A stretch of 64,000 nucleotides of DNA from the NCBI RefSeq assembly GCF_023370115.1, contig NZ_CP097160.1, forward strand, positions 1,860,001 through 1,924,000, written 5' to 3'. The position numbers and the translations under genes are program-made. This document shows positions 1 to 64,000 of this stretch, one piece after another (positions within the stretch are counted from its first letter, which is position 1; each line of letters opens with the position of its first letter). This stretch comes from Gulosibacter sediminis (GTDB lineage: Bacteria > Actinomycetota > Actinomycetes > Actinomycetales > Microbacteriaceae). The notes under the pieces are model-generated. The model was given only the letters and a program-made list of their open reading frames with translations, had not been told where the DNA came from and did not search any database.

Positions 1-269
1 TTCTCACCCGGGCCTCGGCGACCGAAAACCTGCAGTGGCTGCACGACCGCACCCCCGTCTTTCTCGACCGCGGCGACGTCGACGAGTGGCTCGACCCAGC
101 GGTGGCTGGCAACGGCGAGCTCGTCACCGACTTCGCCGACCGCGCGCTCGCGGTGTCGGAGACGCTGCAGCTGCGGCCCGTCGGCAAGCGCGTCGGCAAT
201 GTGCGCGAGAACGACGAACACCTGATCGACGAGGTCTCGCCCGAGGCAGCCCCGGAGGCAGCCGAGTGA
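1..269 (+). CDS. SOS response-associated peptidase (SRAP/YedK/HMCES family), 3' part
   Basis: The reading frame is open from the window edge to the TGA at 267-269 and encodes about 88 C-terminal residues. It contains the stretch LQWLHDRTPVFLDR followed by DEWLD, which is typical of the C-terminal half of SRAP proteins. This family forms a covalent crosslink to abasic sites in single-stranded DNA through an N-terminal cysteine, which lies outside the window. The last 15 or so residues are an Ala/Glu-rich tail. The next gene starts 37 bases downstream in the same direction. The family call rests only on the C-terminal motif, so the catalytic residues are unverified. Confidence 0.75.
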   Translation, partial: LTRASATENLQWLHDRTPVFLDRGDVDEWLDPAVAGNGELVTDFADRALAVSETLQLRPVGKRVGNVRENDEHLIDEVSPEAAPEAAE

Positions 270-306
270 GTTTCATTCGTTTGCGTGGGCATGCAAGGAT
301 GTCGCA

Positions 307-1515
307 GTGACTCCAGCCGCGAAGCAACCCCGCACGCGACGCTCCCTGCTTGAGCGCATTCCGTTCGTCGAACTCGCCGTGAGCAATGCGTTTCGCGTTG
401 AGGATTCGTTTAAGCAGTGGCGAATGCGGCGGGCGCGGCGACGCGGCGACGTCGAGCAGGTCGAGGCCTACACCGGCTACGGCTCGACGACGCAGGTGCG
501 GGTGCTCGGACGCGTGCACCTTGTGCCCGAGGCGGTGCGACGGTTTGGGCTGCGACGCTTCGCGTTGCTGAAGCTGCGCCGGAGCAAAGAACGCTCGGTG
601 CGTGGCTGGCGCAGTTTCGTGCGCGTTGCCGTGCCGAACTCGACCGTGCGGGTGCGCATCCAGCACCATGAGTTTGAACTCAAGGCCGACCGGGGCGGTG
701 TGCTCGACGGCACCTTTGACGTGGTGCTCGAGCCGGGCTCGCACGACGTCACGTTCGAGACCGTCGACGACCAGGTCACGACCTCACAGGTGATTGTCAC
801 GCCGGCCGAGCAGCAGGTCGGCATCATCTCCGACATCGACGACACCGTCATGGTGACGTCGCTGCCTCGCCCCCTGCTCGCGGCGTGGAACACCTTTGTG
901 CTCGACGAACACGCCCGCATGGCGGTGCCAGGCATGAATGTGCTCTACCAGCGGCTGATTGAGAAGTTTGGCGCGGAGTCGACGCCCTTCTTCTATCTGT
1001 CGACGGGCTCGTGGAACGTTGCCCCAACTTTGAGTCGGTTTCTCGGCCGCAATCTCTACCCGTACGGGCCACTGCTGCTCACCGACTGGGGGCCAACGAC
1101 GAAGCGGCTGTTCCGCTCGGGCACGGAGCACAAGCGCACGAGCCTGCGGCTGCTCGTCGAAACGCTGCCGAACGTGAAGTGGATCCTCATCGGCGACGAC
1201 GGCCAGCATGATGAGTCGATTTACGGCGAGTTCGCCGCCGAGTACCCCGACCACGTGCTCGCCGTCGTGATTCGCCAGCTGTCGAATACGGAGTCGGTGC
1301 TCGCGGGTGGGCGCGCCGGCAGCTCGGCACGGTGGCGTCGACGCGTGCGGGTGCCGTGGGTGCACGGCCCGAACGGCGCCGCCCTCGTGCAGGAACTCGC
1401 GAAGTACGGCATCCTCGACTACGACGAGCAGGCCGCCGAGTTGGTCGACCTCTCGAAGTCGCTTGCTGACAAGCGCGTCGCGCGGCCGCTCGTGCGGCGC
1501 GACGGCGAGGTGTAG
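307..1515 (+). CDS. App1-family phosphatase-like protein (DUF2183)
   Basis: 402 residues from a GTG start with an AAGGA box about 8 bases upstream. Around residues 174-184 the sequence GIISDIDDTVMVT carries the DxDxT signature of HAD-like phosphatidate phosphatase App1. A downstream FFYLSTGSWNV stretch and an ILIGDDGQHD stretch (around residues 297-306) fit the later HAD motifs. The N-terminal third is a beta-rich region common in bacterial members. No signal peptide or membrane segment is seen. The bacterial substrate is not established; lipid phosphate is an inference from yeast App1. The gene ends convergently with the histidine kinase, separated only by a palindromic repeat. Confidence 0.85.
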   Translation: MTPAAKQPRTRRSLLERIPFVELAVSNAFRVEDSFKQWRMRRARRRGDVEQVEAYTGYGSTTQVRVLGRVHLVPEAVRRFGLRRFALLKLRRSKERSVRGWRSFVRVAVPNSTVRVRIQHHEFELKADRGGVLDGTFDVVLEPGSHDVTFETVDDQVTTSQVIVTPAEQQVGIISDIDDTVMVTSLPRPLLAAWNTFVLDEHARMAVPGMNVLYQRLIEKFGAESTPFFYLSTGSWNVAPTLSRFLGRNLYPYGPLLLTDWGPTTKRLFRSGTEHKRTSLRLLVETLPNVKWILIGDDGQHDESIYGEFAAEYPDHVLAVVIRQLSNTESVLAGGRAGSSARWRRRVRVPWVHGPNGAALVQELAKYGILDYDEQAAELVDLSKSLADKRVARPLVRRDGEV

Positions 1516-1535
1516 GGCGCTTCGCGAGCGATTCG

Positions 1536-1590
1536 TGCGGTTTTCTAGAAACGATGCGGTTACAACCGCAGCAATCGTAGAAAACCGCAT
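1536..1590. repeat. Palindromic repeat, family PR-2, copy 1
   Basis: An imperfect palindrome with outer arms TGCGGTTTTCTA (1536-1547) and its exact complement at 1578-1589. A second inner pair, TGCGGTT at 1555-1561 and its complement at 1564-1570, caps it. It fills the gap between two convergent genes, and the kinase stop codon begins at its edge, so it may act as a bidirectional transcription end or mRNA-stabilising stem. Two related copies lie at 4788-4841 and 4871-4928. Confidence 0.7.
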
Positions 1591-3095
1591 CAAGCGGCGG
1601 CAGCCGGCGCCGCCGGCAGCAGCACCGTGAACACGGTGTGGCCGGGCCGGCTCGCGACCTCGAGTGAGCCGCCGTGCGCCTGCACGATCGCCTGCGAAAT
1701 CGCGAGGCCGAGGCCGCTCGACCCCTGGCCGGATGCGCGGGTGCGCGACACATCCCCGCGCATGAACCGCTCGAAGATGTGCGGCGCGACCTCGGGATCA
1801 ATGCCCCCGCCCGTGTCGGTGACTGTGAGCCGCACCCAACTACCGCTGTCGGTGCGCGGGCCGGTCGCCCCATCGGCAAACGACGTCGCGAGCGTCACGC
1901 GCGTGCCCGCATCCGTGTGCACCGCGGCGTTGCGCAGCAGATTGCCGAGCACCTGCGCGAGCGCCGTGCGGTCGCCGATCACCTCGAGCGACTCCGCCTC
2001 GGCGTCGAGCTCCCACTCGTGGTCGGGATACGCGACCGCCGCATCCTCGAAGCAACCCACCGCAACCTCGTTCGCGTCGAGCCGCACGTGCGTCGGCTGC
2101 TGACCGGCGTCGAGCCGCGCGAGCAGCAGCAGGTCCTCAACGAGCGACGACATGCGCTGCGACGAGCCCTGGATGCGGTCGAGACTCGTGCGCTGCTGCT
2201 CGCTGAGCCGCTCGGGCTCGCGGGCGGCGAGCTCGGCATAGCCGCGCACGGCGGCGAGCGGGGTGCGCAGTTCGTGACTCGCGTCGGCGACAAACTGGCG
2301 CAGCTTCGCCTCGCTCGCCTCGCGCGCGCCGAGCGCATCCTCGACGCTAACGAGCAGTCGGTTGAGGGATGCGCCGACGCGGCCGACCTCGGTGCCCGGG
2401 TCGGTGTCTTCGGGCGGCACTCGCTCGGGAATCGCGACCTGCCCGGCTGCGAGCTCCTTCTGCGATACCCGCACCGCCGTATCCGCGACCCGCTCGAGCG
2501 GCCGCAACTGCCGCGCGACGAGCGCCGAGGCGCCGGCCCCGACGAGCGCGATCGCGACCGCCGCGACGAGCGTGTAGATCACCGCGAGCAGCCAGGTCGT
2601 CGCGAGCACCTCATCCGTCGGCACCCCAACGACCGCAATGACGCCGGACGGCGTCGAATCGGCCATCACCCGCACCACGCCAATGTCGTCGACGTCGACG
2701 GTCTCGGGCGTGCCCGGCTCCGAGTCGGCCACCGCCTGCAGCACCTGCTGCAGCTGCGCAGTCGTGAGATCGGCGGTGTCGCCCGAACTGTCGGTGTACT
2801 TCGCCTTGAGCACCGTGCCGGTGCCCGAACCGGTGCCGAGCAGCTGCACGACGATCGTGTCAAGCTGCTGCCCCGCCTGGTCGAGCGGATCGGTCTCGGG
2901 CTGCTGGCCCGACTGGTCGATGCTCGTGATGAACGGTGCACGCAGCAGCTGGTCGAGCCGGTCGTCGAGCCGGTCGCTCAGGCTGCGGTAGAGCACCGTG
3001 ATCGAGAGCACGCCGACCGCGATCGCGAACAGCGCGACGATGCCGACGATGCTCACAACGAGCCGCCGGCGCAGGGTGCGCGGCTGGCGGGTCAT
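1590..3095 (-). CDS. Two-component sensor histidine kinase (HAMP/HisKA type)
   Basis: 501 residues. The start is the ATG at 3095, chosen because it overlaps the regulator stop in an ATGA junction; an upstream extension would run through the regulator gene. Membrane segments lie at about residues 12-35 and 163-187 and enclose an extracytoplasmic sensor of about 125 residues. A HAMP region follows, then the H-box SHELRTPLAAVRGY with the phosphorylated His near residue 274, and a HATPase domain with DTGGGI and the GLGL G2 box near the C-terminus. The layout matches actinobacterial MprB/TcrY/CseC-type kinases. Signal unknown. It is the last gene of a three-gene minus-strand unit. Confidence 0.93.
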   Translation of the reverse strand: MTRQPRTLRRRLVVSIVGIVALFAIAVGVLSITVLYRSLSDRLDDRLDQLLRAPFITSIDQSGQQPETDPLDQAGQQLDTIVVQLLGTGSGTGTVLKAKYTDSSGDTADLTTAQLQQVLQAVADSEPGTPETVDVDDIGVVRVMADSTPSGVIAVVGVPTDEVLATTWLLAVIYTLVAAVAIALVGAGASALVARQLRPLERVADTAVRVSQKELAAGQVAIPERVPPEDTDPGTEVGRVGASLNRLLVSVEDALGAREASEAKLRQFVADASHELRTPLAAVRGYAELAAREPERLSEQQRTSLDRIQGSSQRMSSLVEDLLLLARLDAGQQPTHVRLDANEVAVGCFEDAAVAYPDHEWELDAEAESLEVIGDRTALAQVLGNLLRNAAVHTDAGTRVTLATSFADGATGPRTDSGSWVRLTVTDTGGGIDPEVAPHIFERFMRGDVSRTRASGQGSSGLGLAISQAIVQAHGGSLEVASRPGHTVFTVLLPAAPAAAA

Positions 3096-3832
3096 GCCTC
3101 TTCGCGGATCGTGTAGCCGACGCCCCGCAGGGTGTGGATGAGCGGCGGGCGCCCCGCGTCGATCTTCTTGCGCAGGTATGAAATGTAGAGCTCGACGACG
3201 CTCGTCTTGCCGCCGAAGTCGTAGCCCCACACCTCGTCGAGCAGCTGCGCCTTCGAGAGCACGCGGCGCTGGTTCTGCATGAGGTAGCGCAGCAACTCGA
3301 ACTCGGTGCCGGTGAGCGTGATGCGCTCCCCCGCCCGTGTCACGTCGTGGGTCTGTTCGTTGAGCTCGAGGTCGGCAAGGCGCAGCACCGATTCGGCCTC
3401 GGCCTCGGCCGAGCCGAGGTTGCGGCGCAGCAGGGCGCGCACGCGCACGACGACCTCCTCGAGGCTGAACGGCTTCGTCACATAATCGTCGCCGCCCTCG
3501 CCGATTCCAGCAATGCGATCCTCGACCGCATCCTTCGCCGTGAGGAAGAGGATGGGCACCGAGTTTCCGCGCTCGCGCACCCGACGCATGACCTCCATGC
3601 CGTCGAGGCCGGGCATCATGATGTCGAGCACGACGATGTCGGGCGAGAACTCGGTGATCGCGTCGAGCGCCTGGCGCCCGGTCGCGGCGACGCGCACCTC
3701 GAGGCCCTCGGCGGCAAGGGTCATCCGCAGCAGATCGGCAAGGTATTCCTCGTCATCGGCCACCACCGCCCTGGCGGGAGTGCCGTCAGGGCGGAGGAGC
3801 TGCGGGCGTGCACCGGTAAGAGCCATGGTCAT
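3092..3832 (-). CDS. OmpR-family response regulator
   Basis: 246 residues. The receiver domain has the acidic pair near residues 26-27, the phosphoacceptor D70 in VVLDIMMPGLDG, and the LTAKD lysine. The C-terminal winged helix ends with the typical ELYISYLRKKID and RGVGYTIR stretches. The ATG at 3832 overlaps the upstream gene's TAA by one base; an alternative ATG lies two codons in. The stop overlaps the kinase start (ATGA). The overlaps suggest translational coupling and a stoichiometric pair. Targets cannot be read from the sequence. Confidence 0.94.
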   Translation of the reverse strand: MTMALTGARPQLLRPDGTPARAVVADDEEYLADLLRMTLAAEGLEVRVAATGRQALDAITEFSPDIVVLDIMMPGLDGMEVMRRVRERGNSVPILFLTAKDAVEDRIAGIGEGGDDYVTKPFSLEEVVVRVRALLRRNLGSAEAEAESVLRLADLELNEQTHDVTRAGERITLTGTEFELLRYLMQNQRRVLSKAQLLDEVWGYDFGGKTSVVELYISYLRKKIDAGRPPLIHTLRGVGYTIREEA

Positions 3833-4602
3833 TATTTAACCTGCTCGGGCGCGGTGATGGGCGGGAGGAACACCGGCACGACCGGCTTCTTCTGCCGCGG
3901 CTTGGGAGCGGCGGGCTCGAAGTCGCGGACCGGGCCGGGCTCGGGGATGAAGTCGAGCGGCAGCGTGATCGGCTCGGCGTGGTCGAAGGGGGCGTCGAAG
4001 ATCGGGTCGGATGCGGGCGTTGCGGCAGATGCGGTGGTGCCGGTGGAGGCGGGTGCCGCAGTTGCGAAGGCGGCGCCGGCGGATGCGGGGGTTGCGGCCG
4101 CGTAGGCGACTCCGGCGAAGGCCGGGACGGGGACGGTCGCGCCAGCGATTACTGCGGATGCGGGCTCGGCCTCGGCCTGCGCATCCACCTTCGCGCGGGA
4201 TGAACGGGTCGCGATTGCGAGTGCCCAGTCGAGCAGTCCGGTGGCGGCGACGGTGACGAGCACCGCAGCGAGCTGCGCGAACGGGACGACCGTGGTGAGT
4301 CCGGCCGCGAAGCCGATGACGACGGCGGCCGAGGCGTAGAGCACGTCGCGGGTGCCGAGCTTCGTGAACTGGAGGTGCACGAGGCCGAGGAGTCCGGCGA
4401 GCGTCATCGCGAGTGCGGCGATGACTTCGATGCCCGCCGCGAGTGACGAGACCGTGAGGAGGGTGGTGGCGACGAAGGCAAGGACGTTCACGCTGAGCAG
4501 CAGCAGGATGAGCTCCGTGCGGTGCCGGCGGCGGGTGAACAGGGCGAAGCTCAGCACGCCGATGGCGGCGAGATTCGCGGTGAGAAGTAGCAGCGCGATC
4601 AT
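3832..4602 (-). CDS. Membrane protein with proline/alanine-rich cytoplasmic tail, function unknown
   Basis: 256 residues. Four hydrophobic segments fall within the first 125 or so residues, separated by a basic turn RRRHR near residue 25, followed by a low-complexity Ala/Pro-rich tail of about 120 residues ending PPITAPEQVK. The N-terminal part faintly resembles DUF4956-type membrane domains, but I cannot confirm this. The start has the SD-like GAGGGAAGGA upstream. It is first in the unit with the response regulator and kinase (one-base overlap with the former), so it may be an accessory sensor or a target of that system. Confidence 0.6.
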   Translation of the reverse strand: MIALLLLTANLAAIGVLSFALFTRRRHRTELILLLLSVNVLAFVATTLLTVSSLAAGIEVIAALAMTLAGLLGLVHLQFTKLGTRDVLYASAAVVIGFAAGLTTVVPFAQLAAVLVTVAATGLLDWALAIATRSSRAKVDAQAEAEPASAVIAGATVPVPAFAGVAYAAATPASAGAAFATAAPASTGTTASAATPASDPIFDAPFDHAEPITLPLDFIPEPGPVRDFEPAAPKPRQKKPVVPVFLPPITAPEQVK

Positions 4603-4787
4603 GATGAGTCCTTCCCTCGGACTTGGGGGTGGTGCCGCGGTGGTGCGACGCTCTTAGTAAGCGGCGCGAAGCTATGCGCGAGCTATGCCGAGTGCATGGG
4701 CCGCTTAGGTGCGCATCCCGGTGGTGCCCGATTTGCGCCCGGGACGGCGCCCCCGCGCCACTGCCCCGCGCATCCGCCGACGCGTGT

Positions 4788-4841
4788 GATGCGGTTTTCT
4801 ACGATCGCTGCGGTCGCAAGCGCATCGCTCCTAGAAAAGTG
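4788..4841. repeat. Palindromic repeat, family PR-2, copy 2
   Basis: It begins GATGCGGTTTTCTACGAT and ends with TAGAAAAGTGCA, imperfectly complementary to the start. The central part CTGCGGTCGCAAGCGCATCG is shared with copy 3 apart from a few changes. Relative to copy 1 the outer arm is identical over GCGGTTTTCTA. It lies 30 bases from copy 3 in direct orientation. Confidence 0.7.
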
Positions 4842-4870
4842 CACGGTCCGGGTGCGAGCGACAGCACTGA

Positions 4871-4928
4871 GATGCGGTTTTCTACGAGGGCTGCGGTTGT
4901 GGGCGCATCGATCGTAGAAAACTGCGTC
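4871..4928. repeat. Palindromic repeat, family PR-2, copy 3
   Basis: It begins GATGCGGTTTTCTACGAG and ends CGTAGAAAACTGCGTC, giving an outer stem of about 14 pairs with a few mismatches. Same orientation as copy 2. Unlike copy 1, copies 2 and 3 lie between divergent genes, so a pure terminator role does not explain them. Confidence 0.7.
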
Positions 4929-5149
4929 AGGGGTCACGCGGATGCGCGGATACGGCGGCGGATGCAGCGGATGCGCCGATATGGCGACGGACGCGCGGGG
5001 CGGATGAGGCCCGTGTTGCGGGTGTGAAACCAGACCGCGCACGAGCGCGCCAGCGCCACGAATTCGGCTGGCGGGTCCGAGTCTCGTGTCGTAGGCTGCT
5101 CGTACGGTGAATCGAACAGATGTTTGAAACACTCACCCTTGGAGGACCC

Positions 5150-5470
5150 ATGCTCATCGGCGAACCCGTCGACGTTGAACTCTCGCCGAGCGGTGCGCCC
5201 GTGCGATTTTTCTGGCGCGGCAGCACCTACGGCATCATCAGCGCACCCGAACCCTGGCTCGCCCGCGAAGCCTGGTGGCACACGGCAGACCGCGCCACCC
5301 GCGGGTCAAACACTCCCCTCGAACGTGAGATGTGGCGGGTCGACGCCGTGCCACTGCGCGGCATGCTGCAGCCCGGCGACACGAGCTTCGACCTCTGCCG
5401 TCAGCGCGACGGCAGCTGGCAACTCGAGCAGGCGTGGAGCGGCGAACTTGACGAACGGTTGTTCGCATAA
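5150..5470 (+). CDS. DUF6504 family protein
   Basis: 106 residues. I chose the ATG at 5150 because GGAGG sits six bases upstream; a longer start at 5120 has no such box. The sequence (GEPVDVEL near the N-terminus, VRFFWRGSTYGI, then EREMWRVDAVP) matches the small actinobacterial proteins found beside dnaE2/imuB genes. Role unknown; the association suggests a link to mutagenic DNA repair. It ends one base before the dnaE2 ATG, so the two are probably co-translated. No imuA or imuB lies upstream here. Confidence 0.75.
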   Translation: MLIGEPVDVELSPSGAPVRFFWRGSTYGIISAPEPWLAREAWWHTADRATRGSNTPLEREMWRVDAVPLRGMLQPGDTSFDLCRQRDGSWQLEQAWSGELDERLFA

Positions 5471-5471
5471 G

Positions 5472-8400
5472 ATGACTGATTTCGTGCACCTGCACGTGGC
5501 CTCGGCACACTCGAATCACCACGGCACCAACACCCCCGAGCAACTCGTTGCCCGGGCGGCGAGCTGGGGTGCGCCCGCCGCAGCGCTCACCGATCGCGAC
5601 GGGCTCTACGGCGCGGTGCGGCACATCCGTGCCTGCATCGCCGCCGGCATCGCGCCGATCGTCGGGGTCGACCTCGCGCTCGCACCGCAGCCGCGCGCCG
5701 AGAGCCACGGGCAGGAGCACGAACACACCCCGGCATCAGCCACCCCCACCCCCAAAACACCACCCGCCGACGCCAACCTCCCCCGCGTCACCGTGCTCGC
5801 GCACGGCGGGCTCGACGGCGCCGGCTGGGCGAGCCTGAGCCGGCTCATCTCGGCGGCGCACAAGCCACCGCGCGGCACGCCCCCCTCGCGCGAGTGGCGG
5901 CCGAAGCTGCCGGCGTCGCGGTTTGCGCCGTTCCTCCTCGGCGAGCACGAGGTGCAGGGCACGGTGCTGCTCGGCCCAAACTCCGATGTCGGGCGGGCGC
6001 TCGTACGCGGCGACCACGTCGTCGCGCGGGCGCGGCTGCAGCGGTGGCAGCAGCAGCTGCCGGGGGCGATCGCGGTCGAGCTCGTCTGCCACCTCACCGA
6101 GCCCGGCTCCTCCGCATCCCTCGGCCACGCGGCCGCGATGCTCGAACTCGCGAGCGAGCTGCGCATCCCCGCCGTGCTCACCAATCAGGTGCGGTATCTC
6201 GACCCCGACGATGCCCTCACCGGCGACGTGCTCGACGCGGCCGGCGCGCTGCGGCCGCTCGACGAGCTGCCCGTGCAGCCGAACGGGCAAGCCTGGCTCA
6301 AGCCGGCGAAGCGGATGCACGCCCTCGCCGAACTCATCGTCGCGCGCACCGGGCTCGGCGGGCACGCCCGCGACCGCCTGCTCGCGACCACGAGCGAGCT
6401 CGCCGAACGCTGCATGCTCGACCCCGAGACGGATGTGCGCTGGCGGCAGCCGAAGACCCCCGAGCCCGAGGCCCTCGGCATCCGCGACGACCCGAACCTC
6501 GTGCTGCGGCGGCGCTGCGAGGCAGCGCTCAGCGAGCGGTTCCCCGACGCCGTCGGTGAATCTCGGCGCGTGCTCGACGTTCGGCTGCGCGACGAGCTCG
6601 GCACGATCGAGGGCTTCGGCTTCGCGACCTACTTCCTCACCGTCGCCGACGTCGCCGAACTCATCCGCGACCGCGGCATCCGCGCCCAGGCCCGCGGCTC
6701 GGGCGTCTCGAGCCTCGTGAACTACCTGCTGCGGGTGTCGAACGTGAACCCGATCGAGCACGACCTCCTCTTCGAGCGGTTCCTCGGCCACAAGCGCTCG
6801 ACGCTGCCCGACATCGATATCGACGTCGAATCGGCCCGCCGGCACGAGGTCTACCGGGCGATCTTCGCGAAGTACGGCTCGAGCCGGGTAACGCTGCTCT
6901 CGATGCACTCGACCTATCGGGCGCGCGGCGCCGCCCGTGACGCCGGCCTCGCGCTCGGCCTCGACGAGCACCGGGTCGACGAGATCGCGAAGTCGCTGTG
7001 GCGCTTCAACGCGGGCGAGTTCCGCGCCGTGCTCGAGCAGAAGCCCGAGCTCGCGCAGCTCGCGACCCAGGCGCGCGAAGACCGCGACCTCAATCTGCTC
7101 ATCGACCTCGCCGAACGACTCGACCGGCTCCCCCGGCATCTCTCGATGCATCCGTGCGGCGTGCTGCTCGGCGACGCGAGCCTGCTCTCGACGACGCCGG
7201 TGCAGCCAAGCGGCATCGGCCTGCCGATGAGCCAGTTCGACAAGGACGACATCGACGACCTCGGCCTGCTCAAGCTCGACGTGCTCGGGGTGCGGATGCA
7301 GTCGACGCTCGCGTACTCGGTTGGCGAGATCGAGCGGCTGCACGGCCCACAGGCCGCGGTGCGCGGCGGGCTCCCGCCCGACACCCCGTACGTGTCGGCG
7401 CAAGGCAAGCTCGTGCTCGACGAGATTCCGAAGGACGACGAGGCGACGTTCGAGCAGATCCGCACAACGCACACGCTCGGCATGTTCCAGATCGAGTCGC
7501 CCGGGCAGCGCGAGCTCATCGGCAAGATGCAGCCCGACGTCTACGACGACCTCATCGCCGATATCTCGCTGTTCCGCCCCGGCCCCATGAAGGGCAACAT
7601 GGTCACCCCGTTCCTCGAGGTGAAACACGGCTTCGCGACGCCAAACTGGCTACACCCCTCGTTCCGCCCATTTCTGCGCGAGACGTACGGGGTCGTCGTC
7701 TACCACGAACAGGTACTGCGCATCCTCCACACCTGCATGGGCATCTCGCTCGCCGACGCCGACGAACTCCGGCGCCGCATGGAAAAACAGGGCGAGAACA
7801 TCGAGGAAATGTTCCGCACCGCGACCCGGCGCAACGTCGACGAGCGCGGGCGGCGACGCTTCACCGATGCGCAGATCGACGCGATCTGGGAGGTACTCCG
7901 CGGCTTCGGCTCGTTCGGTTTCTGCAAGGCCCACGCGGCCGCCTTCGCGCTGCCCACCTGGCAGAGCGCGTGGCTGAAGACCCACTACCCCGCCGAGTTC
8001 TTCGCGGGCATCCTCACCCACGACCCGGGCATGTACCCGAAGCGGCTGCTGCTCGGCGACGCGCGGCGCATGGGCGTGCCGATCCTCCCCATCGACGTCA
8101 ATGCTTCGACACGCGAGTTCGTCGTCGAGCGAGTTCGCGCGACGCCGCCGGGATGGGCGACGCGGCGGGGCGACCTCGGCATCCGGCTCGCGCTGAGCGA
8201 CATCCGCGGCATCACCGACCCCGAGATCGACCGCATTCTGCAGCAGCGCCCCTACGAGTCACTCGGCGACTTCATCGCCCGCGCCCGCCCCTCGCGGCCA
8301 CTCGCCGAGCGGCTCGCGCTCATCGGCGCGCTCGACTCGCTCGAGTCACAGACGCTCACGCGCGGCGAGTTGCTCGCGGCCGTGCGCCGCGCGCCGCGCG

Positions 8401-8927
8401 CGAAGCCGCGAGAGACCAGCCCGGATGCGCTCGAACTGCCGCTGCAACTCCACGGCTCCCACGCGGCGGTCGAGGCGAGCGGGGCGCCCGAACTCGACTC
8501 GCGCGAGCGCGTGCAGGCCGAACTCGAGGTGCTCGCGCTCGACCTGTCGGAGCACGTGATCGACGGCTACCGGCCGTTGCTCGACGAGCTCGGGGTGACG
8601 CCGGCCGAGCAGCTCGCGAGCCTGCGCGGCGGCGCCGAGGTCATCGTCGCGGGCGTGCGCGTCGCGACGCAGACCCCGCCGATGCGCACCGGCAAGCGGG
8701 TCGTGTTCATCTCGGTCGACGACGGCACCGGCTGCGCCGACGCCGCGTTCTTCGACGAGGCACAGGAGCGCAGCGGCGACGTGCTCTTCGGCACCCCCCT
8801 GCTACTCATCCACGGCACCGTGCGACGCACCGGCGAGCGCGGGGTGTCGGTACAGGCCGAGTCGGCCCGCGACCTCAAGCGAGCGTGGGAGGAGTACTCG
8901 CTGCTCGCGCAGCATCGCGTTCCATAA
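5472..8927 (+). CDS. dnaE2: Error-prone DNA polymerase III alpha subunit DnaE2 (ImuC)
   Basis: 1151 residues from the ATG at 5472; the frame is open further upstream but would overlap the DUF6504 gene. The N-terminal PHP domain begins VHLHVASAHSNHHGTN and contains LTDRDGLYG, in which the second metal-ligand motif is DRD rather than DHD. The polymerase core carries the catalytic acidic motif LPDIDIDV near residues 446-453 and LLKLDVLG further on. A C-terminal OB-fold region (VIVAGVR, then FISVDDGTG) is present and a tau-binding extension is absent, as expected for DnaE2. It performs translesion synthesis after damage. The last 53 bases overlap the convergent hydrolase gene. Confidence 0.95.
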   Translation: MTDFVHLHVASAHSNHHGTNTPEQLVARAASWGAPAAALTDRDGLYGAVRHIRACIAAGIAPIVGVDLALAPQPRAESHGQEHEHTPASATPTPKTPPADANLPRVTVLAHGGLDGAGWASLSRLISAAHKPPRGTPPSREWRPKLPASRFAPFLLGEHEVQGTVLLGPNSDVGRALVRGDHVVARARLQRWQQQLPGAIAVELVCHLTEPGSSASLGHAAAMLELASELRIPAVLTNQVRYLDPDDALTGDVLDAAGALRPLDELPVQPNGQAWLKPAKRMHALAELIVARTGLGGHARDRLLATTSELAERCMLDPETDVRWRQPKTPEPEALGIRDDPNLVLRRRCEAALSERFPDAVGESRRVLDVRLRDELGTIEGFGFATYFLTVADVAELIRDRGIRAQARGSGVSSLVNYLLRVSNVNPIEHDLLFERFLGHKRSTLPDIDIDVESARRHEVYRAIFAKYGSSRVTLLSMHSTYRARGAARDAGLALGLDEHRVDEIAKSLWRFNAGEFRAVLEQKPELAQLATQAREDRDLNLLIDLAERLDRLPRHLSMHPCGVLLGDASLLSTTPVQPSGIGLPMSQFDKDDIDDLGLLKLDVLGVRMQSTLAYSVGEIERLHGPQAAVRGGLPPDTPYVSAQGKLVLDEIPKDDEATFEQIRTTHTLGMFQIESPGQRELIGKMQPDVYDDLIADISLFRPGPMKGNMVTPFLEVKHGFATPNWLHPSFRPFLRETYGVVVYHEQVLRILHTCMGISLADADELRRRMEKQGENIEEMFRTATRRNVDERGRRRFTDAQIDAIWEVLRGFGSFGFCKAHAAAFALPTWQSAWLKTHYPAEFFAGILTHDPGMYPKRLLLGDARRMGVPILPIDVNASTREFVVERVRATPPGWATRRGDLGIRLALSDIRGITDPEIDRILQQRPYESLGDFIARARPSRPLAERLALIGALDSLESQTLTRGELLAAVRRAPRAKPRETSPDALELPLQLHGSHAAVEASGAPELDSRERVQAELEVLALDLSEHVIDGYRPLLDELGVTPAEQLASLRGGAEVIVAGVRVATQTPPMRTGKRVVFISVDDGTGCADAAFFDEAQERSGDVLFGTPLLLIHGTVRRTGERGVSVQAESARDLKRAWEEYSLLAQHRVP

Positions 8928-9678
8928 TCGCTCGCAGCTCGCGGTCGATGATGTCGTGCACGCGGCGGTCGGCGAGCAGCAGATTGTGACCGAGCGCGCG
9001 CACCGTGCGGTTGCGGCCGTTCGGCAGCACGCCCGGATAGCCGACGATCTGGTCGTAGAGCGGCATGATCGAGGTGATGCGCGCATCCACCTCGTCGCGC
9101 ATCGACAACGCGAGCTGCATCGGCGTGCCGGCGCGCAGGCCAATCATCTCGCGCGCGATCGGGTTTGAGCCGTGGATGTACCGGGCCGCCTTCGCGCCCG
9201 CGAACGGCGAGGAGATCGCGACGGCGCCGATCGTGTGCTCGCCCGCGAGGTCGTCAAGCAGCACCTGCTTCGCGATCAGCCCGCCCTTCGAGTGGCCGAC
9301 GAACAACACCCGCCCGTACTCGGGATGCGCGAGTAACGACCGCTCCACGATCGCGGCAAGTGACGCGACCGACTTGAGGTTCCAGCCGAGCTGCGGCAGC
9401 ACGACAACGCGATACCCGCGATCCGAAAGCGCGTCGAGCACCGGCCGCATGAACCGCCACGGCGTCGACAGCCCCGCCAGCACGACGACAACCGGGCCGT
9501 CTCCGCGCCAACCGTGCGAACGCGGCGAATAGCGCGTGCGCATGCCTGCGCCCGTGAGCAGCGGCGTCATGCCGAGCAGCCCGTCGACCTGCCGGAAAGC
9601 CCAAAACGCGCTGTCGGTCACGACCGACACTGTCTTGAGCCGCGCCCAGCGCAGCCGCTGCCGCCAGGGTTTCGCCAC
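8875..9678 (-). CDS. Alpha/beta hydrolase (lipase/esterase-like)
   Basis: 267 residues. VVVLAGLSTPWRF provides the oxyanion region near residue 65 and VGHSKGG is the nucleophile elbow (Ser near residue 128). The spacing and the SSPFAGAKAA stretch recall triacylglycerol-lipase and PGAP1-like proteins. No signal peptide is evident, although a short hydrophobic stretch sits near residue 30. Catalytic Asp and His are not certain by eye; GHNLL near residue 227 could supply the His. It ends inside dnaE2 on the opposite strand, and the ogt gene lies three bases upstream of its start. Confidence 0.8.
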   Translation of the reverse strand: MAKPWRQRLRWARLKTVSVVTDSAFWAFRQVDGLLGMTPLLTGAGMRTRYSPRSHGWRGDGPVVVVLAGLSTPWRFMRPVLDALSDRGYRVVVLPQLGWNLKSVASLAAIVERSLLAHPEYGRVLFVGHSKGGLIAKQVLLDDLAGEHTIGAVAISSPFAGAKAARYIHGSNPIAREMIGLRAGTPMQLALSMRDEVDARITSIMPLYDQIVGYPGVLPNGRNRTVRALGHNLLLADRRVHDIIDRELRAIMERDAARAASTPPTLA

Positions 9679-9681
9679 GCC

Positions 9682-10164
9682 TCAGTCACGCACCTCGAGG
9701 TCGAGGAGCGCGCGCTTCATATGCTCACCGCCGCCGTAGAGCCCGACGTCGCCGTTCGAGCGGATCACCCGGTGGCAGCCGCCGAACAGCGGCAGCGGGT
9801 TATGTGAGCAGGCGGTGCCGACCGCCCGGGCCGCGCGCGGTCGGCCGAGCCGGTCGGCGAGCTCGCCATAGCTGTACGTCTCGCCGTAGGGAATGTCGAC
9901 GAGCGCGCGTTGCACCTCGCCACCGAAGCCGTCGGAGGCCTGCGACCAATCGAGGGTGACCTCGAAGTGCTCCCGCTCGCCCGCGAAAAACTCCCCGAGC
10001 TGGGCGACGCCGCGCTCGAGGTGGGCCTCTGCGATCTCAGAGCCGACGTGCGGGCCGAAGCCGAGCGGTGCCGAGCCGGGCAGCCAGACGCGGCAGATGC
10101 CCGCATCCGTTGCCTCGAGCCCGAGCTCGCCGACGGGGCTGTCGACGACCCGCGCTGCGAACAC
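9682..10164 (-). CDS. ogt: Methylated-DNA-protein cysteine methyltransferase, variant active site
   Basis: 160 residues from a GTG that overlaps the carbonic anhydrase stop (TAGTG). The C-terminal domain shows IPYGETYSYGELA, then RAVGTACSHNPLPLF and the active site GGCHRVIRSNGDVG. The acceptor Cys (residue 130) and the HRV triad are kept, but the nearly invariant proline before Cys is replaced by Gly (GCHRV instead of PCHRV). The usual Asn hinge (HNP) is present. It should repair O6-alkylguanine by irreversible transfer to Cys; the Pro-to-Gly change could alter activity. Co-transcription with the hydrolase and carbonic anhydrase is likely from the spacing. Confidence 0.88.
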   Translation of the reverse strand: MFAARVVDSPVGELGLEATDAGICRVWLPGSAPLGFGPHVGSEIAEAHLERGVAQLGEFFAGEREHFEVTLDWSQASDGFGGEVQRALVDIPYGETYSYGELADRLGRPRAARAVGTACSHNPLPLFGGCHRVIRSNGDVGLYGGGEHMKRALLDLEVRD

Positions 10165-10655
10165 TAGGCAGCCTCGACCTCACGGAGCAGGCCGGTGTCG
10201 ACGTCGGCGACAAAGCCGCGCACGTTCTTATGCTGAATGAACGGCGACTGCATGATGCGGCGAATCGACTCGCGCACCGAGGCATCGACGTCCTTGAACG
10301 ACTCGGCCTTCCAGTGCGCCCGCGCGCCGGTCTCACGCATAAGCAATTCGTCGAATTCGTCCTCGCTGAAGGTCGATAGACCGCAGTTCGTGTGGTGAAT
10401 GAGCACGACTTCTTCGGTGCCGAGCATGCGCTGCGAGATCGTGATCGAGCGGATCATGTCGTCGGTGATTACGCCGCCCGCGTTACGAATGATGTGCGCC
10501 TCACCGAGGTCGAGGCCGAGCATCGGGAAGATCTGGAGGCGGGAGTCCATGCAGGCGACGACGGCGACCTTGCGCTTGGGTCGAAGTTCGCGCGGCCCCG
10601 GGTAGCCCTCACCATAGACGCGGTTTGCTTCGAGCATCTTGTCGGTTTCCGACAT
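10164..10655 (-). CDS. Beta-class carbonic anhydrase
   Basis: 163 residues. The ATG at 10655 is preceded by GGGAGG. Zinc-site motifs are visible: ACMDSR (Cys and the Asp-Arg dyad near residues 35-38), RNAGG near residues 57-61, and HHTNCG with the His and second Cys near residues 88-92. The length and motif order match small actinobacterial type II beta-carbonic anhydrases. The enzyme interconverts CO2 and bicarbonate in the cytoplasm. First gene of a tight minus-strand unit with ogt and the hydrolase. Confidence 0.92.
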   Translation of the reverse strand: MSETDKMLEANRVYGEGYPGPRELRPKRKVAVVACMDSRLQIFPMLGLDLGEAHIIRNAGGVITDDMIRSITISQRMLGTEEVVLIHHTNCGLSTFSEDEFDELLMRETGARAHWKAESFKDVDASVRESIRRIMQSPFIQHKNVRGFVADVDTGLLREVEAA

Positions 10656-10804
10656 GAGCCTCCCTTTCGTGTGGCCGCTGGCGCGATTGACCAGTTGGGC
10701 TAATCGTACGCGACGGCTGGCGGCCGGTAGGGCTGCGCATCCGGGCCATCGCGAGCCGGGTCGGCCAGCGCATCCGCCCACCCTCTCGCCGTGAGCGCGG
10801 CACG

Positions 10805-11737
10805 CTACGGGTGCAGCAGCAGCGTGACGATGAGAATCACCGGCACCGACAGGATGGTCGTAAGCAGGATGCTCTCGCGCGCGAGCGACTCGCCGACGTG
10901 GTAGTTCGCAGCGTAGTTGTAGATGTTCTGGGCGGCCGGCAGCGCGGCGGTCACGACGACGACGAGGACCATCGCGTCATCGAGACCGAAGACAAACTTG
11001 CCGAGGAGCCACGCGAGCACCGGGTGCACGAACGATTTGAGCACCGTCGCGGTGAGCACCTGCCAGCGATTCTGGCCGCGCAGGGGCATCGCGTTGTCGT
11101 GGAGCGACATGCCAAACGCCATGAGCACGGCGGGCACGCTGATGCCACCGACGAGCTCGATCGGGTCGAGCAGGAAGTTCGGCACGGGCACCGAGAAGAT
11201 GTTCAGGAGCAGGCCCGACAGCGCGCCGATGACGACGGGGTTCGTGAACGGGCGATAGAGCATCTGCCACCAGCGCAGCTTTGGCGCCTGCGGGTCGCGG
11301 CCCGCGATGTCGAGCACCGAGAGCATGACCGGCGCGAGGATGAGCTGCTGCACGAGCATGACGGGCGCGACGAGTGTGCCGTCGCCGAGCACGTAGACGG
11401 CAATCGGAATACCGAGGTTGCCCGAGTTCACGAAGCTCGAGGCGAGGGCCCCGACCGCAGCGTTGCCGGTGCCCCAGCGGAAGATGATCGCCACGACAGC
11501 GAACAGCACCGCCATGATGACCATGCAGATCGCGGTGACGAGAAACTGGCCACTGAAGAGCACGTTGAGGTCGGCGCTGAACATGAGGCCGAACAGCAGG
11601 GCCGGTGTCGCGACGTTGAACGCGAGCTTGTTGAGCATTTCGCGGCCGCGGTCACCGAGAAGACCGACACGCTGCATGATAAATCCGACGAGAATAATGA
11701 GGGCAATGACGCTGAAGCCCTCAAGTACTCCCGTCAC
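10805..11737 (-). CDS. AEC family transporter (auxin efflux carrier type)
   Basis: 310 residues with about ten hydrophobic segments. The N-terminal stretch LIILVGFIMQRVGLL followed by LNKLAFNVATPALLF is characteristic of the AEC/MdcF family, as is the SGNLGIPIAVYVLG stretch near residues 107-120. Members export or exchange organic anions such as malate and malonate; the substrate here is unknown. It starts three bases after the AraC stop, so the regulator and carrier are probably one transcript. Confidence 0.88.
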   Translation of the reverse strand: MTGVLEGFSVIALIILVGFIMQRVGLLGDRGREMLNKLAFNVATPALLFGLMFSADLNVLFSGQFLVTAICMVIMAVLFAVVAIIFRWGTGNAAVGALASSFVNSGNLGIPIAVYVLGDGTLVAPVMLVQQLILAPVMLSVLDIAGRDPQAPKLRWWQMLYRPFTNPVVIGALSGLLLNIFSVPVPNFLLDPIELVGGISVPAVLMAFGMSLHDNAMPLRGQNRWQVLTATVLKSFVHPVLAWLLGKFVFGLDDAMVLVVVVTAALPAAQNIYNYAANYHVGESLARESILLTTILSVPVILIVTLLLHP

Positions 11738-11740
11738 GCA

Positions 11741-12712
11741 CTACTCCCTGTCGATGCTGCTGCGCCGCAATTCGTCGAGTGCCGTCTTGCGGTATTGCCG
11801 CGGTGAGACACCGTAGGCCAGCTTAAACGCATTCGAAAAGTGGGTCGCGTCGGCAAAGCCCCAGCGCTCGCCCACAGCGCGAATCGCGTCGGTCAGTGCC
11901 GGGTCAACGAGGTCGCGGCGCGCCATCTCGAGCCGGCGCTCGCGAATCCAGGTCGACACCGAAGTGCCCTGTTCCTTGAATAGCGAGTGCAGCGTGCGCA
12001 CCGAGATGAAGTGGGCATCGGCGATCGTCTGCGGCGTGAGGTCGTGGTCCGAGAGGTGCGCCATGATGTAGTCGCGCACCTCCATGAGCTGCGCGAGCTG
12101 CGCGTTCGCGCGGGTCGGGGCGTCGATGCCGAGGCGTTCGGCGACGGCCGCCGCGATGAGGTCGACGACGGTGTGGGCGAGCGCGAGGCCACCGTGGCCG
12201 AGCAGCACCGACATGTCTTTCGCGACGCCGGCGAGCATCGGGCCCGCGACGCGGCCGATGCCCTCGTCGGCGGGCACCTTCATGCCGGCGATCTCGATGA
12301 ACGCGCGCGGTGGCAGCGTGAGCAGCTGCTGCGGCACCATGATCACCATGTACGTGCCGTCGGCAAACTCGCGGTCGTACGGCAACGCGGTGTCATAAAT
12401 CGCAAAGTCGCCCGCTTCGAGCACCGAGTCGCGGCCGAGCTGACGCAGACGCGACTGGCCCTCGATCTGGTTGACGACGGCATAGAACGGGTCGCCACCC
12501 TCGGCGAACAGGCGCGACGATCGGCCTGAGGAGTGCGGGGTCGACGTGATCGTGAAGAAGCGAATGCCGCCGACGACCGCGGCGCGGATGCGCGCCCGAT
12601 ACTTCTCGGGGTCGGGCGCCGTGACGGCCATGGGTAACAGCAACTGGGTCATGGTGTGACCCCACTCTTCGACGCCGACGACCTCGAGGTCGGTGACCGA
12701 TTTCTGCGTCAT
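11741..12712 (-). CDS. AraC family transcriptional regulator
   Basis: 323 residues; the ATG at 12712 has a GAAGGAAG box upstream. The N-terminal half is a cupin-like AraC-binding domain (AGDFAIYDTALPYDREF near residues 103-117). The C-terminal double helix-turn-helix includes TPQTIADAHFISVRTLHSLF and RWGFADATHFSNAFKLAYGVSP. It probably controls the adjacent AEC carrier. It lies 22 bases downstream of the NarL-type regulator and could also be read from that promoter. Confidence 0.9.
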   Translation of the reverse strand: MTQKSVTDLEVVGVEEWGHTMTQLLLPMAVTAPDPEKYRARIRAAVVGGIRFFTITSTPHSSGRSSRLFAEGGDPFYAVVNQIEGQSRLRQLGRDSVLEAGDFAIYDTALPYDREFADGTYMVIMVPQQLLTLPPRAFIEIAGMKVPADEGIGRVAGPMLAGVAKDMSVLLGHGGLALAHTVVDLIAAAVAERLGIDAPTRANAQLAQLMEVRDYIMAHLSDHDLTPQTIADAHFISVRTLHSLFKEQGTSVSTWIRERRLEMARRDLVDPALTDAIRAVGERWGFADATHFSNAFKLAYGVSPRQYRKTALDELRRSSIDRE

Positions 12713-12734
12713 TGCTGCTTCCTTCTCACGTGCA

Positions 12735-13406
12735 CTACCTGTCTATATAACCGCTTTCGTAGGCCCAAATCACAACGTGCACGCGATCTGGCAACCCAAG
12801 TTTGTCGAGAATCCGACCAACGTGGGTCTTTACGGTGACCTCCGCAAGGAACAGTTCCTTCGCGATTTGCGCATTCGAGACGCCTTGCACGAGTTGCGCG
12901 AGCACATCGCGCTCGCGTTCCGTCAGGTTCGCCACCAGCGCGTCCCGGTCGGCCGCCGCGGTCTGCTGCGGCCGCTCGGTGGTGAGTCGGTGCAGCAGCG
13001 TGCGCGTCATGCTCGGATCAATAATCGCATTACCGGCGGCCACTGTCCGAATCGCGCGGATCAGGTCCTCCCCCGGTGCGTCCTTGAGGAGGAAGCCCGA
13101 GGCGCCGGCGGCGAGCATCCGCACCGCGAAATCTTCGGAGTCGTACGTCGTCAGCGCGAGCACGCGGAGCTCGGAGCGCTCGCCCGAGTGCTGCAGCAGT
13201 CGCGCGGTCGCCTCGATGCCGTCCATGACCGGCATGCGCACGTCCATGAGCACGACGTCGGGCCGCAGCTTGAGGCCGAGGTTGACGCCGTCGCGGCCGT
13301 TCTCGGCTTTGCCGACCACCTCGATGTCGTCGACGGAGCCCGCGATGAGCGCGAGCCCCTCGCGCACGAGCGACTGGTCGTCAACGATGAGAACTCGGAT
13401 GGTCAT
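12735..13406 (-). CDS. NarL/FixJ-family response regulator
   Basis: 223 residues. Receiver with VDD near residues 8-10 and phosphoacceptor D55 in VVLMDVRMP. The C-terminal LuxR-type HTH begins LTERERDVLAQLVQG near residue 156 and contains VKTHVGRILDKLG. The start overlaps the kinase stop by four bases (ATGA). With the kinase it forms a cytoplasmic-signal-type pair; the divergent ABC exporter is the obvious candidate target. Confidence 0.94.
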   Translation of the reverse strand: MTIRVLIVDDQSLVREGLALIAGSVDDIEVVGKAENGRDGVNLGLKLRPDVVLMDVRMPVMDGIEATARLLQHSGERSELRVLALTTYDSEDFAVRMLAAGASGFLLKDAPGEDLIRAIRTVAAGNAIIDPSMTRTLLHRLTTERPQQTAAADRDALVANLTERERDVLAQLVQGVSNAQIAKELFLAEVTVKTHVGRILDKLGLPDRVHVVIWAYESGYIDR

Positions 13407-14632
13407 GCTTGGCCCTTCGATGCAATGGCGGGGATGGGGATGCTCGCGAGCACCTCGAAGCTCGCCTCGGTCGTGGCGACGCGGAGTACGCCGTCGAACA
13501 GCTCGACGCGCTCGCGCATGCCGGCGATGCCCCGGCGGTCGCTCGAGGGGGCGTCGGCGCCGTCGGTGCGGGAGTTCACGGCGCGCAGCAGCACCTCGTC
13601 ATCGCCCCAGCGCAGCTCGATCTCGCCGCGACAGCCGGGCGCGTGCTTGAGCATGTTCGTGACTGCCTCTTGCGCGACGCGGTAAAGCGCGAGCTGCATG
13701 CCGGCGGGCAGCTCAACCGGGGTGCCGTGCTCGCGGTAGGTGATGCCGGATTCGGGAGCATCACCGACGCGCACCGCGTCGACGAGGTCGCGGATGTTCG
13801 CGACGCCGCGCGCCGGGGCGTCGTCCTGGGTCGCGTCGACGTTGCGCAGCAGCAGTTTGACGTCGCCAAGGGCGCCGCGGCCGGTGTCGCTGATCTTGCC
13901 GAACAGCTCGGTCGCGAGCTCGGGCTTTTCGCGCGCAGCAAGGCGGCCGCCCTCGGCGAGCGTCACGATCGAGGCGAGCGAGTGGGCGATGATGTCGTGC
14001 ATCTCGCGCGAGATGCGGCTGCGCTCATCCGACACCGCGAGCTCCGCCATGCGGTGTGCATCCCGCTCCATCAGTTCGGCACGCTCCTGCGCCCGCACGA
14101 CTTCGACGAGCTGCTGGCGGCGGAGCATTCCCAGGGCCCACGCCGCGATGAACGCGATGGCGATTACGACGGCGAGCAGCGCGAACGCCTGCAGGCGTTC
14201 GCGGAAGTTGGTGACGGATTCCGGCTGCATGCCGAAGGGCAGCGACGTCATCCACGGCGTCAAGGTCTGTAGCGCAACGACCGTGATCGCGAGCACGGGC
14301 GGCACGGCGCAGGTCCAGCGCAGCTTTCTCGCGCCGAACGCGGCCATGCCGAAGACCCCAATGAGCGTCACGCCGTAGACGATGACGTCGAAGTAGTAGG
14401 CAGCCGAGAAGTACTGAATGCCGCTGAGCACCGTCGTGCCCCAGAGGAACACGAGCGGGGCCGAGCGGCGCACGCAGAGCAGGGCAATGACCGGGTAGTA
14501 GAGCACCGTCGGCACCGACATGCCCCAGCTGCCGAAGAGCAGAAACAGAACGCCCGCCACAACCGCACCGACCGAGTCCGTGAGCAGCACGCGCATCGGC
14601 CGCTCACGGGTGGCGATAAAGGTGTCGAGCAT
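13403..14632 (-). CDS. Two-component sensor histidine kinase (HisKA_3, DesK/NarX-like)
   Basis: 409 residues from the ATG at 14632; the open frame upstream runs into the promoter region and is discarded. Four to five membrane helices occupy the first 170 or so residues, followed by a coiled stretch and the H-box SRISREMHDIIAHSLA (His near residue 211). The HATPase part shows the N-box EAVTNMLKHAP and the G-box GIAGMRERVE. Almost no extracytoplasmic loop is seen, which fits intramembrane sensing of envelope stress or an ABC exporter. Divergent from the ABC genes. Confidence 0.92.
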   Translation of the reverse strand: MLDTFIATRERPMRVLLTDSVGAVVAGVLFLLFGSWGMSVPTVLYYPVIALLCVRRSAPLVFLWGTTVLSGIQYFSAAYYFDVIVYGVTLIGVFGMAAFGARKLRWTCAVPPVLAITVVALQTLTPWMTSLPFGMQPESVTNFRERLQAFALLAVVIAIAFIAAWALGMLRRQQLVEVVRAQERAELMERDAHRMAELAVSDERSRISREMHDIIAHSLASIVTLAEGGRLAAREKPELATELFGKISDTGRGALGDVKLLLRNVDATQDDAPARGVANIRDLVDAVRVGDAPESGITYREHGTPVELPAGMQLALYRVAQEAVTNMLKHAPGCRGEIELRWGDDEVLLRAVNSRTDGADAPSSDRRGIAGMRERVELFDGVLRVATTEASFEVLASIPIPAIASKGQA

Positions 14633-14690
14633 GCCCCCAAGCCTAGGAGCAAGGGCCCTCCTCCTCGGGTATACATCCGTTGGTTGGGGG

Positions 14691-14741
14691 TCGTCCGCCC
14701 GGACGAGACTTGCGCACCATGTGAGCCGCACCCCGCGGCTC
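14691..14741. promoter_or_regulatory. Candidate operator and stem in the kinase/ABC divergent promoter
   Basis: A perfect inverted repeat TCGTCCG-CC-CGGACGA lies at 14691-14706, between the kinase start (14632) and the ABC gene start (14787). A second inverted repeat, GAGCCGC with complement GCGGCTC and a five-base loop, lies at 14723-14741. The first is a plausible site for the NarL-type regulator. Assignment is inference from position and symmetry only. Confidence 0.4.
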
Positions 14742-14786
14742 CTACGTTCGAATTGTCAGCAAATTCACCGCTCTGAAGGAGCTCCC

Positions 14787-15518
14787 ATGACCACGCAACC
14801 GGCCGTCGTTTGCCGCGGCCTCACGAAAACCTACGGACAAGCGGATGCGCAGGTACACGCCGTTGCGGGTGTCGACGCCGCGTTCGCCCGCGGTGAGTTC
14901 ACCGCGATTATGGGCCCCTCGGGCTCTGGCAAGTCGACGATGATGCACCTGCTCGCGGGGCTCGACTCCCCCACGAGTGGCGACGTCGCGATCGACGGAC
15001 AGTCGATCGTCGGTATGCCGGATGCGAAGCTCACGAAGCTGCGCCGCGACCGGCTCGGCTTTGTGTTCCAGTCGTTCAACCTCGTGCCGACCCTGTCGGC
15101 ACGCGAGAACATCGAGCTGCCGGTGCGGCTCGCGGGCGGCCGCGTCGACACCGCGGCGCTCGAGCGCCTCGCCTCGCAGCTCGGCATCTTCGACCGCCTC
15201 AAGCACATGCCGCACGAACTCTCGGGTGGCCAGCAGCAGCGCATCGCGGTGGCCCGCGCCCTCATCACCGAGCCCGCCGTCGTGTTCGCCGACGAGCCCA
15301 CGGGCGCGCTCGATCTGCGCACCGGCCGCGGCCTGCTCGAGAGCCTGCAGCGCGCCGCCCGCGAGCGCGAGCAGACGATCGTGATGGTGACCCACGACCC
15401 GGCCGCGGCCGCCTACGCCGACCGGGTGCTCATCCTCGTCGACGGACGCATCGCGCACGAGCTTTCGGGCGCCGGCTACGAAGAGATCAGCGGCGTCATG
15501 GCGGGAGTCGGCGCATGA
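14787..15518 (+). CDS. ABC transporter ATP-binding protein (MacB/LolD type)
   Basis: 243 residues; ATG with GAAGGAG box seven bases upstream. Walker A GPSGSGKST at about residues 42-50, the Q-loop in FVFQSFNLVPT, the signature LSGGQQQR, and Walker B VVFADEPTGAL near residue 166, then the H-loop THD. This subfamily powers FtsX-like permeases that export antimicrobial peptides or lipids or sense such compounds. It overlaps the permease start by four bases (ATGA), so subunits are coupled. Confidence 0.95.
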   Translation: MTTQPAVVCRGLTKTYGQADAQVHAVAGVDAAFARGEFTAIMGPSGSGKSTMMHLLAGLDSPTSGDVAIDGQSIVGMPDAKLTKLRRDRLGFVFQSFNLVPTLSARENIELPVRLAGGRVDTAALERLASQLGIFDRLKHMPHELSGGQQQRIAVARALITEPAVVFADEPTGALDLRTGRGLLESLQRAAREREQTIVMVTHDPAAAAYADRVLILVDGRIAHELSGAGYEEISGVMAGVGA

Positions 15519-17992
15519 GCGCGACGATGCGGCTGGCGACGCAGCAGATTCGTCGAGGCCCCCGGCGAGTGGTGGCGATCGTGCTCGCCGCACTGCTCAG
15601 CGCGATGGCGATCATGGCCACCGGAACCTTCATTACGACGATGCAGCAGGGGCTCAACGTCGCCGTGGCGGCGCCCTACACGAACGCCGACGTCGTGATT
15701 CCCTCGGGCGACTCGGAGGGTGTCGTCGACGCCGTTGCCGAGGTGCCTGGCATCGCGGCAATCGAACCGAGCCACACGATGTACGCGCAGGCCCAGGCCG
15801 GCGACCGCATCCACAACATCAACATTTCGAGCATCGCCGACGACGGCGACCTGCGCTGGATGACCCTCACCGGCGGCCAGTGGCCGGTCGGCACCGGCGA
15901 AATCGCCGCGACGCAGGACGACCTCGACCGCTTCGGCATCGCGCTCGGTGACTCGATCGAGATCTTCGACGGCACCGGCCAGTCGGCCAAGGTGCGCGTC
16001 GTCGGGCTCGTCGAGACAGTTGGCGGCACGGTCGCCGCCTCGACCGAGTTGTACGCCGCGCAGGACTACTTCTCGGTCGACGACGGCTCGTCGTCCGCCC
16101 TCGTCGTGCGCCTCCCCCAGGGCACGAGCGCGGCGGATGCGATTGCCGCGATCAACGAGCGGCTCGTCGAGGTCTACGGTGCCGAGGACGCGCCCGAGGC
16201 GGTCACGGTCGACGAGTACACGGCCGACCTCATCGACGGGCTCACCGGCGGCACGAACGCGCTCGCCGTAATGTTCCTGCTGTTCGTGCTCATCGCGCTG
16301 CTCGCGGCGTCGATGGTGATCCGCAATACGTTCCAGGTACTGCTCGCGCAGCGACTGCGCGAAAACGGCCTGCTGCGCCTCGTCGGCGCGACCGGCGGGC
16401 AGGTGCAGCGCACGGTGCTCGCGGAGGCGCTGCTCATTGGGCTCGTCGGCGCGCTCGTCGGCATCGCGGTCGGTTTCGGCCTCGGCGGGGTCATTGCCAT
16501 AGTCGCCGACATGGACGGCGGCGGCCTCGTGTTCCCGTGGTTCTGGGCGATCGCCGCGCTCATCGTCACCGTTGGCGTGACCGTGTTCGCTGCGTGGGCA
16601 CCGGCCGCCCGACTGCGCTCGCTCGCGCCGATCGCGGCACTGTCGGAAGCAAACGCCGCCGGTGCTGAGCGCTCTCGCTCGAGCGTCGTCGCGTGGATCT
16701 TCGGCGTGCTCATCACGGCGTTCGGCGCGCTCGGCCTCTGGGCTGCGTCGGCGCTCGGCAACCCGCTCGTGCTCATCGGTGGCGGCGTCGTGCTCGCGAT
16801 CGGCCTGATCGTGCTCGTACCGCTGCTCGTGCGGGTCGTCATGCCCGGCATCGCGCGGCTGCTCAGCGCCTTCGGCCCCGTCGCGAAGCTCGCGGGCGAG
16901 AACCTCGTGCGCACCTCGCGCCGCTCCGGCACGATCGTGCTCGCGATTTCGCTCGGCGGCAGCCTGATTCTCGCGATGCTCACCGGGGTGCAGTCGGTCA
17001 ACGCGACGCTGAATGCCCGGCTCGACGAGAACTACGCATTCGACGCGCTCATCACGGCGCGCTCCGATGAGTCGCTCGATGCGGCCGACCTCGCGCCGAT
17101 TCTCGAGTCGGAGGGCCTCGAGTCGTCCGCCCTCACCTCCGCCGTGCGGCTGGAGGCCGACCTCGAGCATCCGTCGTCGCTCGCGGCGCTGCTCACGCTG
17201 CCCTCATCGACCGCGGATGCACTCGAGCATCCACTCGCCGACGGCGAGGTCGCGCTGAGCGAGTGGGATGCCGAGTCGCTCGGCGCGACCGACGGCGACA
17301 CCGTGACGTTGACGGATGCGTCGGGCGCCACCGTCGACCTGACGGTCGTGACCGATCAGCTGCTCGACACGCTCTACAACCCGAACACCGGCAGCACCTA
17401 CGGCGCGGTGACCGAGTCGACCCTTGCGGAGTTCGACGACGTCACGGCCGATGCGGGGCTCTGGCTGTTCGCGGCCGACGGCAAGATCAGCGAACTCGTC
17501 GACGCGGTCTCGGCCGCGCAGGACACGAACTCCGACCTGCAGCTGCTCGGGCCGATCGCCGAACAGCAGCTCTACGAGCAGATTGTGACGCTCGTGGTCG
17601 CCTTCGTGCTTGCGATGCTCGGCCTCACCGTCGTGATCTCGGTCATCGGCCTCGCGAGCGTCGTGGCCCTCGCCGTCGCCGAGCGTCGCCGCGAGCTTGC
17701 CCTGCTGCGAGCACTCGGCATGACGCGAGCCCGGGTGCGCACCATGGTGCTCATTGAAGCGGTTTCGCTCGCGCTCATCGGTGCGGTGTTCTCGATTCTT
17801 ATCGGCGTGCCAATGGGAATCAGCGCGGTGCCGGCAATGATCGCCGACGGTGGCACAATTGCGATCTCGCTGCCGTGGATTGGAATTGGCGCGGTAATTG
17901 GCAGCGCCATTGTGCTCGGCGTGATTGCGGGGGCGCGACCGTCGTGGATCGCCTCTCGCATCGCTCCGGCGCAGGCATTGGCCCGGGCCTAG
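15515..17992 (+). CDS. ABC transporter permease, FtsX/MacB-like
   Basis: 825 residues. An N-terminal membrane segment (about residues 18-40) is followed by a MacB-like periplasmic-core region of about 210 residues. Three helices then end near residue 365, a further block of helices follows (about 390-500), a second extracytoplasmic domain spans about 500-680, and three more helices close the protein. The duplicated FtsX layout is typical of actinobacterial exporters. ALAVAERRRELALLRALGMTR before the last helices is a hallmark FtsX stretch. Likely partners: the preceding ATPase and the divergent two-component system. Confidence 0.92.
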   Translation: MSATMRLATQQIRRGPRRVVAIVLAALLSAMAIMATGTFITTMQQGLNVAVAAPYTNADVVIPSGDSEGVVDAVAEVPGIAAIEPSHTMYAQAQAGDRIHNINISSIADDGDLRWMTLTGGQWPVGTGEIAATQDDLDRFGIALGDSIEIFDGTGQSAKVRVVGLVETVGGTVAASTELYAAQDYFSVDDGSSSALVVRLPQGTSAADAIAAINERLVEVYGAEDAPEAVTVDEYTADLIDGLTGGTNALAVMFLLFVLIALLAASMVIRNTFQVLLAQRLRENGLLRLVGATGGQVQRTVLAEALLIGLVGALVGIAVGFGLGGVIAIVADMDGGGLVFPWFWAIAALIVTVGVTVFAAWAPAARLRSLAPIAALSEANAAGAERSRSSVVAWIFGVLITAFGALGLWAASALGNPLVLIGGGVVLAIGLIVLVPLLVRVVMPGIARLLSAFGPVAKLAGENLVRTSRRSGTIVLAISLGGSLILAMLTGVQSVNATLNARLDENYAFDALITARSDESLDAADLAPILESEGLESSALTSAVRLEADLEHPSSLAALLTLPSSTADALEHPLADGEVALSEWDAESLGATDGDTVTLTDASGATVDLTVVTDQLLDTLYNPNTGSTYGAVTESTLAEFDDVTADAGLWLFAADGKISELVDAVSAAQDTNSDLQLLGPIAEQQLYEQIVTLVVAFVLAMLGLTVVISVIGLASVVALAVAERRRELALLRALGMTRARVRTMVLIEAVSLALIGAVFSILIGVPMGISAVPAMIADGGTIAISLPWIGIGAVIGSAIVLGVIAGARPSWIASRIAPAQALARA

Positions 17993-18010
17993 GGCTCGGG
18001 CGAAGTCCGA

Positions 18011-18086
18011 CGCAAATTCAATATCGTCCGGGAGATTCGTGGCGCTCGTTGCTGTGAATCTCCCGGATGCATGAATTCGATTTGCG
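18011..18086. promoter_or_regulatory. Large imperfect dyad between the ABC permease and lsr2
   Basis: A perfect 12-pair stem, TCCGGGAGATTC (18027-18038) with its complement at 18056-18067 and a 17-base loop, sits 34 bases after the permease stop. The symmetry extends outward to CGCAAAT at 18011 and ATTTGCG ending at 18086. There is no following T-run, so it is either a stem-type transcription end or an upstream control element of lsr2 (start 18149). Confidence 0.5.
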
Positions 18087-18148
18087 GAATACTCCTATCG
18101 CCCTTCACACTTATCACGATAAAGATCGCCAAATCAAGGAGTGCATCC

Positions 18149-18493
18149 GTGGCACGCAAAGTCGTTTACCAGCTGATCGATGATCTCGATGGCACCCAGC
18201 TCGACGAGGGTCAGGGTGAAACCGTCAAGTTCGGGCTCGACGGTGTTGATTACGAAATCGACCTGAGCAAGTCCAACGCACAGAGCCTGCGCGAAGCACT
18301 TGAGGGTTACGTCAAGACCGCCCGCCGCGTCGGCGGTCGCGCTCAGCGCGGCACCCGCACGCAGCTCCCCTCGACCGGCCCGAAGCGCGACCTCGCGGCG
18401 GTTCGCAAGTGGGCCTCGGCGAACGGCTACACCGTCGCCGACCGCGGCCGCGTGCCGCAGGACGTGCTCGACGCCTTCGACGCCGCCAACTAG
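18149..18493 (+). CDS. lsr2: Lsr2 family nucleoid-associated protein
   Basis: 114 residues from a GTG with AAGGAG seven bases upstream. The N-terminal dimerisation domain reads VYQLIDDLDGTQLDEG and VKFGLDGVDYEIDLS. The C-terminal DNA-binding domain contains VRKWASANGYTVADRGRVP with the RGR AT-hook-like motif. Lsr2 is the actinobacterial H-NS analogue: it bridges AT-rich, often foreign DNA and silences it. It is followed immediately by a convergent gene. The dyad upstream may be involved in autoregulation, which is known for nucleoid proteins but not shown here. Confidence 0.96.
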   Translation: MARKVVYQLIDDLDGTQLDEGQGETVKFGLDGVDYEIDLSKSNAQSLREALEGYVKTARRVGGRAQRGTRTQLPSTGPKRDLAAVRKWASANGYTVADRGRVPQDVLDAFDAAN

Positions 18494-19918
18494 TTAATTC
18501 CCCAGCACGCGGCGAATCACTTCGTGCCGCGCGCTCTTCCGCCCAAACGGCGGATACACGAGTCGGAGCGTATCCGGGAAACTCGGCTTTCGCAGAACCG
18601 CCCGTCGGTGGCTAAATGCGTCGAGCGAGGCTTCCCCGTGATACGCTCCGATTCCGCTTTCCCCGACGCCGCCAAATGGCAATTCGGGAACACTCACGTG
18701 CGCGACCGTCAGGCCGACCGCGAGGGCACCCGATGACGTTCGGCGAAGGAACTTTTGGCGCACCGATTTGCGCGCTGAGAACAGATACAGCGCGAGCGGC
18801 TTCTCGCGCGAATTGATGAACGAAATGGCTACGTTTTCATCGTTCACCTGAATGAGGGGAAGAATTGGCCCAAAGATCTCTTCCTGCATGACCGGCGCCG
18901 TCTCGTCAACGTCGACGAGCAGGGTCGGTTCGAAAAAACGGGTGCTCGCGTCGCGCGCACCGCCCGAGTGAATTCGGCCGCCCTCAAGCAGCCCCTCGAG
19001 TCGTTCGAAATGGGCGTCGTGAATGATGCGGGCGTAATCGCCGCTTTCTTCGGGGTGCTCGCCGAGCATTTCCTTGGCCGCGGCCGGGATGCGCTCGGCG
19101 AGTTCGCGGGCCGCGCGCGGCGTCGCGAGCACGTAGTCGGGCGCGACGCAGGTCTGGCCGGCGTTGAGGAGCTTGCCCCACGCGATGCGGCGGGCCGCGA
19201 CGTCGAAGTCGGCGGTGTCGTCGACGAAGACGGGTGACTTGCCGCCAAGTTCGAGGGTGACCGGCGTGAGGTGTTCGGCGGCCGCGCGGGCGACGATGCG
19301 GGCAACCTTTGCGCCTCCGGTGTAGAAGATCGTGTCCCAGCGCTGGGCGAGCAGCTCGGTCGAGGCCTCGACGGCGCCCTCGACGACGCGGATCGCGCTC
19401 GGGTCGAGGTACTCCGCGACGTGCCTCGCGAGCGCGGCCGACGTCGCCGGTGCGTGCTCGCTCGGCTTCACAACGGCGACGTTTCCGGCGGCGATCGCTC
19501 CGGCGAGGGGCGCGAGAGCGAGCTGCAACGGATAGTTCCACGGCGCGATGATGAGCGCGGCCCCGAGGGGTTCGCGCACCGTGTAGGTGACGGCCGGCGC
19601 CACCGCGAGGTTCGGGCGCACGTGCTTCGGCTTGAGCCAGCGGCGCAGGTAGCGGCGCAGGTGCGTGACCTCGCTGATGGTGACCGACGTCTCGGTCATG
19701 AACGCTTCGATCGGCGACTTGCCGAGGTCGGCCTCGAGCGCATCGGCGAATTCGCGCCCGCGTTCGCGGAGCATCCGTTCGAGGGCGTCGAGTTGCTCGA
19801 GCCGCCAGCGCAGCGGCTTCGTGACGTCTGCGTCAAAGGTCGCGCGCAGTTTGCGCAGCGTTTCGGGGATGCTCTGGCCCTCATGGATGCTCGGGGTCGT
19901 TGCGGGCACGGTCGTCAC
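18494..19918 (-). CDS. Aldehyde dehydrogenase, class 3-like
   Basis: 474 residues. APWNYPLQLALAPLAGAIAAG near residues 125-145 is the NAD(P)-binding start, TLELGGKSP carries the general base Glu near residue 222, and NAGQTCVAPDY the catalytic Cys near residue 257. EEIFGPILP and PFGGVGESGIG complete the family motifs. The short form and the C-terminal tail with hydrophobic residues resemble fatty-aldehyde (ALDH3) dehydrogenases acting on medium or long aldehydes. Stop adjoins the lsr2 stop; no operon partner is evident. Confidence 0.92.
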   Translation of the reverse strand: MTTVPATTPSIHEGQSIPETLRKLRATFDADVTKPLRWRLEQLDALERMLRERGREFADALEADLGKSPIEAFMTETSVTISEVTHLRRYLRRWLKPKHVRPNLAVAPAVTYTVREPLGAALIIAPWNYPLQLALAPLAGAIAAGNVAVVKPSEHAPATSAALARHVAEYLDPSAIRVVEGAVEASTELLAQRWDTIFYTGGAKVARIVARAAAEHLTPVTLELGGKSPVFVDDTADFDVAARRIAWGKLLNAGQTCVAPDYVLATPRAARELAERIPAAAKEMLGEHPEESGDYARIIHDAHFERLEGLLEGGRIHSGGARDASTRFFEPTLLVDVDETAPVMQEEIFGPILPLIQVNDENVAISFINSREKPLALYLFSARKSVRQKFLRRTSSGALAVGLTVAHVSVPELPFGGVGESGIGAYHGEASLDAFSHRRAVLRKPSFPDTLRLVYPPFGRKSARHEVIRRVLGN

Positions 19919-19993
19919 GGTGGTCTCCTCGCGGGTTGGCAGCCTGAATCGTGTCAGGTGTGCCTGAGCGGCGGATGCGGGCAGCAGTGGCGC

Positions 19994-20836
19994 TCAGGCG
20001 CGGCGGAACGCGCGCAGCTGACGGCGTACGGGCCAGGTGCGCATCCGGCGGGGCAGGATGCGGTAGATCGGCGTCGTGACCGTCCAGAACAGCTCGACCA
20101 TGAAGCGGTCCGCGCGGGACCAGCTTGGGTCGAATTCACGTCGAAGCCGCGGCGAGAGCAATTCGAGGGCGACGCGCCAGATCAGCGGCAGCGCAGCGCG
20201 GAGCCACCACGGCGCGACGTCGGGGCGCCGCAGGCGCGCGAAAGCGAGGCGGGCGTCGTCGGTGACTCGCGCATCCGCGAGGGCCAACTGCCACCAGGCG
20301 TCGAACTCGTCGACGGATGCGGGCCACGCGTCGGCCGGCAGCTGCAGCTCGGTGCCGAGGGTCGCGAAGGTGTAGCGGAGCGCCTCCCGATCTGCGTCCT
20401 TGAGCGGGCCGAACGCGCGCTCGTACGCGCGCTCCCCTGCCCAGAGCAGGGTCGCGGCGACCCAGAGCTGCGGTCCGGAGTCGTACGCGCCGGGCACGTG
20501 GGCGTGGCGGCGGTTCACGTGGCGGCGTACGATGCGGCGGTCGGCATCGGTGCCGTGCACGACCGCCATGACGTAGTTCAGAGTCTGCTCAAGGCGGCCG
20601 AGCGGCGCGGATGCGAACGCGGAGTGGTGGGCCACGCCAGCCGCGACCGTCGGATGCGCGAGCTGCAGCAGAATCGCGGCCCCGCCGCCGACGAGCATGA
20701 TGCCTTCGGCCGAGAGGGTCTGCCCTCGGCGAAACCTCGCCTCGGAGCGGTCGGGTTTGCTAACCTGGGCGCGAGGCTCGGCATTCGAGCCTGCGGACGA
20801 GGGAGCAGTACCCGCAGCACGACAAGACTGACTCAT
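19994..20836 (-). CDS. Oxygenase MpaB family protein (DUF2236)
   Basis: 280 residues if started at the ATG at 20836. The stretch GGGAAILLQLAHPTVAAGVAHHSAF near residues 49-73 is diagnostic of the DUF2236/latex-clearing-type b-haem oxygenase family, and two conserved histidines within it would ligate haem. The PSVDEFDAWW region is also typical. Start choice is difficult: the ATG at 20836 touches the riboswitch on the other strand, an ATG at 20851 overlaps the SMR start codon, and the next internal ATG (20698) would remove conserved residues. Substrate unknown. Confidence 0.75.
   Translation of the reverse strand: MSQSCRAAGTAPSSAGSNAEPRAQVSKPDRSEARFRRGQTLSAEGIMLVGGGAAILLQLAHPTVAAGVAHHSAFASAPLGRLEQTLNYVMAVVHGTDADRRIVRRHVNRRHAHVPGAYDSGPQLWVAATLLWAGERAYERAFGPLKDADREALRYTFATLGTELQLPADAWPASVDEFDAWWQLALADARVTDDARLAFARLRRPDVAPWWLRAALPLIWRVALELLSPRLRREFDPSWSRADRFMVELFWTVTTPIYRILPRRMRTWPVRRQLRAFRRA
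20792..20834 (+). promoter_or_regulatory. Guanidine-III riboswitch (ykkC-III motif)
   Basis: The core reads GGACGAGGG...GTACCCGC...GACAAGAC, the hallmark of guanidine-III aptamers. P1 is formed by TGCGG (20792-20796) with CCGCA (20812-20816). The pseudoknot is formed by GAGCAGT (20803-20809) with ACTG-A-CTC (20827-20834), pairing fully around one bulged A. The ribosome-binding site GAGGAG (20838-20843) follows directly and the SMR ATG is at 20850, so ligand binding could free or mask the site. Guanidine-III RNAs are known to control guanidinium exporters, which matches the genes below. Confidence 0.88.
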
Positions 20837-20849
20837 TGAGGAGTCACTC

Positions 20850-21164
20850 ATGATGTGGGTCATATTGGTCGTCTCCGGCATGCTCGAGGCGGTGTGGGCG
20901 ACCGCGCTGGGCGCGTCGCAGGGATTCAAGAAGCTCTGGCCGAGCGTAGTATTCGTCGTTGCCATGACGGTCAGCATGGTGCTGCTCGCGTATGCCATGA
21001 CCGAGCTGCCGACCGGCACCGCGTATGCCGTCTGGGTCGGCATCGGCGCGTCGCTGACGGCGCTGTGGTCGATGGTGTCGGGTGCCGAGCGCGCCACGGT
21101 GATGCGCGTGGCGCTCATCGTCGTGCTCATCAGCTGCGTCGTCGGACTCAAGGTGGTGTCGTGA
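20850..21164 (+). CDS. SMR family exporter, probable guanidinium exporter subunit 1 (Gdx-like)
   Basis: 104 residues, four membrane helices. The first helix has the conserved membrane Glu (E13) in GMLEAVWATALG and later GTAYAVWVGIGA, as in Gdx/SugE proteins. A guanidine-III riboswitch precedes it, which supports guanidinium as the substrate. The stop overlaps the next gene's ATG (TGATG), so a heteromeric pair of the YkkC/YkkD type is likely. Confidence 0.9.
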   Translation: MMWVILVVSGMLEAVWATALGASQGFKKLWPSVVFVVAMTVSMVLLAYAMTELPTGTAYAVWVGIGASLTALWSMVSGAERATVMRVALIVVLISCVVGLKVVS

Positions 21165-21688
21165 TGCCTTGGATCATTCTGGTGTTGAGCGGTCTCTGCG
21201 AGGCCGTGTGGGCGACCGCGCTTGGCGCGAGCCACGGGTTCTCGGAGCCCGTGCCGACCATCGTGTTCTTCGTGTTCTGCGTCGTTTCGATGCTTGGGCT
21301 CGGCTGGGCGGTGAAGCACATTCCGATCGGCACGGCGTATGCCGTGTGGACCGGCATCGGCGCCGCGCTCACCGTGACGTGGGCGATGGTGACCGGGGCC
21401 GAGGCCGTGAGCGTCTGGAAGGTCGTGTTTCTGGTCGGCGTCATCGCCGCCGTCGTCGGGCTGAAACTCGTGCCGAGTCCTTCTGCTGAGTCGGCGGCAG
21501 AGTCGGAGGATGGCTTCGCGGTTGCTTCAGCTGCTGGCTCGACGGCCACATCGGCGGCAAGTTCCGCGGTGGGCTCAACTGCTGAATCAGCGGCGAAGTC
21601 TAAGACCGAGCGCGCGGCCGGGTCGCCGAGCGGGGATGCGCATCCCGGCCCTTCGGCGAACGATGACGCACGCCAGCGCGACGCCTAA
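21164..21688 (+). CDS. SMR family exporter, subunit 2, with long Ser/Ala-rich tail
   Basis: 174 residues. The first 105 form a four-helix SMR protein with Glu in LCEAVWATALG and GTAYAVWTGIGAALT. The remaining 70 or so residues are a low-complexity Ser/Ala/Thr/Glu tail (repeated SAAESE- and GSTA-like units) that is unusual for this family, whose members normally end near 105-110 residues. The tail is probably soluble and disordered. It would pair with the upstream subunit under guanidine control. Confidence 0.87.
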   Translation: MPWIILVLSGLCEAVWATALGASHGFSEPVPTIVFFVFCVVSMLGLGWAVKHIPIGTAYAVWTGIGAALTVTWAMVTGAEAVSVWKVVFLVGVIAAVVGLKLVPSPSAESAAESEDGFAVASAAGSTATSAASSAVGSTAESAAKSKTERAAGSPSGDAHPGPSANDDARQRDA

Positions 21689-21817
21689 CTCAGCCGCCGC
21701 GACGCTTCCCTAGAGTTCGCCCCGAATCTCGGCAACACCTGTGTCCACAGGGATACAGTGATGGTTTGTGCGGTGCCCGTTGCGGCGACCGCGCGGGGCG
21801 ATTCCAGGAGGTCACGG

Positions 21818-23431
21818 GTGCCGATTACCGGCAAAATCCTCGAGGTCGCGCAAGCGCATCCCGAGCGGCTCGCGATCGTTGGTGCTGAGGCACGCATTAC
21901 CTATGGCGAACTCGCCGAAGACGGCCGTCGCGTGCGCGCCGTCGTCGAGCACCTGAGGGATGCGCATCCGCCAGTGAGCGTTCGCTTGCGGTCGCGCGAG
22001 TTGCCCGGCCGCGCTGAGTCGCCGTCGGGCCTTCAGCTTGTCGACGAGACCCCGGCAGCGGAACCGAGCGAGCGTTCGGGCGTCGATCACGTCGATGCCC
22101 GCGCCCAGCCGGTCGTGGCGGTGAGCAGCACCGACGCGTTCCACACGGCGCGCATCATCGCGGGGCTCGCGGGGTTTGGCTGTGTTTCGGCGACGATCGA
22201 TCCACGCTGGCCGCTCGAGCATCAGGTGCGCGTCGTGCTCGGCACCGGCATCTCGGTGCTCGTGAGCGACTCGGATGCGCTGCGCGACGCCCTCGCACGC
22301 GCCGGCTGGGCCGGTGCGCAGGTTTCGCTCGACGAGTTTCGTCGGCTTGAGCGCAAGCTGCCGCCGGCCGGGGCGCCGTCGGTGCGGGCGGGCGACGAGC
22401 CGTTCCTGATGCTGTTTTCTTCGGGCACGACGAGCAATCCGAAGGCCTTCTTGAAGACGCGGGCGCAGTACCGCGCGAACTTCGCCGTGTCGAGCGCCTA
22501 CCTCGAGCCGCTGCCGGGCGTCGCGACGCTCGCGCCCGGGCCGCTGAGCTATTCGCTGACGCTGTACGCGCTGGTCGAGTGCCTCGCGTCGGGCGGATCC
22601 TGCCACGTCGCGGATACCTTTGACGCGCTCGCCGCCTCGCGCCGCATCGCCGACGAGGGCGTCACGCGGGTCGTCGCGGTGCCGGCGGTGATCGAGTCGC
22701 TCGCGCTCGTCGCCCGCCGCTCCCCCGAGCGTTTTGCCGGGGTCGAGCTGCTGGTGGCCGGCGGCGCGAACCTGTCGGCGCGCATCCGTTCTGCCGTTGC
22801 CGGGGCGCTGCCCGGTGCCCGACTCGTGAGCTACTACGGCGCCGCTGAGATCGGGTTCATCGGCGACAGTCGCGGCGGCGACGGCACGGCGATCACGCTC
22901 TACGACGGCATCGAGGCGCAGGTGCGCGGGCCGCTCGGCGACGTGCTGCCCGACGGCGAGATCGGCGAGCTCTGGATTCGCGCCGACGCCTGCTCCGACG
23001 GCTACCTGCCCGCGACCACCGACGAGCAGCTGCGCGACACCGAGGGCTGGGCGACGGTGCACGATCAGGCACGGCTTCGCGGACGGCAGCTCGAGTTGCT
23101 CGGGCGGGCCGGCGACATTGTCGTGACGGGCGGGCACAAGGTGTCACTGCCCGAGGTCGAGCGAGCGTTTGAGCTGCTGCCCGGCGCGGATGCGGTGTGC
23201 GCCGTCTCGGCGCCCGACGCGAGTCTCGGCAGCGTCATTGCGCTCGTGCTCGAGGGGGCGGATGCGCCAGACAAGGCGACGGTGCTCGCGTATGCCCGCG
23301 AGCGCTTGGCGCCGCAGTTCGTGCCGCGTCGCGTATATCGCGTTGGCGAGCTACCGCGCACCGTCGGCGGCAAGGTTCGCCGCGCGGCGACGGCCGAGCT
23401 GGTTGCCGGCGGCGAGGCGGTGCGGCTATGA
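21818..23431 (+). CDS. AMP-binding adenylate-forming enzyme (acyl-CoA/ACP ligase-like)
   Basis: 537 residues from the GTG at 21818, chosen for AGGAGG seven bases upstream; an ATG at 21758 lacks this. The phosphate-binding loop is LFSSGTTSNPKAF near residues 199-211, where the usual TGxPKG is changed to TSNPKA. YYGAAEIGFI and the hinge region DIVVTGGHKVSLPEVE near residue 432 follow. The C-terminal lysine lies in RTVGGKVRR. It activates an unidentified carboxylate. An insertion of about 35 residues after residue 50 is poorly conserved in appearance. The stop overlaps the small ORF (ATGA). Confidence 0.88.
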   Translation: MPITGKILEVAQAHPERLAIVGAEARITYGELAEDGRRVRAVVEHLRDAHPPVSVRLRSRELPGRAESPSGLQLVDETPAAEPSERSGVDHVDARAQPVVAVSSTDAFHTARIIAGLAGFGCVSATIDPRWPLEHQVRVVLGTGISVLVSDSDALRDALARAGWAGAQVSLDEFRRLERKLPPAGAPSVRAGDEPFLMLFSSGTTSNPKAFLKTRAQYRANFAVSSAYLEPLPGVATLAPGPLSYSLTLYALVECLASGGSCHVADTFDALAASRRIADEGVTRVVAVPAVIESLALVARRSPERFAGVELLVAGGANLSARIRSAVAGALPGARLVSYYGAAEIGFIGDSRGGDGTAITLYDGIEAQVRGPLGDVLPDGEIGELWIRADACSDGYLPATTDEQLRDTEGWATVHDQARLRGRQLELLGRAGDIVVTGGHKVSLPEVERAFELLPGADAVCAVSAPDASLGSVIALVLEGADAPDKATVLAYARERLAPQFVPRRVYRVGELPRTVGGKVRRAATAELVAGGEAVRL

Positions 23432-23553
23432 GCGCGACGCGGATGCTCGGCATCGGCAGGCGCGCCGGTGTCGCTAAGGCCGGGGTGGCGGCCGTCCCGA
23501 ACACGACCGGCGAGACAGCCGTCATCGACGCGGCCAGCGAGGCGGTGCGGTGA
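23428..23553 (+). CDS. Small ORF of 41 residues coupled between ligase and ketosynthase
   Basis: The ATG at 23428 overlaps the ligase stop (ATGA) and the TGA at 23551-23553 overlaps the ketosynthase start (TGATG), so the frame exactly bridges the two genes. The product starts MSATRMLGIGRRAGVAK and is Ala/Val-rich and basic at the N-terminus. I recognise no family. It could be a true coupled microprotein, a translational bridge, or the remnant of a longer protein. Confidence 0.45.
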   Translation: MSATRMLGIGRRAGVAKAGVAAVPNTTGETAVIDAASEAVR

Positions 23554-24842
23554 TGAGTGACACGCGGAGAGGGCGGCGCGCTGCGGCGTCGGTCGGGCGG
23601 CGCGAGGTCGTCGTGACCGGCGTCGGTGCGGTGACGCCGAGCGGGCGGAGCGCGGAAACGACGTGGCAGAGCGTGCGCGAGGGGCAATCGGCGATCACGC
23701 GCCTCGAGGGCGACGTGTTCGACAAGTTGCGGGTGCGCATCGGCGGGCAGGTGCGCGGCTTCGACGGCTCGAAGCTGCTGCCGCCGCGCGAGGCTCGCCG
23801 TCTTTCGGATGTGCTGCTTTGGGCGATCGCTGCCGCCGACGAGGCGATGGCGCAGGCCGACCCGCCGATGCCCGCCGGCAGCGAGTACGGCTTCTCGGTG
23901 ATCGCGGCGACCGGATCGGGCCCCGTGGAGGCGATGCAGAACGCGACCATCGCGATCGCCGAGGCCGGGCCACGCGCGGTGCCGGCGGCGCTCGCGATGC
24001 ACGGGGCTCCCGACGCCGCATCCGCCCTGCTCAGCGAACGATACGGCGCTCTCGGCGCGGGCGGCGCCATCTCGGCAACCTGCGCGAGCGGCGCGATGGC
24101 GCTCGGCGAGGGGCTGCGGCGCATCCGTCACGGCTATGCCGACACGGTGCTGGTCGTCGGATACGAGGACTGCCTCAACCCCATCAACCTGTCGTCGAAC
24201 GCGAACCTGCGCGCCCTCGCGAGCGGCTACGAGGACGCGCCCGAGACCGCGAGTCGCCCGTTCGATGCAGGTCGGAGCGGATTCGTCATGGCGCAGGGCG
24301 CGGCCGCGATTTTGCTCGAGTCGAAGGATGCCGTGCTCGCCCGCGGCGGGCGGCCACTCGCCGAGCTCGCCGGGTTCGGCGCGGCGTCGGATGCCCACCA
24401 CCCGACGGCACCGCATCCCGAGGCTCGGGGCGCAATCGCGGCGGTGCAGGCGTGTCTCGCCGACGCCGGCGTACGGCCCGGCGAGGTGGAGCACATCAAC
24501 GCGCACGGCACCGGCACGAAGCTGAACGACGAGATGGAGGCGCTCACGTTCGAGCGAGTCTTTGGCGATTCGCTCGCCGGGCTGCCCATCTCGGCAACCA
24601 AGTCGTCGACCGGGCACCTGCTCGGCGCATCCGGCGTGCTCGAGGCAGTGTTGGCCGTGCAGACAATGCGCGACGGCGTGCTGCCGCCGACCCTGAACCT
24701 CGACGAGTCGGCGTTTCCGCAGCTTGATGTCGTGACGTCGCCCCGCCAGGCCGCCGTGGCGAGCGTGCTGTCGACCTCGTTCGGATTCGGCGGCCACAAC
24801 GGCGCCGTGCTGCTGCGCGCCGCCGACGCGGACGGACACTGA
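23553..24842 (+). CDS. Beta-ketoacyl-ACP synthase family protein (FabF-like)
   Basis: 429 residues from the ATG at 23553; a GTG lies one codon earlier. VVVTGVGAVTPSG opens the thiolase fold. The Cys-His-His triad is visible: ATCASGAMALGEG (Cys near residue 177), INAHGTGTKLND (His near 316) and SSTGHLLGASG (His near 352). STSFGFGGHNG closes it. It is thus competent for decarboxylative Claisen condensation. No ACP or malonyl transferase is nearby, so the carrier must come from elsewhere. Part of a cassette with the ligase and the ACAD-fold enzyme. Confidence 0.92.
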   Translation: MSDTRRGRRAAASVGRREVVVTGVGAVTPSGRSAETTWQSVREGQSAITRLEGDVFDKLRVRIGGQVRGFDGSKLLPPREARRLSDVLLWAIAAADEAMAQADPPMPAGSEYGFSVIAATGSGPVEAMQNATIAIAEAGPRAVPAALAMHGAPDAASALLSERYGALGAGGAISATCASGAMALGEGLRRIRHGYADTVLVVGYEDCLNPINLSSNANLRALASGYEDAPETASRPFDAGRSGFVMAQGAAAILLESKDAVLARGGRPLAELAGFGAASDAHHPTAPHPEARGAIAAVQACLADAGVRPGEVEHINAHGTGTKLNDEMEALTFERVFGDSLAGLPISATKSSTGHLLGASGVLEAVLAVQTMRDGVLPPTLNLDESAFPQLDVVTSPRQAAVASVLSTSFGFGGHNGAVLLRAADADGH

Positions 24843-24882
24843 ATTTGTAAAGCGATGAGTCTGTTGAGGAAGAGGGGCCAAA

Positions 24883-26055
24883 TTGTCTGATCGTGAAGCG
24901 CGCCATGCCGAGCTGGCCGAGCGGTATCTGCCGCAGGAACGCCTTGAGCGTTTCCGAGTCCGTGCCGACGAATACGACCGCGAGAATCGCTTCTTCGCCG
25001 AGGACTTCGAGGAGCTGCGCGACGCCGGATACCTGCGCCTGTTCGTGCCCGAGGAGTTGGGCGGCCCGGGGCTCTCGCTGAATGAGGTGTCGCGGTTGCA
25101 GCAGCGGCTCGCGACGGCGGCGCCGGCAACCGCGCTCGGCATCAACATGCACCTCGTGTGCACGGGCGTTGCCCGCGCCCTGTTTGAGCGCGATGACCGC
25201 TCGCTGCAGTTCGTGCTCGAGGATGCGGCGGCCGACGAGGTGTACGCGTTCGGCATCAGCGAGGCCGGCAACGACTGGGTGCTGTACAGCTCGAATACCG
25301 AGGCGGCGCCCCAGCCCGACGGCGGATATCTGCTGACCGGCACGAAGATCTTCACCTCGTTGTCGCCGGTGTGGACGCGGCTCATCACGCACGGCAAGGA
25401 TGTTTCGGGTGCCGAGGACGCGACGATCGTGTACGGCGTGGTCGATCGGTCCGAGGATGGCATTTCGGTGTCGTCGCACTGGGATCCGATGGGCATGCGC
25501 GCGACGCAGAGCCGCTCGACGAAGCTGGATGCGGTGCCGCTGCGCGCCGATCGGGTCGTGCGGCGGTTGCCCGATGGGTTGAACCCCGACTCGCTGCCGT
25601 TCGCGATCAACGCGAATTTCCAATTGCTGATTGCGTCGGTGTACGCGGGGCTCGCGGCGCGGGCGCTCGAGGTCGGTGCGGCGGCGCTGCGCGGCAAGTC
25701 GTCGGCGAAGGCCGAGTCGAGCTTCGCGGAGATTCCGGAGTTTCGGGTTCGGCTCGCGGATGCGGCGATGCAGCTCGAGGCCGTGCCCGCGCAGTTGGAA
25801 ACGTATACGCGCGAGTTCGATGAGTTGGTCGACCACGGTCGCGCCTGGCCACGGAAGTTCGTGAGCGCGAAGCTCAACGCCACCGAGGCCGCGCGGTCGA
25901 GCGTTGAGGCGGCGTATCGATGCGCGGGCGGCCGAGGCTTCGACAACGGGACCGAGTTGAATCGCCTGTATCGGGATGCGCTGGCCGGCATGTTCCACCC
26001 TTCCTCGTGGGATGTGGCGCGGCCGATGTTCGCGGCGGCACTGCTCGACGACTGA
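24883..26055 (+). CDS. Acyl-CoA dehydrogenase-fold flavoprotein
   Basis: 390 residues from a TTG preceded by GAAGAGGGG. The N-terminal helical domain (RLFVPEELGGPGLS near residues 48-61) and the mid beta domain (YLLTGTKIFTSLSP) fit the ACAD fold. The C-terminal stretch YRCAGGRGFDNGTELNRLYRD is followed by AGMFHPSS where dehydrogenases usually have the catalytic Glu of the YEGT motif. In this respect it resembles DszC/SfnC-type FMN-dependent monooxygenases of the same fold. It may therefore oxygenate rather than dehydrogenate. Forty bases separate it from the ketosynthase. Confidence 0.82.
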   Translation: MSDREARHAELAERYLPQERLERFRVRADEYDRENRFFAEDFEELRDAGYLRLFVPEELGGPGLSLNEVSRLQQRLATAAPATALGINMHLVCTGVARALFERDDRSLQFVLEDAAADEVYAFGISEAGNDWVLYSSNTEAAPQPDGGYLLTGTKIFTSLSPVWTRLITHGKDVSGAEDATIVYGVVDRSEDGISVSSHWDPMGMRATQSRSTKLDAVPLRADRVVRRLPDGLNPDSLPFAINANFQLLIASVYAGLAARALEVGAAALRGKSSAKAESSFAEIPEFRVRLADAAMQLEAVPAQLETYTREFDELVDHGRAWPRKFVSAKLNATEAARSSVEAAYRCAGGRGFDNGTELNRLYRDALAGMFHPSSWDVARPMFAAALLDD

Positions 26056-26061
26056 CGTAAG

Positions 26062-26094
26062 TGGGGCCCGCACCGATCGACGGTGCGGGCCCCA
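26062..26094. terminator. Strong hairpin after the ACAD-fold gene
   Basis: A perfect 14-pair stem, TGGGGCCCGCACCG (26062-26075) with its complement at 26081-26094 and a five-base loop, seven bases after the stop. There is no T-run, as is common for intrinsic terminators of high-GC actinobacteria. It separates two convergent genes. Confidence 0.75.
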
Positions 26095-26138
26095 AATGCG
26101 CAGCGGCATGCTGCTCGAGGCGGAGTTCTCCCCCGGTG

Positions 26139-27788
26139 TTACCAGCCGCGCCCGACGGTCTCGGGTAGCGGGGTCGGTGGATGCTCGAACCGGTACCCGA
26201 TGTCGAAGCGTTTGCGCCCGCCAAGGCGCGGCTCCTGCGTCCAATCCAGATGCTCGGGCGGGATGAACCACACCGTGCCACCACCCCGCGACTTTTCACG
26301 CGCGACTTGTTCCGGGGGTCCGGGCTCGTGCGTGATCCGGACATCCCACCCCTCATGCACCCGGTGATGACACGAGGTACATAACAAGATCCCGTTATCG
26401 AGATCCGTGGTGCCGTCGTGGGCTTTCCACCACTCAATATGGTGCGCCTCCGTCATCCCGGGCGGCAGGCCACAGAACGCGCACCCGCCATCGCGCTCGA
26501 CCAGCGCGAGGCGCTGCGCCCGCGAGAAGTGCCGGTGCTCCCGACCCAGGTCGAGCACTTCACTGTCGCCACCGAGCACGACGGGAATGATGTTCGCCGC
26601 CGCCGCCCGACGACGCAGGTTGCCCGCGTCCAACATCGCCCCAGCCTCGGACTCGGCTGCCTCGCCCTTGCCCGTGAGGCGGTCTCGCAGGCCGTCGGCA
26701 TGCATCCGAATCAGCACCGTCGTCGTCACCCCGGGCACCTCGTCCTGGTCGCACCCCAGGAGGTGCTTGCAGGCCTCAACGAGCGCGTCGGCCTGCATCT
26801 GCGCAATCGACCGCGTGTCCTGCTCCACCGCAACCGGCGCAGTACCATCGTCGACCGCAACCGGCTCAGCACCGTCGTCGACCGCGACCGGCTCCCCGCC
26901 GCCGGTCGGACGGAACATCACCGTCGACCCCGCGACCTCACCATCGGTCGGGAGTTCGGGGTCGCCCTTCACATTGTGGCCCCGCGAGGTACGCAGCGCG
27001 TTCGTCGTGTACGACTCGAAGAACTTCGCCACATACATGCCCGACTCCGGGTCAAGCTTCGCCTTCACATGCAACATGCCCGTGTCAGGGTTGGTGTGCA
27101 TCTTCACCGAACGCTCCCGCCGCTGCTTCCGGAACGACGGCTCCAGCCCGTCGGGGTCGAGTTGCGCCTCGAGTCGGGCCTCGACTTTCCGGAAATCGGG
27201 CAGACGCATGCCGCTCTTCGCGACCTCCACAATCTCCCGCTCCCCCTCCGCGAGTTCTTCCTCAAGCACGCGCGGTGCCATGCGGCGGCGGAGTTTCACG
27301 ATCTCGTTCGCGTGCGCGATGCCGAGTTCGCCCGCTTGCAGCGCGCCCGCGACATGCGGCGCCCGCGGCACATCACGCTCACCATTCCAGCGTTCTTGGC
27401 CAACGACGTCCTTCCCAATACGTACATACGCGTCGGCATCACGCTTCTCGGTGCGCAGGCTCTCGGCAACGAGATCACCCGCGTCGCGGCAGCCGTGGCG
27501 GCGCGCCAACGCGTCCTCGCCCCGCGTCACGTCGGAGCGCACCGCGACCTCGTTCGCGACCACCGCGACCGCTGCACCCAGCTGGCGCTGCAGCGCGCCA
27601 AGGTGCTGGAGGAAGTCGATGACGTCGGCGTCATCCGCCGCGGTCAACGAGTACGCGAGGTCTTCCGACGAACCGCGCCCGTGGGTGAGGGATTCCCACG
27701 ACCCCATTAACTCGGTGAACTTCGTGCGCAGGCGGCCCGCGTGGGAGTGGTCGGCGAACGAGAAGTCAGAAAAATTGGAGACGGACAT
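26139..27788 (-). CDS. DUF222 / HNH endonuclease domain protein (13E12 type)
   Basis: 549 residues from the ATG at 27788, preceded by AGGAGGTGATT, an almost perfect anti-16S match. The N-terminal two thirds is the helical DUF222 region. Three tandem EPVAVDDG-like units sit near residues 293-315. The HNH domain (about residues 433-473) has CAFCGLPPG, AHHIEWWKAH, LDNGILLC and CHHRVHEGW, so both zinc Cys pairs and the HH are intact. Such genes are common and multicopy in actinobacteria; the biological role is unclear. Confidence 0.92.
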   Translation of the reverse strand: MSVSNFSDFSFADHSHAGRLRTKFTELMGSWESLTHGRGSSEDLAYSLTAADDADVIDFLQHLGALQRQLGAAVAVVANEVAVRSDVTRGEDALARRHGCRDAGDLVAESLRTEKRDADAYVRIGKDVVGQERWNGERDVPRAPHVAGALQAGELGIAHANEIVKLRRRMAPRVLEEELAEGEREIVEVAKSGMRLPDFRKVEARLEAQLDPDGLEPSFRKQRRERSVKMHTNPDTGMLHVKAKLDPESGMYVAKFFESYTTNALRTSRGHNVKGDPELPTDGEVAGSTVMFRPTGGGEPVAVDDGAEPVAVDDGTAPVAVEQDTRSIAQMQADALVEACKHLLGCDQDEVPGVTTTVLIRMHADGLRDRLTGKGEAAESEAGAMLDAGNLRRRAAAANIIPVVLGGDSEVLDLGREHRHFSRAQRLALVERDGGCAFCGLPPGMTEAHHIEWWKAHDGTTDLDNGILLCTSCHHRVHEGWDVRITHEPGPPEQVAREKSRGGGTVWFIPPEHLDWTQEPRLGGRKRFDIGYRFEHPPTPLPETVGRGW

Positions 27789-28180
27789 CGGAATCACCTC
27801 CTCGGGCGACTGCATCAGTGCGTACTTTTATTCTACGAGATACACGCGGCAAGTCAATATGTTTAGTATGTATGTTCGAAGCTGGCTCCCAGGTTCGCGA
27901 TTTCTCGCGCCTACCGCTGACCCCTGTGGACACCGGTTTCCTACTACGAACTCATTGTCACCCGAGCAACCGACACGACCGAGGCGCCTCGGAGTCACGG
28001 TGAGCAAGATCCTCTGGCCGACGACCGAGCTAGCCGGGCATCCCGTTCCGCACATGCCTGCCGCCTCCGCCCGAGAAATCAAATGCATGCCCCACCGGCG
28101 CACGCCCCAACGCAGCTGGACCAGCGCGCGTGCATGCCACACGACGGGGTCGCGGTACTGCCGAGCTATATATTCGACTC
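27789..28180. other. Gene-free divergent interval upstream of HNH and GNAT genes
   Basis: About 390 bases that are visibly more AT-rich than their neighbours around 27820-27900. They hold the promoter of the HNH gene (see below) and presumably that of the acetyltransferase. I see no convincing coding sequence; a frame crossing it is a non-coding extension of the opposite strand. Confidence 0.5.
27830..27857 (-). promoter_or_regulatory. Promoter of the HNH gene
   Basis: On the minus strand TTGACT (27857-27852) and TAGAAT (27835-27830) are spaced by 16 bases, close to the sigma-70 consensus, about 40 bases upstream of the ATG. Confidence 0.6.
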
Positions 28181-28741
28181 ATGGGTGAGGAGCTTGCTGC
28201 CACGTCGGATCTCGACGACATTCGGCTCGACCCACCGGCACTGCGCGACGTCCAAGCGATTCACGAAATCTATGGAGATCCGCGAGTTTGGGGGCACCTC
28301 CCCTCCGGCCGACACACGAACCTCGAAACCACCGCGGCCAAGGTCAGCTCATGGATCGATGCATGGCAACGCGACGGCCGGGCCGCGTGGATCGTTCGCG
28401 ACGCAACCACCGGAGCTGTCCTCGGGCACGTCGGCTGCTCCGTGCGGCGCAGAGCCTTCTGGAACCTGGGATACCGGCTCTCGGTCGAGGCACAGGGACG
28501 CGGCATCGCCACCCGCGTTTCGATGGTGGCAATTCGTCGCGCGATGCAGGTCAACCCAGACCTGCCCATGGTCGCCTATCTGTTGGAGCACAACCATGCG
28601 AGCGCCCGGGTCGCCGAAAAATGCGGACTAACGCTGCAGCACCGAGGCCCAGACGCCGGCAATCCCGACCCGAACGCGATCCGCTTGATCTACGCCGACC
28701 GAGCTTTGTCGAGCGAGCAACTCCGCGCCGCGCTGGCCTGA
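28181..28741 (+). CDS. GNAT family N-acetyltransferase
   Basis: 186 residues. IRLDPPALRDVQAIHEIYGDP opens a RimJ/RimL-like GNAT fold; GHVGCSVRRRAFWNLGYRLSVE and AQGRGIATRVS give the acetyl-CoA loop (Q/R-x-x-G-x-A form), and NHASARVAEKCGL closes it. The ATG at 28181 has no Shine-Dalgarno box, but TATATT lies eight bases upstream, so the mRNA may be leaderless. Substrate unknown, probably an amine or protein N-terminus. Confidence 0.85.
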   Translation: MGEELAATSDLDDIRLDPPALRDVQAIHEIYGDPRVWGHLPSGRHTNLETTAAKVSSWIDAWQRDGRAAWIVRDATTGAVLGHVGCSVRRRAFWNLGYRLSVEAQGRGIATRVSMVAIRRAMQVNPDLPMVAYLLEHNHASARVAEKCGLTLQHRGPDAGNPDPNAIRLIYADRALSSEQLRAALA

Positions 28742-28798
28742 AGCCAGCGGCGTCGCCTCCGATCCGGCCCCGCGCATCCGCCCGGAAACTCAACGCCG

Positions 28799-28828
28799 CC
28801 CCGCCTCGCAACCAAGCGAGACGGGGCG
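28799..28828. terminator. Bidirectional hairpin between GNAT and reductase genes
   Basis: GCCCCG-C-CTCGC pairs with GCGAG-A-CGGGGC around a six-base AACCAA loop with a single mismatch. It lies between two convergent stops (28741 and 28850). Confidence 0.7.
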
Positions 28829-28849
28829 ACCCGAAGCCCTACCCGAGCG

Positions 28850-29701
28850 CTACACCCAGGCGGCGAGCACGTCGCGCAGCGGCGTCGTCGGGCGGCCGAT
28901 GAGCTGCGACAGCTCGCGCGACGAGCTGTCGAGCGCGCCGCCGGCGATCGCCTGGTTCATGCCGGCAACAAAGCCGGCGCTGCCCTCGTCGAGGCCCGCG
29001 GCCAGCAGCTGCGCGCGGTCTTCATCGGCCGAGATCGCCTGGTAGGCGACGGGCTGGCCGAGCACATCCGCCTCGACCGCGGCGAAGTCGGCGAAGGTCC
29101 AGGCGTCGTCGCCGGCGAGCTCGTAGGTCTTGCCCGCGTGGCTCGCGTCGGCGGCCACGACCGCGGCGGCCTCGGCGTAGTCGGCGCGGCTCGCGGTGGC
29201 GAGCTTGGCATCGCCGACGCTGTTCGCGATGGTGCCCGAGCGGCCGATCTCGAAGTCCCGCTGGTGGTTCTCGGTGTACCAGCCGTTGCGCAGAATCGTG
29301 GCCGGGATGCCCGACTCGGCAATGAGCTGATCGGTCGCGACGTGCTCGGCCGCGAGCGCGAGCTCCGACGTGTCGGCGCGAAGCAGCGAGGTGTAGACGA
29401 GGTGCTGCACGCCGGCCCCCTTCGCGCCGTTGATCGCGTTGGTGTGCTGCGGCATGCGCTGTCCGGGAACGCTCGTCGAGACAAGCACGACCGTCTCGGC
29501 GCCCTCGAGCGCGGGAGCAACCGCAGCGGCGTCATCGAGGTCGACCTGGGCCGTCTCCACGCCCTTCGCGGCAAGTTCGGCGAGTCGCTCGGTGTTGCGG
29601 CCGAGGGCGCGGATGGTGCCGGCGTCGGTGCCGCGAGCGATGAGCGAGTCGATGATGTGTGCGCCGAGCTGGCCGGTTGCGCCGAATACTGCGATGGTCA
29701 T
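28850..29701 (-). CDS. NmrA-type NAD(P)H-dependent reductase (QorB-like)
   Basis: 283 residues; GAAGGAG precedes the ATG. The N-terminus MTIAVFGATGQLGAHII is an extended-SDR nucleotide-binding motif (GxxGxxG). NGWYTENH, then the YELAGDDAWTFADFAAV region, match the quinone oxidoreductase 2 / NmrA group, which lacks the classical catalytic Lys. Likely reduces quinones or acts as a redox sensor. Single gene with its own promoter in the 258-base upstream gap. Confidence 0.87.
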   Translation of the reverse strand: MTIAVFGATGQLGAHIIDSLIARGTDAGTIRALGRNTERLAELAAKGVETAQVDLDDAAAVAPALEGAETVVLVSTSVPGQRMPQHTNAINGAKGAGVQHLVYTSLLRADTSELALAAEHVATDQLIAESGIPATILRNGWYTENHQRDFEIGRSGTIANSVGDAKLATASRADYAEAAAVVAADASHAGKTYELAGDDAWTFADFAAVEADVLGQPVAYQAISADEDRAQLLAAGLDEGSAGFVAGMNQAIAGGALDSSSRELSQLIGRPTTPLRDVLAAWV

Positions 29702-29960
29702 GCGGGAACTCCTTCTGTGGCGGTGATGCCTGGTCCACAGACGGTAACCACCGAGCCGAGAATTGCATTCCGCTGCAAGTAAAAAAACTTCCCGCGAGTT
29801 TTCAACGGGATCCGGGGCCTCAGCTGGCTGCGACCTCCACGGCCGCGCTCATTGCTGGATGCGGCGGTAAGTTTCAGCGGGATGCGCCGACAGCTCGCCA
29901 GCGGCTTCGCCCAGCCAGTTGCGGCGAATGCCCGGCCCTATCGCCCGCCGAAACGCGCGC

Positions 29961-30326
29961 CTACGACCCTTCCGGAGCGCCGCGGTGATCGACGTCGCCA
30001 AGCAACGTCCAGACGGCACGCGACAGGCTCGGATGCCGCTGCGCGATCTGTCGGAACAGCTTCGCGTCGATGCCGTCGGCAGTCGTGCCGAGCTGGGCGG
30101 CTCCGTCCTGGCGCGTCTGCGCAGCAAGCCGCGCGAGCTGATATTCGGCGTGAAGTCCCTGCTCTTCGAGGGCTTCGTCGCGCAACATAAGAACAGTGAG
30201 TTCATCGACGCCTGGCTCCTCGGCGACGACGTGCGCCGGGTCTTCGCCCGCGCGAACACGGCGCTCGATCTTGCTTTCGCGTTCGAGTTTCGCGAGTTCG
30301 CGGAGTTGGGTAATCGAAGTGCTCAC
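29961..30326 (-). CDS. Small protein of unknown function
   Basis: 121 residues from the GTG at 30326. TACAAT lies just six bases upstream on the coding strand, which would give a leaderless mRNA; a longer GTG start at 30362 is possible. The product is charged and probably helical (RELAKLERESKIERRVRAGE near the N-terminus, then EEQGLHAEYQLARLAAQ). No family recognised. A second minus-strand frame overlapping the 3' end encodes GIRRNWLGEAAGEL and the following residues, which look protein-like, so a frameshift near 29990 that removed the original C-terminus is possible. It starts about 65 bases from the IS-interrupted palindrome. Confidence 0.45.
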   Translation of the reverse strand: MSTSITQLRELAKLERESKIERRVRAGEDPAHVVAEEPGVDELTVLMLRDEALEEQGLHAEYQLARLAAQTRQDGAAQLGTTADGIDAKLFRQIAQRHPSLSRAVWTLLGDVDHRGAPEGS

Positions 30327-30392
30327 GGAAAAATTGTAGAACTCCTGCCCGCGCCTATTCACCCCAATTTCGCCGCCCGTCCCGTCACCTCA

Positions 30393-30425
30393 GGGGGTTG
30401 AGTGGTCGTTTTTTGTGGTACTGGC
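30393..30425. repeat. PR-1 palindrome, left arm, split by IS copy 1
   Basis: This 33-base arm begins GGGGGTTGAGTGGTCG and ends GTACTGGC. It matches the left arm of the intact 69-bp PR-1 repeats at 41557, 57528 and 61223 apart from two changes near its inner end. Sequence identity to PR-1 stops precisely at the IS boundary (30426). Confidence 0.85.
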
Positions 30426-31749
30426 ACTGGGGTGTTCAGTCGGTGAGTGCAACTCCATCGATGAGTTGTTGGAGTCTTTCAGCTGGCGTGTAGCCCTGCA
30501 ACACGACACGGGGCCGGGAGTTCAGACTGTCTTGAACGGCTTGGAGTTCCTGGTCCGTGATCGTGTTGAAGTCAGTGCCCTTCGGGAAGTCCCACCGCAA
30601 TTGGCCATTCAAGTTCTCGTTACTTGGCCGCTGCCATGGCGAGTGCGGATCGCAGAAGAACACGGGGCATCCGGTCGCGACCGTGAACTGTCGATGCTGC
30701 GCCATTTCCGTGCCCTGGTCCCACGTCACTGACGCGCGCACCGCGGCCGGGAGTCGTTCGACCATGCTCGTGAGCACATCGATCACGGTCTGCGAGTCCC
30801 GCGCTCCGGGGAGTCGGCCGATCAGGCACACCCGACTCGCGCGTTCCATCAATGTCACGATCCCGGAATTGTTCGGCCCGACCACGAGGTCGCCCTCCCA
30901 ATGCCCGGGTACCGCGCGGCCGGCGTGTTCGGCCGCGAGTTGCTCGTCGCGGTCCGCGAGCCGGTATCCGTCCAGCCACGGCCGGGAGTTGCGTGGAGGG
31001 AGTTTCGATTGAGGTTTGCGGCCGGTGCGGCCCGACCGTAGTGCTTGCGCGACGGTGAGTTCGTGGCGCAGCCCGCTCGTGCCTTGGACGTACAAGGCTT
31101 GATAGATCGCTTCGTGACTGATCCTCATGGCCGCATTCTCCGGGAACACGACCGGCAGGCGCGCGGCGATCTGGGGCGGGGACCATTTCTTGTTGAGGTA
31201 GCCGATGACCACGTCCCGTAACGGCGTGTTCGTGTCGAGTTTGCGGGGTTTCGGGCGGGCGCGGGCATGTTCTGCACGGTACTGCGCCAACTTGGCGCTG
31301 TACTGGTGTTGTGTCGTCCCGCTCGTGTCGAGCGTGAGCTGGGAGCGACGGATTTCTCTGGACACGGTTGCCGGGGAGAACCCGATCAGCTTCGCGATCC
31401 GGGCCTGGGACAGGCCTTGTTCCAGGCCGAGCTGGATCAGCATCCGGTCGCCGAGTTGGAGGCGGCGCCCGTGCCCGGTCGGCGGGAGCGTGTCCGGGTC
31501 GAGCGGGGTGGGGAACACGACCGGGGAGCGGGTCGCGCTTGGTCGTCCTTGTTGCATGCGTACTCCTGCCCATCGAAGCCAACGCGACAACGTTGCCATG
31601 CCCAGGCCCGGACACTGCTGTCGCAGTGCCCGGGACCGTGCCGGGATCCCGTCCAGCACCAACTCGATCACGCGTACGCGGTACGCCAGTGGATACATAC
31701 CAACTCCCTGAACTTCAGGGAATTGCACTCACCCCACGAACCCGCCACC
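30426..31749 (-). mobile_element. IS30-family insertion sequence, copy 1 (1324 bp)
   Basis: The 1324-bp body holds one transposase gene. Its two ends form an imperfect inverted repeat of about 29 bases: both carry GGTGAGTGCAA followed by (C/T)TCC, and an outer TGG..G..GTTC, with 22 of 29 positions equal by eye. The body lies between the two arms of a PR-1 palindrome. A second copy of the same length is at 47688-49011. I cannot identify a clean target-site duplication. Confidence 0.88.
30436..31698 (-). CDS. IS30-family transposase, copy 1
   Basis: 420 residues from the ATG at 31698, which has AGGGAG five bases upstream; a GTG start ten codons earlier is possible. The N-terminal HTH (QARIAKLIGFSPATVSREI) binds the ends. 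The DDE triad is visible as GHWEGDLVV, TWDQGTEM and SNENLNGQLR. The frame is intact, so the element may be active. It differs from copy 2 at about 8 of 430 residues of the longest frame. A palindrome CCCTGAA-G-TTCAGGG overlaps the ribosome-binding site and may limit translation. Confidence 0.95.
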   Translation of the reverse strand: MYPLAYRVRVIELVLDGIPARSRALRQQCPGLGMATLSRWLRWAGVRMQQGRPSATRSPVVFPTPLDPDTLPPTGHGRRLQLGDRMLIQLGLEQGLSQARIAKLIGFSPATVSREIRRSQLTLDTSGTTQHQYSAKLAQYRAEHARARPKPRKLDTNTPLRDVVIGYLNKKWSPPQIAARLPVVFPENAAMRISHEAIYQALYVQGTSGLRHELTVAQALRSGRTGRKPQSKLPPRNSRPWLDGYRLADRDEQLAAEHAGRAVPGHWEGDLVVGPNNSGIVTLMERASRVCLIGRLPGARDSQTVIDVLTSMVERLPAAVRASVTWDQGTEMAQHRQFTVATGCPVFFCDPHSPWQRPSNENLNGQLRWDFPKGTDFNTITDQELQAVQDSLNSRPRVVLQGYTPAERLQQLIDGVALTD

Positions 31750-31782
31750 GCCAGAACTACAAAAAACGACCACTCAACCCTC
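31750..31782. repeat. PR-1 palindrome, right arm, split by IS copy 1
   Basis: It begins GCCAGAACTACAAAAAACG and continues GACCACTCAACCC, the complement of a PR-1 left arm with one change at the outer end. The stop codon of the adjacent FGGY kinase (31774-31776) is made from the GGGTTGAG part of this arm. Confidence 0.85.
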
Positions 31783-33252
31783 TGAGAGGAGAGCGCGTAA
31801 GCCTGTCGTGAGGTGGGCGTGGTGGAGCGCGAGGGGGGCGTAGGCCGACGCGAGCGTCGGGTCGGGGGGCGTGACGCTGCCCCAGCGCACCATCGCCGAA
31901 GTGGCCGCCGCAAAGTCGGGGTGGATGCCGCTGCCGACGGCCGCGCACATCGCGGCACCGAGCCCGGCCGAGTCGGTCAGCTCGGGCACCCGCACCGACA
32001 CGCCAAACAGCGCCGCGAAAAGTTCCACGAGCAGCGGGTTCTTCGCCCCGCCGCCGCTCAGAATCACGCTGTCGACCGGCCGCCCCAGCTCCAACGCCGC
32101 AGCGACCACGTTGCGGTGCATCGTGAACGCGATCGCCTCGAGCACCGCCCGAAACAGCTCGCCGCGATGCTGCGAACCGTCGAAGCCGATGAACGCCCCG
32201 CGCCACTCGGGATGCGCATCCGGCGCCAGCCAGTCGAGCACCGCCACGAGCCCGCCCGAGCCGACCGGTGCATCCGCCGCGAGCCGCGTCAGCGACTCCT
32301 CGTCGGCGTCGCCGAAGAGGTCGCGCAGCCAGCTCACCGTCCACATGCCCCGGCGAATGCCCTCCGACTCAAACAAGAAACGGCCAGGCTCCGCCGCCGC
32401 GTTCACCCAGAACGCGTCGCCATCGGGCGCAAACGCGTCGCCGACGACCATGCCCGTCACGTACGTCCCGAGCGACACGAGCGCGGCCCCCGTATCCGCG
32501 AGCCCAGCCCCGAGCGCCTCGACCGCCTTGTCGTTCGACGTCGCGAACACTGCGACGCCAGCGGGAAGCCCGGTCGCCGCCGAAGCAGCAGCCGTCACAA
32601 AACCCAGCGACTCCCCCGGCTGCACGAGCTCAAACAGCTGCTCGCGCGCGACCCCAAAGGCCGCGAGCGCATCCGCCCCCAGCCACGCTCCCCGCGCGGC
32701 ATCGACCGGCCACGCGCCGAGATAATTGCCGGCCGTATCGACCGCCTGCCCGGTCAACCGATGCGTCAGGTACCCCGAGCATGTCGTCACGAAGAACTCG
32801 TCGGCCGACTCCGCGACGTGCGGACGCCCGACGCGCACGTCCATCCAACTCATCATCGGCCGCGCGAGCGTGCCGTCGCGCCGCAAGACCGCGCGGCAAA
32901 AGCGAATGCCGCACAGCCCCACGGCGGCAATCGCCGCATCCGCAGACAGCTCATGCATCGCCGCCCGGCTCGCGCGCGCCACCGCATCCCACACGTCGTC
33001 GTCGGGGTGCATCCACTCGCCCGCGCCCCCGGCGACATACGGCTGCAGCGCCGCGCGCCCCTGCGCAACCACCTCGCCGTCGCCCCGAAACACCGTGACC
33101 TTCGCCGACTGCGAACCGCAGTCGATCCCGACGATCAGCGGTTTGGATGCGGAGCCCGGGCCACCCGCGGATGCGCCAGCCGGGTTCGTCCCGAACGCGC
33201 CGGCCGGGTTCGTCCCGGACGCGCCAGCCTCGCTCACCCCACCACGACTCAC
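31774..33252 (-). CDS. FGGY-family carbohydrate kinase
   Basis: 492 residues from the GTG at 33252, which overlaps the flavoprotein stop (GTGA). After a Gly/Ala-rich N-terminal extension of about 35 residues with a repeated GTNPAGA unit, the ATPase fold starts LIVGIDCGSQSAKVTVF. SLGTYVTGMVVGDAF and VILSGGGAKNPLLVELFA are the second-domain nucleotide motifs. Closest in feel to xylulokinase-like proteins; the sugar or polyol is unknown. It is the last gene of the nine-gene operon, and its stop codon falls inside the PR-1 arm next to the IS. Confidence 0.88.
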   Translation of the reverse strand: MSRGGVSEAGASGTNPAGAFGTNPAGASAGGPGSASKPLIVGIDCGSQSAKVTVFRGDGEVVAQGRAALQPYVAGGAGEWMHPDDDVWDAVARASRAAMHELSADAAIAAVGLCGIRFCRAVLRRDGTLARPMMSWMDVRVGRPHVAESADEFFVTTCSGYLTHRLTGQAVDTAGNYLGAWPVDAARGAWLGADALAAFGVAREQLFELVQPGESLGFVTAAASAATGLPAGVAVFATSNDKAVEALGAGLADTGAALVSLGTYVTGMVVGDAFAPDGDAFWVNAAAEPGRFLFESEGIRRGMWTVSWLRDLFGDADEESLTRLAADAPVGSGGLVAVLDWLAPDAHPEWRGAFIGFDGSQHRGELFRAVLEAIAFTMHRNVVAAALELGRPVDSVILSGGGAKNPLLVELFAALFGVSVRVPELTDSAGLGAAMCAAVGSGIHPDFAAATSAMVRWGSVTPPDPTLASAYAPLALHHAHLTTGLRALLSEG

Positions 33253-34712
33253 TCGACCCCCGGATAAATCGTGCCGAAGTTCATGATCCCCTCGGAGTCG
33301 AGCCCGCGCTTGAGCACCTCGAGCAGCGCGTACGCCGAACCGTGCTCCTCGAGCGTCCACGGCGTGCGGTACTTTCCGATGCCGTGGTGGTGCACCATCG
33401 ATCCGCCGTGGCGCAGCGCCTCCTCGACGATGATCGCGTTGAGCGGCACGTGGTACTCGGCGATCTCGTCGCGCGGCTCGACCTGAATGCGGTAGTCGTA
33501 CACGAAGTAGAGGTTCGTGCCACTCTGGTACGAGTGCGAGGAGTGGCCGCCGAGCAGCGTGAGATCTGCGGCCCGCGGAAACTCGGTGCGGATGCGCGAC
33601 ATCACGGCCTCGAACAGGTTCTTCACCTGGCTCCAGTTCACCGAGACCTCGGTCGTGTAGCCGAGCTCGTGGTGCTCGAGCATGTGCTCGACCTCGGCGT
33701 CGATCTTGTCCTGGCCCCAGTTGAGCCCGTCGAACCAGGCCTCGATGAGCGCCGGGTCGACCCGCTCGTGCGGCACCTCGGCGAAGATCTCCTCGATGCC
33801 CGCGGCCGTCGCATCGGCGACCCCGCGCGGGCCCTCGGCCACGAACACGACCACGGCCTTGCCGTCGGCGAAGTGCGAGAAGTGCTGCCCCGCATCCTCT
33901 TCGGAGTACACGCGCGCGACCGACGGCCGGTAGCCCTCGACGATGACCCGGCGCAGCGCCTCGGTGCCCACCGGCAGCGAGTCGACGAGGTAGCCGAGAA
34001 ACCGCAGGTTCTCGGGCTGGTAGGCGAACACCTTGATCGTCACCTCGGTGATGAAGCCGAGCGCGCCCTCGTTGCCGATCGCGAGGTGGCGAATGTCGGG
34101 CCCGGCAGCGCGCCGCGGCACCGACTTGATGCGCACGACGCCGGTGTCGGGGAACACCGCCTCGAGCCCGAGCACCATGTCTTCGATGCCGCCGTAGAGC
34201 GTCGAGAACTGGCCGATCGACCGCGTCGCGACGAGCCCGCCGTACTGCGCGAGCGGCTTCGACTGCGGCGAGTGGCCGGTGGTCAGGCCTCGCTCACGCA
34301 GCACGTCCTCGAGGTGCTGCAGCGGCACGCCGCACTGCACCGTCACGGTCATGTCGGTCTCGTTAATGTCGAGAATCTCGTTCATCTGCGAGCCGTCGAG
34401 CACGATCGAGTCGGCCACGACAGTCTCGAGCCCGCCCTCGGTCGCCGTGCGCCCGGTGCGCGGCACGACGTTGATGCGGTGCGCCTTCGCGAACTCGAGC
34501 ACGCGCGCAACGTCGTCGGTCGAGCGCACGTAGGCGATCACCGACGGGAACGGCCCGTCGAAGATGCCGTGCGCGGCCGAGTACTTCTTGAAGCGGTCGA
34601 CGCTCGCGGCGCGAAGCGTATCGCGGTCGGTGTCGAGCTGGGATGCGCCGAGAATTTCGGCGAGGCCGGTCACGATCTCGGGGGCGGATAGGTCAGCGCG
34701 GGACGCCACCAT
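33249..34712 (-). CDS. FAD-binding oxidoreductase, alkyl-DHAP synthase-like
   Basis: 487 residues from the ATG at 34712, which has GGAG upstream. The FAD-binding PCMH domain includes VPRTGRTATEGGLE and HSPQSKPLAQYGGLVATRSIGQ. The C-terminal part has SGTNLYFVYDYR and the triple-His MVHHHGIGKYR, the signature of alkyldihydroxyacetonephosphate synthases. In bacterial catabolic clusters such proteins usually act as 2-hydroxyacid or polyol oxidases, so ether-lipid synthesis is not implied. No membrane segment. Coupled to the kinase downstream; 73 bases after the SDR gene. Confidence 0.87.
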   Translation of the reverse strand: MVASRADLSAPEIVTGLAEILGASQLDTDRDTLRAASVDRFKKYSAAHGIFDGPFPSVIAYVRSTDDVARVLEFAKAHRINVVPRTGRTATEGGLETVVADSIVLDGSQMNEILDINETDMTVTVQCGVPLQHLEDVLRERGLTTGHSPQSKPLAQYGGLVATRSIGQFSTLYGGIEDMVLGLEAVFPDTGVVRIKSVPRRAAGPDIRHLAIGNEGALGFITEVTIKVFAYQPENLRFLGYLVDSLPVGTEALRRVIVEGYRPSVARVYSEEDAGQHFSHFADGKAVVVFVAEGPRGVADATAAGIEEIFAEVPHERVDPALIEAWFDGLNWGQDKIDAEVEHMLEHHELGYTTEVSVNWSQVKNLFEAVMSRIRTEFPRAADLTLLGGHSSHSYQSGTNLYFVYDYRIQVEPRDEIAEYHVPLNAIIVEEALRHGGSMVHHHGIGKYRTPWTLEEHGSAYALLEVLKRGLDSEGIMNFGTIYPGVE

Positions 34713-34785
34713 GGTTGATCTCCATTTCGGGTCGAGCAGTTGAGTGAAAACAGTTGGGAAGTAAAGAAGAAAAGAACGGATGCGC

Positions 34786-35571
34786 CTACCGCACGAGATA
34801 CCCGCCATCGACCGACAACACGTGGCCGTTGACGTAGTTCGAGGCGTCGCTCGCGAGAAACACGAGCGGGCCCATGAGGTCGCGCACCTCGCCCCAGCGC
34901 CCGGCCGGGATGCGGTCGAGGATGCGCTGGTTCTCGCCCGGCTTGCTACGGGTTTCGGCGGTGATCGCCGTCGCGAAGTAGCCCGGCGCGAGCGCGTTCA
35001 CCTGAATGCCGTGGGCGCCGAGCTCGTCGGCGTAGGCCTTCGTGAGACCCGCGATGCCGTGCTTCGTCGCGGCGTAGGCCGGCGAGTCGAGCCCGCCGAG
35101 GAAGGTGAACAGCGACGCGATGTTGATGATCTTGCCGCTGCCGCGCGGAATCATGTGCTTCGCCGCGAAGTGGCTCAGCTCGAACGCGGCCGTGAGGTTC
35201 ACCGCGAGCATCGGGTCCCACTCGGCCCGACCGAACTCGGTCACCCCGCCAAGCCGCACGATGCCGGCCGAGTTGACCAGCACATCCAGCTGCCCAAACT
35301 CGCGTACGCACTCGCCGATCACCCGCTCGGGCACGCCCTCGTCGGTAAGGTTCGCGACGGCGCAGCGCACCTCGCCGCCGCCGGGGCGCACGAGCGCGGC
35401 GGTCTCCCCCGCATCCTCGAGCACCGATGGCACGTAAACGTTCGCCCCGGCGTTCGCGAGCGCGACCGTGAAGCCCTGCCCGAGCCCGGTGTTGCCGCCG
35501 GTCACGAGCGCGGTCTTGCCCGCGAGCGAAAAGAGGTCGAGCGAGAAGTCGGTGAGGTCAGCCTGCGACAT
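34786..35571 (-). CDS. Short-chain dehydrogenase/reductase (KduD-like)
   Basis: 261 residues. The cofactor motif TGGNTGLGQG lies near residues 24-33, NSAG near 99-102, and the catalytic Ser and YxxxK in NIASLFTFLGGLDSPAYAATK. The C-terminal VNGHVLSVDGGY is canonical. The overall sequence resembles 2-deoxy-D-gluconate/gluconate 3- or 5-dehydrogenases. It overlaps the preceding dehydrogenase gene by 14 bases, so both are translated from one mRNA. Probably oxidises a hydroxyl of the imported compound. Confidence 0.9.
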   Translation of the reverse strand: MSQADLTDFSLDLFSLAGKTALVTGGNTGLGQGFTVALANAGANVYVPSVLEDAGETAALVRPGGGEVRCAVANLTDEGVPERVIGECVREFGQLDVLVNSAGIVRLGGVTEFGRAEWDPMLAVNLTAAFELSHFAAKHMIPRGSGKIINIASLFTFLGGLDSPAYAATKHGIAGLTKAYADELGAHGIQVNALAPGYFATAITAETRSKPGENQRILDRIPAGRWGEVRDLMGPLVFLASDASNYVNGHVLSVDGGYLVR

Positions 35572-36562
35572 GCGGCATCTGCCCTTCTGTCAGGGTCACG
35601 GTCTCGTGCACGGTGCCCGGCCCGGCGGCGCCGACCGGCTCGCCGAGCTGCGGCAGCCGAAGCTCGCGGCGCATGAGGTCTTCGTAGAGCTTGAACGGCG
35701 TCATCTCACCCGCGGTCGGCCCGTACTGGGCGAGCGCGCGCCGGTAGACCTGTTCGACGAGGCTCGAGAGTTCGACCGGCACGCCCACCGAGCGGGCGAG
35801 GTCAATCGACAGCCCGAGGTCCTTGCACGCGAGCGTGATCGCGAAGCCCTCGTCGTAGTCGCCCTGGTTGAGGATCGACAGCACGTCCTGCTCGAGAAAG
35901 TTGCTGCGCGCCGGGCTCGCGATGAGCGCCGACCGCAGCACGCCGAGGTCGACACCGGCCGAGGCCCCGATCGCGAGCACCTCCGACGTTGCGACGAGGT
36001 GCGAAAACCAGAGCTGGTTGATGAGCAGCTTCACGGCGTAGCCGGCGCCGGCGCCGCCCACGAGGAAGATGCGCTCGGGGTCGCCCATCGCCTCGAGCAC
36101 GGGCCGCACCCGCGCAAATTCGGCGGCCTCGGCGCCGACGAAGATCTGCAGCGTGCCGTTCGCCGCGCCCACCGACATGCCGCTCACCGGCGCGTCGATG
36201 AGCACGAGCCCGCGGTCGAAGAACTCGGCGCGAATCGTGGCGAGCACCTCCGGCACCGAGGTCGACATGTCGATCCACGTGCCGCCGTCGCGAATGCCGG
36301 CCAGGATGCCGTGCTCGCCGCGGGCGACCGCGTCGACGATTTTCGGGGTGGGCAGCATCGTGATGACGATGTCGCTGTTCGCGGCGACCATGCGCGGGTC
36401 TTCCGCCCACGTGGCGCCGCGCGCCACCAGTTCATCGGCCGCTTCGGGCCGCGCGTCGGTGACGATGAGCGGGAAACCCGCTCGCAGGATGTTTCGGGTC
36501 ATGCCCGAACCCATATTGCCGAGACCGATAAAGCCGATCACCGGCAGGTCCGAAGTGGTCAT
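35558..36562 (-). CDS. Beta-hydroxyacid dehydrogenase family (HIBADH-like)
   Basis: 334 residues. The N-terminus reads VIGFIGLGNMGSGM (Rossmann GxGxxG), followed by the substrate-side motif DAPVSGMSVGAANGTL and the catalytic-lysine region GYAVKLLINQLWF. Family members reduce tartronate semialdehyde or oxidise 3-hydroxyisobutyrate and related acids. The C-terminal tail of about 40 residues is longer than average. Start overlaps the fae-like stop by four bases (ATGA). Confidence 0.9.
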   Translation of the reverse strand: MTTSDLPVIGFIGLGNMGSGMTRNILRAGFPLIVTDARPEAADELVARGATWAEDPRMVAANSDIVITMLPTPKIVDAVARGEHGILAGIRDGGTWIDMSTSVPEVLATIRAEFFDRGLVLIDAPVSGMSVGAANGTLQIFVGAEAAEFARVRPVLEAMGDPERIFLVGGAGAGYAVKLLINQLWFSHLVATSEVLAIGASAGVDLGVLRSALIASPARSNFLEQDVLSILNQGDYDEGFAITLACKDLGLSIDLARSVGVPVELSSLVEQVYRRALAQYGPTAGEMTPFKLYEDLMRRELRLPQLGEPVGAAGPGTVHETVTLTEGQMPHVAG

Positions 36563-37083
36563 TCAGGCTCCTCAGCCGTCGTTTCGGGGGTATAGAAGGG
36601 GTTGCTCGGATGCGCGCGGGCGGCGAGTACGTCGCCGAGCGCTGGGAGCTGGGTCGCGCCGTTGCGCAGCGCGGTGCGCGTGGCGGTGCGGTTGTTTTGG
36701 TAGACGGTGTCGGCGTCGTCGGCGCCCGGATTGACCCAGACGGCCGCGATGATGACCGTCGAGTCGACCTCGGCTTCGGCGATGACGCCATCGGCGACAG
36801 CGTCGGCGACGCCCGCCGCGACGCCCGCCTGCGCCGGCCCCCAAATGTGGTTGCCGTGCGCGTCGTCGGCGGGCGCCGACTTCGTGACAAAGAGGGTGAA
36901 GGGCTTCACCGGCAGCGAGGGCGCGAGCACCGCGACGAAGGGCACGTGCCCCGCGCTCGGCGAGGCGAGGGCGCCGGCCCAGGCCGAGCCCGCGGGCCCC
37001 TCGCGGTCGCCGAACACGGTGTTGATGTGCGCCGCGTTGACGCCCTCACCGACGAACGATTCGCCAAGTTGCAGGGCCGTCAC
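36559..37083 (-). CDS. fae: Formaldehyde-activating enzyme (Fae) homologue
   Basis: 174 residues from a GTG overlapping the binding-protein stop. FVGEGVNAAHINTVFGDREG with His19 corresponds to the catalytic-His region of Fae (His17 of the methylotroph enzyme). ALASPSAGHVPFVAVLAP, LPVKPFTLFVTK and HIWGPAQAGVAAGVADAV follow the Fae sequence closely. Fae condenses formaldehyde with tetrahydromethanopterin. This cofactor is not known from ordinary actinobacteria, so the real substrate here is open. It sits between an importer and dehydrogenases, which suggests handling of a C1 unit or a reactive aldehyde released from the imported compound. Confidence 0.85.
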   Translation of the reverse strand: MTALQLGESFVGEGVNAAHINTVFGDREGPAGSAWAGALASPSAGHVPFVAVLAPSLPVKPFTLFVTKSAPADDAHGNHIWGPAQAGVAAGVADAVADGVIAEAEVDSTVIIAAVWVNPGADDADTVYQNNRTATRTALRNGATQLPALGDVLAARAHPSNPFYTPETTAEEPE

Positions 37084-38030
37084 TAGATGAGTCCGTTCTC
37101 GGTGAGGAAGTCGATCGCGACGTCCTGCGGCTCTTCGCCGTCGACGTCGACGCGCTGGTTGAGTTCCTGCATGACCTCGGTGGTGAGCAGCGGGGTCAGC
37201 TCGGCCAGCACATCCGCCACCTCGGGGTATTCGTCGAGGATCGACTGCTGCATCGTGAATGCGCCCTGGTAGGCCGGGAAGAACTCCTGGTCGTCCTCGA
37301 GCACGGTGAGGTTGAGGGCAGGGATGCGGCCGTCGGTCTCGAAGACTTCGCCGAAGTTGCAGTCGGCGCCGTCGGCGGTGGCCGTGTAGATCACCCCGGT
37401 GTCGAGCATGACGACATTGCTGTCGGGCACGTCGATGCCGTACGCCTCCGAGAGGCCGGGCCAGCCGTCGTCGCGCGTCGAGAACTCGCTCTCGATGCAG
37501 AACGTCTGCTCCTCTTCGGGCAGCGCGGCGATCTCGCTGAGCTTCGTGATGCCGAGTTCGTCGGCCTTCTCGGCGCGAATCGCGAACGCGTAGGTGTTGT
37601 TGAAGTCGGCCGGGTCGAGCCAGGCGATGCCGTTCTCGGCGTCGGCCTCCTTGATCGCCTCGAACTGGGCCTCGACGCCCTGCACCGGCTCGGTGTTACC
37701 GAGGTAGGTGATCCACGCGGTGCCGGTGTACTCCCAGTAGCCGATGAACTGGTCGTTCTCGAGCGCCTGGCGCACGTTCGTCGAGCCGACGAGGTCGGTG
37801 TTCGCGGTGAGGTCGGCGCCGTGGTGGTTGAGCAGCTCGGTGGTCATGTGGGCGAGGATGTACTGCTCGGCGAAGTCCTTCGAGCCGACCTCGCCGGTGA
37901 GGCCCGAGAGCTCGTCGCTCGCGGGCTCGGTCGAGCCCCCGCCGCCCGAACAGGCGGTCAGGGCGAGCATGGCGACCGCGGCGACGGCCGCGATGCGCGA
38001 GGTGCGCTTGAGGGTGGCGTGCTGGTTCAT
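37083..38030 (-). CDS. Glycine betaine/choline-type ABC transporter substrate-binding lipoprotein
   Basis: 315 residues from the ATG at 38030. Signal peptide with lipobox LTAC (Cys27). The mature part has GSKDFAEQYILAHM and FIGYWEYTGTAW, typical of OpuCC/ProX-type proteins binding quaternary amines. Cleaved, lipid-anchored and extracytoplasmic. It lies 56 bases after the second permease, which leaves room for its own ribosome-binding site (AAAGGA) and possibly higher expression. The ligand cannot be deduced; betaine, choline and carnitine are family examples. Confidence 0.9.
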   Translation of the reverse strand: MNQHATLKRTSRIAAVAAVAMLALTACSGGGGSTEPASDELSGLTGEVGSKDFAEQYILAHMTTELLNHHGADLTANTDLVGSTNVRQALENDQFIGYWEYTGTAWITYLGNTEPVQGVEAQFEAIKEADAENGIAWLDPADFNNTYAFAIRAEKADELGITKLSEIAALPEEEQTFCIESEFSTRDDGWPGLSEAYGIDVPDSNVVMLDTGVIYTATADGADCNFGEVFETDGRIPALNLTVLEDDQEFFPAYQGAFTMQQSILDEYPEVADVLAELTPLLTTEVMQELNQRVDVDGEEPQDVAIDFLTENGLI

Positions 38031-38086
38031 GAGGGGTCCTTTCACGTGCCGACCCCGGGCAGGTCGGCGGCTCATTGCGGGGTGGG

Positions 38087-38899
38087 TTAGCGACGCGATT
38101 TCGCGTCGTCGGGGGTGACGGCTTCTTCGATGAGGCCGGCGATCCAGTCGATGAAGATGGCGATGGCGGCGACGAGCACGGCGCCCGTCAGCAGCACCGG
38201 GAAGCGCTGGAGTTTGAGGCCGTTGACGATCATGTCGCCGAGGCCGCCGGCGTTGATGAAGGTGGCGACGGTGGCGACGCCGACCGCGAAGACGAGGGCG
38301 GTGCGCAGGCCGGCGAGGATCACCGGCACGGCGAGCGGAAGTTCGACGCGGAAGAGCACCTGCGCTGGCCGCATGCCCATGCCTCGCGCCGCCTCCTTCA
38401 TGTTCGGGTCGACCTGCTCGAGGCCGGTCATGGTGTTTCGCAGCACCGGCAGGAACGAGTAGGCGACGAGGGCGATCAGCGCGGTCGAGAAGCCGGTCTG
38501 CCACCAGATCGCGAGCAGAATCACGAGACCAACGGCCGGGGTGGCCTGGCCGATATTCGCGATGCCGATGATGATCGAGCGCACGATCGGCGACTTCGTG
38601 CGGCTGACGAGGATGCCCGCGGGGATCGCGAGCACGGCGACGAGCACCGAGGCGAGGATCGCGAGCACGAGGTGTTCGCGGATGCGCGCGCCGATGTAGT
38701 CGGCGTTGAGCGTGCGCTGCTCGATCGAGTCGAGTTCGAGCGACGACACCCACAGCCACAGCGCGAGCAGGCCGATCGCGATGATGAACAGCGGGATGAG
38801 CTTCTTCAGCACCCGGCTCGCGCCGCCCTTGCGCGCGGGTTGCTGCGAGAGCGGGATGCTCGTGGTCGGGCTTTCGATGACGCTCGGCACGTCACTCAC
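38087..38899 (-). CDS. Glycine betaine/choline-type ABC transporter permease 2
   Basis: 270 residues from a GTG at 38899 that overlaps the ATPase gene by eight bases; a second GTG lies three codons on. About six helices; the permease EAA-like loop is EAARGMGMRPAQVLFRVELP. AIPAGILVSRTK and NIGQATPAVGLVILL are typical of OpuCB/OpuCD. A 60-residue N-terminal extension precedes the fold. Pairs with the other permease as a heterodimer. Confidence 0.9.
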   Translation of the reverse strand: MSDVPSVIESPTTSIPLSQQPARKGGASRVLKKLIPLFIIAIGLLALWLWVSSLELDSIEQRTLNADYIGARIREHLVLAILASVLVAVLAIPAGILVSRTKSPIVRSIIIGIANIGQATPAVGLVILLAIWWQTGFSTALIALVAYSFLPVLRNTMTGLEQVDPNMKEAARGMGMRPAQVLFRVELPLAVPVILAGLRTALVFAVGVATVATFINAGGLGDMIVNGLKLQRFPVLLTGAVLVAAIAIFIDWIAGLIEEAVTPDDAKSRR

Positions 38900-39917
38900 C
38901 CGACCCTGGCTGCGCATCCGAGCCCCGCAGCGCCGCGGAGATCTCGGCGTAGGCGACCGAGCCGGCCGGTGCCCCGTCGCGCACGACGTTGACGGCCGGC
39001 TCGCCCGTGACGACGAGGGTGTCGAGCGCGTCGCGGAGCGTGAGGTTCGCGTCGACCGTGCCCGACACATCCGCCCGTACCTGGCCGAGCGTCGAGCGGG
39101 CGATCGGCACGAGCGCGAGCCGCTTCAGCGCGGCGCCCGAGCCGATGAACGATTCGACGTAGTCGTTCGCGGGGCGCGCGAGGATCTCAGCCGGGGTGTC
39201 GAACTGCTCGATCTTGCTCTGCTGCCCGAGCACCGCGATGCGGTCGCCGAGGCGAATCGCCTCCTCGAAGTCGTGCGTGACGAAGATGATCGTCTTGCCG
39301 ACGTTCGCCTGAATCTCGAGGAACTCCGACTGCAGCCGCTCGCGCGTGATCGGGTCGGTCGCGCCGAACGGTTCGTCCATGAGCATGATCGGCGGGTCGG
39401 CCGCGAGCGCGCGGGCGACGCCGATGCGCTGCTGCTGGCCACCCGAGAGCTGGCGCGGGTAGCGCGTGGCGAAGGTGCCCGGGTCGAGCTCGACCGTGGT
39501 GAGCAGCTCTTCGACCCGGTCGGCGATGCGCGACTTTGACCAGCCGAGCAGCTTCGGCACGATGCCGATGTTCTCGGCGATGGTCATGTGTGGGAACAGG
39601 CCGATCTGCTGAATGACGTAGCCGATGTGGCGGCGCAGCTCGTTCGGGTCGAGCGAGAGCACGTCTTCGCCGCCGATCTTGATCGAGCCCGAGGTGGGTT
39701 CGATGATGCGGTTGATCATCTTCATCGTCGTCGTCTTGCCGCAGCCACTCGGGCCGACGAAGACGACGAGCTCGCCCGGGTTGACGCGCATGTTGAACTC
39801 GTTGACGGCGGGGGCCTGTTGGCCGGGGTAGATCTTCGTGACGGCGTCGAGCTCGATGTCGACTGCGCCGCCTGACGAAGCGATGCGGTCAAGCACTGCG
39901 GTGTTGGAGGAAGTCAT
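38892..39917 (-). CDS. Glycine betaine/choline-type ABC transporter ATP-binding protein
   Basis: 341 residues from the ATG at 39917 (ATGA overlap with permease 1). Walker [10 protein letters not shown] at residues 55-63, Q-loop [11 protein letters not shown], signature LSGGQQQR, Walker [14 protein letters not shown]-loop THD. After residue 260 a CBS-like regulatory segment ([17 protein letters not shown]) follows, as in OpuCA-type proteins, where it senses ionic strength. The single short CBS-like stretch suggests reduced or altered osmotic gating. Confidence 0.93.
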
Positions 39918-40576
39918 TTGAGCCCCTTCGAGGTCGTGAGCCGAATCAGAATGTTGAAGGCGCCGTCGAGAATCAGCGCGACGATGATGACGCCGACGGT
40001 GCCGACGAGTGCGTAGTTGAGGGCGTGGGCCGAGCCGAGCGACGAGAGGCCGCGGAAGATGTACTGGCCGAGCCCGGGGCCGGCGACGTAGGCCGCGATG
40101 GCGGCGATGCCGACCGCGAGCTGGGTGGCGACGCGGGCGCCGGTGAGGATCACCGGCCATGCGAGGGGCAGCTGCACCGTGAGCAGCGCGCGCAGGTCGC
40201 TCATGCCGACGCCGCGGGCCGACTCGAGCACCGCGGGCGACACCTCGCGGAGGCCGACCGCGGTGTTGCGGATGATCGGCAGCAGCGCGTAGATGACGAG
40301 GGCGACGATGGTGGGGCCCCAGCCGAGGCCGAGCACCGGGCTGAGCAGCGCGAGCACCGCGAGCGAGGGCACGGTCATGAGGATCGCGGCCGTCGAGATC
40401 GACAGTTCGCGCCAGAACGGCCGCTGCCAGACGAAGATGCCGATGAGCATGCCGACGATGAAGGCGATGAAGACCGACAGCAATGTCACGGCGAAGTGTT
40501 CGCCGATGAGCACCAGAATGTCGCTCCACCTGGACTCGAGAAAGTTCATCAACCTCTCGAAAGAAAACCCGCTCAT
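39914..40576 (-). CDS. Glycine betaine/choline-type ABC transporter permease 1
   Basis: 220 residues from the ATG at 40576; upstream frame is discarded because it runs through the divergent regulator. Six helices with LLSVFIAFIVGMLIGI at the N-terminal side and the loop ESARGVGMSDLRALLTVQLP. First gene of a nine-gene minus-strand unit that ends with the FGGY kinase (gaps never above 73 bases, six of the eight junctions overlap). Expression probably depends on the IclR protein encoded divergently. Confidence 0.9.
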   Translation of the reverse strand: MSGFSFERLMNFLESRWSDILVLIGEHFAVTLLSVFIAFIVGMLIGIFVWQRPFWRELSISTAAILMTVPSLAVLALLSPVLGLGWGPTIVALVIYALLPIIRNTAVGLREVSPAVLESARGVGMSDLRALLTVQLPLAWPVILTGARVATQLAVGIAAIAAYVAGPGLGQYIFRGLSSLGSAHALNYALVGTVGVIIVALILDGAFNILIRLTTSKGLK

Positions 40577-40624
40577 GAGCACCTCGGTCTCGTCGTTGAG
40601 AGTGCGCGACCACGCACGAATGCC

Positions 40625-40684
40625 GTTGCCTCGAAGGTAGCAACGAAGGTAAATAACAACAACAAGTGTTGCAACTATGGCAAC
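40625..40684. promoter_or_regulatory. Candidate IclR operators in the divergent promoter
   Basis: Two inverted repeats built from the same half-sites: GTTGC-N10-GCAAC at 40625-40644 and GTTGC-N7-GCAAC at 40668-40684, between the first operon gene (40576) and the regulator start (40704). The interval is unusually A-rich for this genome. Their assignment to the adjacent IclR protein is inference. Confidence 0.5.
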
Positions 40685-40703
40685 TGCGTGTTTCGATGGC
40701 GAC

Positions 40704-41552
40704 ATGTCAACGACGACGAACACGCGACGAAATAGCTCAGGGCTGGCTCGAGATCTCGAGATTCTCGAGCTGCTTGCCGGCGAGGATGCGCAGGGCGAGG
40801 CCGGGCTCGGGGTCACGGCGATCGCGACCGCGACGGGGCGCGACAAGGGCGCGATCTCGCGGGCGCTCGCGACGCTCGGCCACTTTGGTTTTGTCGAGCG
40901 CATCGAGGAGTCGCGCACGTATCGACTCGGGCCGCGGATCTTCGCGATGGCGAGCCGCTCGGCCGAGACGGCGCTGACCCAGCGCATCCGGCCCGCCCTG
41001 CGGCAGATCGCGCTGGCGACCGGCGAGACGAGCCACCTCTGCGTGCTGCGCGGCGGCAATGTGCTGACGATCGCGAGCGAGCTGAGCCCGCACCAGATTC
41101 GCACGAACGGGTGGGAGGGCGTGACGACGTCGGCTTGGCGCACGCCGTCGGGGCGCGTGCTGCTCAGCGATTGGGATGCGGCGTCGATTACGCGTTGGTA
41201 CGGCGAGCACGGCACGGATGCGCCGGTGCTCGACGACGACCCCCGGGCGATGTATCCGATTCTCGACGAGCCGACGCACGAGCGCGTGCTCGTGCGCGAT
41301 CTCGAGAGCCTGCTCGCGCAGGTGACGCTGATTCGGCAGCAGGGCTTCGCGCTGTCGGATGAGGAGCTCGAGTCGGGCGTCGTCGCCGCGTCGGCGCCGA
41401 TTCGCGACTTCACGGGGCACGTGATCGCGGCGATCAACGTGAGCGGGCCGCGCAGCCGCATGGCGAGCCGGCTACACCAGCTCGGCGTCTACGTCGCCGA
41501 GTCGGCCGACCGCCTCTCCACCCACCTCGGCTTCACCCCCTCCGCCAACTAA
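40704..41552 (+). CDS. IclR family transcriptional regulator
   Basis: 282 residues from the ATG at 40704; an ATG 27 bases earlier is possible, and neither has a strong Shine-Dalgarno box. The N-terminal winged HTH is GVTAIATATGRDKGAISRALATLGHFGFVE and the C-terminal effector domain includes TSAWRTPSGRVLL and VIAAINVSGP. IclR proteins bind small catabolic metabolites. Position and the two operator-like repeats make it the likely controller of the nine-gene importer/catabolic operon. Confidence 0.92.
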   Translation: MSTTTNTRRNSSGLARDLEILELLAGEDAQGEAGLGVTAIATATGRDKGAISRALATLGHFGFVERIEESRTYRLGPRIFAMASRSAETALTQRIRPALRQIALATGETSHLCVLRGGNVLTIASELSPHQIRTNGWEGVTTSAWRTPSGRVLLSDWDAASITRWYGEHGTDAPVLDDDPRAMYPILDEPTHERVLVRDLESLLAQVTLIRQQGFALSDEELESGVVAASAPIRDFTGHVIAAINVSGPRSRMASRLHQLGVYVAESADRLSTHLGFTPSAN

Positions 41553-41556
41553 GTAA

Positions 41557-41625
41557 GGGGGTTGAGTGGTCGTTTTTTGTAGTGCTGGCGGCGCCAGCAC
41601 TACAAAAAGTGACCACTCAACCCCC
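41557..41625. repeat. PR-1 palindrome, intact copy A (69 bp)
   Basis: 33-base arms around a GGC centre. The left arm begins GGGGGTTGAGTGGTC and ends GTAGTGCTGGC. The arms are perfectly complementary except at two adjacent positions, where GT faces GT; as RNA from the plus strand this gives G-U and U-G pairs. It lies between the convergent iclR and dctP genes. Downstream to 41646 follows CTCAGCCCCCATGGGTGGGG, a module with its own small hairpin, also present after copy C and after IS copy 2. Confidence 0.9.
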
Positions 41626-41659
41626 TCTCAGCCCCCATGGGTGGGGCCGGGCGGGTGGG

Positions 41660-42790
41660 TTAGCGTTCGGCGAACTGGTCGACGCAGTCGATGGTGGCGT
41701 CGTCGTATTCGGCGTCCTCGTACTTTGCGTAGGCGGCCTTGTAGGCGTCGAGGAACGAGCCCGCATCCTCAAGGCCGTAGCTGCCGGCGATCTCTTCCCA
41801 GCTTGCCTCGGCCGAGTCGCCGACCTGGTCCTGCCATTCCTGCGTGGCCGACTCATCCCAGGCCGTCACCGAGTCGACGTCGGGCGAATCGAGCATTTCC
41901 TGGCACTGGCCCGCCGCCGAGCCGTTGAAGGCCGCGATGGCCTCTCCCCCATTGAACTCGGCCGTGACCTCGTCGACGATCTGCTTGAGGTCGTCGGGCA
42001 GGCTGTCGTAGGCGCTCGCCGAGAACCACATGCCGAAGGTCGAGTACTGGCCGATTCCCGGGTCGACCCAGTTCGGAATCAGCTCCATCAGGCGGTAGTT
42101 GACCGGGAAGTCGATGGCGCCCGCGGTCGAGTTGATCACGCCGCGCTCGACCGATTCATAGGTCTCGCTCGCGGTGATGGCGTTGATGTTCATGCCAGCG
42201 TCCTGCAGCACCTCCTGAATCACGGGGCCCGAGGCGCGCGCCTGCAGCCCCGAGAGGTCGGCGACGCTCGTGGTCTGCTCCATCGTGCCGATGAGCAGGC
42301 GACCAACCGGCCAGGCCGAGACGTAGTGCAGGCCCGCCGAGTCCATGCTCGCGATCGCCGTTTCGTTCGTCGTGTGCAGCTCGTAGAGCGCCGCCGTGAC
42401 GGCCTGCGAGTTCTGGTTGATGAACGGGATGCCGACGACGCTCAGCGTCGGGAAGTACTGCGGCGTGTAGTCGGGCACGGTGACGCCGATGTCGGCGCGG
42501 CCGTCACGCAGGCACTCGACGACCTCGGGCGCGGCGCAGATCGCCTCAGCCGTGGTGCGTTCGATCGAGATGCGACCGTCGCTCGCCTCCTCGAGGCGAT
42601 CGAGGTACCAGTCCTGAGCCGCGGCGTTCGGCGTGCCGTCGGTGGCCGCCGTTGCCAACGTGAAGGTGTACTCGGCGGCACCGTCGCCGCCCGAGGCCCC
42701 GTCGGAGCAGCCGGCGAGCAGCAGCGACGACGTGGCCGCGGCCACGAGTGCGTAATACGCGCCTTTCCGGCGACTTTTCATTCTCAACAT
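41660..42790 (-). CDS. TRAP transporter substrate-binding lipoprotein (DctP family)
   Basis: 376 residues from the ATG at 42790; AAAGGA lies upstream. Lipobox LAGC with Cys28, so it is lipid-anchored rather than periplasmic-soluble. The DctP fold is seen in WYLDRLEEASDGRISIE near residue 60, then GVTVPDYTPQYFPTLSVVGIPF and the later WFSASAYDSLPDDLKQIV. The ligand is probably a carboxylate. Unusually it is the last gene of its operon, separated from the dehydrogenase by an intercistronic hairpin. Confidence 0.9.
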   Translation of the reverse strand: MLRMKSRRKGAYYALVAAATSSLLLAGCSDGASGGDGAAEYTFTLATAATDGTPNAAAQDWYLDRLEEASDGRISIERTTAEAICAAPEVVECLRDGRADIGVTVPDYTPQYFPTLSVVGIPFINQNSQAVTAALYELHTTNETAIASMDSAGLHYVSAWPVGRLLIGTMEQTTSVADLSGLQARASGPVIQEVLQDAGMNINAITASETYESVERGVINSTAGAIDFPVNYRLMELIPNWVDPGIGQYSTFGMWFSASAYDSLPDDLKQIVDEVTAEFNGGEAIAAFNGSAAGQCQEMLDSPDVDSVTAWDESATQEWQDQVGDSAEASWEEIAGSYGLEDAGSFLDAYKAAYAKYEDAEYDDATIDCVDQFAER

Positions 42791-42807
42791 GAGCGCATTC
42801 CTTTCAT

Positions 42808-42849
42808 CCCCGAATTCGGGCGTCGACTCTGACGCCACCGAATTCGGGG
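42808..42849. terminator. Intercistronic hairpin before dctP
   Basis: CCCCGAATTCGG (42808-42819) pairs with CCGAATTCGGGG (42838-42849), with an inner GCGTC/GACGC stem. It lies between the dehydrogenase stop and the dctP start, immediately upstream of the dctP ribosome-binding site. Rather than a full terminator it may be a processing or stabilising stem that lets the binding protein outnumber the membrane subunits. Confidence 0.6.
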
Positions 42850-42865
42850 TTAATTCATTGGGGAG

Positions 42866-43780
42866 TTATCGCAAATTCCAGTAGTTATAGGCTTCGGTGT
42901 GGTCCACATTGCCAAGTTCGGTGAGCGCATCGTCGAGCGCGCCCACGACGGCGGCGCACACCGGGGCCTCGTGCTCGGCGGCCGCCTGCACGGCCTGCGC
43001 GATCTTGACGTCCTTCGTCATGAGCGGCAGCGCGAAGCCCGACGCAAACGCGCCGTCGACAATGTGCGGGCCGAGTACATTCAGCGTGACGAAGCTCTGC
43101 CCGGTCGAGTTGTTGAAGATGTCGACCATCGTCTGGCGGTCGAGCCCGAATCGTTCGCCCGAGATGAGCGCCTCGCTCGCCGCGGTATAGGCGGCCGCAG
43201 CCACGAAGTTGTTCAGCGCCTTCATCGCGTGGCCGGTGCCGAGGGCCCCGGTGCGATAAATCTGCGCGCTCATCGCGTCGATGACCGGGGTCGCACGGGC
43301 GATCGCCGCATCGTCGTTGCCGCCGAGCATGATCGCGAGCGTGCCGCTGAGCGCGCGTTCCTTCGCGCCCGACACCGGCGCATCCACGAGGTGCACGCCC
43401 GCGGCGCTCAGCACCTCGCCGGTCGCGAGGGTGTCCTGCGGATTCGACGAACTCATGTCAACGACGACCGTGCCTGGCCGCAGCGGCAGCCGGAGGGCCG
43501 GCCCCGCGCCGCTGTCGTCGACGAGCACGCTCCGCACGATCTTGCTCGTCGGCAGCATGAGCACGATGACGTCGCACTCGGCCAGGCCGGCGGCGTCGTC
43601 GAGGGCGGATGCGCCGATCCGGTCAGCGACCGCGTGCGCGCGCCCCGCATCCTCGTCGTATACGCGCAGGTCGAAGCCGGCCTTCGCGATGTTCGCCGAC
43701 ATCGGCTCGCCCATGGTGCCGAGGCCGACGAAGCCGACCTTGGTGGCGGTGTCGCCGTTCGGTGTTGAAGAGGTGGTCAT
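42866..43780 (-). CDS. Beta-hydroxyacid dehydrogenase family (HIBADH/tartronate semialdehyde reductase-like)
   Basis: 304 residues. VGFVGLGTMGEPMSANIAKAG opens the Rossmann domain; VDAPVSGAKERALSGTL and the Lys-containing GTGHAMKALNNFVAAA are the catalytic motifs. A different paralogue from the one at 35558-36562. It overlaps the upstream decarboxylase-like gene by four bases (ATGA). Within the TRAP operon it probably oxidises or reduces the imported hydroxy acid. Confidence 0.91.
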   Translation of the reverse strand: MTTSSTPNGDTATKVGFVGLGTMGEPMSANIAKAGFDLRVYDEDAGRAHAVADRIGASALDDAAGLAECDVIVLMLPTSKIVRSVLVDDSGAGPALRLPLRPGTVVVDMSSSNPQDTLATGEVLSAAGVHLVDAPVSGAKERALSGTLAIMLGGNDDAAIARATPVIDAMSAQIYRTGALGTGHAMKALNNFVAAAAYTAASEALISGERFGLDRQTMVDIFNNSTGQSFVTLNVLGPHIVDGAFASGFALPLMTKDVKIAQAVQAAAEHEAPVCAAVVGALDDALTELGNVDHTEAYNYWNLR

Positions 43781-44238
43781 GCTTGCCCAGCCTTTCCGCT
43801 CGTCGCATCGGCCAGTGTGTCATCGCCGTCACGGTGCGATTCGCCGTCGAGCTCGAACGTCAAGCCCTGCTCATCCAGTATCTCTTCAAGCGCGCGAATT
43901 CCCTCGACGGCGCCGGGGATGCCGATGTACAGGATCGAATGCACGATAAGTTCGCGCAGCTCAAGCGGCGTAACGCCATTCGCGAGGGCACCGCGAATAT
44001 GAATGCGAATTTCGTGCGACTTGCCCTGCGCGATGAGCATCGCAAGGGTGATTTTGCTTCGATCTTTCAGCGCGAGACCAGGCCGCTGCCAAATATCGCC
44101 GAAGCAGACTCGGGTGACGAACTCTTGAATCTTGTCATTCACATCCGTCGTGTGTTCGACCTGGTCTTCGGCGCCCTGCACGCCAAACATATTCCGGCGC
44201 TGCGCCAGGCCGATTTCATACAACTCGTCTCGCTGCAT
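43777..44238 (-). CDS. Carboxymuconolactone decarboxylase family protein
   Basis: 153 residues. RSKITLAMLIAQGKSHEIRIHIRGALANGVTPLELRELI is the CMD core; GVTPLEL and the following VHSILYIGIPGAVEG are strongly conserved. The CxxC motif of AhpD-type members is missing, so a peroxidase role is unlikely; a PcaC-like lyase or isomerase role is possible. Co-transcribed with TRAP genes and a hydroxyacid dehydrogenase. The C-terminal 20 or so residues are polar and look dispensable. Confidence 0.88.
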   Translation of the reverse strand: MQRDELYEIGLAQRRNMFGVQGAEDQVEHTTDVNDKIQEFVTRVCFGDIWQRPGLALKDRSKITLAMLIAQGKSHEIRIHIRGALANGVTPLELRELIVHSILYIGIPGAVEGIRALEEILDEQGLTFELDGESHRDGDDTLADATSGKAGQA

Positions 44239-44274
44239 ATTGCTTCCTCTCGATTCGGGTCATTTTGGTGGTCA

Positions 44275-45720
44275 TTAGCCGGCGGTCGACGCGACGAGGC
44301 CTGGCAGGAATAGGGAGATTTGTGGCACGAGGAAGAGCAGCGTCACGACGGCGAGATCCACAAAGAAGAGTGGCGTGACGCCGCGGAATACCGTTTCGCT
44401 CGGCACGCCTGAGGTGCCCGCAACGACGAATACGTTGATGCCGACCGGCGGCGTGACCATGCCAATCTCGATGAGTTTGACGATGAGGATGCCGAGCCAA
44501 ATACCGTCGAAGCCGAGCTCAATCGCGATCGGGTAGAGAATCGGCACGGTGATGACGAGAATCGACAGCGATTCCAGCACCATTCCGAGCGGAATCAGGC
44601 ACACAAGCAGAAGTGCCATCGTGAGCATCGGCGGCAGCCCCATGCCTGCGACCGCCGAGGTGATCGTGTCGGGCACGCGGGCCGCGATGAAGAACGTCGA
44701 GAGGATGCCCGAGCCGACGATGATCATGAAGACCATCGCGGTGGTCGACCCGGTGTCTTGCAGCGCCGAGCGGAAGGCCGCGAGCACAGCCTTGAAGCCC
44801 TTCTTGCGGTTCTCGATGATAAGGATCACGAGGGCCGCGACGGCGCCGATTGCCGCCGACTCGGTCGAGGTGAAGAACCCCGAGTACATGCCGCCGAGCA
44901 CGATGGCGAAGAGGATCACGACGCGGATCGCGCCGCGCCAGGGCAGCTCGCGCCAGGGGGTGGTGTCGCCGGCGGGCTGCTGCGCCGGCGCATCCACCGT
45001 GGCCGTGGCCGTCGTGCCCGAGGCGACCGACGACTTCGAGCGCAGGCCGCGCAGCTGCGCCGCGTCGGTGTGGGCCTTCGCCGACACGGATGCGAGGCTC
45101 GCGTCGGCCGAGGTCGTGAGCTTGCGGCCGCGCGCCATGATGTAGATCGTGTAGGCGAGCGCCGAGAGCAGGCCCGGGATGATGCCGGCCGCGAGCATCT
45201 GTCCGACGGACTGCTGGGTGAGGATCGCGTAGAGCACGAGGAACGTGCTCGGCGGGATCATCACGCCGAGGGTGCCGGCGACCGCGACGAGCGCCGCCGC
45301 GAAGTGGGCCGGGTAGCCGTGGCGGCGCATCTCGCCGACCGCGAGCTTCGACATCGTCGCGGCCGTGCCGATGCTCGAGCCGGAGACCGCCGAGAAGCCG
45401 GCGCAGGCCATGACTGTAGCGACGCCGAGGCCCCCAGGGGCGCGGCGCGCGACCCGGCTCGCGATGGCGAATACCTGCTCGGCCAGGTTCGCGCGCACCG
45501 CGAACATGCCCATCAGAATGAACATCGGCACGATCGTGAGGCTGTAGTTCGCCGTGTCAGAGAACGGTGTCGAGCCGAGCACGTTGCCGGCGAAGCCGAA
45601 GCCCTGCAGCAGGATGAGGCCGAGGGCGCCGGAGACGCCGAGCGCGATGGCCACCGGGGTCTTGATGGCGAGCAGCACGAGCAGCGCGACGAGCGCAATG
45701 ATTACTGCGATGGTGGTCAT
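44275..45720 (-). CDS. TRAP transporter large permease (DctM)
   Basis: 481 residues with about 12-13 helices. The N-terminal IKTPVAIALGVSGALGL, the MACAGFSAVSGSSIGTAATM signature and ATMGVMIPPS-like stretch LGVMIPPSTFLVLYAILT are typical of DctM, as is GMVTPPVGINVFV near the end. A cytoplasmic loop of about 60 residues near residues 205-265, rich in Ala/Ser/Thr, is longer than usual. Couples sodium entry to uptake of the DctP ligand. Confidence 0.92.
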   Translation of the reverse strand: MTTIAVIIALVALLVLLAIKTPVAIALGVSGALGLILLQGFGFAGNVLGSTPFSDTANYSLTIVPMFILMGMFAVRANLAEQVFAIASRVARRAPGGLGVATVMACAGFSAVSGSSIGTAATMSKLAVGEMRRHGYPAHFAAALVAVAGTLGVMIPPSTFLVLYAILTQQSVGQMLAAGIIPGLLSALAYTIYIMARGRKLTTSADASLASVSAKAHTDAAQLRGLRSKSSVASGTTATATVDAPAQQPAGDTTPWRELPWRGAIRVVILFAIVLGGMYSGFFTSTESAAIGAVAALVILIIENRKKGFKAVLAAFRSALQDTGSTTAMVFMIIVGSGILSTFFIAARVPDTITSAVAGMGLPPMLTMALLLVCLIPLGMVLESLSILVITVPILYPIAIELGFDGIWLGILIVKLIEIGMVTPPVGINVFVVAGTSGVPSETVFRGVTPLFFVDLAVVTLLFLVPQISLFLPGLVASTAG

Positions 45721-46322
45721 ACTCGGGCCCTTCGGAGGTCGCTGTCGGTTGTTTCGTCTGGCGACGGTGTCGAGGTTTCGGGTTCGTCAGCGACGGCAAT
45801 TTGGCTGGTCGCGAGCTCGACGTCGTCTTTCGCGCCGAGCGGGTCCTTCTTCGTAATGAGCCGGATCAGGTTCACGATCGCGACGGCGAGGAAGCCGAGC
45901 AGCCCGATGACGATGACCCAGCGCATTGGCCAGACCGGCCAGCGCACGAGGCCGAAGCGCTCCTCGGCGCGCTCGGTCGCTTCGATCGCCCGCGTAATCG
46001 ACGCCCAGGTCATCCAGGCTAAGAACAGCGTGGTTACCGACCAGGCCACGAGAAAACATACTCGCGCCCAGGCGTCGTTGAGTCGATCGGTCACGAGCGT
46101 GACGGCGACGTGTTCGCCTCGGACGGCCGCGATCGGCAGCCCAAAGAAAATCGAAATCACGAGACACGATTCCGCGAGTTCGAGCACTCCCGGAATGCTC
46201 GCTTTTGTGATGTAGCGACTAATGACGTCGAGCGTGATTGCCAACATGAGTACCACCAGACTCAGCGCCGCAATAACGCCCATGAATTGACTGATTCCAG
46301 TGATAATTCGTTTCAAGGCCAC
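45717..46322 (-). CDS. TRAP transporter small permease (DctQ)
   Basis: 201 residues, four helices, with the family stretch RYITKASIPGVLELAESCLV near residues 36-55. The polar C-terminal tail is Asp/Glu/Thr-rich. First gene of the operon dctQ-dctM-CMD-dehydrogenase-dctP; its stop overlaps the dctM start (ATGA). The 273-base gap to the divergent AraC gene holds both promoters. Confidence 0.88.
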   Translation of the reverse strand: MALKRIITGISQFMGVIAALSLVVLMLAITLDVISRYITKASIPGVLELAESCLVISIFFGLPIAAVRGEHVAVTLVTDRLNDAWARVCFLVAWSVTTLFLAWMTWASITRAIEATERAEERFGLVRWPVWPMRWVIVIGLLGFLAVAIVNLIRLITKKDPLGAKDDVELATSQIAVADEPETSTPSPDETTDSDLRRARV

Positions 46323-46595
46323 CTCGCCTCCTTACTTTTTCGTCGCACCGGTCACTTCTGCGCGCCGGCCGAATTCAGTGGTCCCGCCGCTGCGCTTCTT
46401 TGCTGACAGCCGACGGGTTTGCACCCCACATCCGAGTATTGCCGTCACGCGCCGAGAAGAATTGACCTGCGCCGCACACCGAGTTATCCAGCGGCGCACG
46501 CCAGATGCTCGAAAGCCGCACCCCGCGTCGTTGCTCGCGTGGGGCGTAAACTTACGAGGTCATCCCTTGATTCAGCGACGCATCAGGAGACACGC

Positions 46596-47642
46596 ATGCC
46601 GACGCTCCACTCCCCCGTATCCCAGCTGCCGCCGACCTCGACCGTCGACGCGGTGGTGAACGAACTCATCCCACCAACGACGCCTGGCGGCGCGATCCGC
46701 CAGCGCGCCGTCGTGCATTCGTTCGCGCAGTGGGAGCGCGTGGTCGCGAAGCAGTTCATCAAGCTGCACCTGCGCACGACGTCGGACTCGTTCGAGGGGG
46801 TGCTCGAGCGCATTTGGGTCGAGGACATGTGCGCGACGTACATGTCGGCCGACCAGCATTCGGTGCATCGACTCAGCACCGACACCGACCCCGACGACCC
46901 GCAGCTGCTCAAGCTCTCGCTGCTGGTCGAGGGCGAGTGCGTCGTGACGCAAGGAGAAAACAGCGCGTCACTCGGGCCTGGCGACGTCACTGTCTACGAC
47001 ACCGGCCGCCCCTACACGCTCGAGTACGCGGGCCCAATGCGCACGTTCGTGTTGATTTTCCCGATGCACTTGCTCGGCATTCCCCGCCGGCTGCTCGCGG
47101 ATGCAACCGCGCTGCGGCTGCGCGGCGACGAGGGCATCGGCAAGGTGATCAGCCCGTTCATGCAGCACATCGCCGAGAACCTCAACATGCTCACCGACCA
47201 CACGGGCGTGAAGGTCATGCACAGCGCGCTCGGGCTCATCTCGACGCTGCTCTCGACCGAGCTGGCGGCCCAGGCGAGCATCCAGCCCGAGGGGTACCGC
47301 GCCGACATGGACAAGTATCGGAGCTTCATCGAGGCGAACCTGGGTGACCCCGAACTCTGCACTGAGTCGGTGGCGGCGGCGCACTTCCTCTCGACGCGGT
47401 ACCTGCAGCACCTGTTTAGCGAGGACGGCACGACGGTGTCGGACTTCATTCGCACGCGGCGGCTCGAGCGCTGCCGCGAGTCGCTACTCGACCCGGCCCA
47501 GGCCTCGCTGACGATCCTGCAGATTGCGCAGGAGTGGGGCTTCGTGGATGCGGCGCACTTCAGCCGCACGTTCAAGTCGGCCTTCGGCACGAGCCCAAGC
47601 GTCTACCGCCGCGCCCACCAATCGGCCGCCACCCGCCCCTAA
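46596..47642 (+). CDS. AraC family transcriptional regulator
   Basis: 348 residues from the ATG at 46596 with AGGAGA upstream; the frame upstream is open but lacks a start with a ribosome-binding site. The N-terminal cupin-like domain (GPGDVTVYDTGRPYTLEY) is followed by a double HTH (CTESVAAAHFLSTRYLQHLF; EWGFVDAAHFSRTFKSAFGTSP). Similar in layout to the regulator at 11741-12712. Divergent from the TRAP operon, which it probably activates in response to the imported acid. Confidence 0.92.
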   Translation: MPTLHSPVSQLPPTSTVDAVVNELIPPTTPGGAIRQRAVVHSFAQWERVVAKQFIKLHLRTTSDSFEGVLERIWVEDMCATYMSADQHSVHRLSTDTDPDDPQLLKLSLLVEGECVVTQGENSASLGPGDVTVYDTGRPYTLEYAGPMRTFVLIFPMHLLGIPRRLLADATALRLRGDEGIGKVISPFMQHIAENLNMLTDHTGVKVMHSALGLISTLLSTELAAQASIQPEGYRADMDKYRSFIEANLGDPELCTESVAAAHFLSTRYLQHLFSEDGTTVSDFIRTRRLERCRESLLDPAQASLTILQIAQEWGFVDAAHFSRTFKSAFGTSPSVYRRAHQSAATRP

Positions 47643-47654
47643 CCCACGACAGCG

Positions 47655-47687
47655 AGGGGTTGAGTGGTCACTTTTTGTAGTTCTGGC
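47655..47687. repeat. PR-1 palindrome, left arm, split by IS copy 2
   Basis: Matches a PR-1 left arm (GGGGTTGAGTGGTCAC, then TTTTTGTAGTTCTGGC) with one change at the first base. It lies 12 bases after the AraC stop. The inner half carries TTC where the right arm has TGC, so the two arms no longer fully pair. Confidence 0.85.
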
Positions 47688-49011
47688 AACGGCGGGTTCT
47701 TGGGGTGAGTGCAATTCCCTGAAGTTCAGGGAGTTGGTATGTATCCACTGGCGTACCGGGTACGCGTGATCGAGTTGGTGCTGGACGGGATCCCGGCACG
47801 GTCCCGGGCACTGCGACAGCAGTGTCCGGGCCTGGGCATGGCAACGTTGTCGCGTTGGCTTCGATGGGCAGGAGTACGCATGCAACAAGGACGACCAAGC
47901 GCGACCCGCTCCCCGGTCGTGTTCCCGACCCCGCTCGACCCGGACACGCTCCCGCACGAAGGGCACGGGCGCCGCCTCCAACTCGGCGACCGGATGCTGA
48001 TCCAGCTCGGCCTGGACGAGGGCCTGTCCCAGGCCCGGATCGCGAAGCTGATCGGGTTCTCCCCGGCAACCGTGTCCAGAGAAATCCGTCGCTCCCAGCT
48101 CACGCTCGACACGAGCGGGACGACACAACAGCAGTACAGCGCCAAGTTGGCGCAGTACCGTGCAGAACATGCCCGCGCCCGCCCGAAACCCCGCAAACTC
48201 GACACGAACACGCCGTTACGGGACGTGGTCATCGGCTACCTCAACAAGAAATGGTCCCCGCCCCAGATCGCTGCGCGCCTGCCGGTCGTGTTCCCGGAGA
48301 ATGCGGCCATGAGGATCAGTCACGAAGCGATCTATCAAGCCTTGTACGTCCAAGGCACGAGCGGGCTGCGCCACGAACTCACCGTCGCGCAAGCACTACG
48401 GTCGGGCCGCACCGGCCGGAAACCTCAATCGAAACTCCCGCCACGCAACTCCCGGCCGTGGCTGGACGGATACCGGCTCGCGGACCGCGACGAGCAACGC
48501 GCGGCCGAACACGCCGGGCGGGCCGTGCCCGGGCATTGGGAGGGCGACCTCGTGGTCGGGCCGAACAATTCCGGGATCGTGACATTGATGGAACGCGCGA
48601 GTCGGGTGTGCCTGATCGGCCGACTCCCCGGAGCGCGGGACTCGCAGACCGTGATCGATGTGCTCACGGGCATGGTCGAACGACTCCCGGCCGCGGTGCG
48701 GGCGTCAGTGACGTGGGACCAGGGCACGGAAATGGCGCAGCATCGACAGTTCACGGTCGCGACCGGGTGCCCCGTGTTCTTTTGCGATCCGCACTCGCCG
48801 TGGCAGCGGCCGAGTAACGAGAACTTGAATGGCCAATTGCGGTGGGAATTCCCGAAGGGCACTGACTTCAACACGATCACGGACCAGGAGCTACAAGCCG
48901 TTCAAGACAGCTTGAACTCCCGGCCCCGTGTCGTGTTGCAGGGCTACACGCCAGCTGAAAGACTCCAACAACTTATCGATGGAGTTGCACTCACCGACTG
49001 AACACCCCGGT
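47688..49011 (+). mobile_element. IS30-family insertion sequence, copy 2 (1324 bp)
   Basis: Same length and nearly the same sequence as the element at 30426-31749, in the opposite orientation. The ends carry GGTGAGTGCAA inside an imperfect inverted repeat of about 29 bases. It is bounded by the two arms of a PR-1 palindrome. Beyond the right arm the sequence continues with the CTCAGCCCCCATGGGTGGGG module that also follows intact copies A and C, so the flanks belong to a pre-existing repeat. Confidence 0.9.
47739..49001 (+). CDS. IS30-family transposase, copy 2
   Basis: 420 residues from the ATG at 47739 (AGGGAG five bases upstream; GTG at 47709 is an alternative). HTH and DDE motifs as in copy 1: GHWEGDLVV, TWDQGTEM and SNENLNGQLRW. 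The frame is intact. Differences from copy 1 include HE for PT after TLP, DE for EQ in the GL..GLSQ stretch, and G for S in LTSMV. A short CCCTGAA-G-TTCAGGG palindrome covers the ribosome-binding site. Confidence 0.95.
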   Translation: MYPLAYRVRVIELVLDGIPARSRALRQQCPGLGMATLSRWLRWAGVRMQQGRPSATRSPVVFPTPLDPDTLPHEGHGRRLQLGDRMLIQLGLDEGLSQARIAKLIGFSPATVSREIRRSQLTLDTSGTTQQQYSAKLAQYRAEHARARPKPRKLDTNTPLRDVVIGYLNKKWSPPQIAARLPVVFPENAAMRISHEAIYQALYVQGTSGLRHELTVAQALRSGRTGRKPQSKLPPRNSRPWLDGYRLADRDEQRAAEHAGRAVPGHWEGDLVVGPNNSGIVTLMERASRVCLIGRLPGARDSQTVIDVLTGMVERLPAAVRASVTWDQGTEMAQHRQFTVATGCPVFFCDPHSPWQRPSNENLNGQLRWEFPKGTDFNTITDQELQAVQDSLNSRPRVVLQGYTPAERLQQLIDGVALTD

Positions 49012-49044
49012 GCCAGCACTACAAAAAGTGACCACTCAACCCCC
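49012..49044. repeat. PR-1 palindrome, right arm, split by IS copy 2
   Basis: Begins GCCAGCACTACAAAAAGTG and ends CACTCAACCCCC, identical to the right arm of intact copy A. The downstream module CTCAGCCCCCATGGGTGGGG follows at about 49049-49068. Confidence 0.88.
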
Positions 49045-49184
49045 TCCTCAGCCCCCATGGGTGGGGTGGCTTGGGGTGTCACATGGTGGATGCAACAAGG
49101 AATTTGTTGAGGCGTTTGAACCGTCCAGGGATTGATGCTGCTCATTTTTGATTTGAAAGGATGGCGTCATACCAATGAAGAATT

Positions 49185-49915
49185 GAGCCCGCGCTCCGCG
49201 GACGAACAGTCCGACTCATGCTCGACCACCGTGCCGAGTATTTCTCGATCACGAAAGCAATGGCTGGGGTCGCTCGGTAGGACGGTATCGGCACGGGATC
49301 GCACCAGCGCTGGTCCGGCAAGCGGATACCGACGTACGCATCCGCGATGGGCAGACCAACGCAGAAGCCGCATAGATCAATCGGCTCAAGGCCGCGAACC
49401 GTGGTCCGTGGACCGGCTGGGTGAATGTCGCGTTCATCCTCGATGTCTTCTCGCAACGAATCGTGGCCTCGCACCCAAACCAGCAAGCACACCGACTTGG
49501 TCATGACCCCCTGCGGATGGCGTAGCAGGAACACAAGCGGCACGGGCATGCACTCGGTGCCGGCAACCGCGGCATCACACCGGTGCAGGGCCCCGATACG
49601 CCTCGGTCGTGTTAGCCGAACACCTCGAGTTCGAGCAGATCGCGCCATCGATCGAGTCCGTCGGCGACGCGCACGACCGCGACCTCATGGGAACGATCAA
49701 CGGCCTGCACAAAGCCGAATTCGTCCGCACCACCGTTATTCACGACGGCACCCATAAGACCATCGCCGACGTCGACTAGCGACAACTGGCTGGGTCGACG
49801 GGCACGACCACCGATGGCTCCACGGTAGCCCCGGCGAGGTCATCCCCGACGAGTACAAGGCGGCCCACTACGCGGCACTCACGCGAGCGCCGATCCCTTT
49901 CATAGAAGCGGCACA
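49185..49915 (+). pseudogene. IS3-family transposase remnant (orfA/orfB, deleted and frameshifted)
   Basis: Frame fragments resemble both IS3 reading frames. VRLMLDHRAEYFSITKAMAGVA (49207 onward) looks like the start of OrfA. INRLKAANR then joins directly to WTGWVNVAFILDVFSQRIVASH of OrfB, so the middle is deleted. After stops and shifts, ESVGDAHDRDLMGTINGLHK (to about 49780) and, in another frame, WLHGSPGEVIPDEYKAAHYAALT (to about 49890) supply the end. Non-functional. It lies between IS copy 2 and the FadR-type gene, at the edge of the accessory segment. Confidence 0.85.
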
Positions 49916-50050
49916 GAACCTCGGACGGCTCACAATGCATTCTGCGCACCGCCCCTAAAAGTAGGCGGGAAACTCCGACGCCGGCACGATTACGGAATCG
50001 CTAGTCTCTGGTTCGGCAAGCGGTCGACCTGGACGTGTCAGAATGTAGGC

Positions 50051-50752
50051 ATGATCGGTCGCAAGGATTGGTTTTCTCGCGAGCGAGAACTGCCTCGTTC
50101 CAACGCCGCGGAGGCTATTCTCGAGGATCTTGTAGAAGGTATCCGAACGGAACAAATCGAGGTCGGCACGCGCTTTCCGTCCGAGTTTGACCTCGCAGGG
50201 CACTACGGGGTGAGCCGACCTATCGTCCGCGAGGCGCTCCGGTCGTTACAGACTCTGGGGCTCACGCAGACCCGCACCGGTAGCGGCACCTACGTCATCG
50301 CCACACAGCCTCGATCGCCGCAAAGATTCGGCGATTACACGACGCGCGATCTTATGGAGGCCCGAGCAGCAATCGAGGTCCCGTCCGCACGACTCGCAGC
50401 ACGCCGTCGCACCGAGGCGGATGCAGCCGAGTTGATGAACCTCTGTGATCGCCTCGATCACGAGAGCCAGTCCAGCGCCTGGGTCGACTTGGACTCCCTA
50501 TTGCATGCTCGCATCGCGGCTGCATCCGGCAACGCTGTCTTCTCGATGATAGTGGCTGACGCACGCAAGGCCTTGTCGCAGCAATCCGAGTTCATTAACC
50601 TCGTCGCGGACCGGCGTCAGCCGTCAAACATTGAGCATCGGGAAATCGTCGAGGCGATCATCGCTCGCGACTCGGAGCGAGCAGCCGCGGCCATGCAAGC
50701 GCACCTCGGTTACGTCGAAGATGTCGTCCGGCCGATGCTCGAAAATGACTGA
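50051..50752 (+). CDS. GntR/FadR family transcriptional regulator
   Basis: 233 residues. Winged HTH near residues 20-80 with FPSEFDLAGHYGVSRPIVREALRSL and TRTGSGTYVI; the all-helical FCD effector domain follows (ARAAIEVPSARLAARRRTEADA, then HEIV-like EHREIVEAI and AAAAMQAHLGYVED). FCD proteins bind small carboxylates with a metal. It is the likely reader of the CTGTCAA-N5-TTGACAG operators at 51795 and 57113. Its codon use looks less GC-biased than the core genes. Confidence 0.92.
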   Translation: MIGRKDWFSRERELPRSNAAEAILEDLVEGIRTEQIEVGTRFPSEFDLAGHYGVSRPIVREALRSLQTLGLTQTRTGSGTYVIATQPRSPQRFGDYTTRDLMEARAAIEVPSARLAARRRTEADAAELMNLCDRLDHESQSSAWVDLDSLLHARIAAASGNAVFSMIVADARKALSQQSEFINLVADRRQPSNIEHREIVEAIIARDSERAAAAMQAHLGYVEDVVRPMLEND

Positions 50753-50765
50753 CGAACCGGAACTG

Positions 50766-51767
50766 TCAGCTGCCAATCCGCTCACCGACGAGGTTTTTGG
50801 CGAAGGTTAAGCGTCGCTGTTCCCAGTCAAGCTCGCTTGCCGCAAGCACGCCCAGCTTCGCTAATGCGGCTTCAGCGGTCAGGTCTCCGCCGCTCCAAGC
50901 ACCGGCTTGATACAACTGTGCACCGACCGCATACCGCCCAAGTTGCACCGCCCCAGTCTGGCATTGTGTGACAATCACAATCGGCGTCCGAGCTTTAACG
51001 GCATCCGCGACAGCCTCGTACATGCCAGGACTACTCATCGGCGCCGTTCCCGCACCGTAGCACTCGAGCACGAGGCCATCAGGGTACAGGCGAATCGCCG
51101 CGCGCAGGAGTTCAGCACCGAACCCGGGGAACACCCGCAGAAGCCCGACCGACGGCCGAACACTGTCGCTATCAACCGGACGAGTCGTGACGGCTGCCGG
51201 GACATATGTCCCGGGCGCCGTGTCTCCAAGATTGCGGCGTGATGCAGAACGATAGTCCACGAAGGCCGCATCTTCATCACTCGAGCGCTTCACCGCTCGA
51301 ACTGCAGGAAGGATGACACCACCGAACGCGATTCGTACGCCTGGCTGACCGTCACTGGCGGCCTCATAGGCGGCCAGGAAGTTGGATGTCGCATCCGTTT
51401 CAATTTCACGGAAGGAACGTTGCGCACCCGTAAAGACTATGGGGATCGAAAGATCGCGCAATGCGAAGGCTGAGACAGATGCCACGTAAGCGAGCGTGTC
51501 AGTGCCGTGTACGACAACTATCCCTCGTGCCTGCGCCGAGCCTTCACGCAGCAGCCCGGCGATTGACAAGGCATGATCAAGATCAGCATCGGCGCTGTCA
51601 ATTACCTCCCCGAGTGCGACATATCTCCAGGGATGCACACCCGTTGTGACCTGGGCGATCTGCACCATCTCGGCCAGGTCTGTCTCCAGATCTGTCGAAG
51701 CTTCAAGGCCCTGCCCGTTATCGAACATGCCGAATGTGCCACCGGTGTAGACGACGAGCATCGACAC
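50766..51767 (-). CDS. L-asparaginase-like amidohydrolase (type I)
   Basis: 333 residues from the GTG at 51767 (GAGAGG nine bases upstream); the ATG two codons on is an alternative. The first catalytic Thr lies in VVYTGGTFGM and the second in VVHGTDTLAY. FTGAQRS and IVIVTQCQTGAVQLGRYAVG fit cytoplasmic AnsA-type enzymes. It should release ammonia from asparagine or a related amide; the regulon context suggests another N-compound may be the substrate. Convergent with the GntR gene; an operator lies 28 bases upstream. Confidence 0.9.
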   Translation of the reverse strand: MSMLVVYTGGTFGMFDNGQGLEASTDLETDLAEMVQIAQVTTGVHPWRYVALGEVIDSADADLDHALSIAGLLREGSAQARGIVVVHGTDTLAYVASVSAFALRDLSIPIVFTGAQRSFREIETDATSNFLAAYEAASDGQPGVRIAFGGVILPAVRAVKRSSDEDAAFVDYRSASRRNLGDTAPGTYVPAAVTTRPVDSDSVRPSVGLLRVFPGFGAELLRAAIRLYPDGLVLECYGAGTAPMSSPGMYEAVADAVKARTPIVIVTQCQTGAVQLGRYAVGAQLYQAGAWSGGDLTAEAALAKLGVLAASELDWEQRRLTFAKNLVGERIGS

Positions 51768-51794
51768 TATCCAGTTCCTCTCTCGCAAATTAAC

Positions 51795-51813
51795 CTGTCA
51801 ACCTGCTAGACAG
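51795..51813. promoter_or_regulatory. Operator CTGTCAA-N5-TAGACAG (site 1)
   Basis: An inverted repeat with one mismatch, between the divergent asparaginase and NCS1 permease genes. The 22-base block starting here (CTGTCAACCTGC, then TAGACAGATT) recurs at 57113 with a single change. Probable binding site of the adjacent FadR-type regulator. Confidence 0.7.
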
Positions 51814-51941
51814 ATTACTTCAGTTGACGATACCCTGCTGAACGAGAGCAGCGCCGCGCCGAGCCGCACGTTGACAACTGCGCGACTTCCGACGCTCGCT
51901 CCCACATTATTTGTGATCCACAATGGAGAGGAGACCTGCAC

Positions 51942-53354
51942 ATGGGTGCACAGGCTGATTTCGAGACGCAGCGAAAGCCTGCGGTCGATGAATCCAACGA
52001 AGAATTCATGCTGGAACGCGTCCCAAAGAAGGCTCGGCGCTCTTGGTGGTCACAGTTCGTGATCTGGGTCGGGTTCGGCTACGTGCCAACAGGCCTCATC
52101 GTGGGCGGACAATTGGCAGGCACCTCCGACGGCGGCGGCATGCCGTTCAACGAAGCAATCCTGACGATCGTGCTCGGACAAGGCATCCTGTTGTTGCTCA
52201 CGTTCGCCTTGGGTTTCGCCGCGATGAAGACCGGTCTTAACCTGTCACTCATCTCACGCTTCTCATACGGCGCCAAAGGAATGGTGCTCCCCATGCTCGT
52301 CATGGGGCTACTTACGCTGGGCTGGTTCGCTTCAATCGTCGGCATGGTCGGTGAGATCTTCGACGCGGCGTTTGGGAGCTTCACCGGAATCATCTTGTTC
52401 AACGGACTGAGCCTTGAGTTCGTCATCTTCTCGCTCATCTGGGGCGCGATCTTTACGTGGTCGGCCTATAAGGGCATCGTCGCCCTCGAACGCATCTCCG
52501 CACCGGCTGCACCCTTTGTCTTGATCGTTGCAATCGTGGCGGCGGTCATGATGACGTCGGAGTTCGGTGGCATGGGCAACGTTATCGCCGAGGGCGCGAC
52601 CCGCACCGGCACTTCAATTGGCACGGGAATCACGCTGATCATTGGCGCATGGATCGCGGGCGTCATCATGGGCGTCGACATCTTCAGATATGCAAAGACC
52701 GCAGCTCACGTATTTATCGGTGCCGGCGCCTGCTTCATTCTCACCAATCCACTGCTCAACCTCGTCGGCTACACCGGCGCTATCTCCACTGGCGACGCAA
52801 ACTTCATCAGTTGGATGGTGACCAAGGGCATCGTCTTCGCCATCCTTGGTGTGATTCTCTGGGTCGTCGCCCTGTGGACGACAAATATGTCTGAGTTGTA
52901 CTGCAACGCCCTCTACCTCGGCCCCGCCGCGAACGCACTGGGCTTCAAGATCTCGCGCACGACGATCGTCATCGTCATCGGCGCTATCGGTAGCATCCTG
53001 GGCGCCCTTGGGTTCTACTCGTACTTCTTTGCCGACTTCATCACCGTGCTTGGCGCCGCGTTCGTACCCCTCGCCGGGCCGATCCTGGCAGACTTCTTCG
53101 TGGTGCGACGCCGCGAGTACACCCAGGCGAACGTCAACGACCTGCCGCCGGTTCGGTGGCCCGGCATCGTCTCGTTCCTGATCGGCGCGGTCCTCGGCAT
53201 CACTTTCCAGTACTGGATGCCGTTGCCGGGAGACTTCCCAGCCGGCCTCGCCGCTCTTATCGTCACGTTCGTGATTCACATCGCGCTCTCCAAGGCCATG
53301 GCTCGCCGACCCGAACAGCAGGAAGTGGTCTCGGCGGACGCAGGTATTCACTAA
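51942..53354 (+). CDS. NCS1 family purine/cytosine permease (CodB-like)
   Basis: 470 residues, about 12 helices; GGAGAGGAG precedes the ATG. Family marks: SWWSQFVIWVGFGYVPTG, then NLSLISRFSYGAKG and ADFFVVRRREYTQANVND. NCS1 carriers import cytosine, allantoin, hydantoins, uracil or thiamine-like bases with sodium or protons. Here it probably brings in the nitrogen compound degraded by the asparaginase-like, deacetylase-like and aminotransferase enzymes nearby. Followed by a terminator. Confidence 0.92.
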   Translation: MGAQADFETQRKPAVDESNEEFMLERVPKKARRSWWSQFVIWVGFGYVPTGLIVGGQLAGTSDGGGMPFNEAILTIVLGQGILLLLTFALGFAAMKTGLNLSLISRFSYGAKGMVLPMLVMGLLTLGWFASIVGMVGEIFDAAFGSFTGIILFNGLSLEFVIFSLIWGAIFTWSAYKGIVALERISAPAAPFVLIVAIVAAVMMTSEFGGMGNVIAEGATRTGTSIGTGITLIIGAWIAGVIMGVDIFRYAKTAAHVFIGAGACFILTNPLLNLVGYTGAISTGDANFISWMVTKGIVFAILGVILWVVALWTTNMSELYCNALYLGPAANALGFKISRTTIVIVIGAIGSILGALGFYSYFFADFITVLGAAFVPLAGPILADFFVVRRREYTQANVNDLPPVRWPGIVSFLIGAVLGITFQYWMPLPGDFPAGLAALIVTFVIHIALSKAMARRPEQQEVVSADAGIH

Positions 53355-53404
53355 TCGACAGACTCCCGGAAGGGATTGCCCCGCTACACGGCGGGTTCTC
53401 GCGA

Positions 53405-53439
53405 TCCCCGCAACACCTTGACCTTTAAGGAGTTGCGGG
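53405..53439 (+). terminator. Hairpin after the NCS1 permease
   Basis: CCCCGCAAC (53405-53413) pairs with GTTGCGGGG (53431-53439) around a 17-base loop, and a weak T-rich stretch (TCTTGTCATT) follows. It lies 51 bases after the stop. The right half could also belong to the end of the neighbouring IS30 remnant. Confidence 0.6.
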
Positions 53440-53449
53440 GGTCTTGTCA

Positions 53450-54623
53450 TTCAATGAGTTGAAAGAGAAGTTTTTGAGACGCAAAGGCGCTCGGACGTCG
53501 GAATCTCAACGGCCGCTCGCGAGGTCGGTGTCAACCCGAACACCGCGTTCGGGTAGGTGCAACGGACCAGGCTCCGAGGACATGGTGCGGCGGAAACCAT
53601 CCCCCACGTCGTCAGTCTGAGTACATGCAACTCCGTGCCGACGGCATGCCGCAGGGAGACGCTGCGGCCAGAGTGGGTGTTAACGTGTGCTCAGCGAGTG
53701 ACCGGGACCAAGGGATCCGGCACACGCGTAACTCGCGCCTCTCTCATGATGGCTCCGTTGTCGATTACAACACTGGCAAGACCATGCAGGTAGTTGCTCC
53801 CGTCCTGCCGCCGGTGGCGGCTGTGCTGAATCCCCGTTATTTCACGCTCGAGGAGCGGGAGACGATCACTGACCCGCACCGGAGTGACGTGAGGCTGCGG
53901 AGGATTGGTGGCGTGCTGCGCAGGCCACCTTCGACGATCAAGCGTGAGCTCGATGGCCGTTTCAAAGCAGGACGCTTTCAGCCTTATATCGCGCATCGTG
54001 CCTGGGCTGCGTCGAGGTCGGGACCGAATAGTTCGAAGCTCGTCGCTCGCGTATCATTGCGAGAGTACGTGCAAGAGACGTTGTCGGCGCGGTTGCCGCC
54101 GGAGCAGATCAGTCACTCTCTGAGGAGGGAGTTTCCCAAGGTCGAGGACCGCGCGTTGCCTGGGCATTGGGAAGGCGATCTAATCGTTTAGCCAGGCAGC
54201 GCTTCGGCGATTGCGACACTGGTGGAACGAACGACTCGGTACCTGCCCGGGGGCATCTGCCTGGTGGGAATACTGCAGGGAAGGCGCGTGGCGCCCTCAC
54301 CGGATTGATCGGAACGATACCTGAGCATCTGCGGGGGGTCGCCGTCCCGGTATCAGGGCACCGCGATGGCCGCTCATAAGCAATTCAGCATCACGACCGG
54401 GGTTCCGGTCTACTTCTGTGATCCCCACTCACCCTGGCAGCGAGGTAGCAACGACAACGACAACGGGCTCCTGCACCGGTTCATCCCCAAGAACACAGAC
54501 CTCCGCCCGTACGAGCACTAGGGCCTCGAGCACGTCGTTCAAGAGCACAATGGTCGTCCACGCAAGACGCTCGGCTGGGATACCCCAGCCGAGCGTCTGC
54601 GTGATGTACTGATGGCCTCTTAA
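53450..54623 (+). pseudogene. IS30-family transposase remnant, unrelated to the intact copies
   Basis: In broken frames one reads AAREVGVNPNTAFG near 53520, then RYFTLEERETITD, STIKREL, YIAHRAWAASR and SLREYVQETLSARLPPEQISH (to about 54120). The sequence jumps by an internal deletion to DRALPGHWEGDLIV followed by a stop at 54190. A later frame gives AAHKQFSITTGVPVYFCDPH and HNGRPRKTLGWDTPAERLR, ending TAA at 54621-54623. Sequence divergence from the 1324-bp element shows a different IS30 lineage. Non-functional. Confidence 0.85.
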
Positions 54624-54697
54624 CCATCAGGCGTCGCGAGGACTCTTAGAAACCGCCCACACCTTGACGGGCTGTCCTCTTTGTCCTCAGGCCCCAT

Positions 54698-56029
54698 TTA
54701 CCAACCCGAATATGCAGCGACCTCCGCATCGTTGACTGCGCCGTCGGCGACGTCGCAGATAGCCTGATCGATGACACCGATAGCTGTGTCGATATCCGCG
54801 CGAGTTATTACCAGCGGGGGTGTTATCTCGAGGACATTCTCACCGACAGAGAAAACTGTCACCCCGAGTTGCCACATGCGGTAGATAACCTTGCGGGTCA
54901 TATCACTAGCGATGGCTGCGGTGTCGCGATCGAGGACGAGTTCTAGCCCAATGTAGAGGCCATGTCCGCGGACGTCGCCGATATACCCGGCACTCCGCCC
55001 ACCCTGAACGCCACCGCCAGCCATTAGGTCACGCAGTCGCTCAGCGAAATAGGCGCCGAGCGATGCTGCGCGAGACGCGTAGTCTTGTTCCTCGAGTTCA
55101 TCGAGCACCGCAAGCGCAGCAGTTGCGCATACGGGGTTGCCCGCCATCGTCAGCAGTGCTGAGGCTGATGGTGCATCAAGCACCCAAGCGGGCCCTACCG
55201 CGGCACCAATCGGGAGGCCGCCGCCGAGGGACTTTCCGAAGCAGACGATGTCGGGGGTGACTGCGTCGTGCTCGTAGGCGTGCATCCGGCCTGTCCTCGC
55301 TAACCCCACTTTGACTTCGTCAATCATCAGCAGCGTGTCGAACCGGTGCACGAGTTCTGCCAGTTGTGCGAGGAAGCCCGGCGGCGGCACGACGAGGCCC
55401 CCATCTGCAAGGATTGGCTCGACCACGACCACCGCAACGTCGCCACCCGCCAGGGCGGTTTCGACTTGCGCGAGCGCATCCGCTACCGACTCTGCCACCG
55501 TTCCTTTGTGCGGACGCAGGGGGTTGGGATACGGTACAAAAACTGCATCCGGATCAACCTGAGCACCCCCTTCCACGAGCACGCCAGAGACTGCTTGCGC
55601 AACACCGAAGCCACCATGATATGAGTGGTTGAACGCGACAATTTTTCGTTTGCCCGTCGCGTGCCGAGCGCACCTGAGCGCGACATCACACGCATCAGAA
55701 CCAGCATGGCCAAGATAAACGCGGCGATCGCCCTGACCAGGTGCGAGGGCGAGTAATCGCTCAGCCAGCAAGACCGCCGGCTCGTGCATGATCGACAAAC
55801 CGGCCCCAGGCTGTCCCCGCAACACCTCCGTGACGGCAGCAGCGACTCTCGGATGCCCGTAGCCGAGTCCTGCCGCAGTCCACGTGGCCGTGAGATCCAG
55901 ATAGTCTCGACCATCTAGTGCCGTCAGATGTGCACCGGAGCCCGACTTCATGGTGGCGGGAAAAAACCGCAGCTTCTCGACACCGGCAATTGCCGCGGCG
56001 TCACGACGAATCAGTTCCTCATGCAACAA
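54698..56029 (-). CDS. Class III aminotransferase (PLP-dependent)
   Basis: 443 residues from the TTG at 56029, which has GGGAG upstream and overlaps the deacetylase gene; a longer frame reading into that gene is rejected. YLGHAGSDACDVALRCAR is the PLP-phosphate region (Ser in place of the more usual Thr), VVVVEPI and MIDEVKVGLARTG follow, and the PLP lysine lies in IVCFGKSLGGGLPIGAAVG near residue 266. Resembles glutamate-1-semialdehyde aminomutase/omega-transaminases. Probably transaminates an amino acid released in the same pathway. Confidence 0.9.
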   Translation of the reverse strand: MLHEELIRRDAAAIAGVEKLRFFPATMKSGSGAHLTALDGRDYLDLTATWTAAGLGYGHPRVAAAVTEVLRGQPGAGLSIMHEPAVLLAERLLALAPGQGDRRVYLGHAGSDACDVALRCARHATGKRKIVAFNHSYHGGFGVAQAVSGVLVEGGAQVDPDAVFVPYPNPLRPHKGTVAESVADALAQVETALAGGDVAVVVVEPILADGGLVVPPPGFLAQLAELVHRFDTLLMIDEVKVGLARTGRMHAYEHDAVTPDIVCFGKSLGGGLPIGAAVGPAWVLDAPSASALLTMAGNPVCATAALAVLDELEEQDYASRAASLGAYFAERLRDLMAGGGVQGGRSAGYIGDVRGHGLYIGLELVLDRDTAAIASDMTRKVIYRMWQLGVTVFSVGENVLEITPPLVITRADIDTAIGVIDQAICDVADGAVNDAEVAAYSGW

Positions 56030-57032
56030 GATCGGGCTCCCGCTGGTTGTCCTGGACCCCGGAACGGCTATGGGTGGCCGCGGGAGCCGGCACCTGGGCA
56101 ATGAACTGATCCGCGATGTCGCTGCGGCGCATGAAAGTGACGCCGTCAAGTCCCTTCGCCCAAGCGATGAACTCGGCAAGTGCGTGTGCCCGGGCTGGAT
56201 TGCCAGTAATCCGGGGATGCAGGCCGATCGACATCATGCGCCCGCAATCGTCTCCGTCGTCGAGCAACTGCAGTACCGTGCGCTTGGCTGTATCGACGAA
56301 GTCGGTGGGAGAAGCGTACCCAGTGCCCATGACGTAGCGACAATCGTTCACAACCAGCGAATACGGCACTACAAGGTGTGACTTGCCTCCCACCTGAGTC
56401 CAATGCGGGATGTCGTCACCGTAGTAGTCAGAGTCGAAGGCGAAGCGACCGTCCTCGACGAGCAGTTCGCGGGTATTTACCGACATCTCTCGGCAGTACC
56501 ATCCGTTGGTCGCTAGGCCGAGACTCTCAAAAGAATTCATTGCACGATCAATCACTACCTTCTCCTCGTCACGGGAGTACTCGTAATGGTCAATCCAGCG
56601 GTAGCCGTGGCCGACGAGGTCGTCACCGCGCTCAATCATCTTTTCTGCGACGGCAGGGTTGCGCTCCAGCGCCACCGCCGAACCAAAAATGGTCGCGGGG
56701 ATTTCGTGACGGTCAAAGACGCGGAACAAGCGCCAGATCCCCGCCCGTGAGCCGTACTCGAAGAAGGACTCTTTGGCGAGATCGCGCTGACCTTCAACAT
56801 GAAACGGGATCTCGTGCATGCCCTCGTTGTGGCCATCGCCCATCGCGAACGAGTGTTCCGAGCCCTCCTCGTAATTGACGACGACGTTGATCGCGAGCTT
56901 CGCGTCCCCGTTCCAGCGCACGCGCGGCGGCCGGGGGCCGTATCCCGGAATCTCCCGATCTGGCCCGGGGATTCCCGTTACGTCGTCGTTTCGGTACCAG
57001 CGGTTCTTAGTGTTTTGCTCGTGGTCTGCCAT
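56019..57032 (-). CDS. Polysaccharide deacetylase family, allantoinase PuuE-like
   Basis: 337 residues from the ATG at 57032 (GAGGAG upstream). The conserved VVVNYEEGSEHSF near residue 45 and the GHGYRWIDHYEY stretch near 135 are the marks of the PuuE/HpPgdA subgroup rather than of secreted chitin deacetylases; no signal peptide is present. PuuE opens allantoin by hydrolysis of a cyclic amide. A cyclic ureide or imide is therefore a reasonable substrate guess. First gene of a two-gene unit with the aminotransferase; operator 81 bases upstream. Confidence 0.88.
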   Translation of the reverse strand: MADHEQNTKNRWYRNDDVTGIPGPDREIPGYGPRPPRVRWNGDAKLAINVVVNYEEGSEHSFAMGDGHNEGMHEIPFHVEGQRDLAKESFFEYGSRAGIWRLFRVFDRHEIPATIFGSAVALERNPAVAEKMIERGDDLVGHGYRWIDHYEYSRDEEKVVIDRAMNSFESLGLATNGWYCREMSVNTRELLVEDGRFAFDSDYYGDDIPHWTQVGGKSHLVVPYSLVVNDCRYVMGTGYASPTDFVDTAKRTVLQLLDDGDDCGRMMSIGLHPRITGNPARAHALAEFIAWAKGLDGVTFMRRSDIADQFIAQVPAPAATHSRSGVQDNQREPDLVA

Positions 57033-57112
57033 CTGCCGCTCCTCTTCTGTGAGTCCCATTGGGGCGAACGTCGTCGTCCAGTGCCATGTTCACTCCCCTG
57101 CCGGGGTTCAAT

Positions 57113-57131
57113 CTGTCAACCTGCTTGACAG
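57113..57131. promoter_or_regulatory. Operator CTGTCAA-N5-TTGACAG (site 2)
   Basis: A perfect 7-base inverted repeat with spacer CCTGC, upstream of the deacetylase/aminotransferase unit. The block is the same as at 51795-51813 except for one base, including the spacer and the trailing ATT. Shared control by the FadR-type regulator is the simplest reading. Confidence 0.72.
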
Positions 57132-57527
57132 ATTCAAGCTACCGTCGCGCTTAGAGATTCACAAGATATCGGCGGACCCTAACTCGCAATTAATGACGGA
57201 GCAAACCTCAGGGGTTCAGTCCTCGGCAGCATTGTCAGTGCGATGCGTCTCAGTGACCATCCGCGTCCTCATCATTGCGGGTGTGAAACCACTGTTGCCG
57301 AAGACCGACCAGAGGATTTCCCGCCAGCCCCACGCCATCGTCTCGATGTAGGACACCCACCCAGCGCAGGCGCTCGACTGAATGATGTGGTCAGAGTCCG
57401 AGGCAAACGGGTCATTCGAAGCCCTGCCCGCCTAGTTTCCGGCTACATATCCGCGCGGCAAGGTGGCCAATACGCTCACCAGCACCGGGACGCTGACGAC
57501 TGACCCGTCACACTGTTTCGAGCAGGA
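57132..57527. other. Interval without recognisable gene
   Basis: About 400 bases at the right edge of the accessory segment. Composition is lower in GC than the flanks. Short open frames have no recognisable motif and could be debris of an old insertion. No repeat other than the PR-1 element at its right border is seen. Confidence 0.4.
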
Positions 57528-57596
57528 GGGGGTTGAGTGGTCGTTTTTTGTAGTGCTGGCGCCGCCAGCACTACAAAAAACGACCACTCAACCCCC
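57528..57596. repeat. PR-1 palindrome, intact copy C (69 bp, perfect)
   Basis: Two 33-base arms that are exact complements around a GCC centre; the left arm starts GGGGGTTGAGTGGTCG and ends GTAGTGCTGGC. The CAGCCCCATGGGTGGGGCGG module follows to about 57620, then the 3' end of the Nramp-like gene. It is located downstream of that gene and also marks the border of the accessory segment. Confidence 0.92.
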
Positions 57597-57633
57597 TTCT
57601 CAGCCCCATGGGTGGGGCGGCTTGGGCGGGGCG

Positions 57634-58944
57634 CTACGCCCAGAGCGAGAAGCCGAGGCGGATCGAGAGCGCGAGCACCGCGGCGATGCCAAGGATGCCG
57701 AACAGGTTCTGCCACCAGGTGTTCGTCATCTCGTGCATGAGGCTGCGGCGGTTCGCCATGACGACGATGATGATCGCGAGCACCGGCGCAATGAACACGG
57801 TCAGCGCCTGCGCGATCACGATGAGCTGCACCGGCGAGCTCTGGAACACGAGCGTGATGCCCACGCCCCATGCGAGAATCGCGCCGGCCGCGATGCGCGC
57901 GACGGTCGTACTCGCGCTCGCTCCCTTGCCAAACGCATCCGAGAGCAGCGTGCCGCCGGCCATCGCGTTCGTGATCATCGACGAGAACGCGGCGCCGAAG
58001 AAGCCGAGCGCGAAGATGAATCCGCCAATCGGCCCCGCGAGCGGCTCGAAAATCTTCGCGAGCGCGGCGATCGACTCGGCGCCCTCGCCGGTCTGGCCGA
58101 GCACCGACGCGGCGACCACGATGACGAGCGCCGTCATGACGCCGGGCGCGATGATGCCCGGAATCGTGTCGACGAGCGTGATGTCGCGGTAGTCGGCCTC
58201 GGTGCGCTCGCGCTCCTTCGTGCCGTACGCCGTGAAGAACGCGGCGTTAATCGAGAGGTTGGTGCCAACCAGCGCGACGATGAGCAGCCACGAGCCGTCG
58301 GGCGCGGTCGGCAGCAGGCCCGAACCGGCTGCCGCCCAGTCGGGGTTCGCGACGAACGCGCTCACGATGAAGCACACGGCCATGAGCGCGACGATCACGA
58401 TGAGCACGCGCTCGATCACCTTGTACACCGACCGCAGCATGAGCAGCGCGGCCACGAGGACGCTCACGATGACCGTCCACATCACCGGCGACGATCCGGG
58501 AATCAGCATCGACAGCCCGAGTCCCGAGCCGACCGCGTTGCCGACAGAGAAGCAGAGGCAGATCAGGAACACCCCGACGCCGGCGAGCACGCCGACGACA
58601 CCGCCAAGGTGCTCCTTGATCGAGGTGATCAGCGACACCGGCGATTTGATACCGAGTCGCACCGACATGTCGGTGATGAAAATCATGAGCAGGGTCGAGA
58701 CCGCGATGACCCAGATCAGCGTGTACTGGTACGAGCTGCCCGCATGCACCGCGGTCGTGAGGTTGCCGGGCCCGAACTGCCACGCGCCGGCGACGAAGGC
58801 CGGCCCCATGAGCGCGAGGGTGCGCCACATGCCTCGGCGCTTGCGCTCGGTGTGAATCATCGTGTCGATCGCCTGCGTGCTCACGCGTCCGTAACCGGTT
58901 CCGGGGGTCTGCACGCGCGGAAGAGATTGTTTGGAGTTCGCCAT
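57634..58944 (-). CDS. Nramp-fold transporter lacking the canonical metal-binding motifs
   Basis: 436 residues, about 11 helices. The overall sequence (GPAFVAGAWQFGPGNLTTAVHAGS, then MSVRLGIKSP) fits the Nramp/COG1914 family. The TM1 motif DPGN, whose Asp binds the metal, reads GPGN (near residue 59). The TM6 region AxVMPH is replaced by VGTNLSINAAFFTAYG, so the metal-binding Met is also gone. It therefore probably does not carry manganese or iron in the usual way. It lies upstream of no other gene on its strand; its neighbour is a DapA-family lyase under LacI control, which suggests an organic or magnesium-like substrate. Confidence 0.82.
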   Translation of the reverse strand: MANSKQSLPRVQTPGTGYGRVSTQAIDTMIHTERKRRGMWRTLALMGPAFVAGAWQFGPGNLTTAVHAGSSYQYTLIWVIAVSTLLMIFITDMSVRLGIKSPVSLITSIKEHLGGVVGVLAGVGVFLICLCFSVGNAVGSGLGLSMLIPGSSPVMWTVIVSVLVAALLMLRSVYKVIERVLIVIVALMAVCFIVSAFVANPDWAAAGSGLLPTAPDGSWLLIVALVGTNLSINAAFFTAYGTKERERTEADYRDITLVDTIPGIIAPGVMTALVIVVAASVLGQTGEGAESIAALAKIFEPLAGPIGGFIFALGFFGAAFSSMITNAMAGGTLLSDAFGKGASASTTVARIAAGAILAWGVGITLVFQSSPVQLIVIAQALTVFIAPVLAIIIVVMANRRSLMHEMTNTWWQNLFGILGIAAVLALSIRLGFSLWA

Positions 58945-59097
58945 TTCAGCTTCCTCATTTCTGCGTCGGCCTCATTGCCGACACGTCGCCATTGACGCGA
59001 GTTAGGGGGTGGCGACCGGGCTGGGGTGGAAGTACCCCAAGTGTTCCGGATGCGAGGAGCGGTCGCCAACTCCTCGCATCCGGTGAACCGCGTGGTT

Positions 59098-60030
59098 CTA
59101 GGCGTACGCGACCTGGCCGATGCCCGCCGCGTCGAACGCGGCCGCGATCTCCGCGTCCGCGCCCTCGGCCAGCGGCAGCAGCGGGGTGCGCACGGTGGCG
59201 TGGTTGAGGATGCCGCGGTGCACGAGGCCCCACTTCAGCGCGACGGTGCCCTCCATGTGCGAGCCGCGGTGGTAGACGTTCTGCGTCACGGGCAGCAGGC
59301 GCTCGTGAATGGCGTGGGCGCGGTCGTAGTCGTGCGCCTTGCCCGCCTCGATGAGCTCGACGAGCGCCTCGGGCGCGATGTTGCCGTAGCCGACGAGCAG
59401 GCCGTCGACATCGAACATCGTGGGCAGCAGGTACTCGTCGTGGCACGAGAGAATCTGCAGGTCGGGATGCGCGGCACGCAGCGCGGGGATCTCGGTGTAC
59501 CAACGGCGCATGTTGCGCACGCCGTTCTTCGTGGCGAACACGCCCTCCTGGCCGGCGATGTCGAGCTGGGTTTCGAGGTTGTAGCTCGCCTTGGTGTTGT
59601 CGGGGTACTGGAAAAGGATGAGTGGGAGGCCGCTTTCCTCGTAGATGTCGCGGTAGCGGGTCTGCGGCGCGCCGTCCTGGTAGCCGAAGCGGAGCCAGCC
59701 GTGCGACGGGTAGACGAGGCCGGCCGAGGCGCCGGCGGCCACCGCATCCTTCGCCTCGAGGGCGGCGGTCTTGTTGCCTTCCTTGGTGATGCCGGCGATG
59801 ACCGGGATGCGGCCGTCGGTCGAGGCGACGAACGCGCGGATGACGTCGAGCTGCTCGGCTTCGGTGAGGAAGGTACCCTCGCCGGCGTGGCCGAGCACGG
59901 TGAGGCTCTTGACGCCGTCGATCGAGCCGAGCCAGGAGCCGAGGCGCTGGATCGCGTCGAAGTCGACTTCGCCGGCTTCGGTGAACGGGGTTACGGGTGC
60001 GGGGTTGAGTCCGCGGAGGTCGAGCGACAT
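59098..60030 (-). CDS. Dihydrodipicolinate synthase/N-acetylneuraminate lyase family protein
   Basis: 310 residues from the ATG at 60030. A TIM-barrel aldolase: NPAPVTPFTEAGEVDFDAI at the N-terminus, VLGHAGEGTFLTEAE (GxxGE), then LFQYPD carrying the catalytic Tyr and VFATKNGVRNM with the Schiff-base Lys. GEGTFL replaces the usual GTTGE order of DapA, so it is probably a 2-oxoacid aldolase or dehydratase of catabolism rather than the lysine enzyme. Divergent from lacI with an operator between them; 153 bases upstream of the Nramp-like gene. Confidence 0.88.
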   Translation of the reverse strand: MSLDLRGLNPAPVTPFTEAGEVDFDAIQRLGSWLGSIDGVKSLTVLGHAGEGTFLTEAEQLDVIRAFVASTDGRIPVIAGITKEGNKTAALEAKDAVAAGASAGLVYPSHGWLRFGYQDGAPQTRYRDIYEESGLPLILFQYPDNTKASYNLETQLDIAGQEGVFATKNGVRNMRRWYTEIPALRAAHPDLQILSCHDEYLLPTMFDVDGLLVGYGNIAPEALVELIEAGKAHDYDRAHAIHERLLPVTQNVYHRGSHMEGTVALKWGLVHRGILNHATVRTPLLPLAEGADAEIAAAFDAAGIGQVAYA

Positions 60031-60095
60031 GGTGTCTCCTTTGCTCGTCGTTGAGTGGTGGTGGCTTCGCTGGTGTCGTGCTCCGCTTGGTTTGT

Positions 60096-60109
60096 TGCAA
60101 ACGTTTGCA
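60096..60109. promoter_or_regulatory. LacI-family operator
   Basis: TGCAAACGTTTGCA is a perfect 14-base palindrome with the central CG typical of LacI/GalR sites. It lies between the lyase (start 60030) and lacI (start 60209). A half-site ATTGCAA follows nearby. Confidence 0.8.
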
Positions 60110-60208
60110 GGAACGATTGCAACAATGACAGAATCGTGGAGACATGTCAACGAGGTTCGAAAAAATCTCCGCGCTATGCTCGAAATTCCGAGGCGAAGGA
60201 GGCCACGA

Positions 60209-61222
60209 ATGACCAACGCATCAGGTCAGGTGGTGACGCTCCGCGACGTTGCCGCCGCCGCGGGCGTGAGCGTGTCGACGGTGAGCCGCGCACTCGACGA
60301 CCGACTGCCGAGCTCGAAGGGGGCCTCAGCCGAGCGCATCCGTGAGCTCGCGAGCTCGCTCGGGTATCGACGCAACGTGTACGCCTCCGGCCTGCGCCGC
60401 GGCGCGACCGGCACGATCGGCGTGCTCGTGCCGCGGCTGACGGATGTGGTGATGTCGATGCTGTTCGAGTCGCTCGAGCGCGCGGGCAGGGCGAAGGGCT
60501 ACTTCGCCGTCGTCGCGACCTGCGGCGATGACCAGGCGGATGAGCAGCGCGCGACCGAGACGCTGCTCGACCGCAACGTCGACGGGCTCGTGCTCGCGAC
60601 CGCTCGGCTCGATGATGTGCTCACCTCGTCGCTGCGCGATCGGCAGATTCCGCACGTGCTCGCGCTGCGCACCGACCGCCGCAGCCCCTCGGTGCTCGGT
60701 GATGACGAGACCGGCGGCTACCTCGCGGTGCGGCACCTCGTCGACCTCGGGCATCGCGACATCGCGATGATCATGGGGCCGGAGTTCGCGTCGAGTGCCG
60801 TCGATCGGCTCGAGGGTGCGCGGCGCGCGTTCGCCGAGGCCGGCCTCGAGTTGCCGGAGTCGCGGATTCGCAGCGGGAGCTACAGCCTCGAGGAGGGCTA
60901 CCGGGCCGGCGCCGAACTGATCGACACCGAGGCACCGACCGCGATCTTTGCGGCGAACGACAACCTGGCGATCGGCGCGCTGCGCGCCGCCCACGAGCGC
61001 GGGCTGACGCCCGGGCGCGACATTTCGATCGTCGGCTACAACGACATTCCGCTCGCCTCGCGCCTGCCGGTGCCGCTCACCTCGGTGCACACGGCCTTCG
61101 ACCAGATCGCGTCGGCCGCGATCGAGCTGCTGCTCGCAGGTGACGCCGAGCCCCCGCGCGCCCCGGAACGCATCATGCCCACCCTCATCCCCCGAGCCTC
61201 AACGGCCCTGCCCCGCGCGTGA
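60209..61222 (+). CDS. LacI family transcriptional regulator
   Basis: 337 residues from the ATG at 60209 (GAAGGAGG upstream); the upstream frame is open but non-coding. The N-terminal HTH is TLRDVAAAAGVSVSTVSRALDD with the hinge ASGLRRGATGTIGVLVP; the periplasmic-binding-like domain includes FAANDNLAIGAL and ISIVGYNDIPLASRL. The perfect palindrome at 60096 is its presumable site, giving autoregulation and control of the lyase. The TGA directly adjoins a PR-1 palindrome. Confidence 0.93.
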   Translation: MTNASGQVVTLRDVAAAAGVSVSTVSRALDDRLPSSKGASAERIRELASSLGYRRNVYASGLRRGATGTIGVLVPRLTDVVMSMLFESLERAGRAKGYFAVVATCGDDQADEQRATETLLDRNVDGLVLATARLDDVLTSSLRDRQIPHVLALRTDRRSPSVLGDDETGGYLAVRHLVDLGHRDIAMIMGPEFASSAVDRLEGARRAFAEAGLELPESRIRSGSYSLEEGYRAGAELIDTEAPTAIFAANDNLAIGALRAAHERGLTPGRDISIVGYNDIPLASRLPVPLTSVHTAFDQIASAAIELLLAGDAEPPRAPERIMPTLIPRASTALPRA

Positions 61223-61291
61223 GGGGGTTGAGTGGTCACTTTTTGTAGTTCTGGCGGCGCCAGAACTACAAAAAACGACCACTCAACCCCC
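61223..61291. repeat. PR-1 palindrome, intact copy D (69 bp)
   Basis: 33-base arms around a GGC centre, between the convergent lacI and APC permease genes. The inner arm reads GTAGTTCTGGC with the matching GCCAGAACTAC, a compensated change relative to copies A and C. At the AC/AC position the arms mismatch on the plus strand but form G-U pairs in minus-strand RNA. The CCCCATGGGTGGGG module is absent here. Confidence 0.9.
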
Positions 61292-61334
61292 TGCTGGCCA
61301 CGCGAACGGCTGTCGCCTATGGCCGAGAGTTTCG

Positions 61335-62918
61335 TTACGAGCGGGGCCTCCGGTTCCGGTCCTCGGCCAACGCGTTTTCGTTGGCGCGCATCGCATCCAC
61401 ACCCGCAGCGTCCGGGCCCCGAGGAACAGTGGCGCGAGCAGCCGCGTTTCCGTTGCTAGCAGCATCCCCCGCCCGATACTTGCCAGGGCCGACCAGCACG
61501 ATCAGGCCGGTCTCGAGTTGGCGGCCGAGCTCCGAATTCTTGCGCCCGACCAGGAAATACCAGACGAGCACGACGGCAGTCCAGAGCGCGAACATGAGGA
61601 TCGTGATGGGCCGAAGATCCTTGATGATCCAGACGCAACCGGCGACCGTGAGCACCGGAATGAGCGGATGCAGCGGCAGGCGGAACTTGCGGTCAAGGCC
61701 GGGCTCGCGGTGGCGCAGCACCATGACCGCGATCGCGACGACGAGGAACGCCATGAGCGTGCCGATGCTCGTCATCTCGGCGAGGAAGTTGATGGGAATC
61801 ACGCCGGCAAGCAGCGCGACGGCCACGCCGACAATCACCGTGTTCGCGATCGGGGTACCGGTGCGCTTGTTCACCCGGCCGAACACGCGCGGCGCCATGC
61901 CGTCGCGCGACATCGCGTAGAGAATGCGCGTCTGACCGTAGAGCACGACGAGCGTCACCGAGAAGATCGAGATGACCGCGCCGATCGCGAGCACGGTGCC
62001 GGGCCACGAGGCCCCGACAATCCGCTCGAGAATCACGGCGAGCCCGGCCGACTGGCCCTCAAACTCGTCGGCCGGCTGCGCGCCGAGCGCCGTCACGACG
62101 ACCATGAGGTACATCGCGGTGACAATGACGAGCGCGGCGATGATCGCGATCGGCAGGTTGCGCCGCGGGTTCTTCGCTTCCTCGCCCGTCGTCGACACCG
62201 CATCCAGCCCGACGTACGAGAAGAACACGATACCGGCGCCCGTCATGACACCCGAGAAACCGAACGGCGCGAACTCGGCGAAGTTGTCGACGTTCCAGCC
62301 GGTCACAGCGATCGCAGCAAAGAACACGAGCACGGCGAGCTTGAGCGACACCATGATCGTGTTCGCGATCGCCGACTCCGAGGTACCGCGAATGAGCAGC
62401 AGCATGCACATGACGACGAGCAGCACGGCAGGCAGGTTGATGACGCCGCCCTCTTCGGGCGCGGCCGAGATCGCCTGCGGCAGCTCAAAGCCGAACAGGT
62501 TGAGCAACAACTGGTTCACATACTGCGCCCAGCCCACCGCCACGGCGGCGGCCGAGACCCCGTACTCGAGCAGCAGGCAGGCGGCGACGCCCATCGCCGG
62601 CAGTTCGCCGAGCGTCGAATACGCGTAGCTGTACGACGATCCGGCGACCGGCACGCTGCTCGAAAGCTCGGCATAGCAGAGCGCCGATAGCCCCGCGACG
62701 GCGCCCGCGATGACGAACGACCAGATCGCCGCCGGGCCAGCAATCGGCACGACCTCCGACAGGATGAAGAAGATGCCCGTGCCGACCGTCGCACCGACGC
62801 CCATAAACGTGAGCTGGAGCAGTCCCATACTGCGAGGCAGCAACCCCGTGCTAGTTCCGGGTTCGGCGGGAACGGGCTTCACCCGAAACAGTTGTTGCGC
62901 GAGGGTCGATCGAGGCAT
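61335..62918 (-). CDS. APC family amino acid permease
   Basis: 527 residues, 12 helices. VGATVGTGIFFILSEVVPIAGPA is the first-helix binding motif (GxGIF), with PVAGSSYSYAYSTLGELPA and FFSYVGLDAVSTTGEEAKNP, typical of cationic amino-acid transporters (CAT/YjeH-like). The C-terminal 60 residues are soluble and Ala/Arg-rich. It lies 51 bases downstream of a decarboxylase gene of the Orn/Lys/Arg family, so it may import the basic amino acid or exchange it for the amine product. Confidence 0.9.
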   Translation of the reverse strand: MPRSTLAQQLFRVKPVPAEPGTSTGLLPRSMGLLQLTFMGVGATVGTGIFFILSEVVPIAGPAAIWSFVIAGAVAGLSALCYAELSSSVPVAGSSYSYAYSTLGELPAMGVAACLLLEYGVSAAAVAVGWAQYVNQLLLNLFGFELPQAISAAPEEGGVINLPAVLLVVMCMLLLIRGTSESAIANTIMVSLKLAVLVFFAAIAVTGWNVDNFAEFAPFGFSGVMTGAGIVFFSYVGLDAVSTTGEEAKNPRRNLPIAIIAALVIVTAMYLMVVVTALGAQPADEFEGQSAGLAVILERIVGASWPGTVLAIGAVISIFSVTLVVLYGQTRILYAMSRDGMAPRVFGRVNKRTGTPIANTVIVGVAVALLAGVIPINFLAEMTSIGTLMAFLVVAIAVMVLRHREPGLDRKFRLPLHPLIPVLTVAGCVWIIKDLRPITILMFALWTAVVLVWYFLVGRKNSELGRQLETGLIVLVGPGKYRAGDAASNGNAAARATVPRGPDAAGVDAMRANENALAEDRNRRPRS

Positions 62919-62969
62919 CGTACTGTTTTACTCCAGACTTCGTTGTCGGTGCGCCATTTCGGCGGGGGG

Positions 62970-64000
62970 TTAGCGGTCGCGCAGCACTCGCATCCGCTGC
63001 ACGGTGGGGTCGATCGCACCCCGCACGTGCCCGGTCGGCGACGCCGCGACGGCCTGCAAGAACGCGACCGTCTCGGCCGTGATCTCTTCGCCGGGAATCA
63101 CGTTCGGGATGCCCGGCGGGTACGCCGCGAGGGTGTCGGCCGACACGCGGCCGATCGCGGCGCTCGCGTCGACGAGCTCCGAGTCGGCGAAGTAGGCCCG
63201 CCGTGCCGTGCGGCGCAGCACGCCAGGCTCGGGCAGCGTCGGGAACGCGACCTTCGTCTCGCCGCGCACGAGGGCGGCCTCGGGCGACGTGATGACCTCG
63301 ATGAGCGCGTCGAACACGGCCGCGTAGTCGGGCACCTTGCCGGCGCCCACGATTGCGACGATCGACGTCGCGGTCGACATCTCGAAGAAGAGCGCGTGCC
63401 GGTTGATGAGCTGCTGCCGCACCCAGTGCCCGCTGAGCCCGGCGACCGACACGTCGAGCACGATGTGCAGCGGGTCGACGTCGACGATGTCGTCGAAGCG
63501 GCCGAACGTGTCGCTGAGTACGCCGATGCGGCCATCGGCCCGCACGACGTCGCGGAACGCGTTCGCGGCCTCGATCGACGCGCCGATCTGCTCGCGACCG
63601 TTCACGAGCGCGTGGCGGGCGATGTCGAGGGATGCGCGCAGCAGCGCCGAGGAGGAGGTCGAGGCGGTCATCGACATGGCGCGATTGATCTGTGCCTCGA
63701 GCACGTCGGCGAAGGGCCCGTCGGCGAGGTGGAGCATCGCCGACTGCGTGAGCGAGCCCGCGAGCTTGTGCGTGCTCGAGATGACGAGGTCGGCGCCGAG
63801 CTCGATCGGCGACGCGGGCAGCCCGTCGTGGAAGCCGAAGTGCGGCCCCCAGGCGCCGTCGACGATGAACGGCACGCCGTGCGCGTGCGCGAGCTCGGCG
63901 AGGGCGGCGAGGTCGGCGGCCGCGCCGAAGTAGCTCGGCGAGACGACGTAGACCGCGGCGAGCGGCACGCCGGATGCGTCGGCTCGCTCGAGCGCTTCGG
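62970..64000 (-). CDS. Orn/Lys/Arg decarboxylase family protein, 5' part missing
   Basis: The frame is open to the window edge, giving about 343 C-terminal residues. PFIVDGAWGPHFGFH holds the PLP-ring Asp, and ADLVISSTHKLAGSLTQSAMLH the PLP lysine. The C-terminal region AAYPPGIPNVIPGEEI and the following part match the short (SpeA2/Cad-like, actinobacterial) fold-I decarboxylases, which produce cadaverine, putrescine or agmatine. A permease gene follows on the same strand. The start lies beyond base 64000. Confidence 0.9.
   Translation of the reverse strand, partial: EALERADASGVPLAAVYVVSPSYFGAAADLAALAELAHAHGVPFIVDGAWGPHFGFHDGLPASPIELGADLVISSTHKLAGSLTQSAMLHLADGPFADVLEAQINRAMSMTASTSSSALLRASLDIARHALVNGREQIGASIEAANAFRDVVRADGRIGVLSDTFGRFDDIVDVDPLHIVLDVSVAGLSGHWVRQQLINRHALFFEMSTATSIVAIVGAGKVPDYAAVFDALIEVITSPEAALVRGETKVAFPTLPEPGVLRRTARRAYFADSELVDASAAIGRVSADTLAAYPPGIPNVIPGEEITAETVAFLQAVAASPTGHVRGAIDPTVQRMRVLRDR

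Follow-up and report, generated by a model that had tools for sequence, protein, structure and literature searches.

Two positions in a 64,000-nucleotide stretch of the Gulosibacter sediminis genome (the window) raise the question of how an IS30-family element comes to lie at the exact centre of a dispersed palindrome, PR-1, that is also present in intact form in the same stretch. A first-pass annotation had proposed a dedicated target relationship and had kept as an alternative that the intact copies are MITE-like deletion derivatives of the element. We followed both readings through the whole genome, a single 2,748,452-bp contig (2.75 Mb) that contains the window, and into congener genomes designated by codes (G001, G003, G004, G005, G007, G009 and G010). 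Judged by comparison of arms, junctions and orthologous sites, it is very likely that the elements were inserted in a targeted manner at the axis of palindromes that already existed.

RESULTS

Occupied and empty palindromes in the window

The window contains three intact PR-1 copies and two occupied sites, C (30393-31782) and D (47655-49044), and the coordinates that the first-pass annotation had assigned to all five proved correct (Table 1). The intact copies have 33-base arms and a 3-base centre. At both occupied sites, 1324 bp separates the arms, which corresponds to a 1318-bp IS with one triplet on each side. The IS at site D lies in the opposite orientation to the IS at site C and is ~97.7% identical to it. 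No known RNA family was found at gathering score across window positions 30300-61400. A further one-sided flank near CTCAGCCCCCATGGGTGGGG, partly palindromic, is common to 41626-41660, 49045-49080 and 57597-57630.

Table 1. Palindromes, IS30-family elements and junction triplets in the window (window coordinates)
Feature	Position	Strand
Left arm, occupied site C	30393-30425	
Triplet ACT between arm and IS end 1, site C	30426-30428	
T1-type IS30-family element (1318 bp), same sequence as copies A and F	30429-31746	-
IS30 transposase, 430 aa, D-56-D-33-E, site C	30436-31728	-
Triplet ACC between IS end 2 and arm, site C (target-centre position)	31747-31749	
Right arm, site C	31750-31782	
Empty PR-1 between convergent predicted genes; arms unlike at two adjacent positions (GT / AC)	41557-41625	
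Left arm, occupied site D	47655-47687	
T1 IS30 element with flanking triplets (AAC / GGT, + strand), site D	47688-49011	+
End of transposase frame, site D	49001	+
Right arm, site D	49012-49044	
Empty PR-1 with identical arms	57528-57596	
Empty PR-1 between convergent predicted genes; arms unlike at two adjacent positions (AC / GT)	61223-61291	

Census of PR-1 in the genome

A whole-genome search showed that the association is real and reaches far past the window: there are 24 PR-1 sites, of which 15 are empty and 9 hold an IS30-family element precisely at the centre. The arm pattern, defined as 29 positions with up to 3 mismatches, matched 44 times in the genome, and its reversed control matched 0 times, which places the count well beyond chance. 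When sorted by hand, 29 of these arms came from empty palindromes, namely the 28 arms of 14 complete palindromes and one arm of a fifteenth (2047306-2047365), the second arm of which is one base short. The remaining 15 came from eight IS30 sites, given that one arm of site B exceeds the mismatch limit. At the ninth occupied site, X (945032-946350), each arm is shorter by one T and has an extra G, identically on the left and right. Five palindromes (353437, 365251, 659936, 865379 and 924666) keep the outer arms and lack the CTGGC centre, and a half palindrome is present at 650772. There was no significant preference of occupancy for CTGGC-type centres (9/24 versus 0/5 others, p=0.15), and the IS in G009 occupies a palindrome of the non-CTGGC type.

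A search of the G. sediminis genome with HTH_38 returned 10 matches above the Pfam cut-off, consisting of nine full-length transposases and one truncated remnant. All nine full-length IS30 copies are inside a palindrome, the pattern by which REP-targeting IS are recognized. The tenth match, a 237-aa truncated IS30-family frame at ~53.8 kb of the window (53835-53951), is outside any palindrome. Just to the right of site D, window positions ~49068-49118 resemble a stretch at the end of a T3-like IS of G007, and this stretch and the truncated frame look like separated pieces of an older IS30. Outside chromosomes, the outer-arm palindrome pattern had 0 exact matches among the viruses of IMG/VR, and only distant relatives of the IS were found on plasmids (119 records, all of 60-80% identity and with coverage of less than 80% of the query).

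Element types and junction triplets

The nine copies are of three types: T1 (A, C, D and F), T1b (B and E) and T3 (G, H and X). T1b and T1 share about 79% protein identity and were counted as one group; the T3 transposases, counted as another, are ~38-43% identical to those of T1 and T1b over 345-417 aa. T1 and T3, the two types run against NF033563, scored 234.8 and 271.1 bits, respectively (cut-off 80), and the T1 transposase matches HTH_38 and rve. The spacing of the catalytic residues (56/33 in C and E, 57/33 in G) fits D-(54-61)-D-(33)-E, the IS30-family motif as given in the accessible text of PMC2516522. Imperfect terminal inverted repeats were recognized by eye, with GGTGAGTGCAA.TCC at both T1 ends and TGCAACA at both T3 ends.

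The first-pass annotation had reported no clean target duplication, which is true of the window copies C and D and fails elsewhere. The triplets between arm and IS match at all three T3 copies (GGT/GGT, GGC/GGC and GCC/GCC, with one extra G at one end of G). Among the T1 copies, they match at A (ACT/ACT) and differ at C (ACT/ACC), D (ACC/GTT in IS orientation) and F (ACT/GGC), so that one of four matches, and neither T1b copy has matching triplets (B, GCC/GGC; E, GGT/ACC). The ACT at end 1 is common to A, C and F. One way to read these junctions is that bases of a circle junction can stay at one end of the IS and that end 2 reports the centre of the target.

Arms follow the site

We compared the IS bodies with the arms that surround them. 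Across 1318 bp no base separates the bodies of A, C and F, nor does any separate G from X across 1255 bp; a single base distinguishes G from H over 1257 bp and H from X over 1255 bp. The arms at F (GGGCAGTTTTTGTAGTTCTGGC), G (CAGTTTTTGTAGTTCTGGC), H (CGTTTTTTGTAGTTTTGGC) and X (CACTTTTGTAGGTTTGGC) are specific to their site, with the left arm equal to the right arm across the IS; at the other five occupied sites, the two arms have 1 to 5 differences. Identical bodies inside different, internally matched arms indicate that the arms are not part of the IS. In a comparison of 22 sites, which omits X and 2047306, arms differed by 1.18 of 29 bases within a site versus 2.99 between sites, and 0 of 20,000 shuffles were as low. 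For the eight occupied sites alone, the values were 1.5 and 3.02, with 31 of 20,000 shuffles as low. The left-right match also continued beyond the core for a mean of 3.8 bases within a site versus 1.2 between sites (29 sites, descriptive means). Sites A and C have in common a left arm that is unusual and asymmetric (GTGGTAC), and the right arm of B resembles an arm of site 659936. Some arm sequence has thus moved with the IS or been converted, and for A and C the shared left arm suggests conversion from a common donor.

Orthologous sites in congeners

Among the three congeners compared, G009 is the nearest (83-96% in the larger matched blocks). It is a draft in which single Ns within palindromes and at both ends of its IS leave the states partly unread. 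Several G009 palindromes are interrupted by single Ns or N runs, and short-read assemblies may therefore undercount this repeat family.

G009 has one T1 copy (C33:33890-35260). The left flank of this IS is 96% identical to G. sediminis positions 659978-663434, a stretch that runs into the empty palindrome 659936-659996. The triplet at the right end of the G009 IS is GGC, which is the centre of that same palindrome, and after GGC the G009 sequence continues with GGTAAGACTACAAAAAGTGACCACTCA versus GGTGAGACTACAAAAAGTGACCACTCAAC in G. sediminis, with the rare arm signature GTAGTCTYACC. At the G009 site, the left arm runs into an assembly N that obscures its last bases, and beyond the right arm the flank is without a match. 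A site that is empty in G. sediminis is therefore occupied in G009 with the same centre and rare arm, which favours the dedicated-target reading. The G009 site also fits a junction with circle-derived bases at one end and the target centre at end 2.

The first-pass annotation had named empty orthologues that lack PR-1 as evidence against targeting, and two sites bear on this point in opposite directions. The orthologue of occupied site F in G007 is a complete, empty 60-bp palindrome with other inner arms (C11:37154-37213). Site A has an orthologue without a palindrome in G007, which leans against the palindrome-first reading; the G009 orthologue has GTTGAGTG, followed by unlike bases and an N. 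At site F, G009 has the outer half of the arm and then a single N, and G007 has an extra 1.7 kb that is closed by a second, interrupted palindrome. The inner arms of this second palindrome (C11:38926-38997) are separated by a short piece of unrelated sequence, which may be what a lost insertion left behind. The empty G. sediminis site 987820 corresponds in G007 to a degenerate palindrome (C11:32437), which by eye stands at an equal distance from the same right-hand neighbour. No collinear empty orthologue was found for window sites C and D.

In G007, IS30 copies are visible solely at contig ends. At the ends of C4, C10, C11 and C13, a T3-like IS30 starts 2-3 bases after a half palindrome of the G007 type, the inner arms of which differ from those in G. 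sediminis. In the two ends compared, the T3-like IS30 was 72% identical to the G. sediminis T3 over 107 aa and 78% over 238 aa. These four elements account for four of the five G007 HTH_38 matches above the cut-off; the fifth is at C1:341007. A looser half-arm pattern matched 45 times in G007 and 15 times in G009, with 0 and 0 matches for the controls. The strict outer-arm palindrome pattern matched 2 of 398 genomes in a family sample, G. sediminis and G007; G009, with Ns inside many of its palindromes, escapes this pattern. Inspection of the flanks of two G005 HTH_38 elements showed that neither is within such a palindrome. A crude inverted-repeat screen covered one G003 locus, one G004 locus and eleven loci from other genera. 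Further HTH_38 matches above the cut-off are present in G001, G003, G004, G005, G007, G009 and G010.

Structure, covariation and gene context of the palindromes

The repeats form a family of near-perfect palindromes of 60-70 bp with outer arms GTTGAGTGGTC and variable inner arms, present in G. sediminis and at least two congeners. We assessed covariation in 18 G007 palindromes (15 distinct) and 17 from G. sediminis. These sets omit C3:73381 (64 bases), C11:38926 (interrupted) and the degenerate C3:93935 and C11:32437 of G007, and 365251, 417213, 2047306 (60 bases) and 650772 of G. sediminis. Compensatory changes were found at 14 of 30 pairs in G007 and 13 of 30 in G. sediminis, and 0 of 500 shuffles were as high. 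All five covariation measures exceeded all 500 shuffles and dropped when the partners were slid. There was no excess of G-U among the mismatched pairs (5 G-U, 16 A-C and 19 other in G. sediminis; 4, 3 and 9 in G007), and as an explanation a selected RNA hairpin thus has no advantage over a symmetric DNA site, or over correction of one arm by the other at the same site.

Using gene calls from a home-made codon-score predictor, a predicted gene 3' end was found nearby at 25 of 27 sites, and 13 of the 27 are between two gene 3' ends. Site 924666 falls within a predicted frame, and at some sites the predicted stop codon is the TGA within GTTGAG. The tie to 3' ends is weak, given that 69 of 97 palindrome-free gaps (40-400 bp) also touch a gene 3' end. 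Convergent gaps were modestly enriched (6 of 14 gaps with a palindrome versus 15 of 97 without; p=0.025). By eye, no T-run follows the palindrome in the flanks of 25 sites, so that no U-tract terminator was recognized; if the palindromes terminate transcription, they may do so as U-less hairpins.

Two other identities were considered for the palindromes and dropped. The idea that they border mobile single-gene modules, in the manner of gene cassettes, was given up since six G. sediminis and three G007 intervals, once translated, look by eye like ordinary genes, including an aminopeptidase P-like protein and a glyoxylate-cycle-like pair. Integron attC sites had been suggested by the GTT...AAC ends; relative to attC, the ends stand in reverse order and the palindromes are near-perfect.

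Palindromes and synteny breakpoints

In a comparison of eight sites with one relative, G007, six sites are at synteny breakpoints (C, 41557, D, 57528, 61223 and 987820). Site A is collinear, as is site F save for the extra palindrome-bounded 1.7 kb in G007, and three further breakpoints were seen by eye in the same 68 kb. The hypergeometric probability of this association is 2.5e-4 to 2.6e-5 on a rough count of ~45-65 gene junctions, a range that overstates the case. Sites C, 41557 and 61223 seem to mark the three ends of a single displaced block, and D and 57528 seem to bound one segment present only in G. sediminis. The six breakpoints would thus reduce to about three events, and those at all five window palindromes probably to two.

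DISCUSSION

The dedicated target relationship proposed in the first-pass annotation is supported by the identical IS bodies within different arms, by the palindrome 659936 that is empty in G. sediminis and occupied in G009, and by the empty palindrome at the site F orthologue in G007. We propose that at least two separate IS30-family groups use the centre of the palindrome as a target. Insertion at the axis of symmetry divides the palindrome into two half-sites, with ~3 bp (2-3 in G007) between arm and IS, and integration of a circular intermediate by an IS30-type copy-out/paste-in route may be responsible. The transposase may respond to two-fold symmetry combined with the conserved outer arm, and not to the inner sequence, given that the inner arms differ between species. 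The IS could benefit from such sites, since positions between or after genes, some perhaps acting as transcription terminators, would impose a low cost on the host. The palindromes could in this way serve as safe havens to which insertion is directed.

We considered whether the arms could instead be long IS ends and the palindromes MITE-like products of internal deletion, a reading prompted by the similar arms around every full-length copy in G. sediminis and by the odd left arm common to A and C. It would, however, have to place bodies that are identical over 1318 or 1255 bp in different arms that are matched within the site at F, G, H and X. It would also have to explain why arms of one kind surround two transposase groups that are only ~38-43% identical. 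Moreover, G007 palindromes with other inner arms still flank a T3-like IS, and an empty G. sediminis site agrees with the occupied G009 site in arm and centre. The alternative is therefore rejected as highly improbable. It might also be that a RAYT (Y1 transposase) dispersed the palindromes as REP-type elements and that IS30 visits them secondarily, given their scattered and largely extragenic occurrence. Classical REPs are unlike PR-1, the arms of which are far longer and near-perfect. Matches to Y1_Tnp (PF01797) were found in 0 of 11 genus genomes versus 5 of 14 control genomes, and we regard this origin as very unlikely.

The IS copies could also have passed from one palindrome to another mainly through the shared arms, by homologous recombination or gene conversion and not by transposition. 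The identical bodies and common asymmetric left arm of A and C point in this direction, as do the mostly unmatched T1 and T1b triplets and the location of several sites at synteny breakpoints. Nevertheless, the T3 copies retain site-specific arms with matching 3-bp repeats, F has the body of A and C within a pair of mutually matching arms unlike those at A and C, and the G009 site retains its own arm and centre, making recombination an unlikely main route. Targeted insertion at a pre-existing axis remains our preferred reading. A wider proposal, which we put forward tentatively and would not yet favour, is that IS30-type transposases read the two-fold symmetry of fast-evolving palindromes, possibly as an extruded cruciform or hairpin, and not their inner sequence, such that distinct IS groups reuse the sites amid compensatory drift of the palindromes from species to species. 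The palindromes might then be a genus-specific system of safe havens and rearrangement hotspots at the ends of transcription units.

Dispersed palindromes have been documented as IS targets before. In the accessible text of Tobes and Pareja (2006, PMC1525189), targeting of REPs is described for IS3, IS110, IS4, IS256 and IS5 elements, and ISRm22 inserts at the axis of palindromy. As in those systems, all or most copies of the IS are inside a dispersed extragenic palindrome. Unlike them, the G. sediminis system involves IS30, which is not among the five families named there, and its target is longer, near-perfect and covarying, with no RAYT found in the genus. The IS30 of E. coli has a nearly palindromic hot spot, LHS, and inserts at its central 2 bp with a 2-bp target duplication (PMC9333248). 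An IS30-family transposase, a nearly palindromic target and central insertion are shared with E. coli IS30, and the copies with matching triplets would also share a short duplication. In G. sediminis, however, the target is a whole repeat family and the junction repeat at those copies is 3 bp, whereas the consulted portion of PMC9333248 does not describe the E. coli hot spots as one dispersed repeat family. IS1630 of Mycoplasma fermentans targets inverted repeats of variable sequence, according to the title of Calcutt et al. (1999) as cited in PMC3317919, the available text of which gives junction duplications of 16-26 bp at four copies. Here, in contrast, each half of the palindrome stays single and ~3 bp is repeated at the copies with matching triplets. 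For ISLxc3, an IS30-family element of Leifsonia xyli, no conserved target was identified according to the accessible part of PMC2516522, and nothing on targets was found in the available part of PMC3898611. We found no IS30 element confined to a dispersed palindrome family in the literature searched, a body of work that takes in few subscription papers, and we met no description of covarying palindromes in searches that were directed at wider subjects than the repeat alone.

In summary, as far as the literature searched shows, our findings add the IS30 family to those that use a dispersed palindrome as a regular target. Site 659936 and its G009 counterpart provide a natural pair of empty and occupied sites for the study of IS30 targeting. 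Given that the inner arms differ by species and that insertion stays at the axis, whether an IS30 transposase reads sequence or symmetry becomes directly testable. The presence of these palindromes at several synteny breakpoints means that they may also bear on gene order in the genus.
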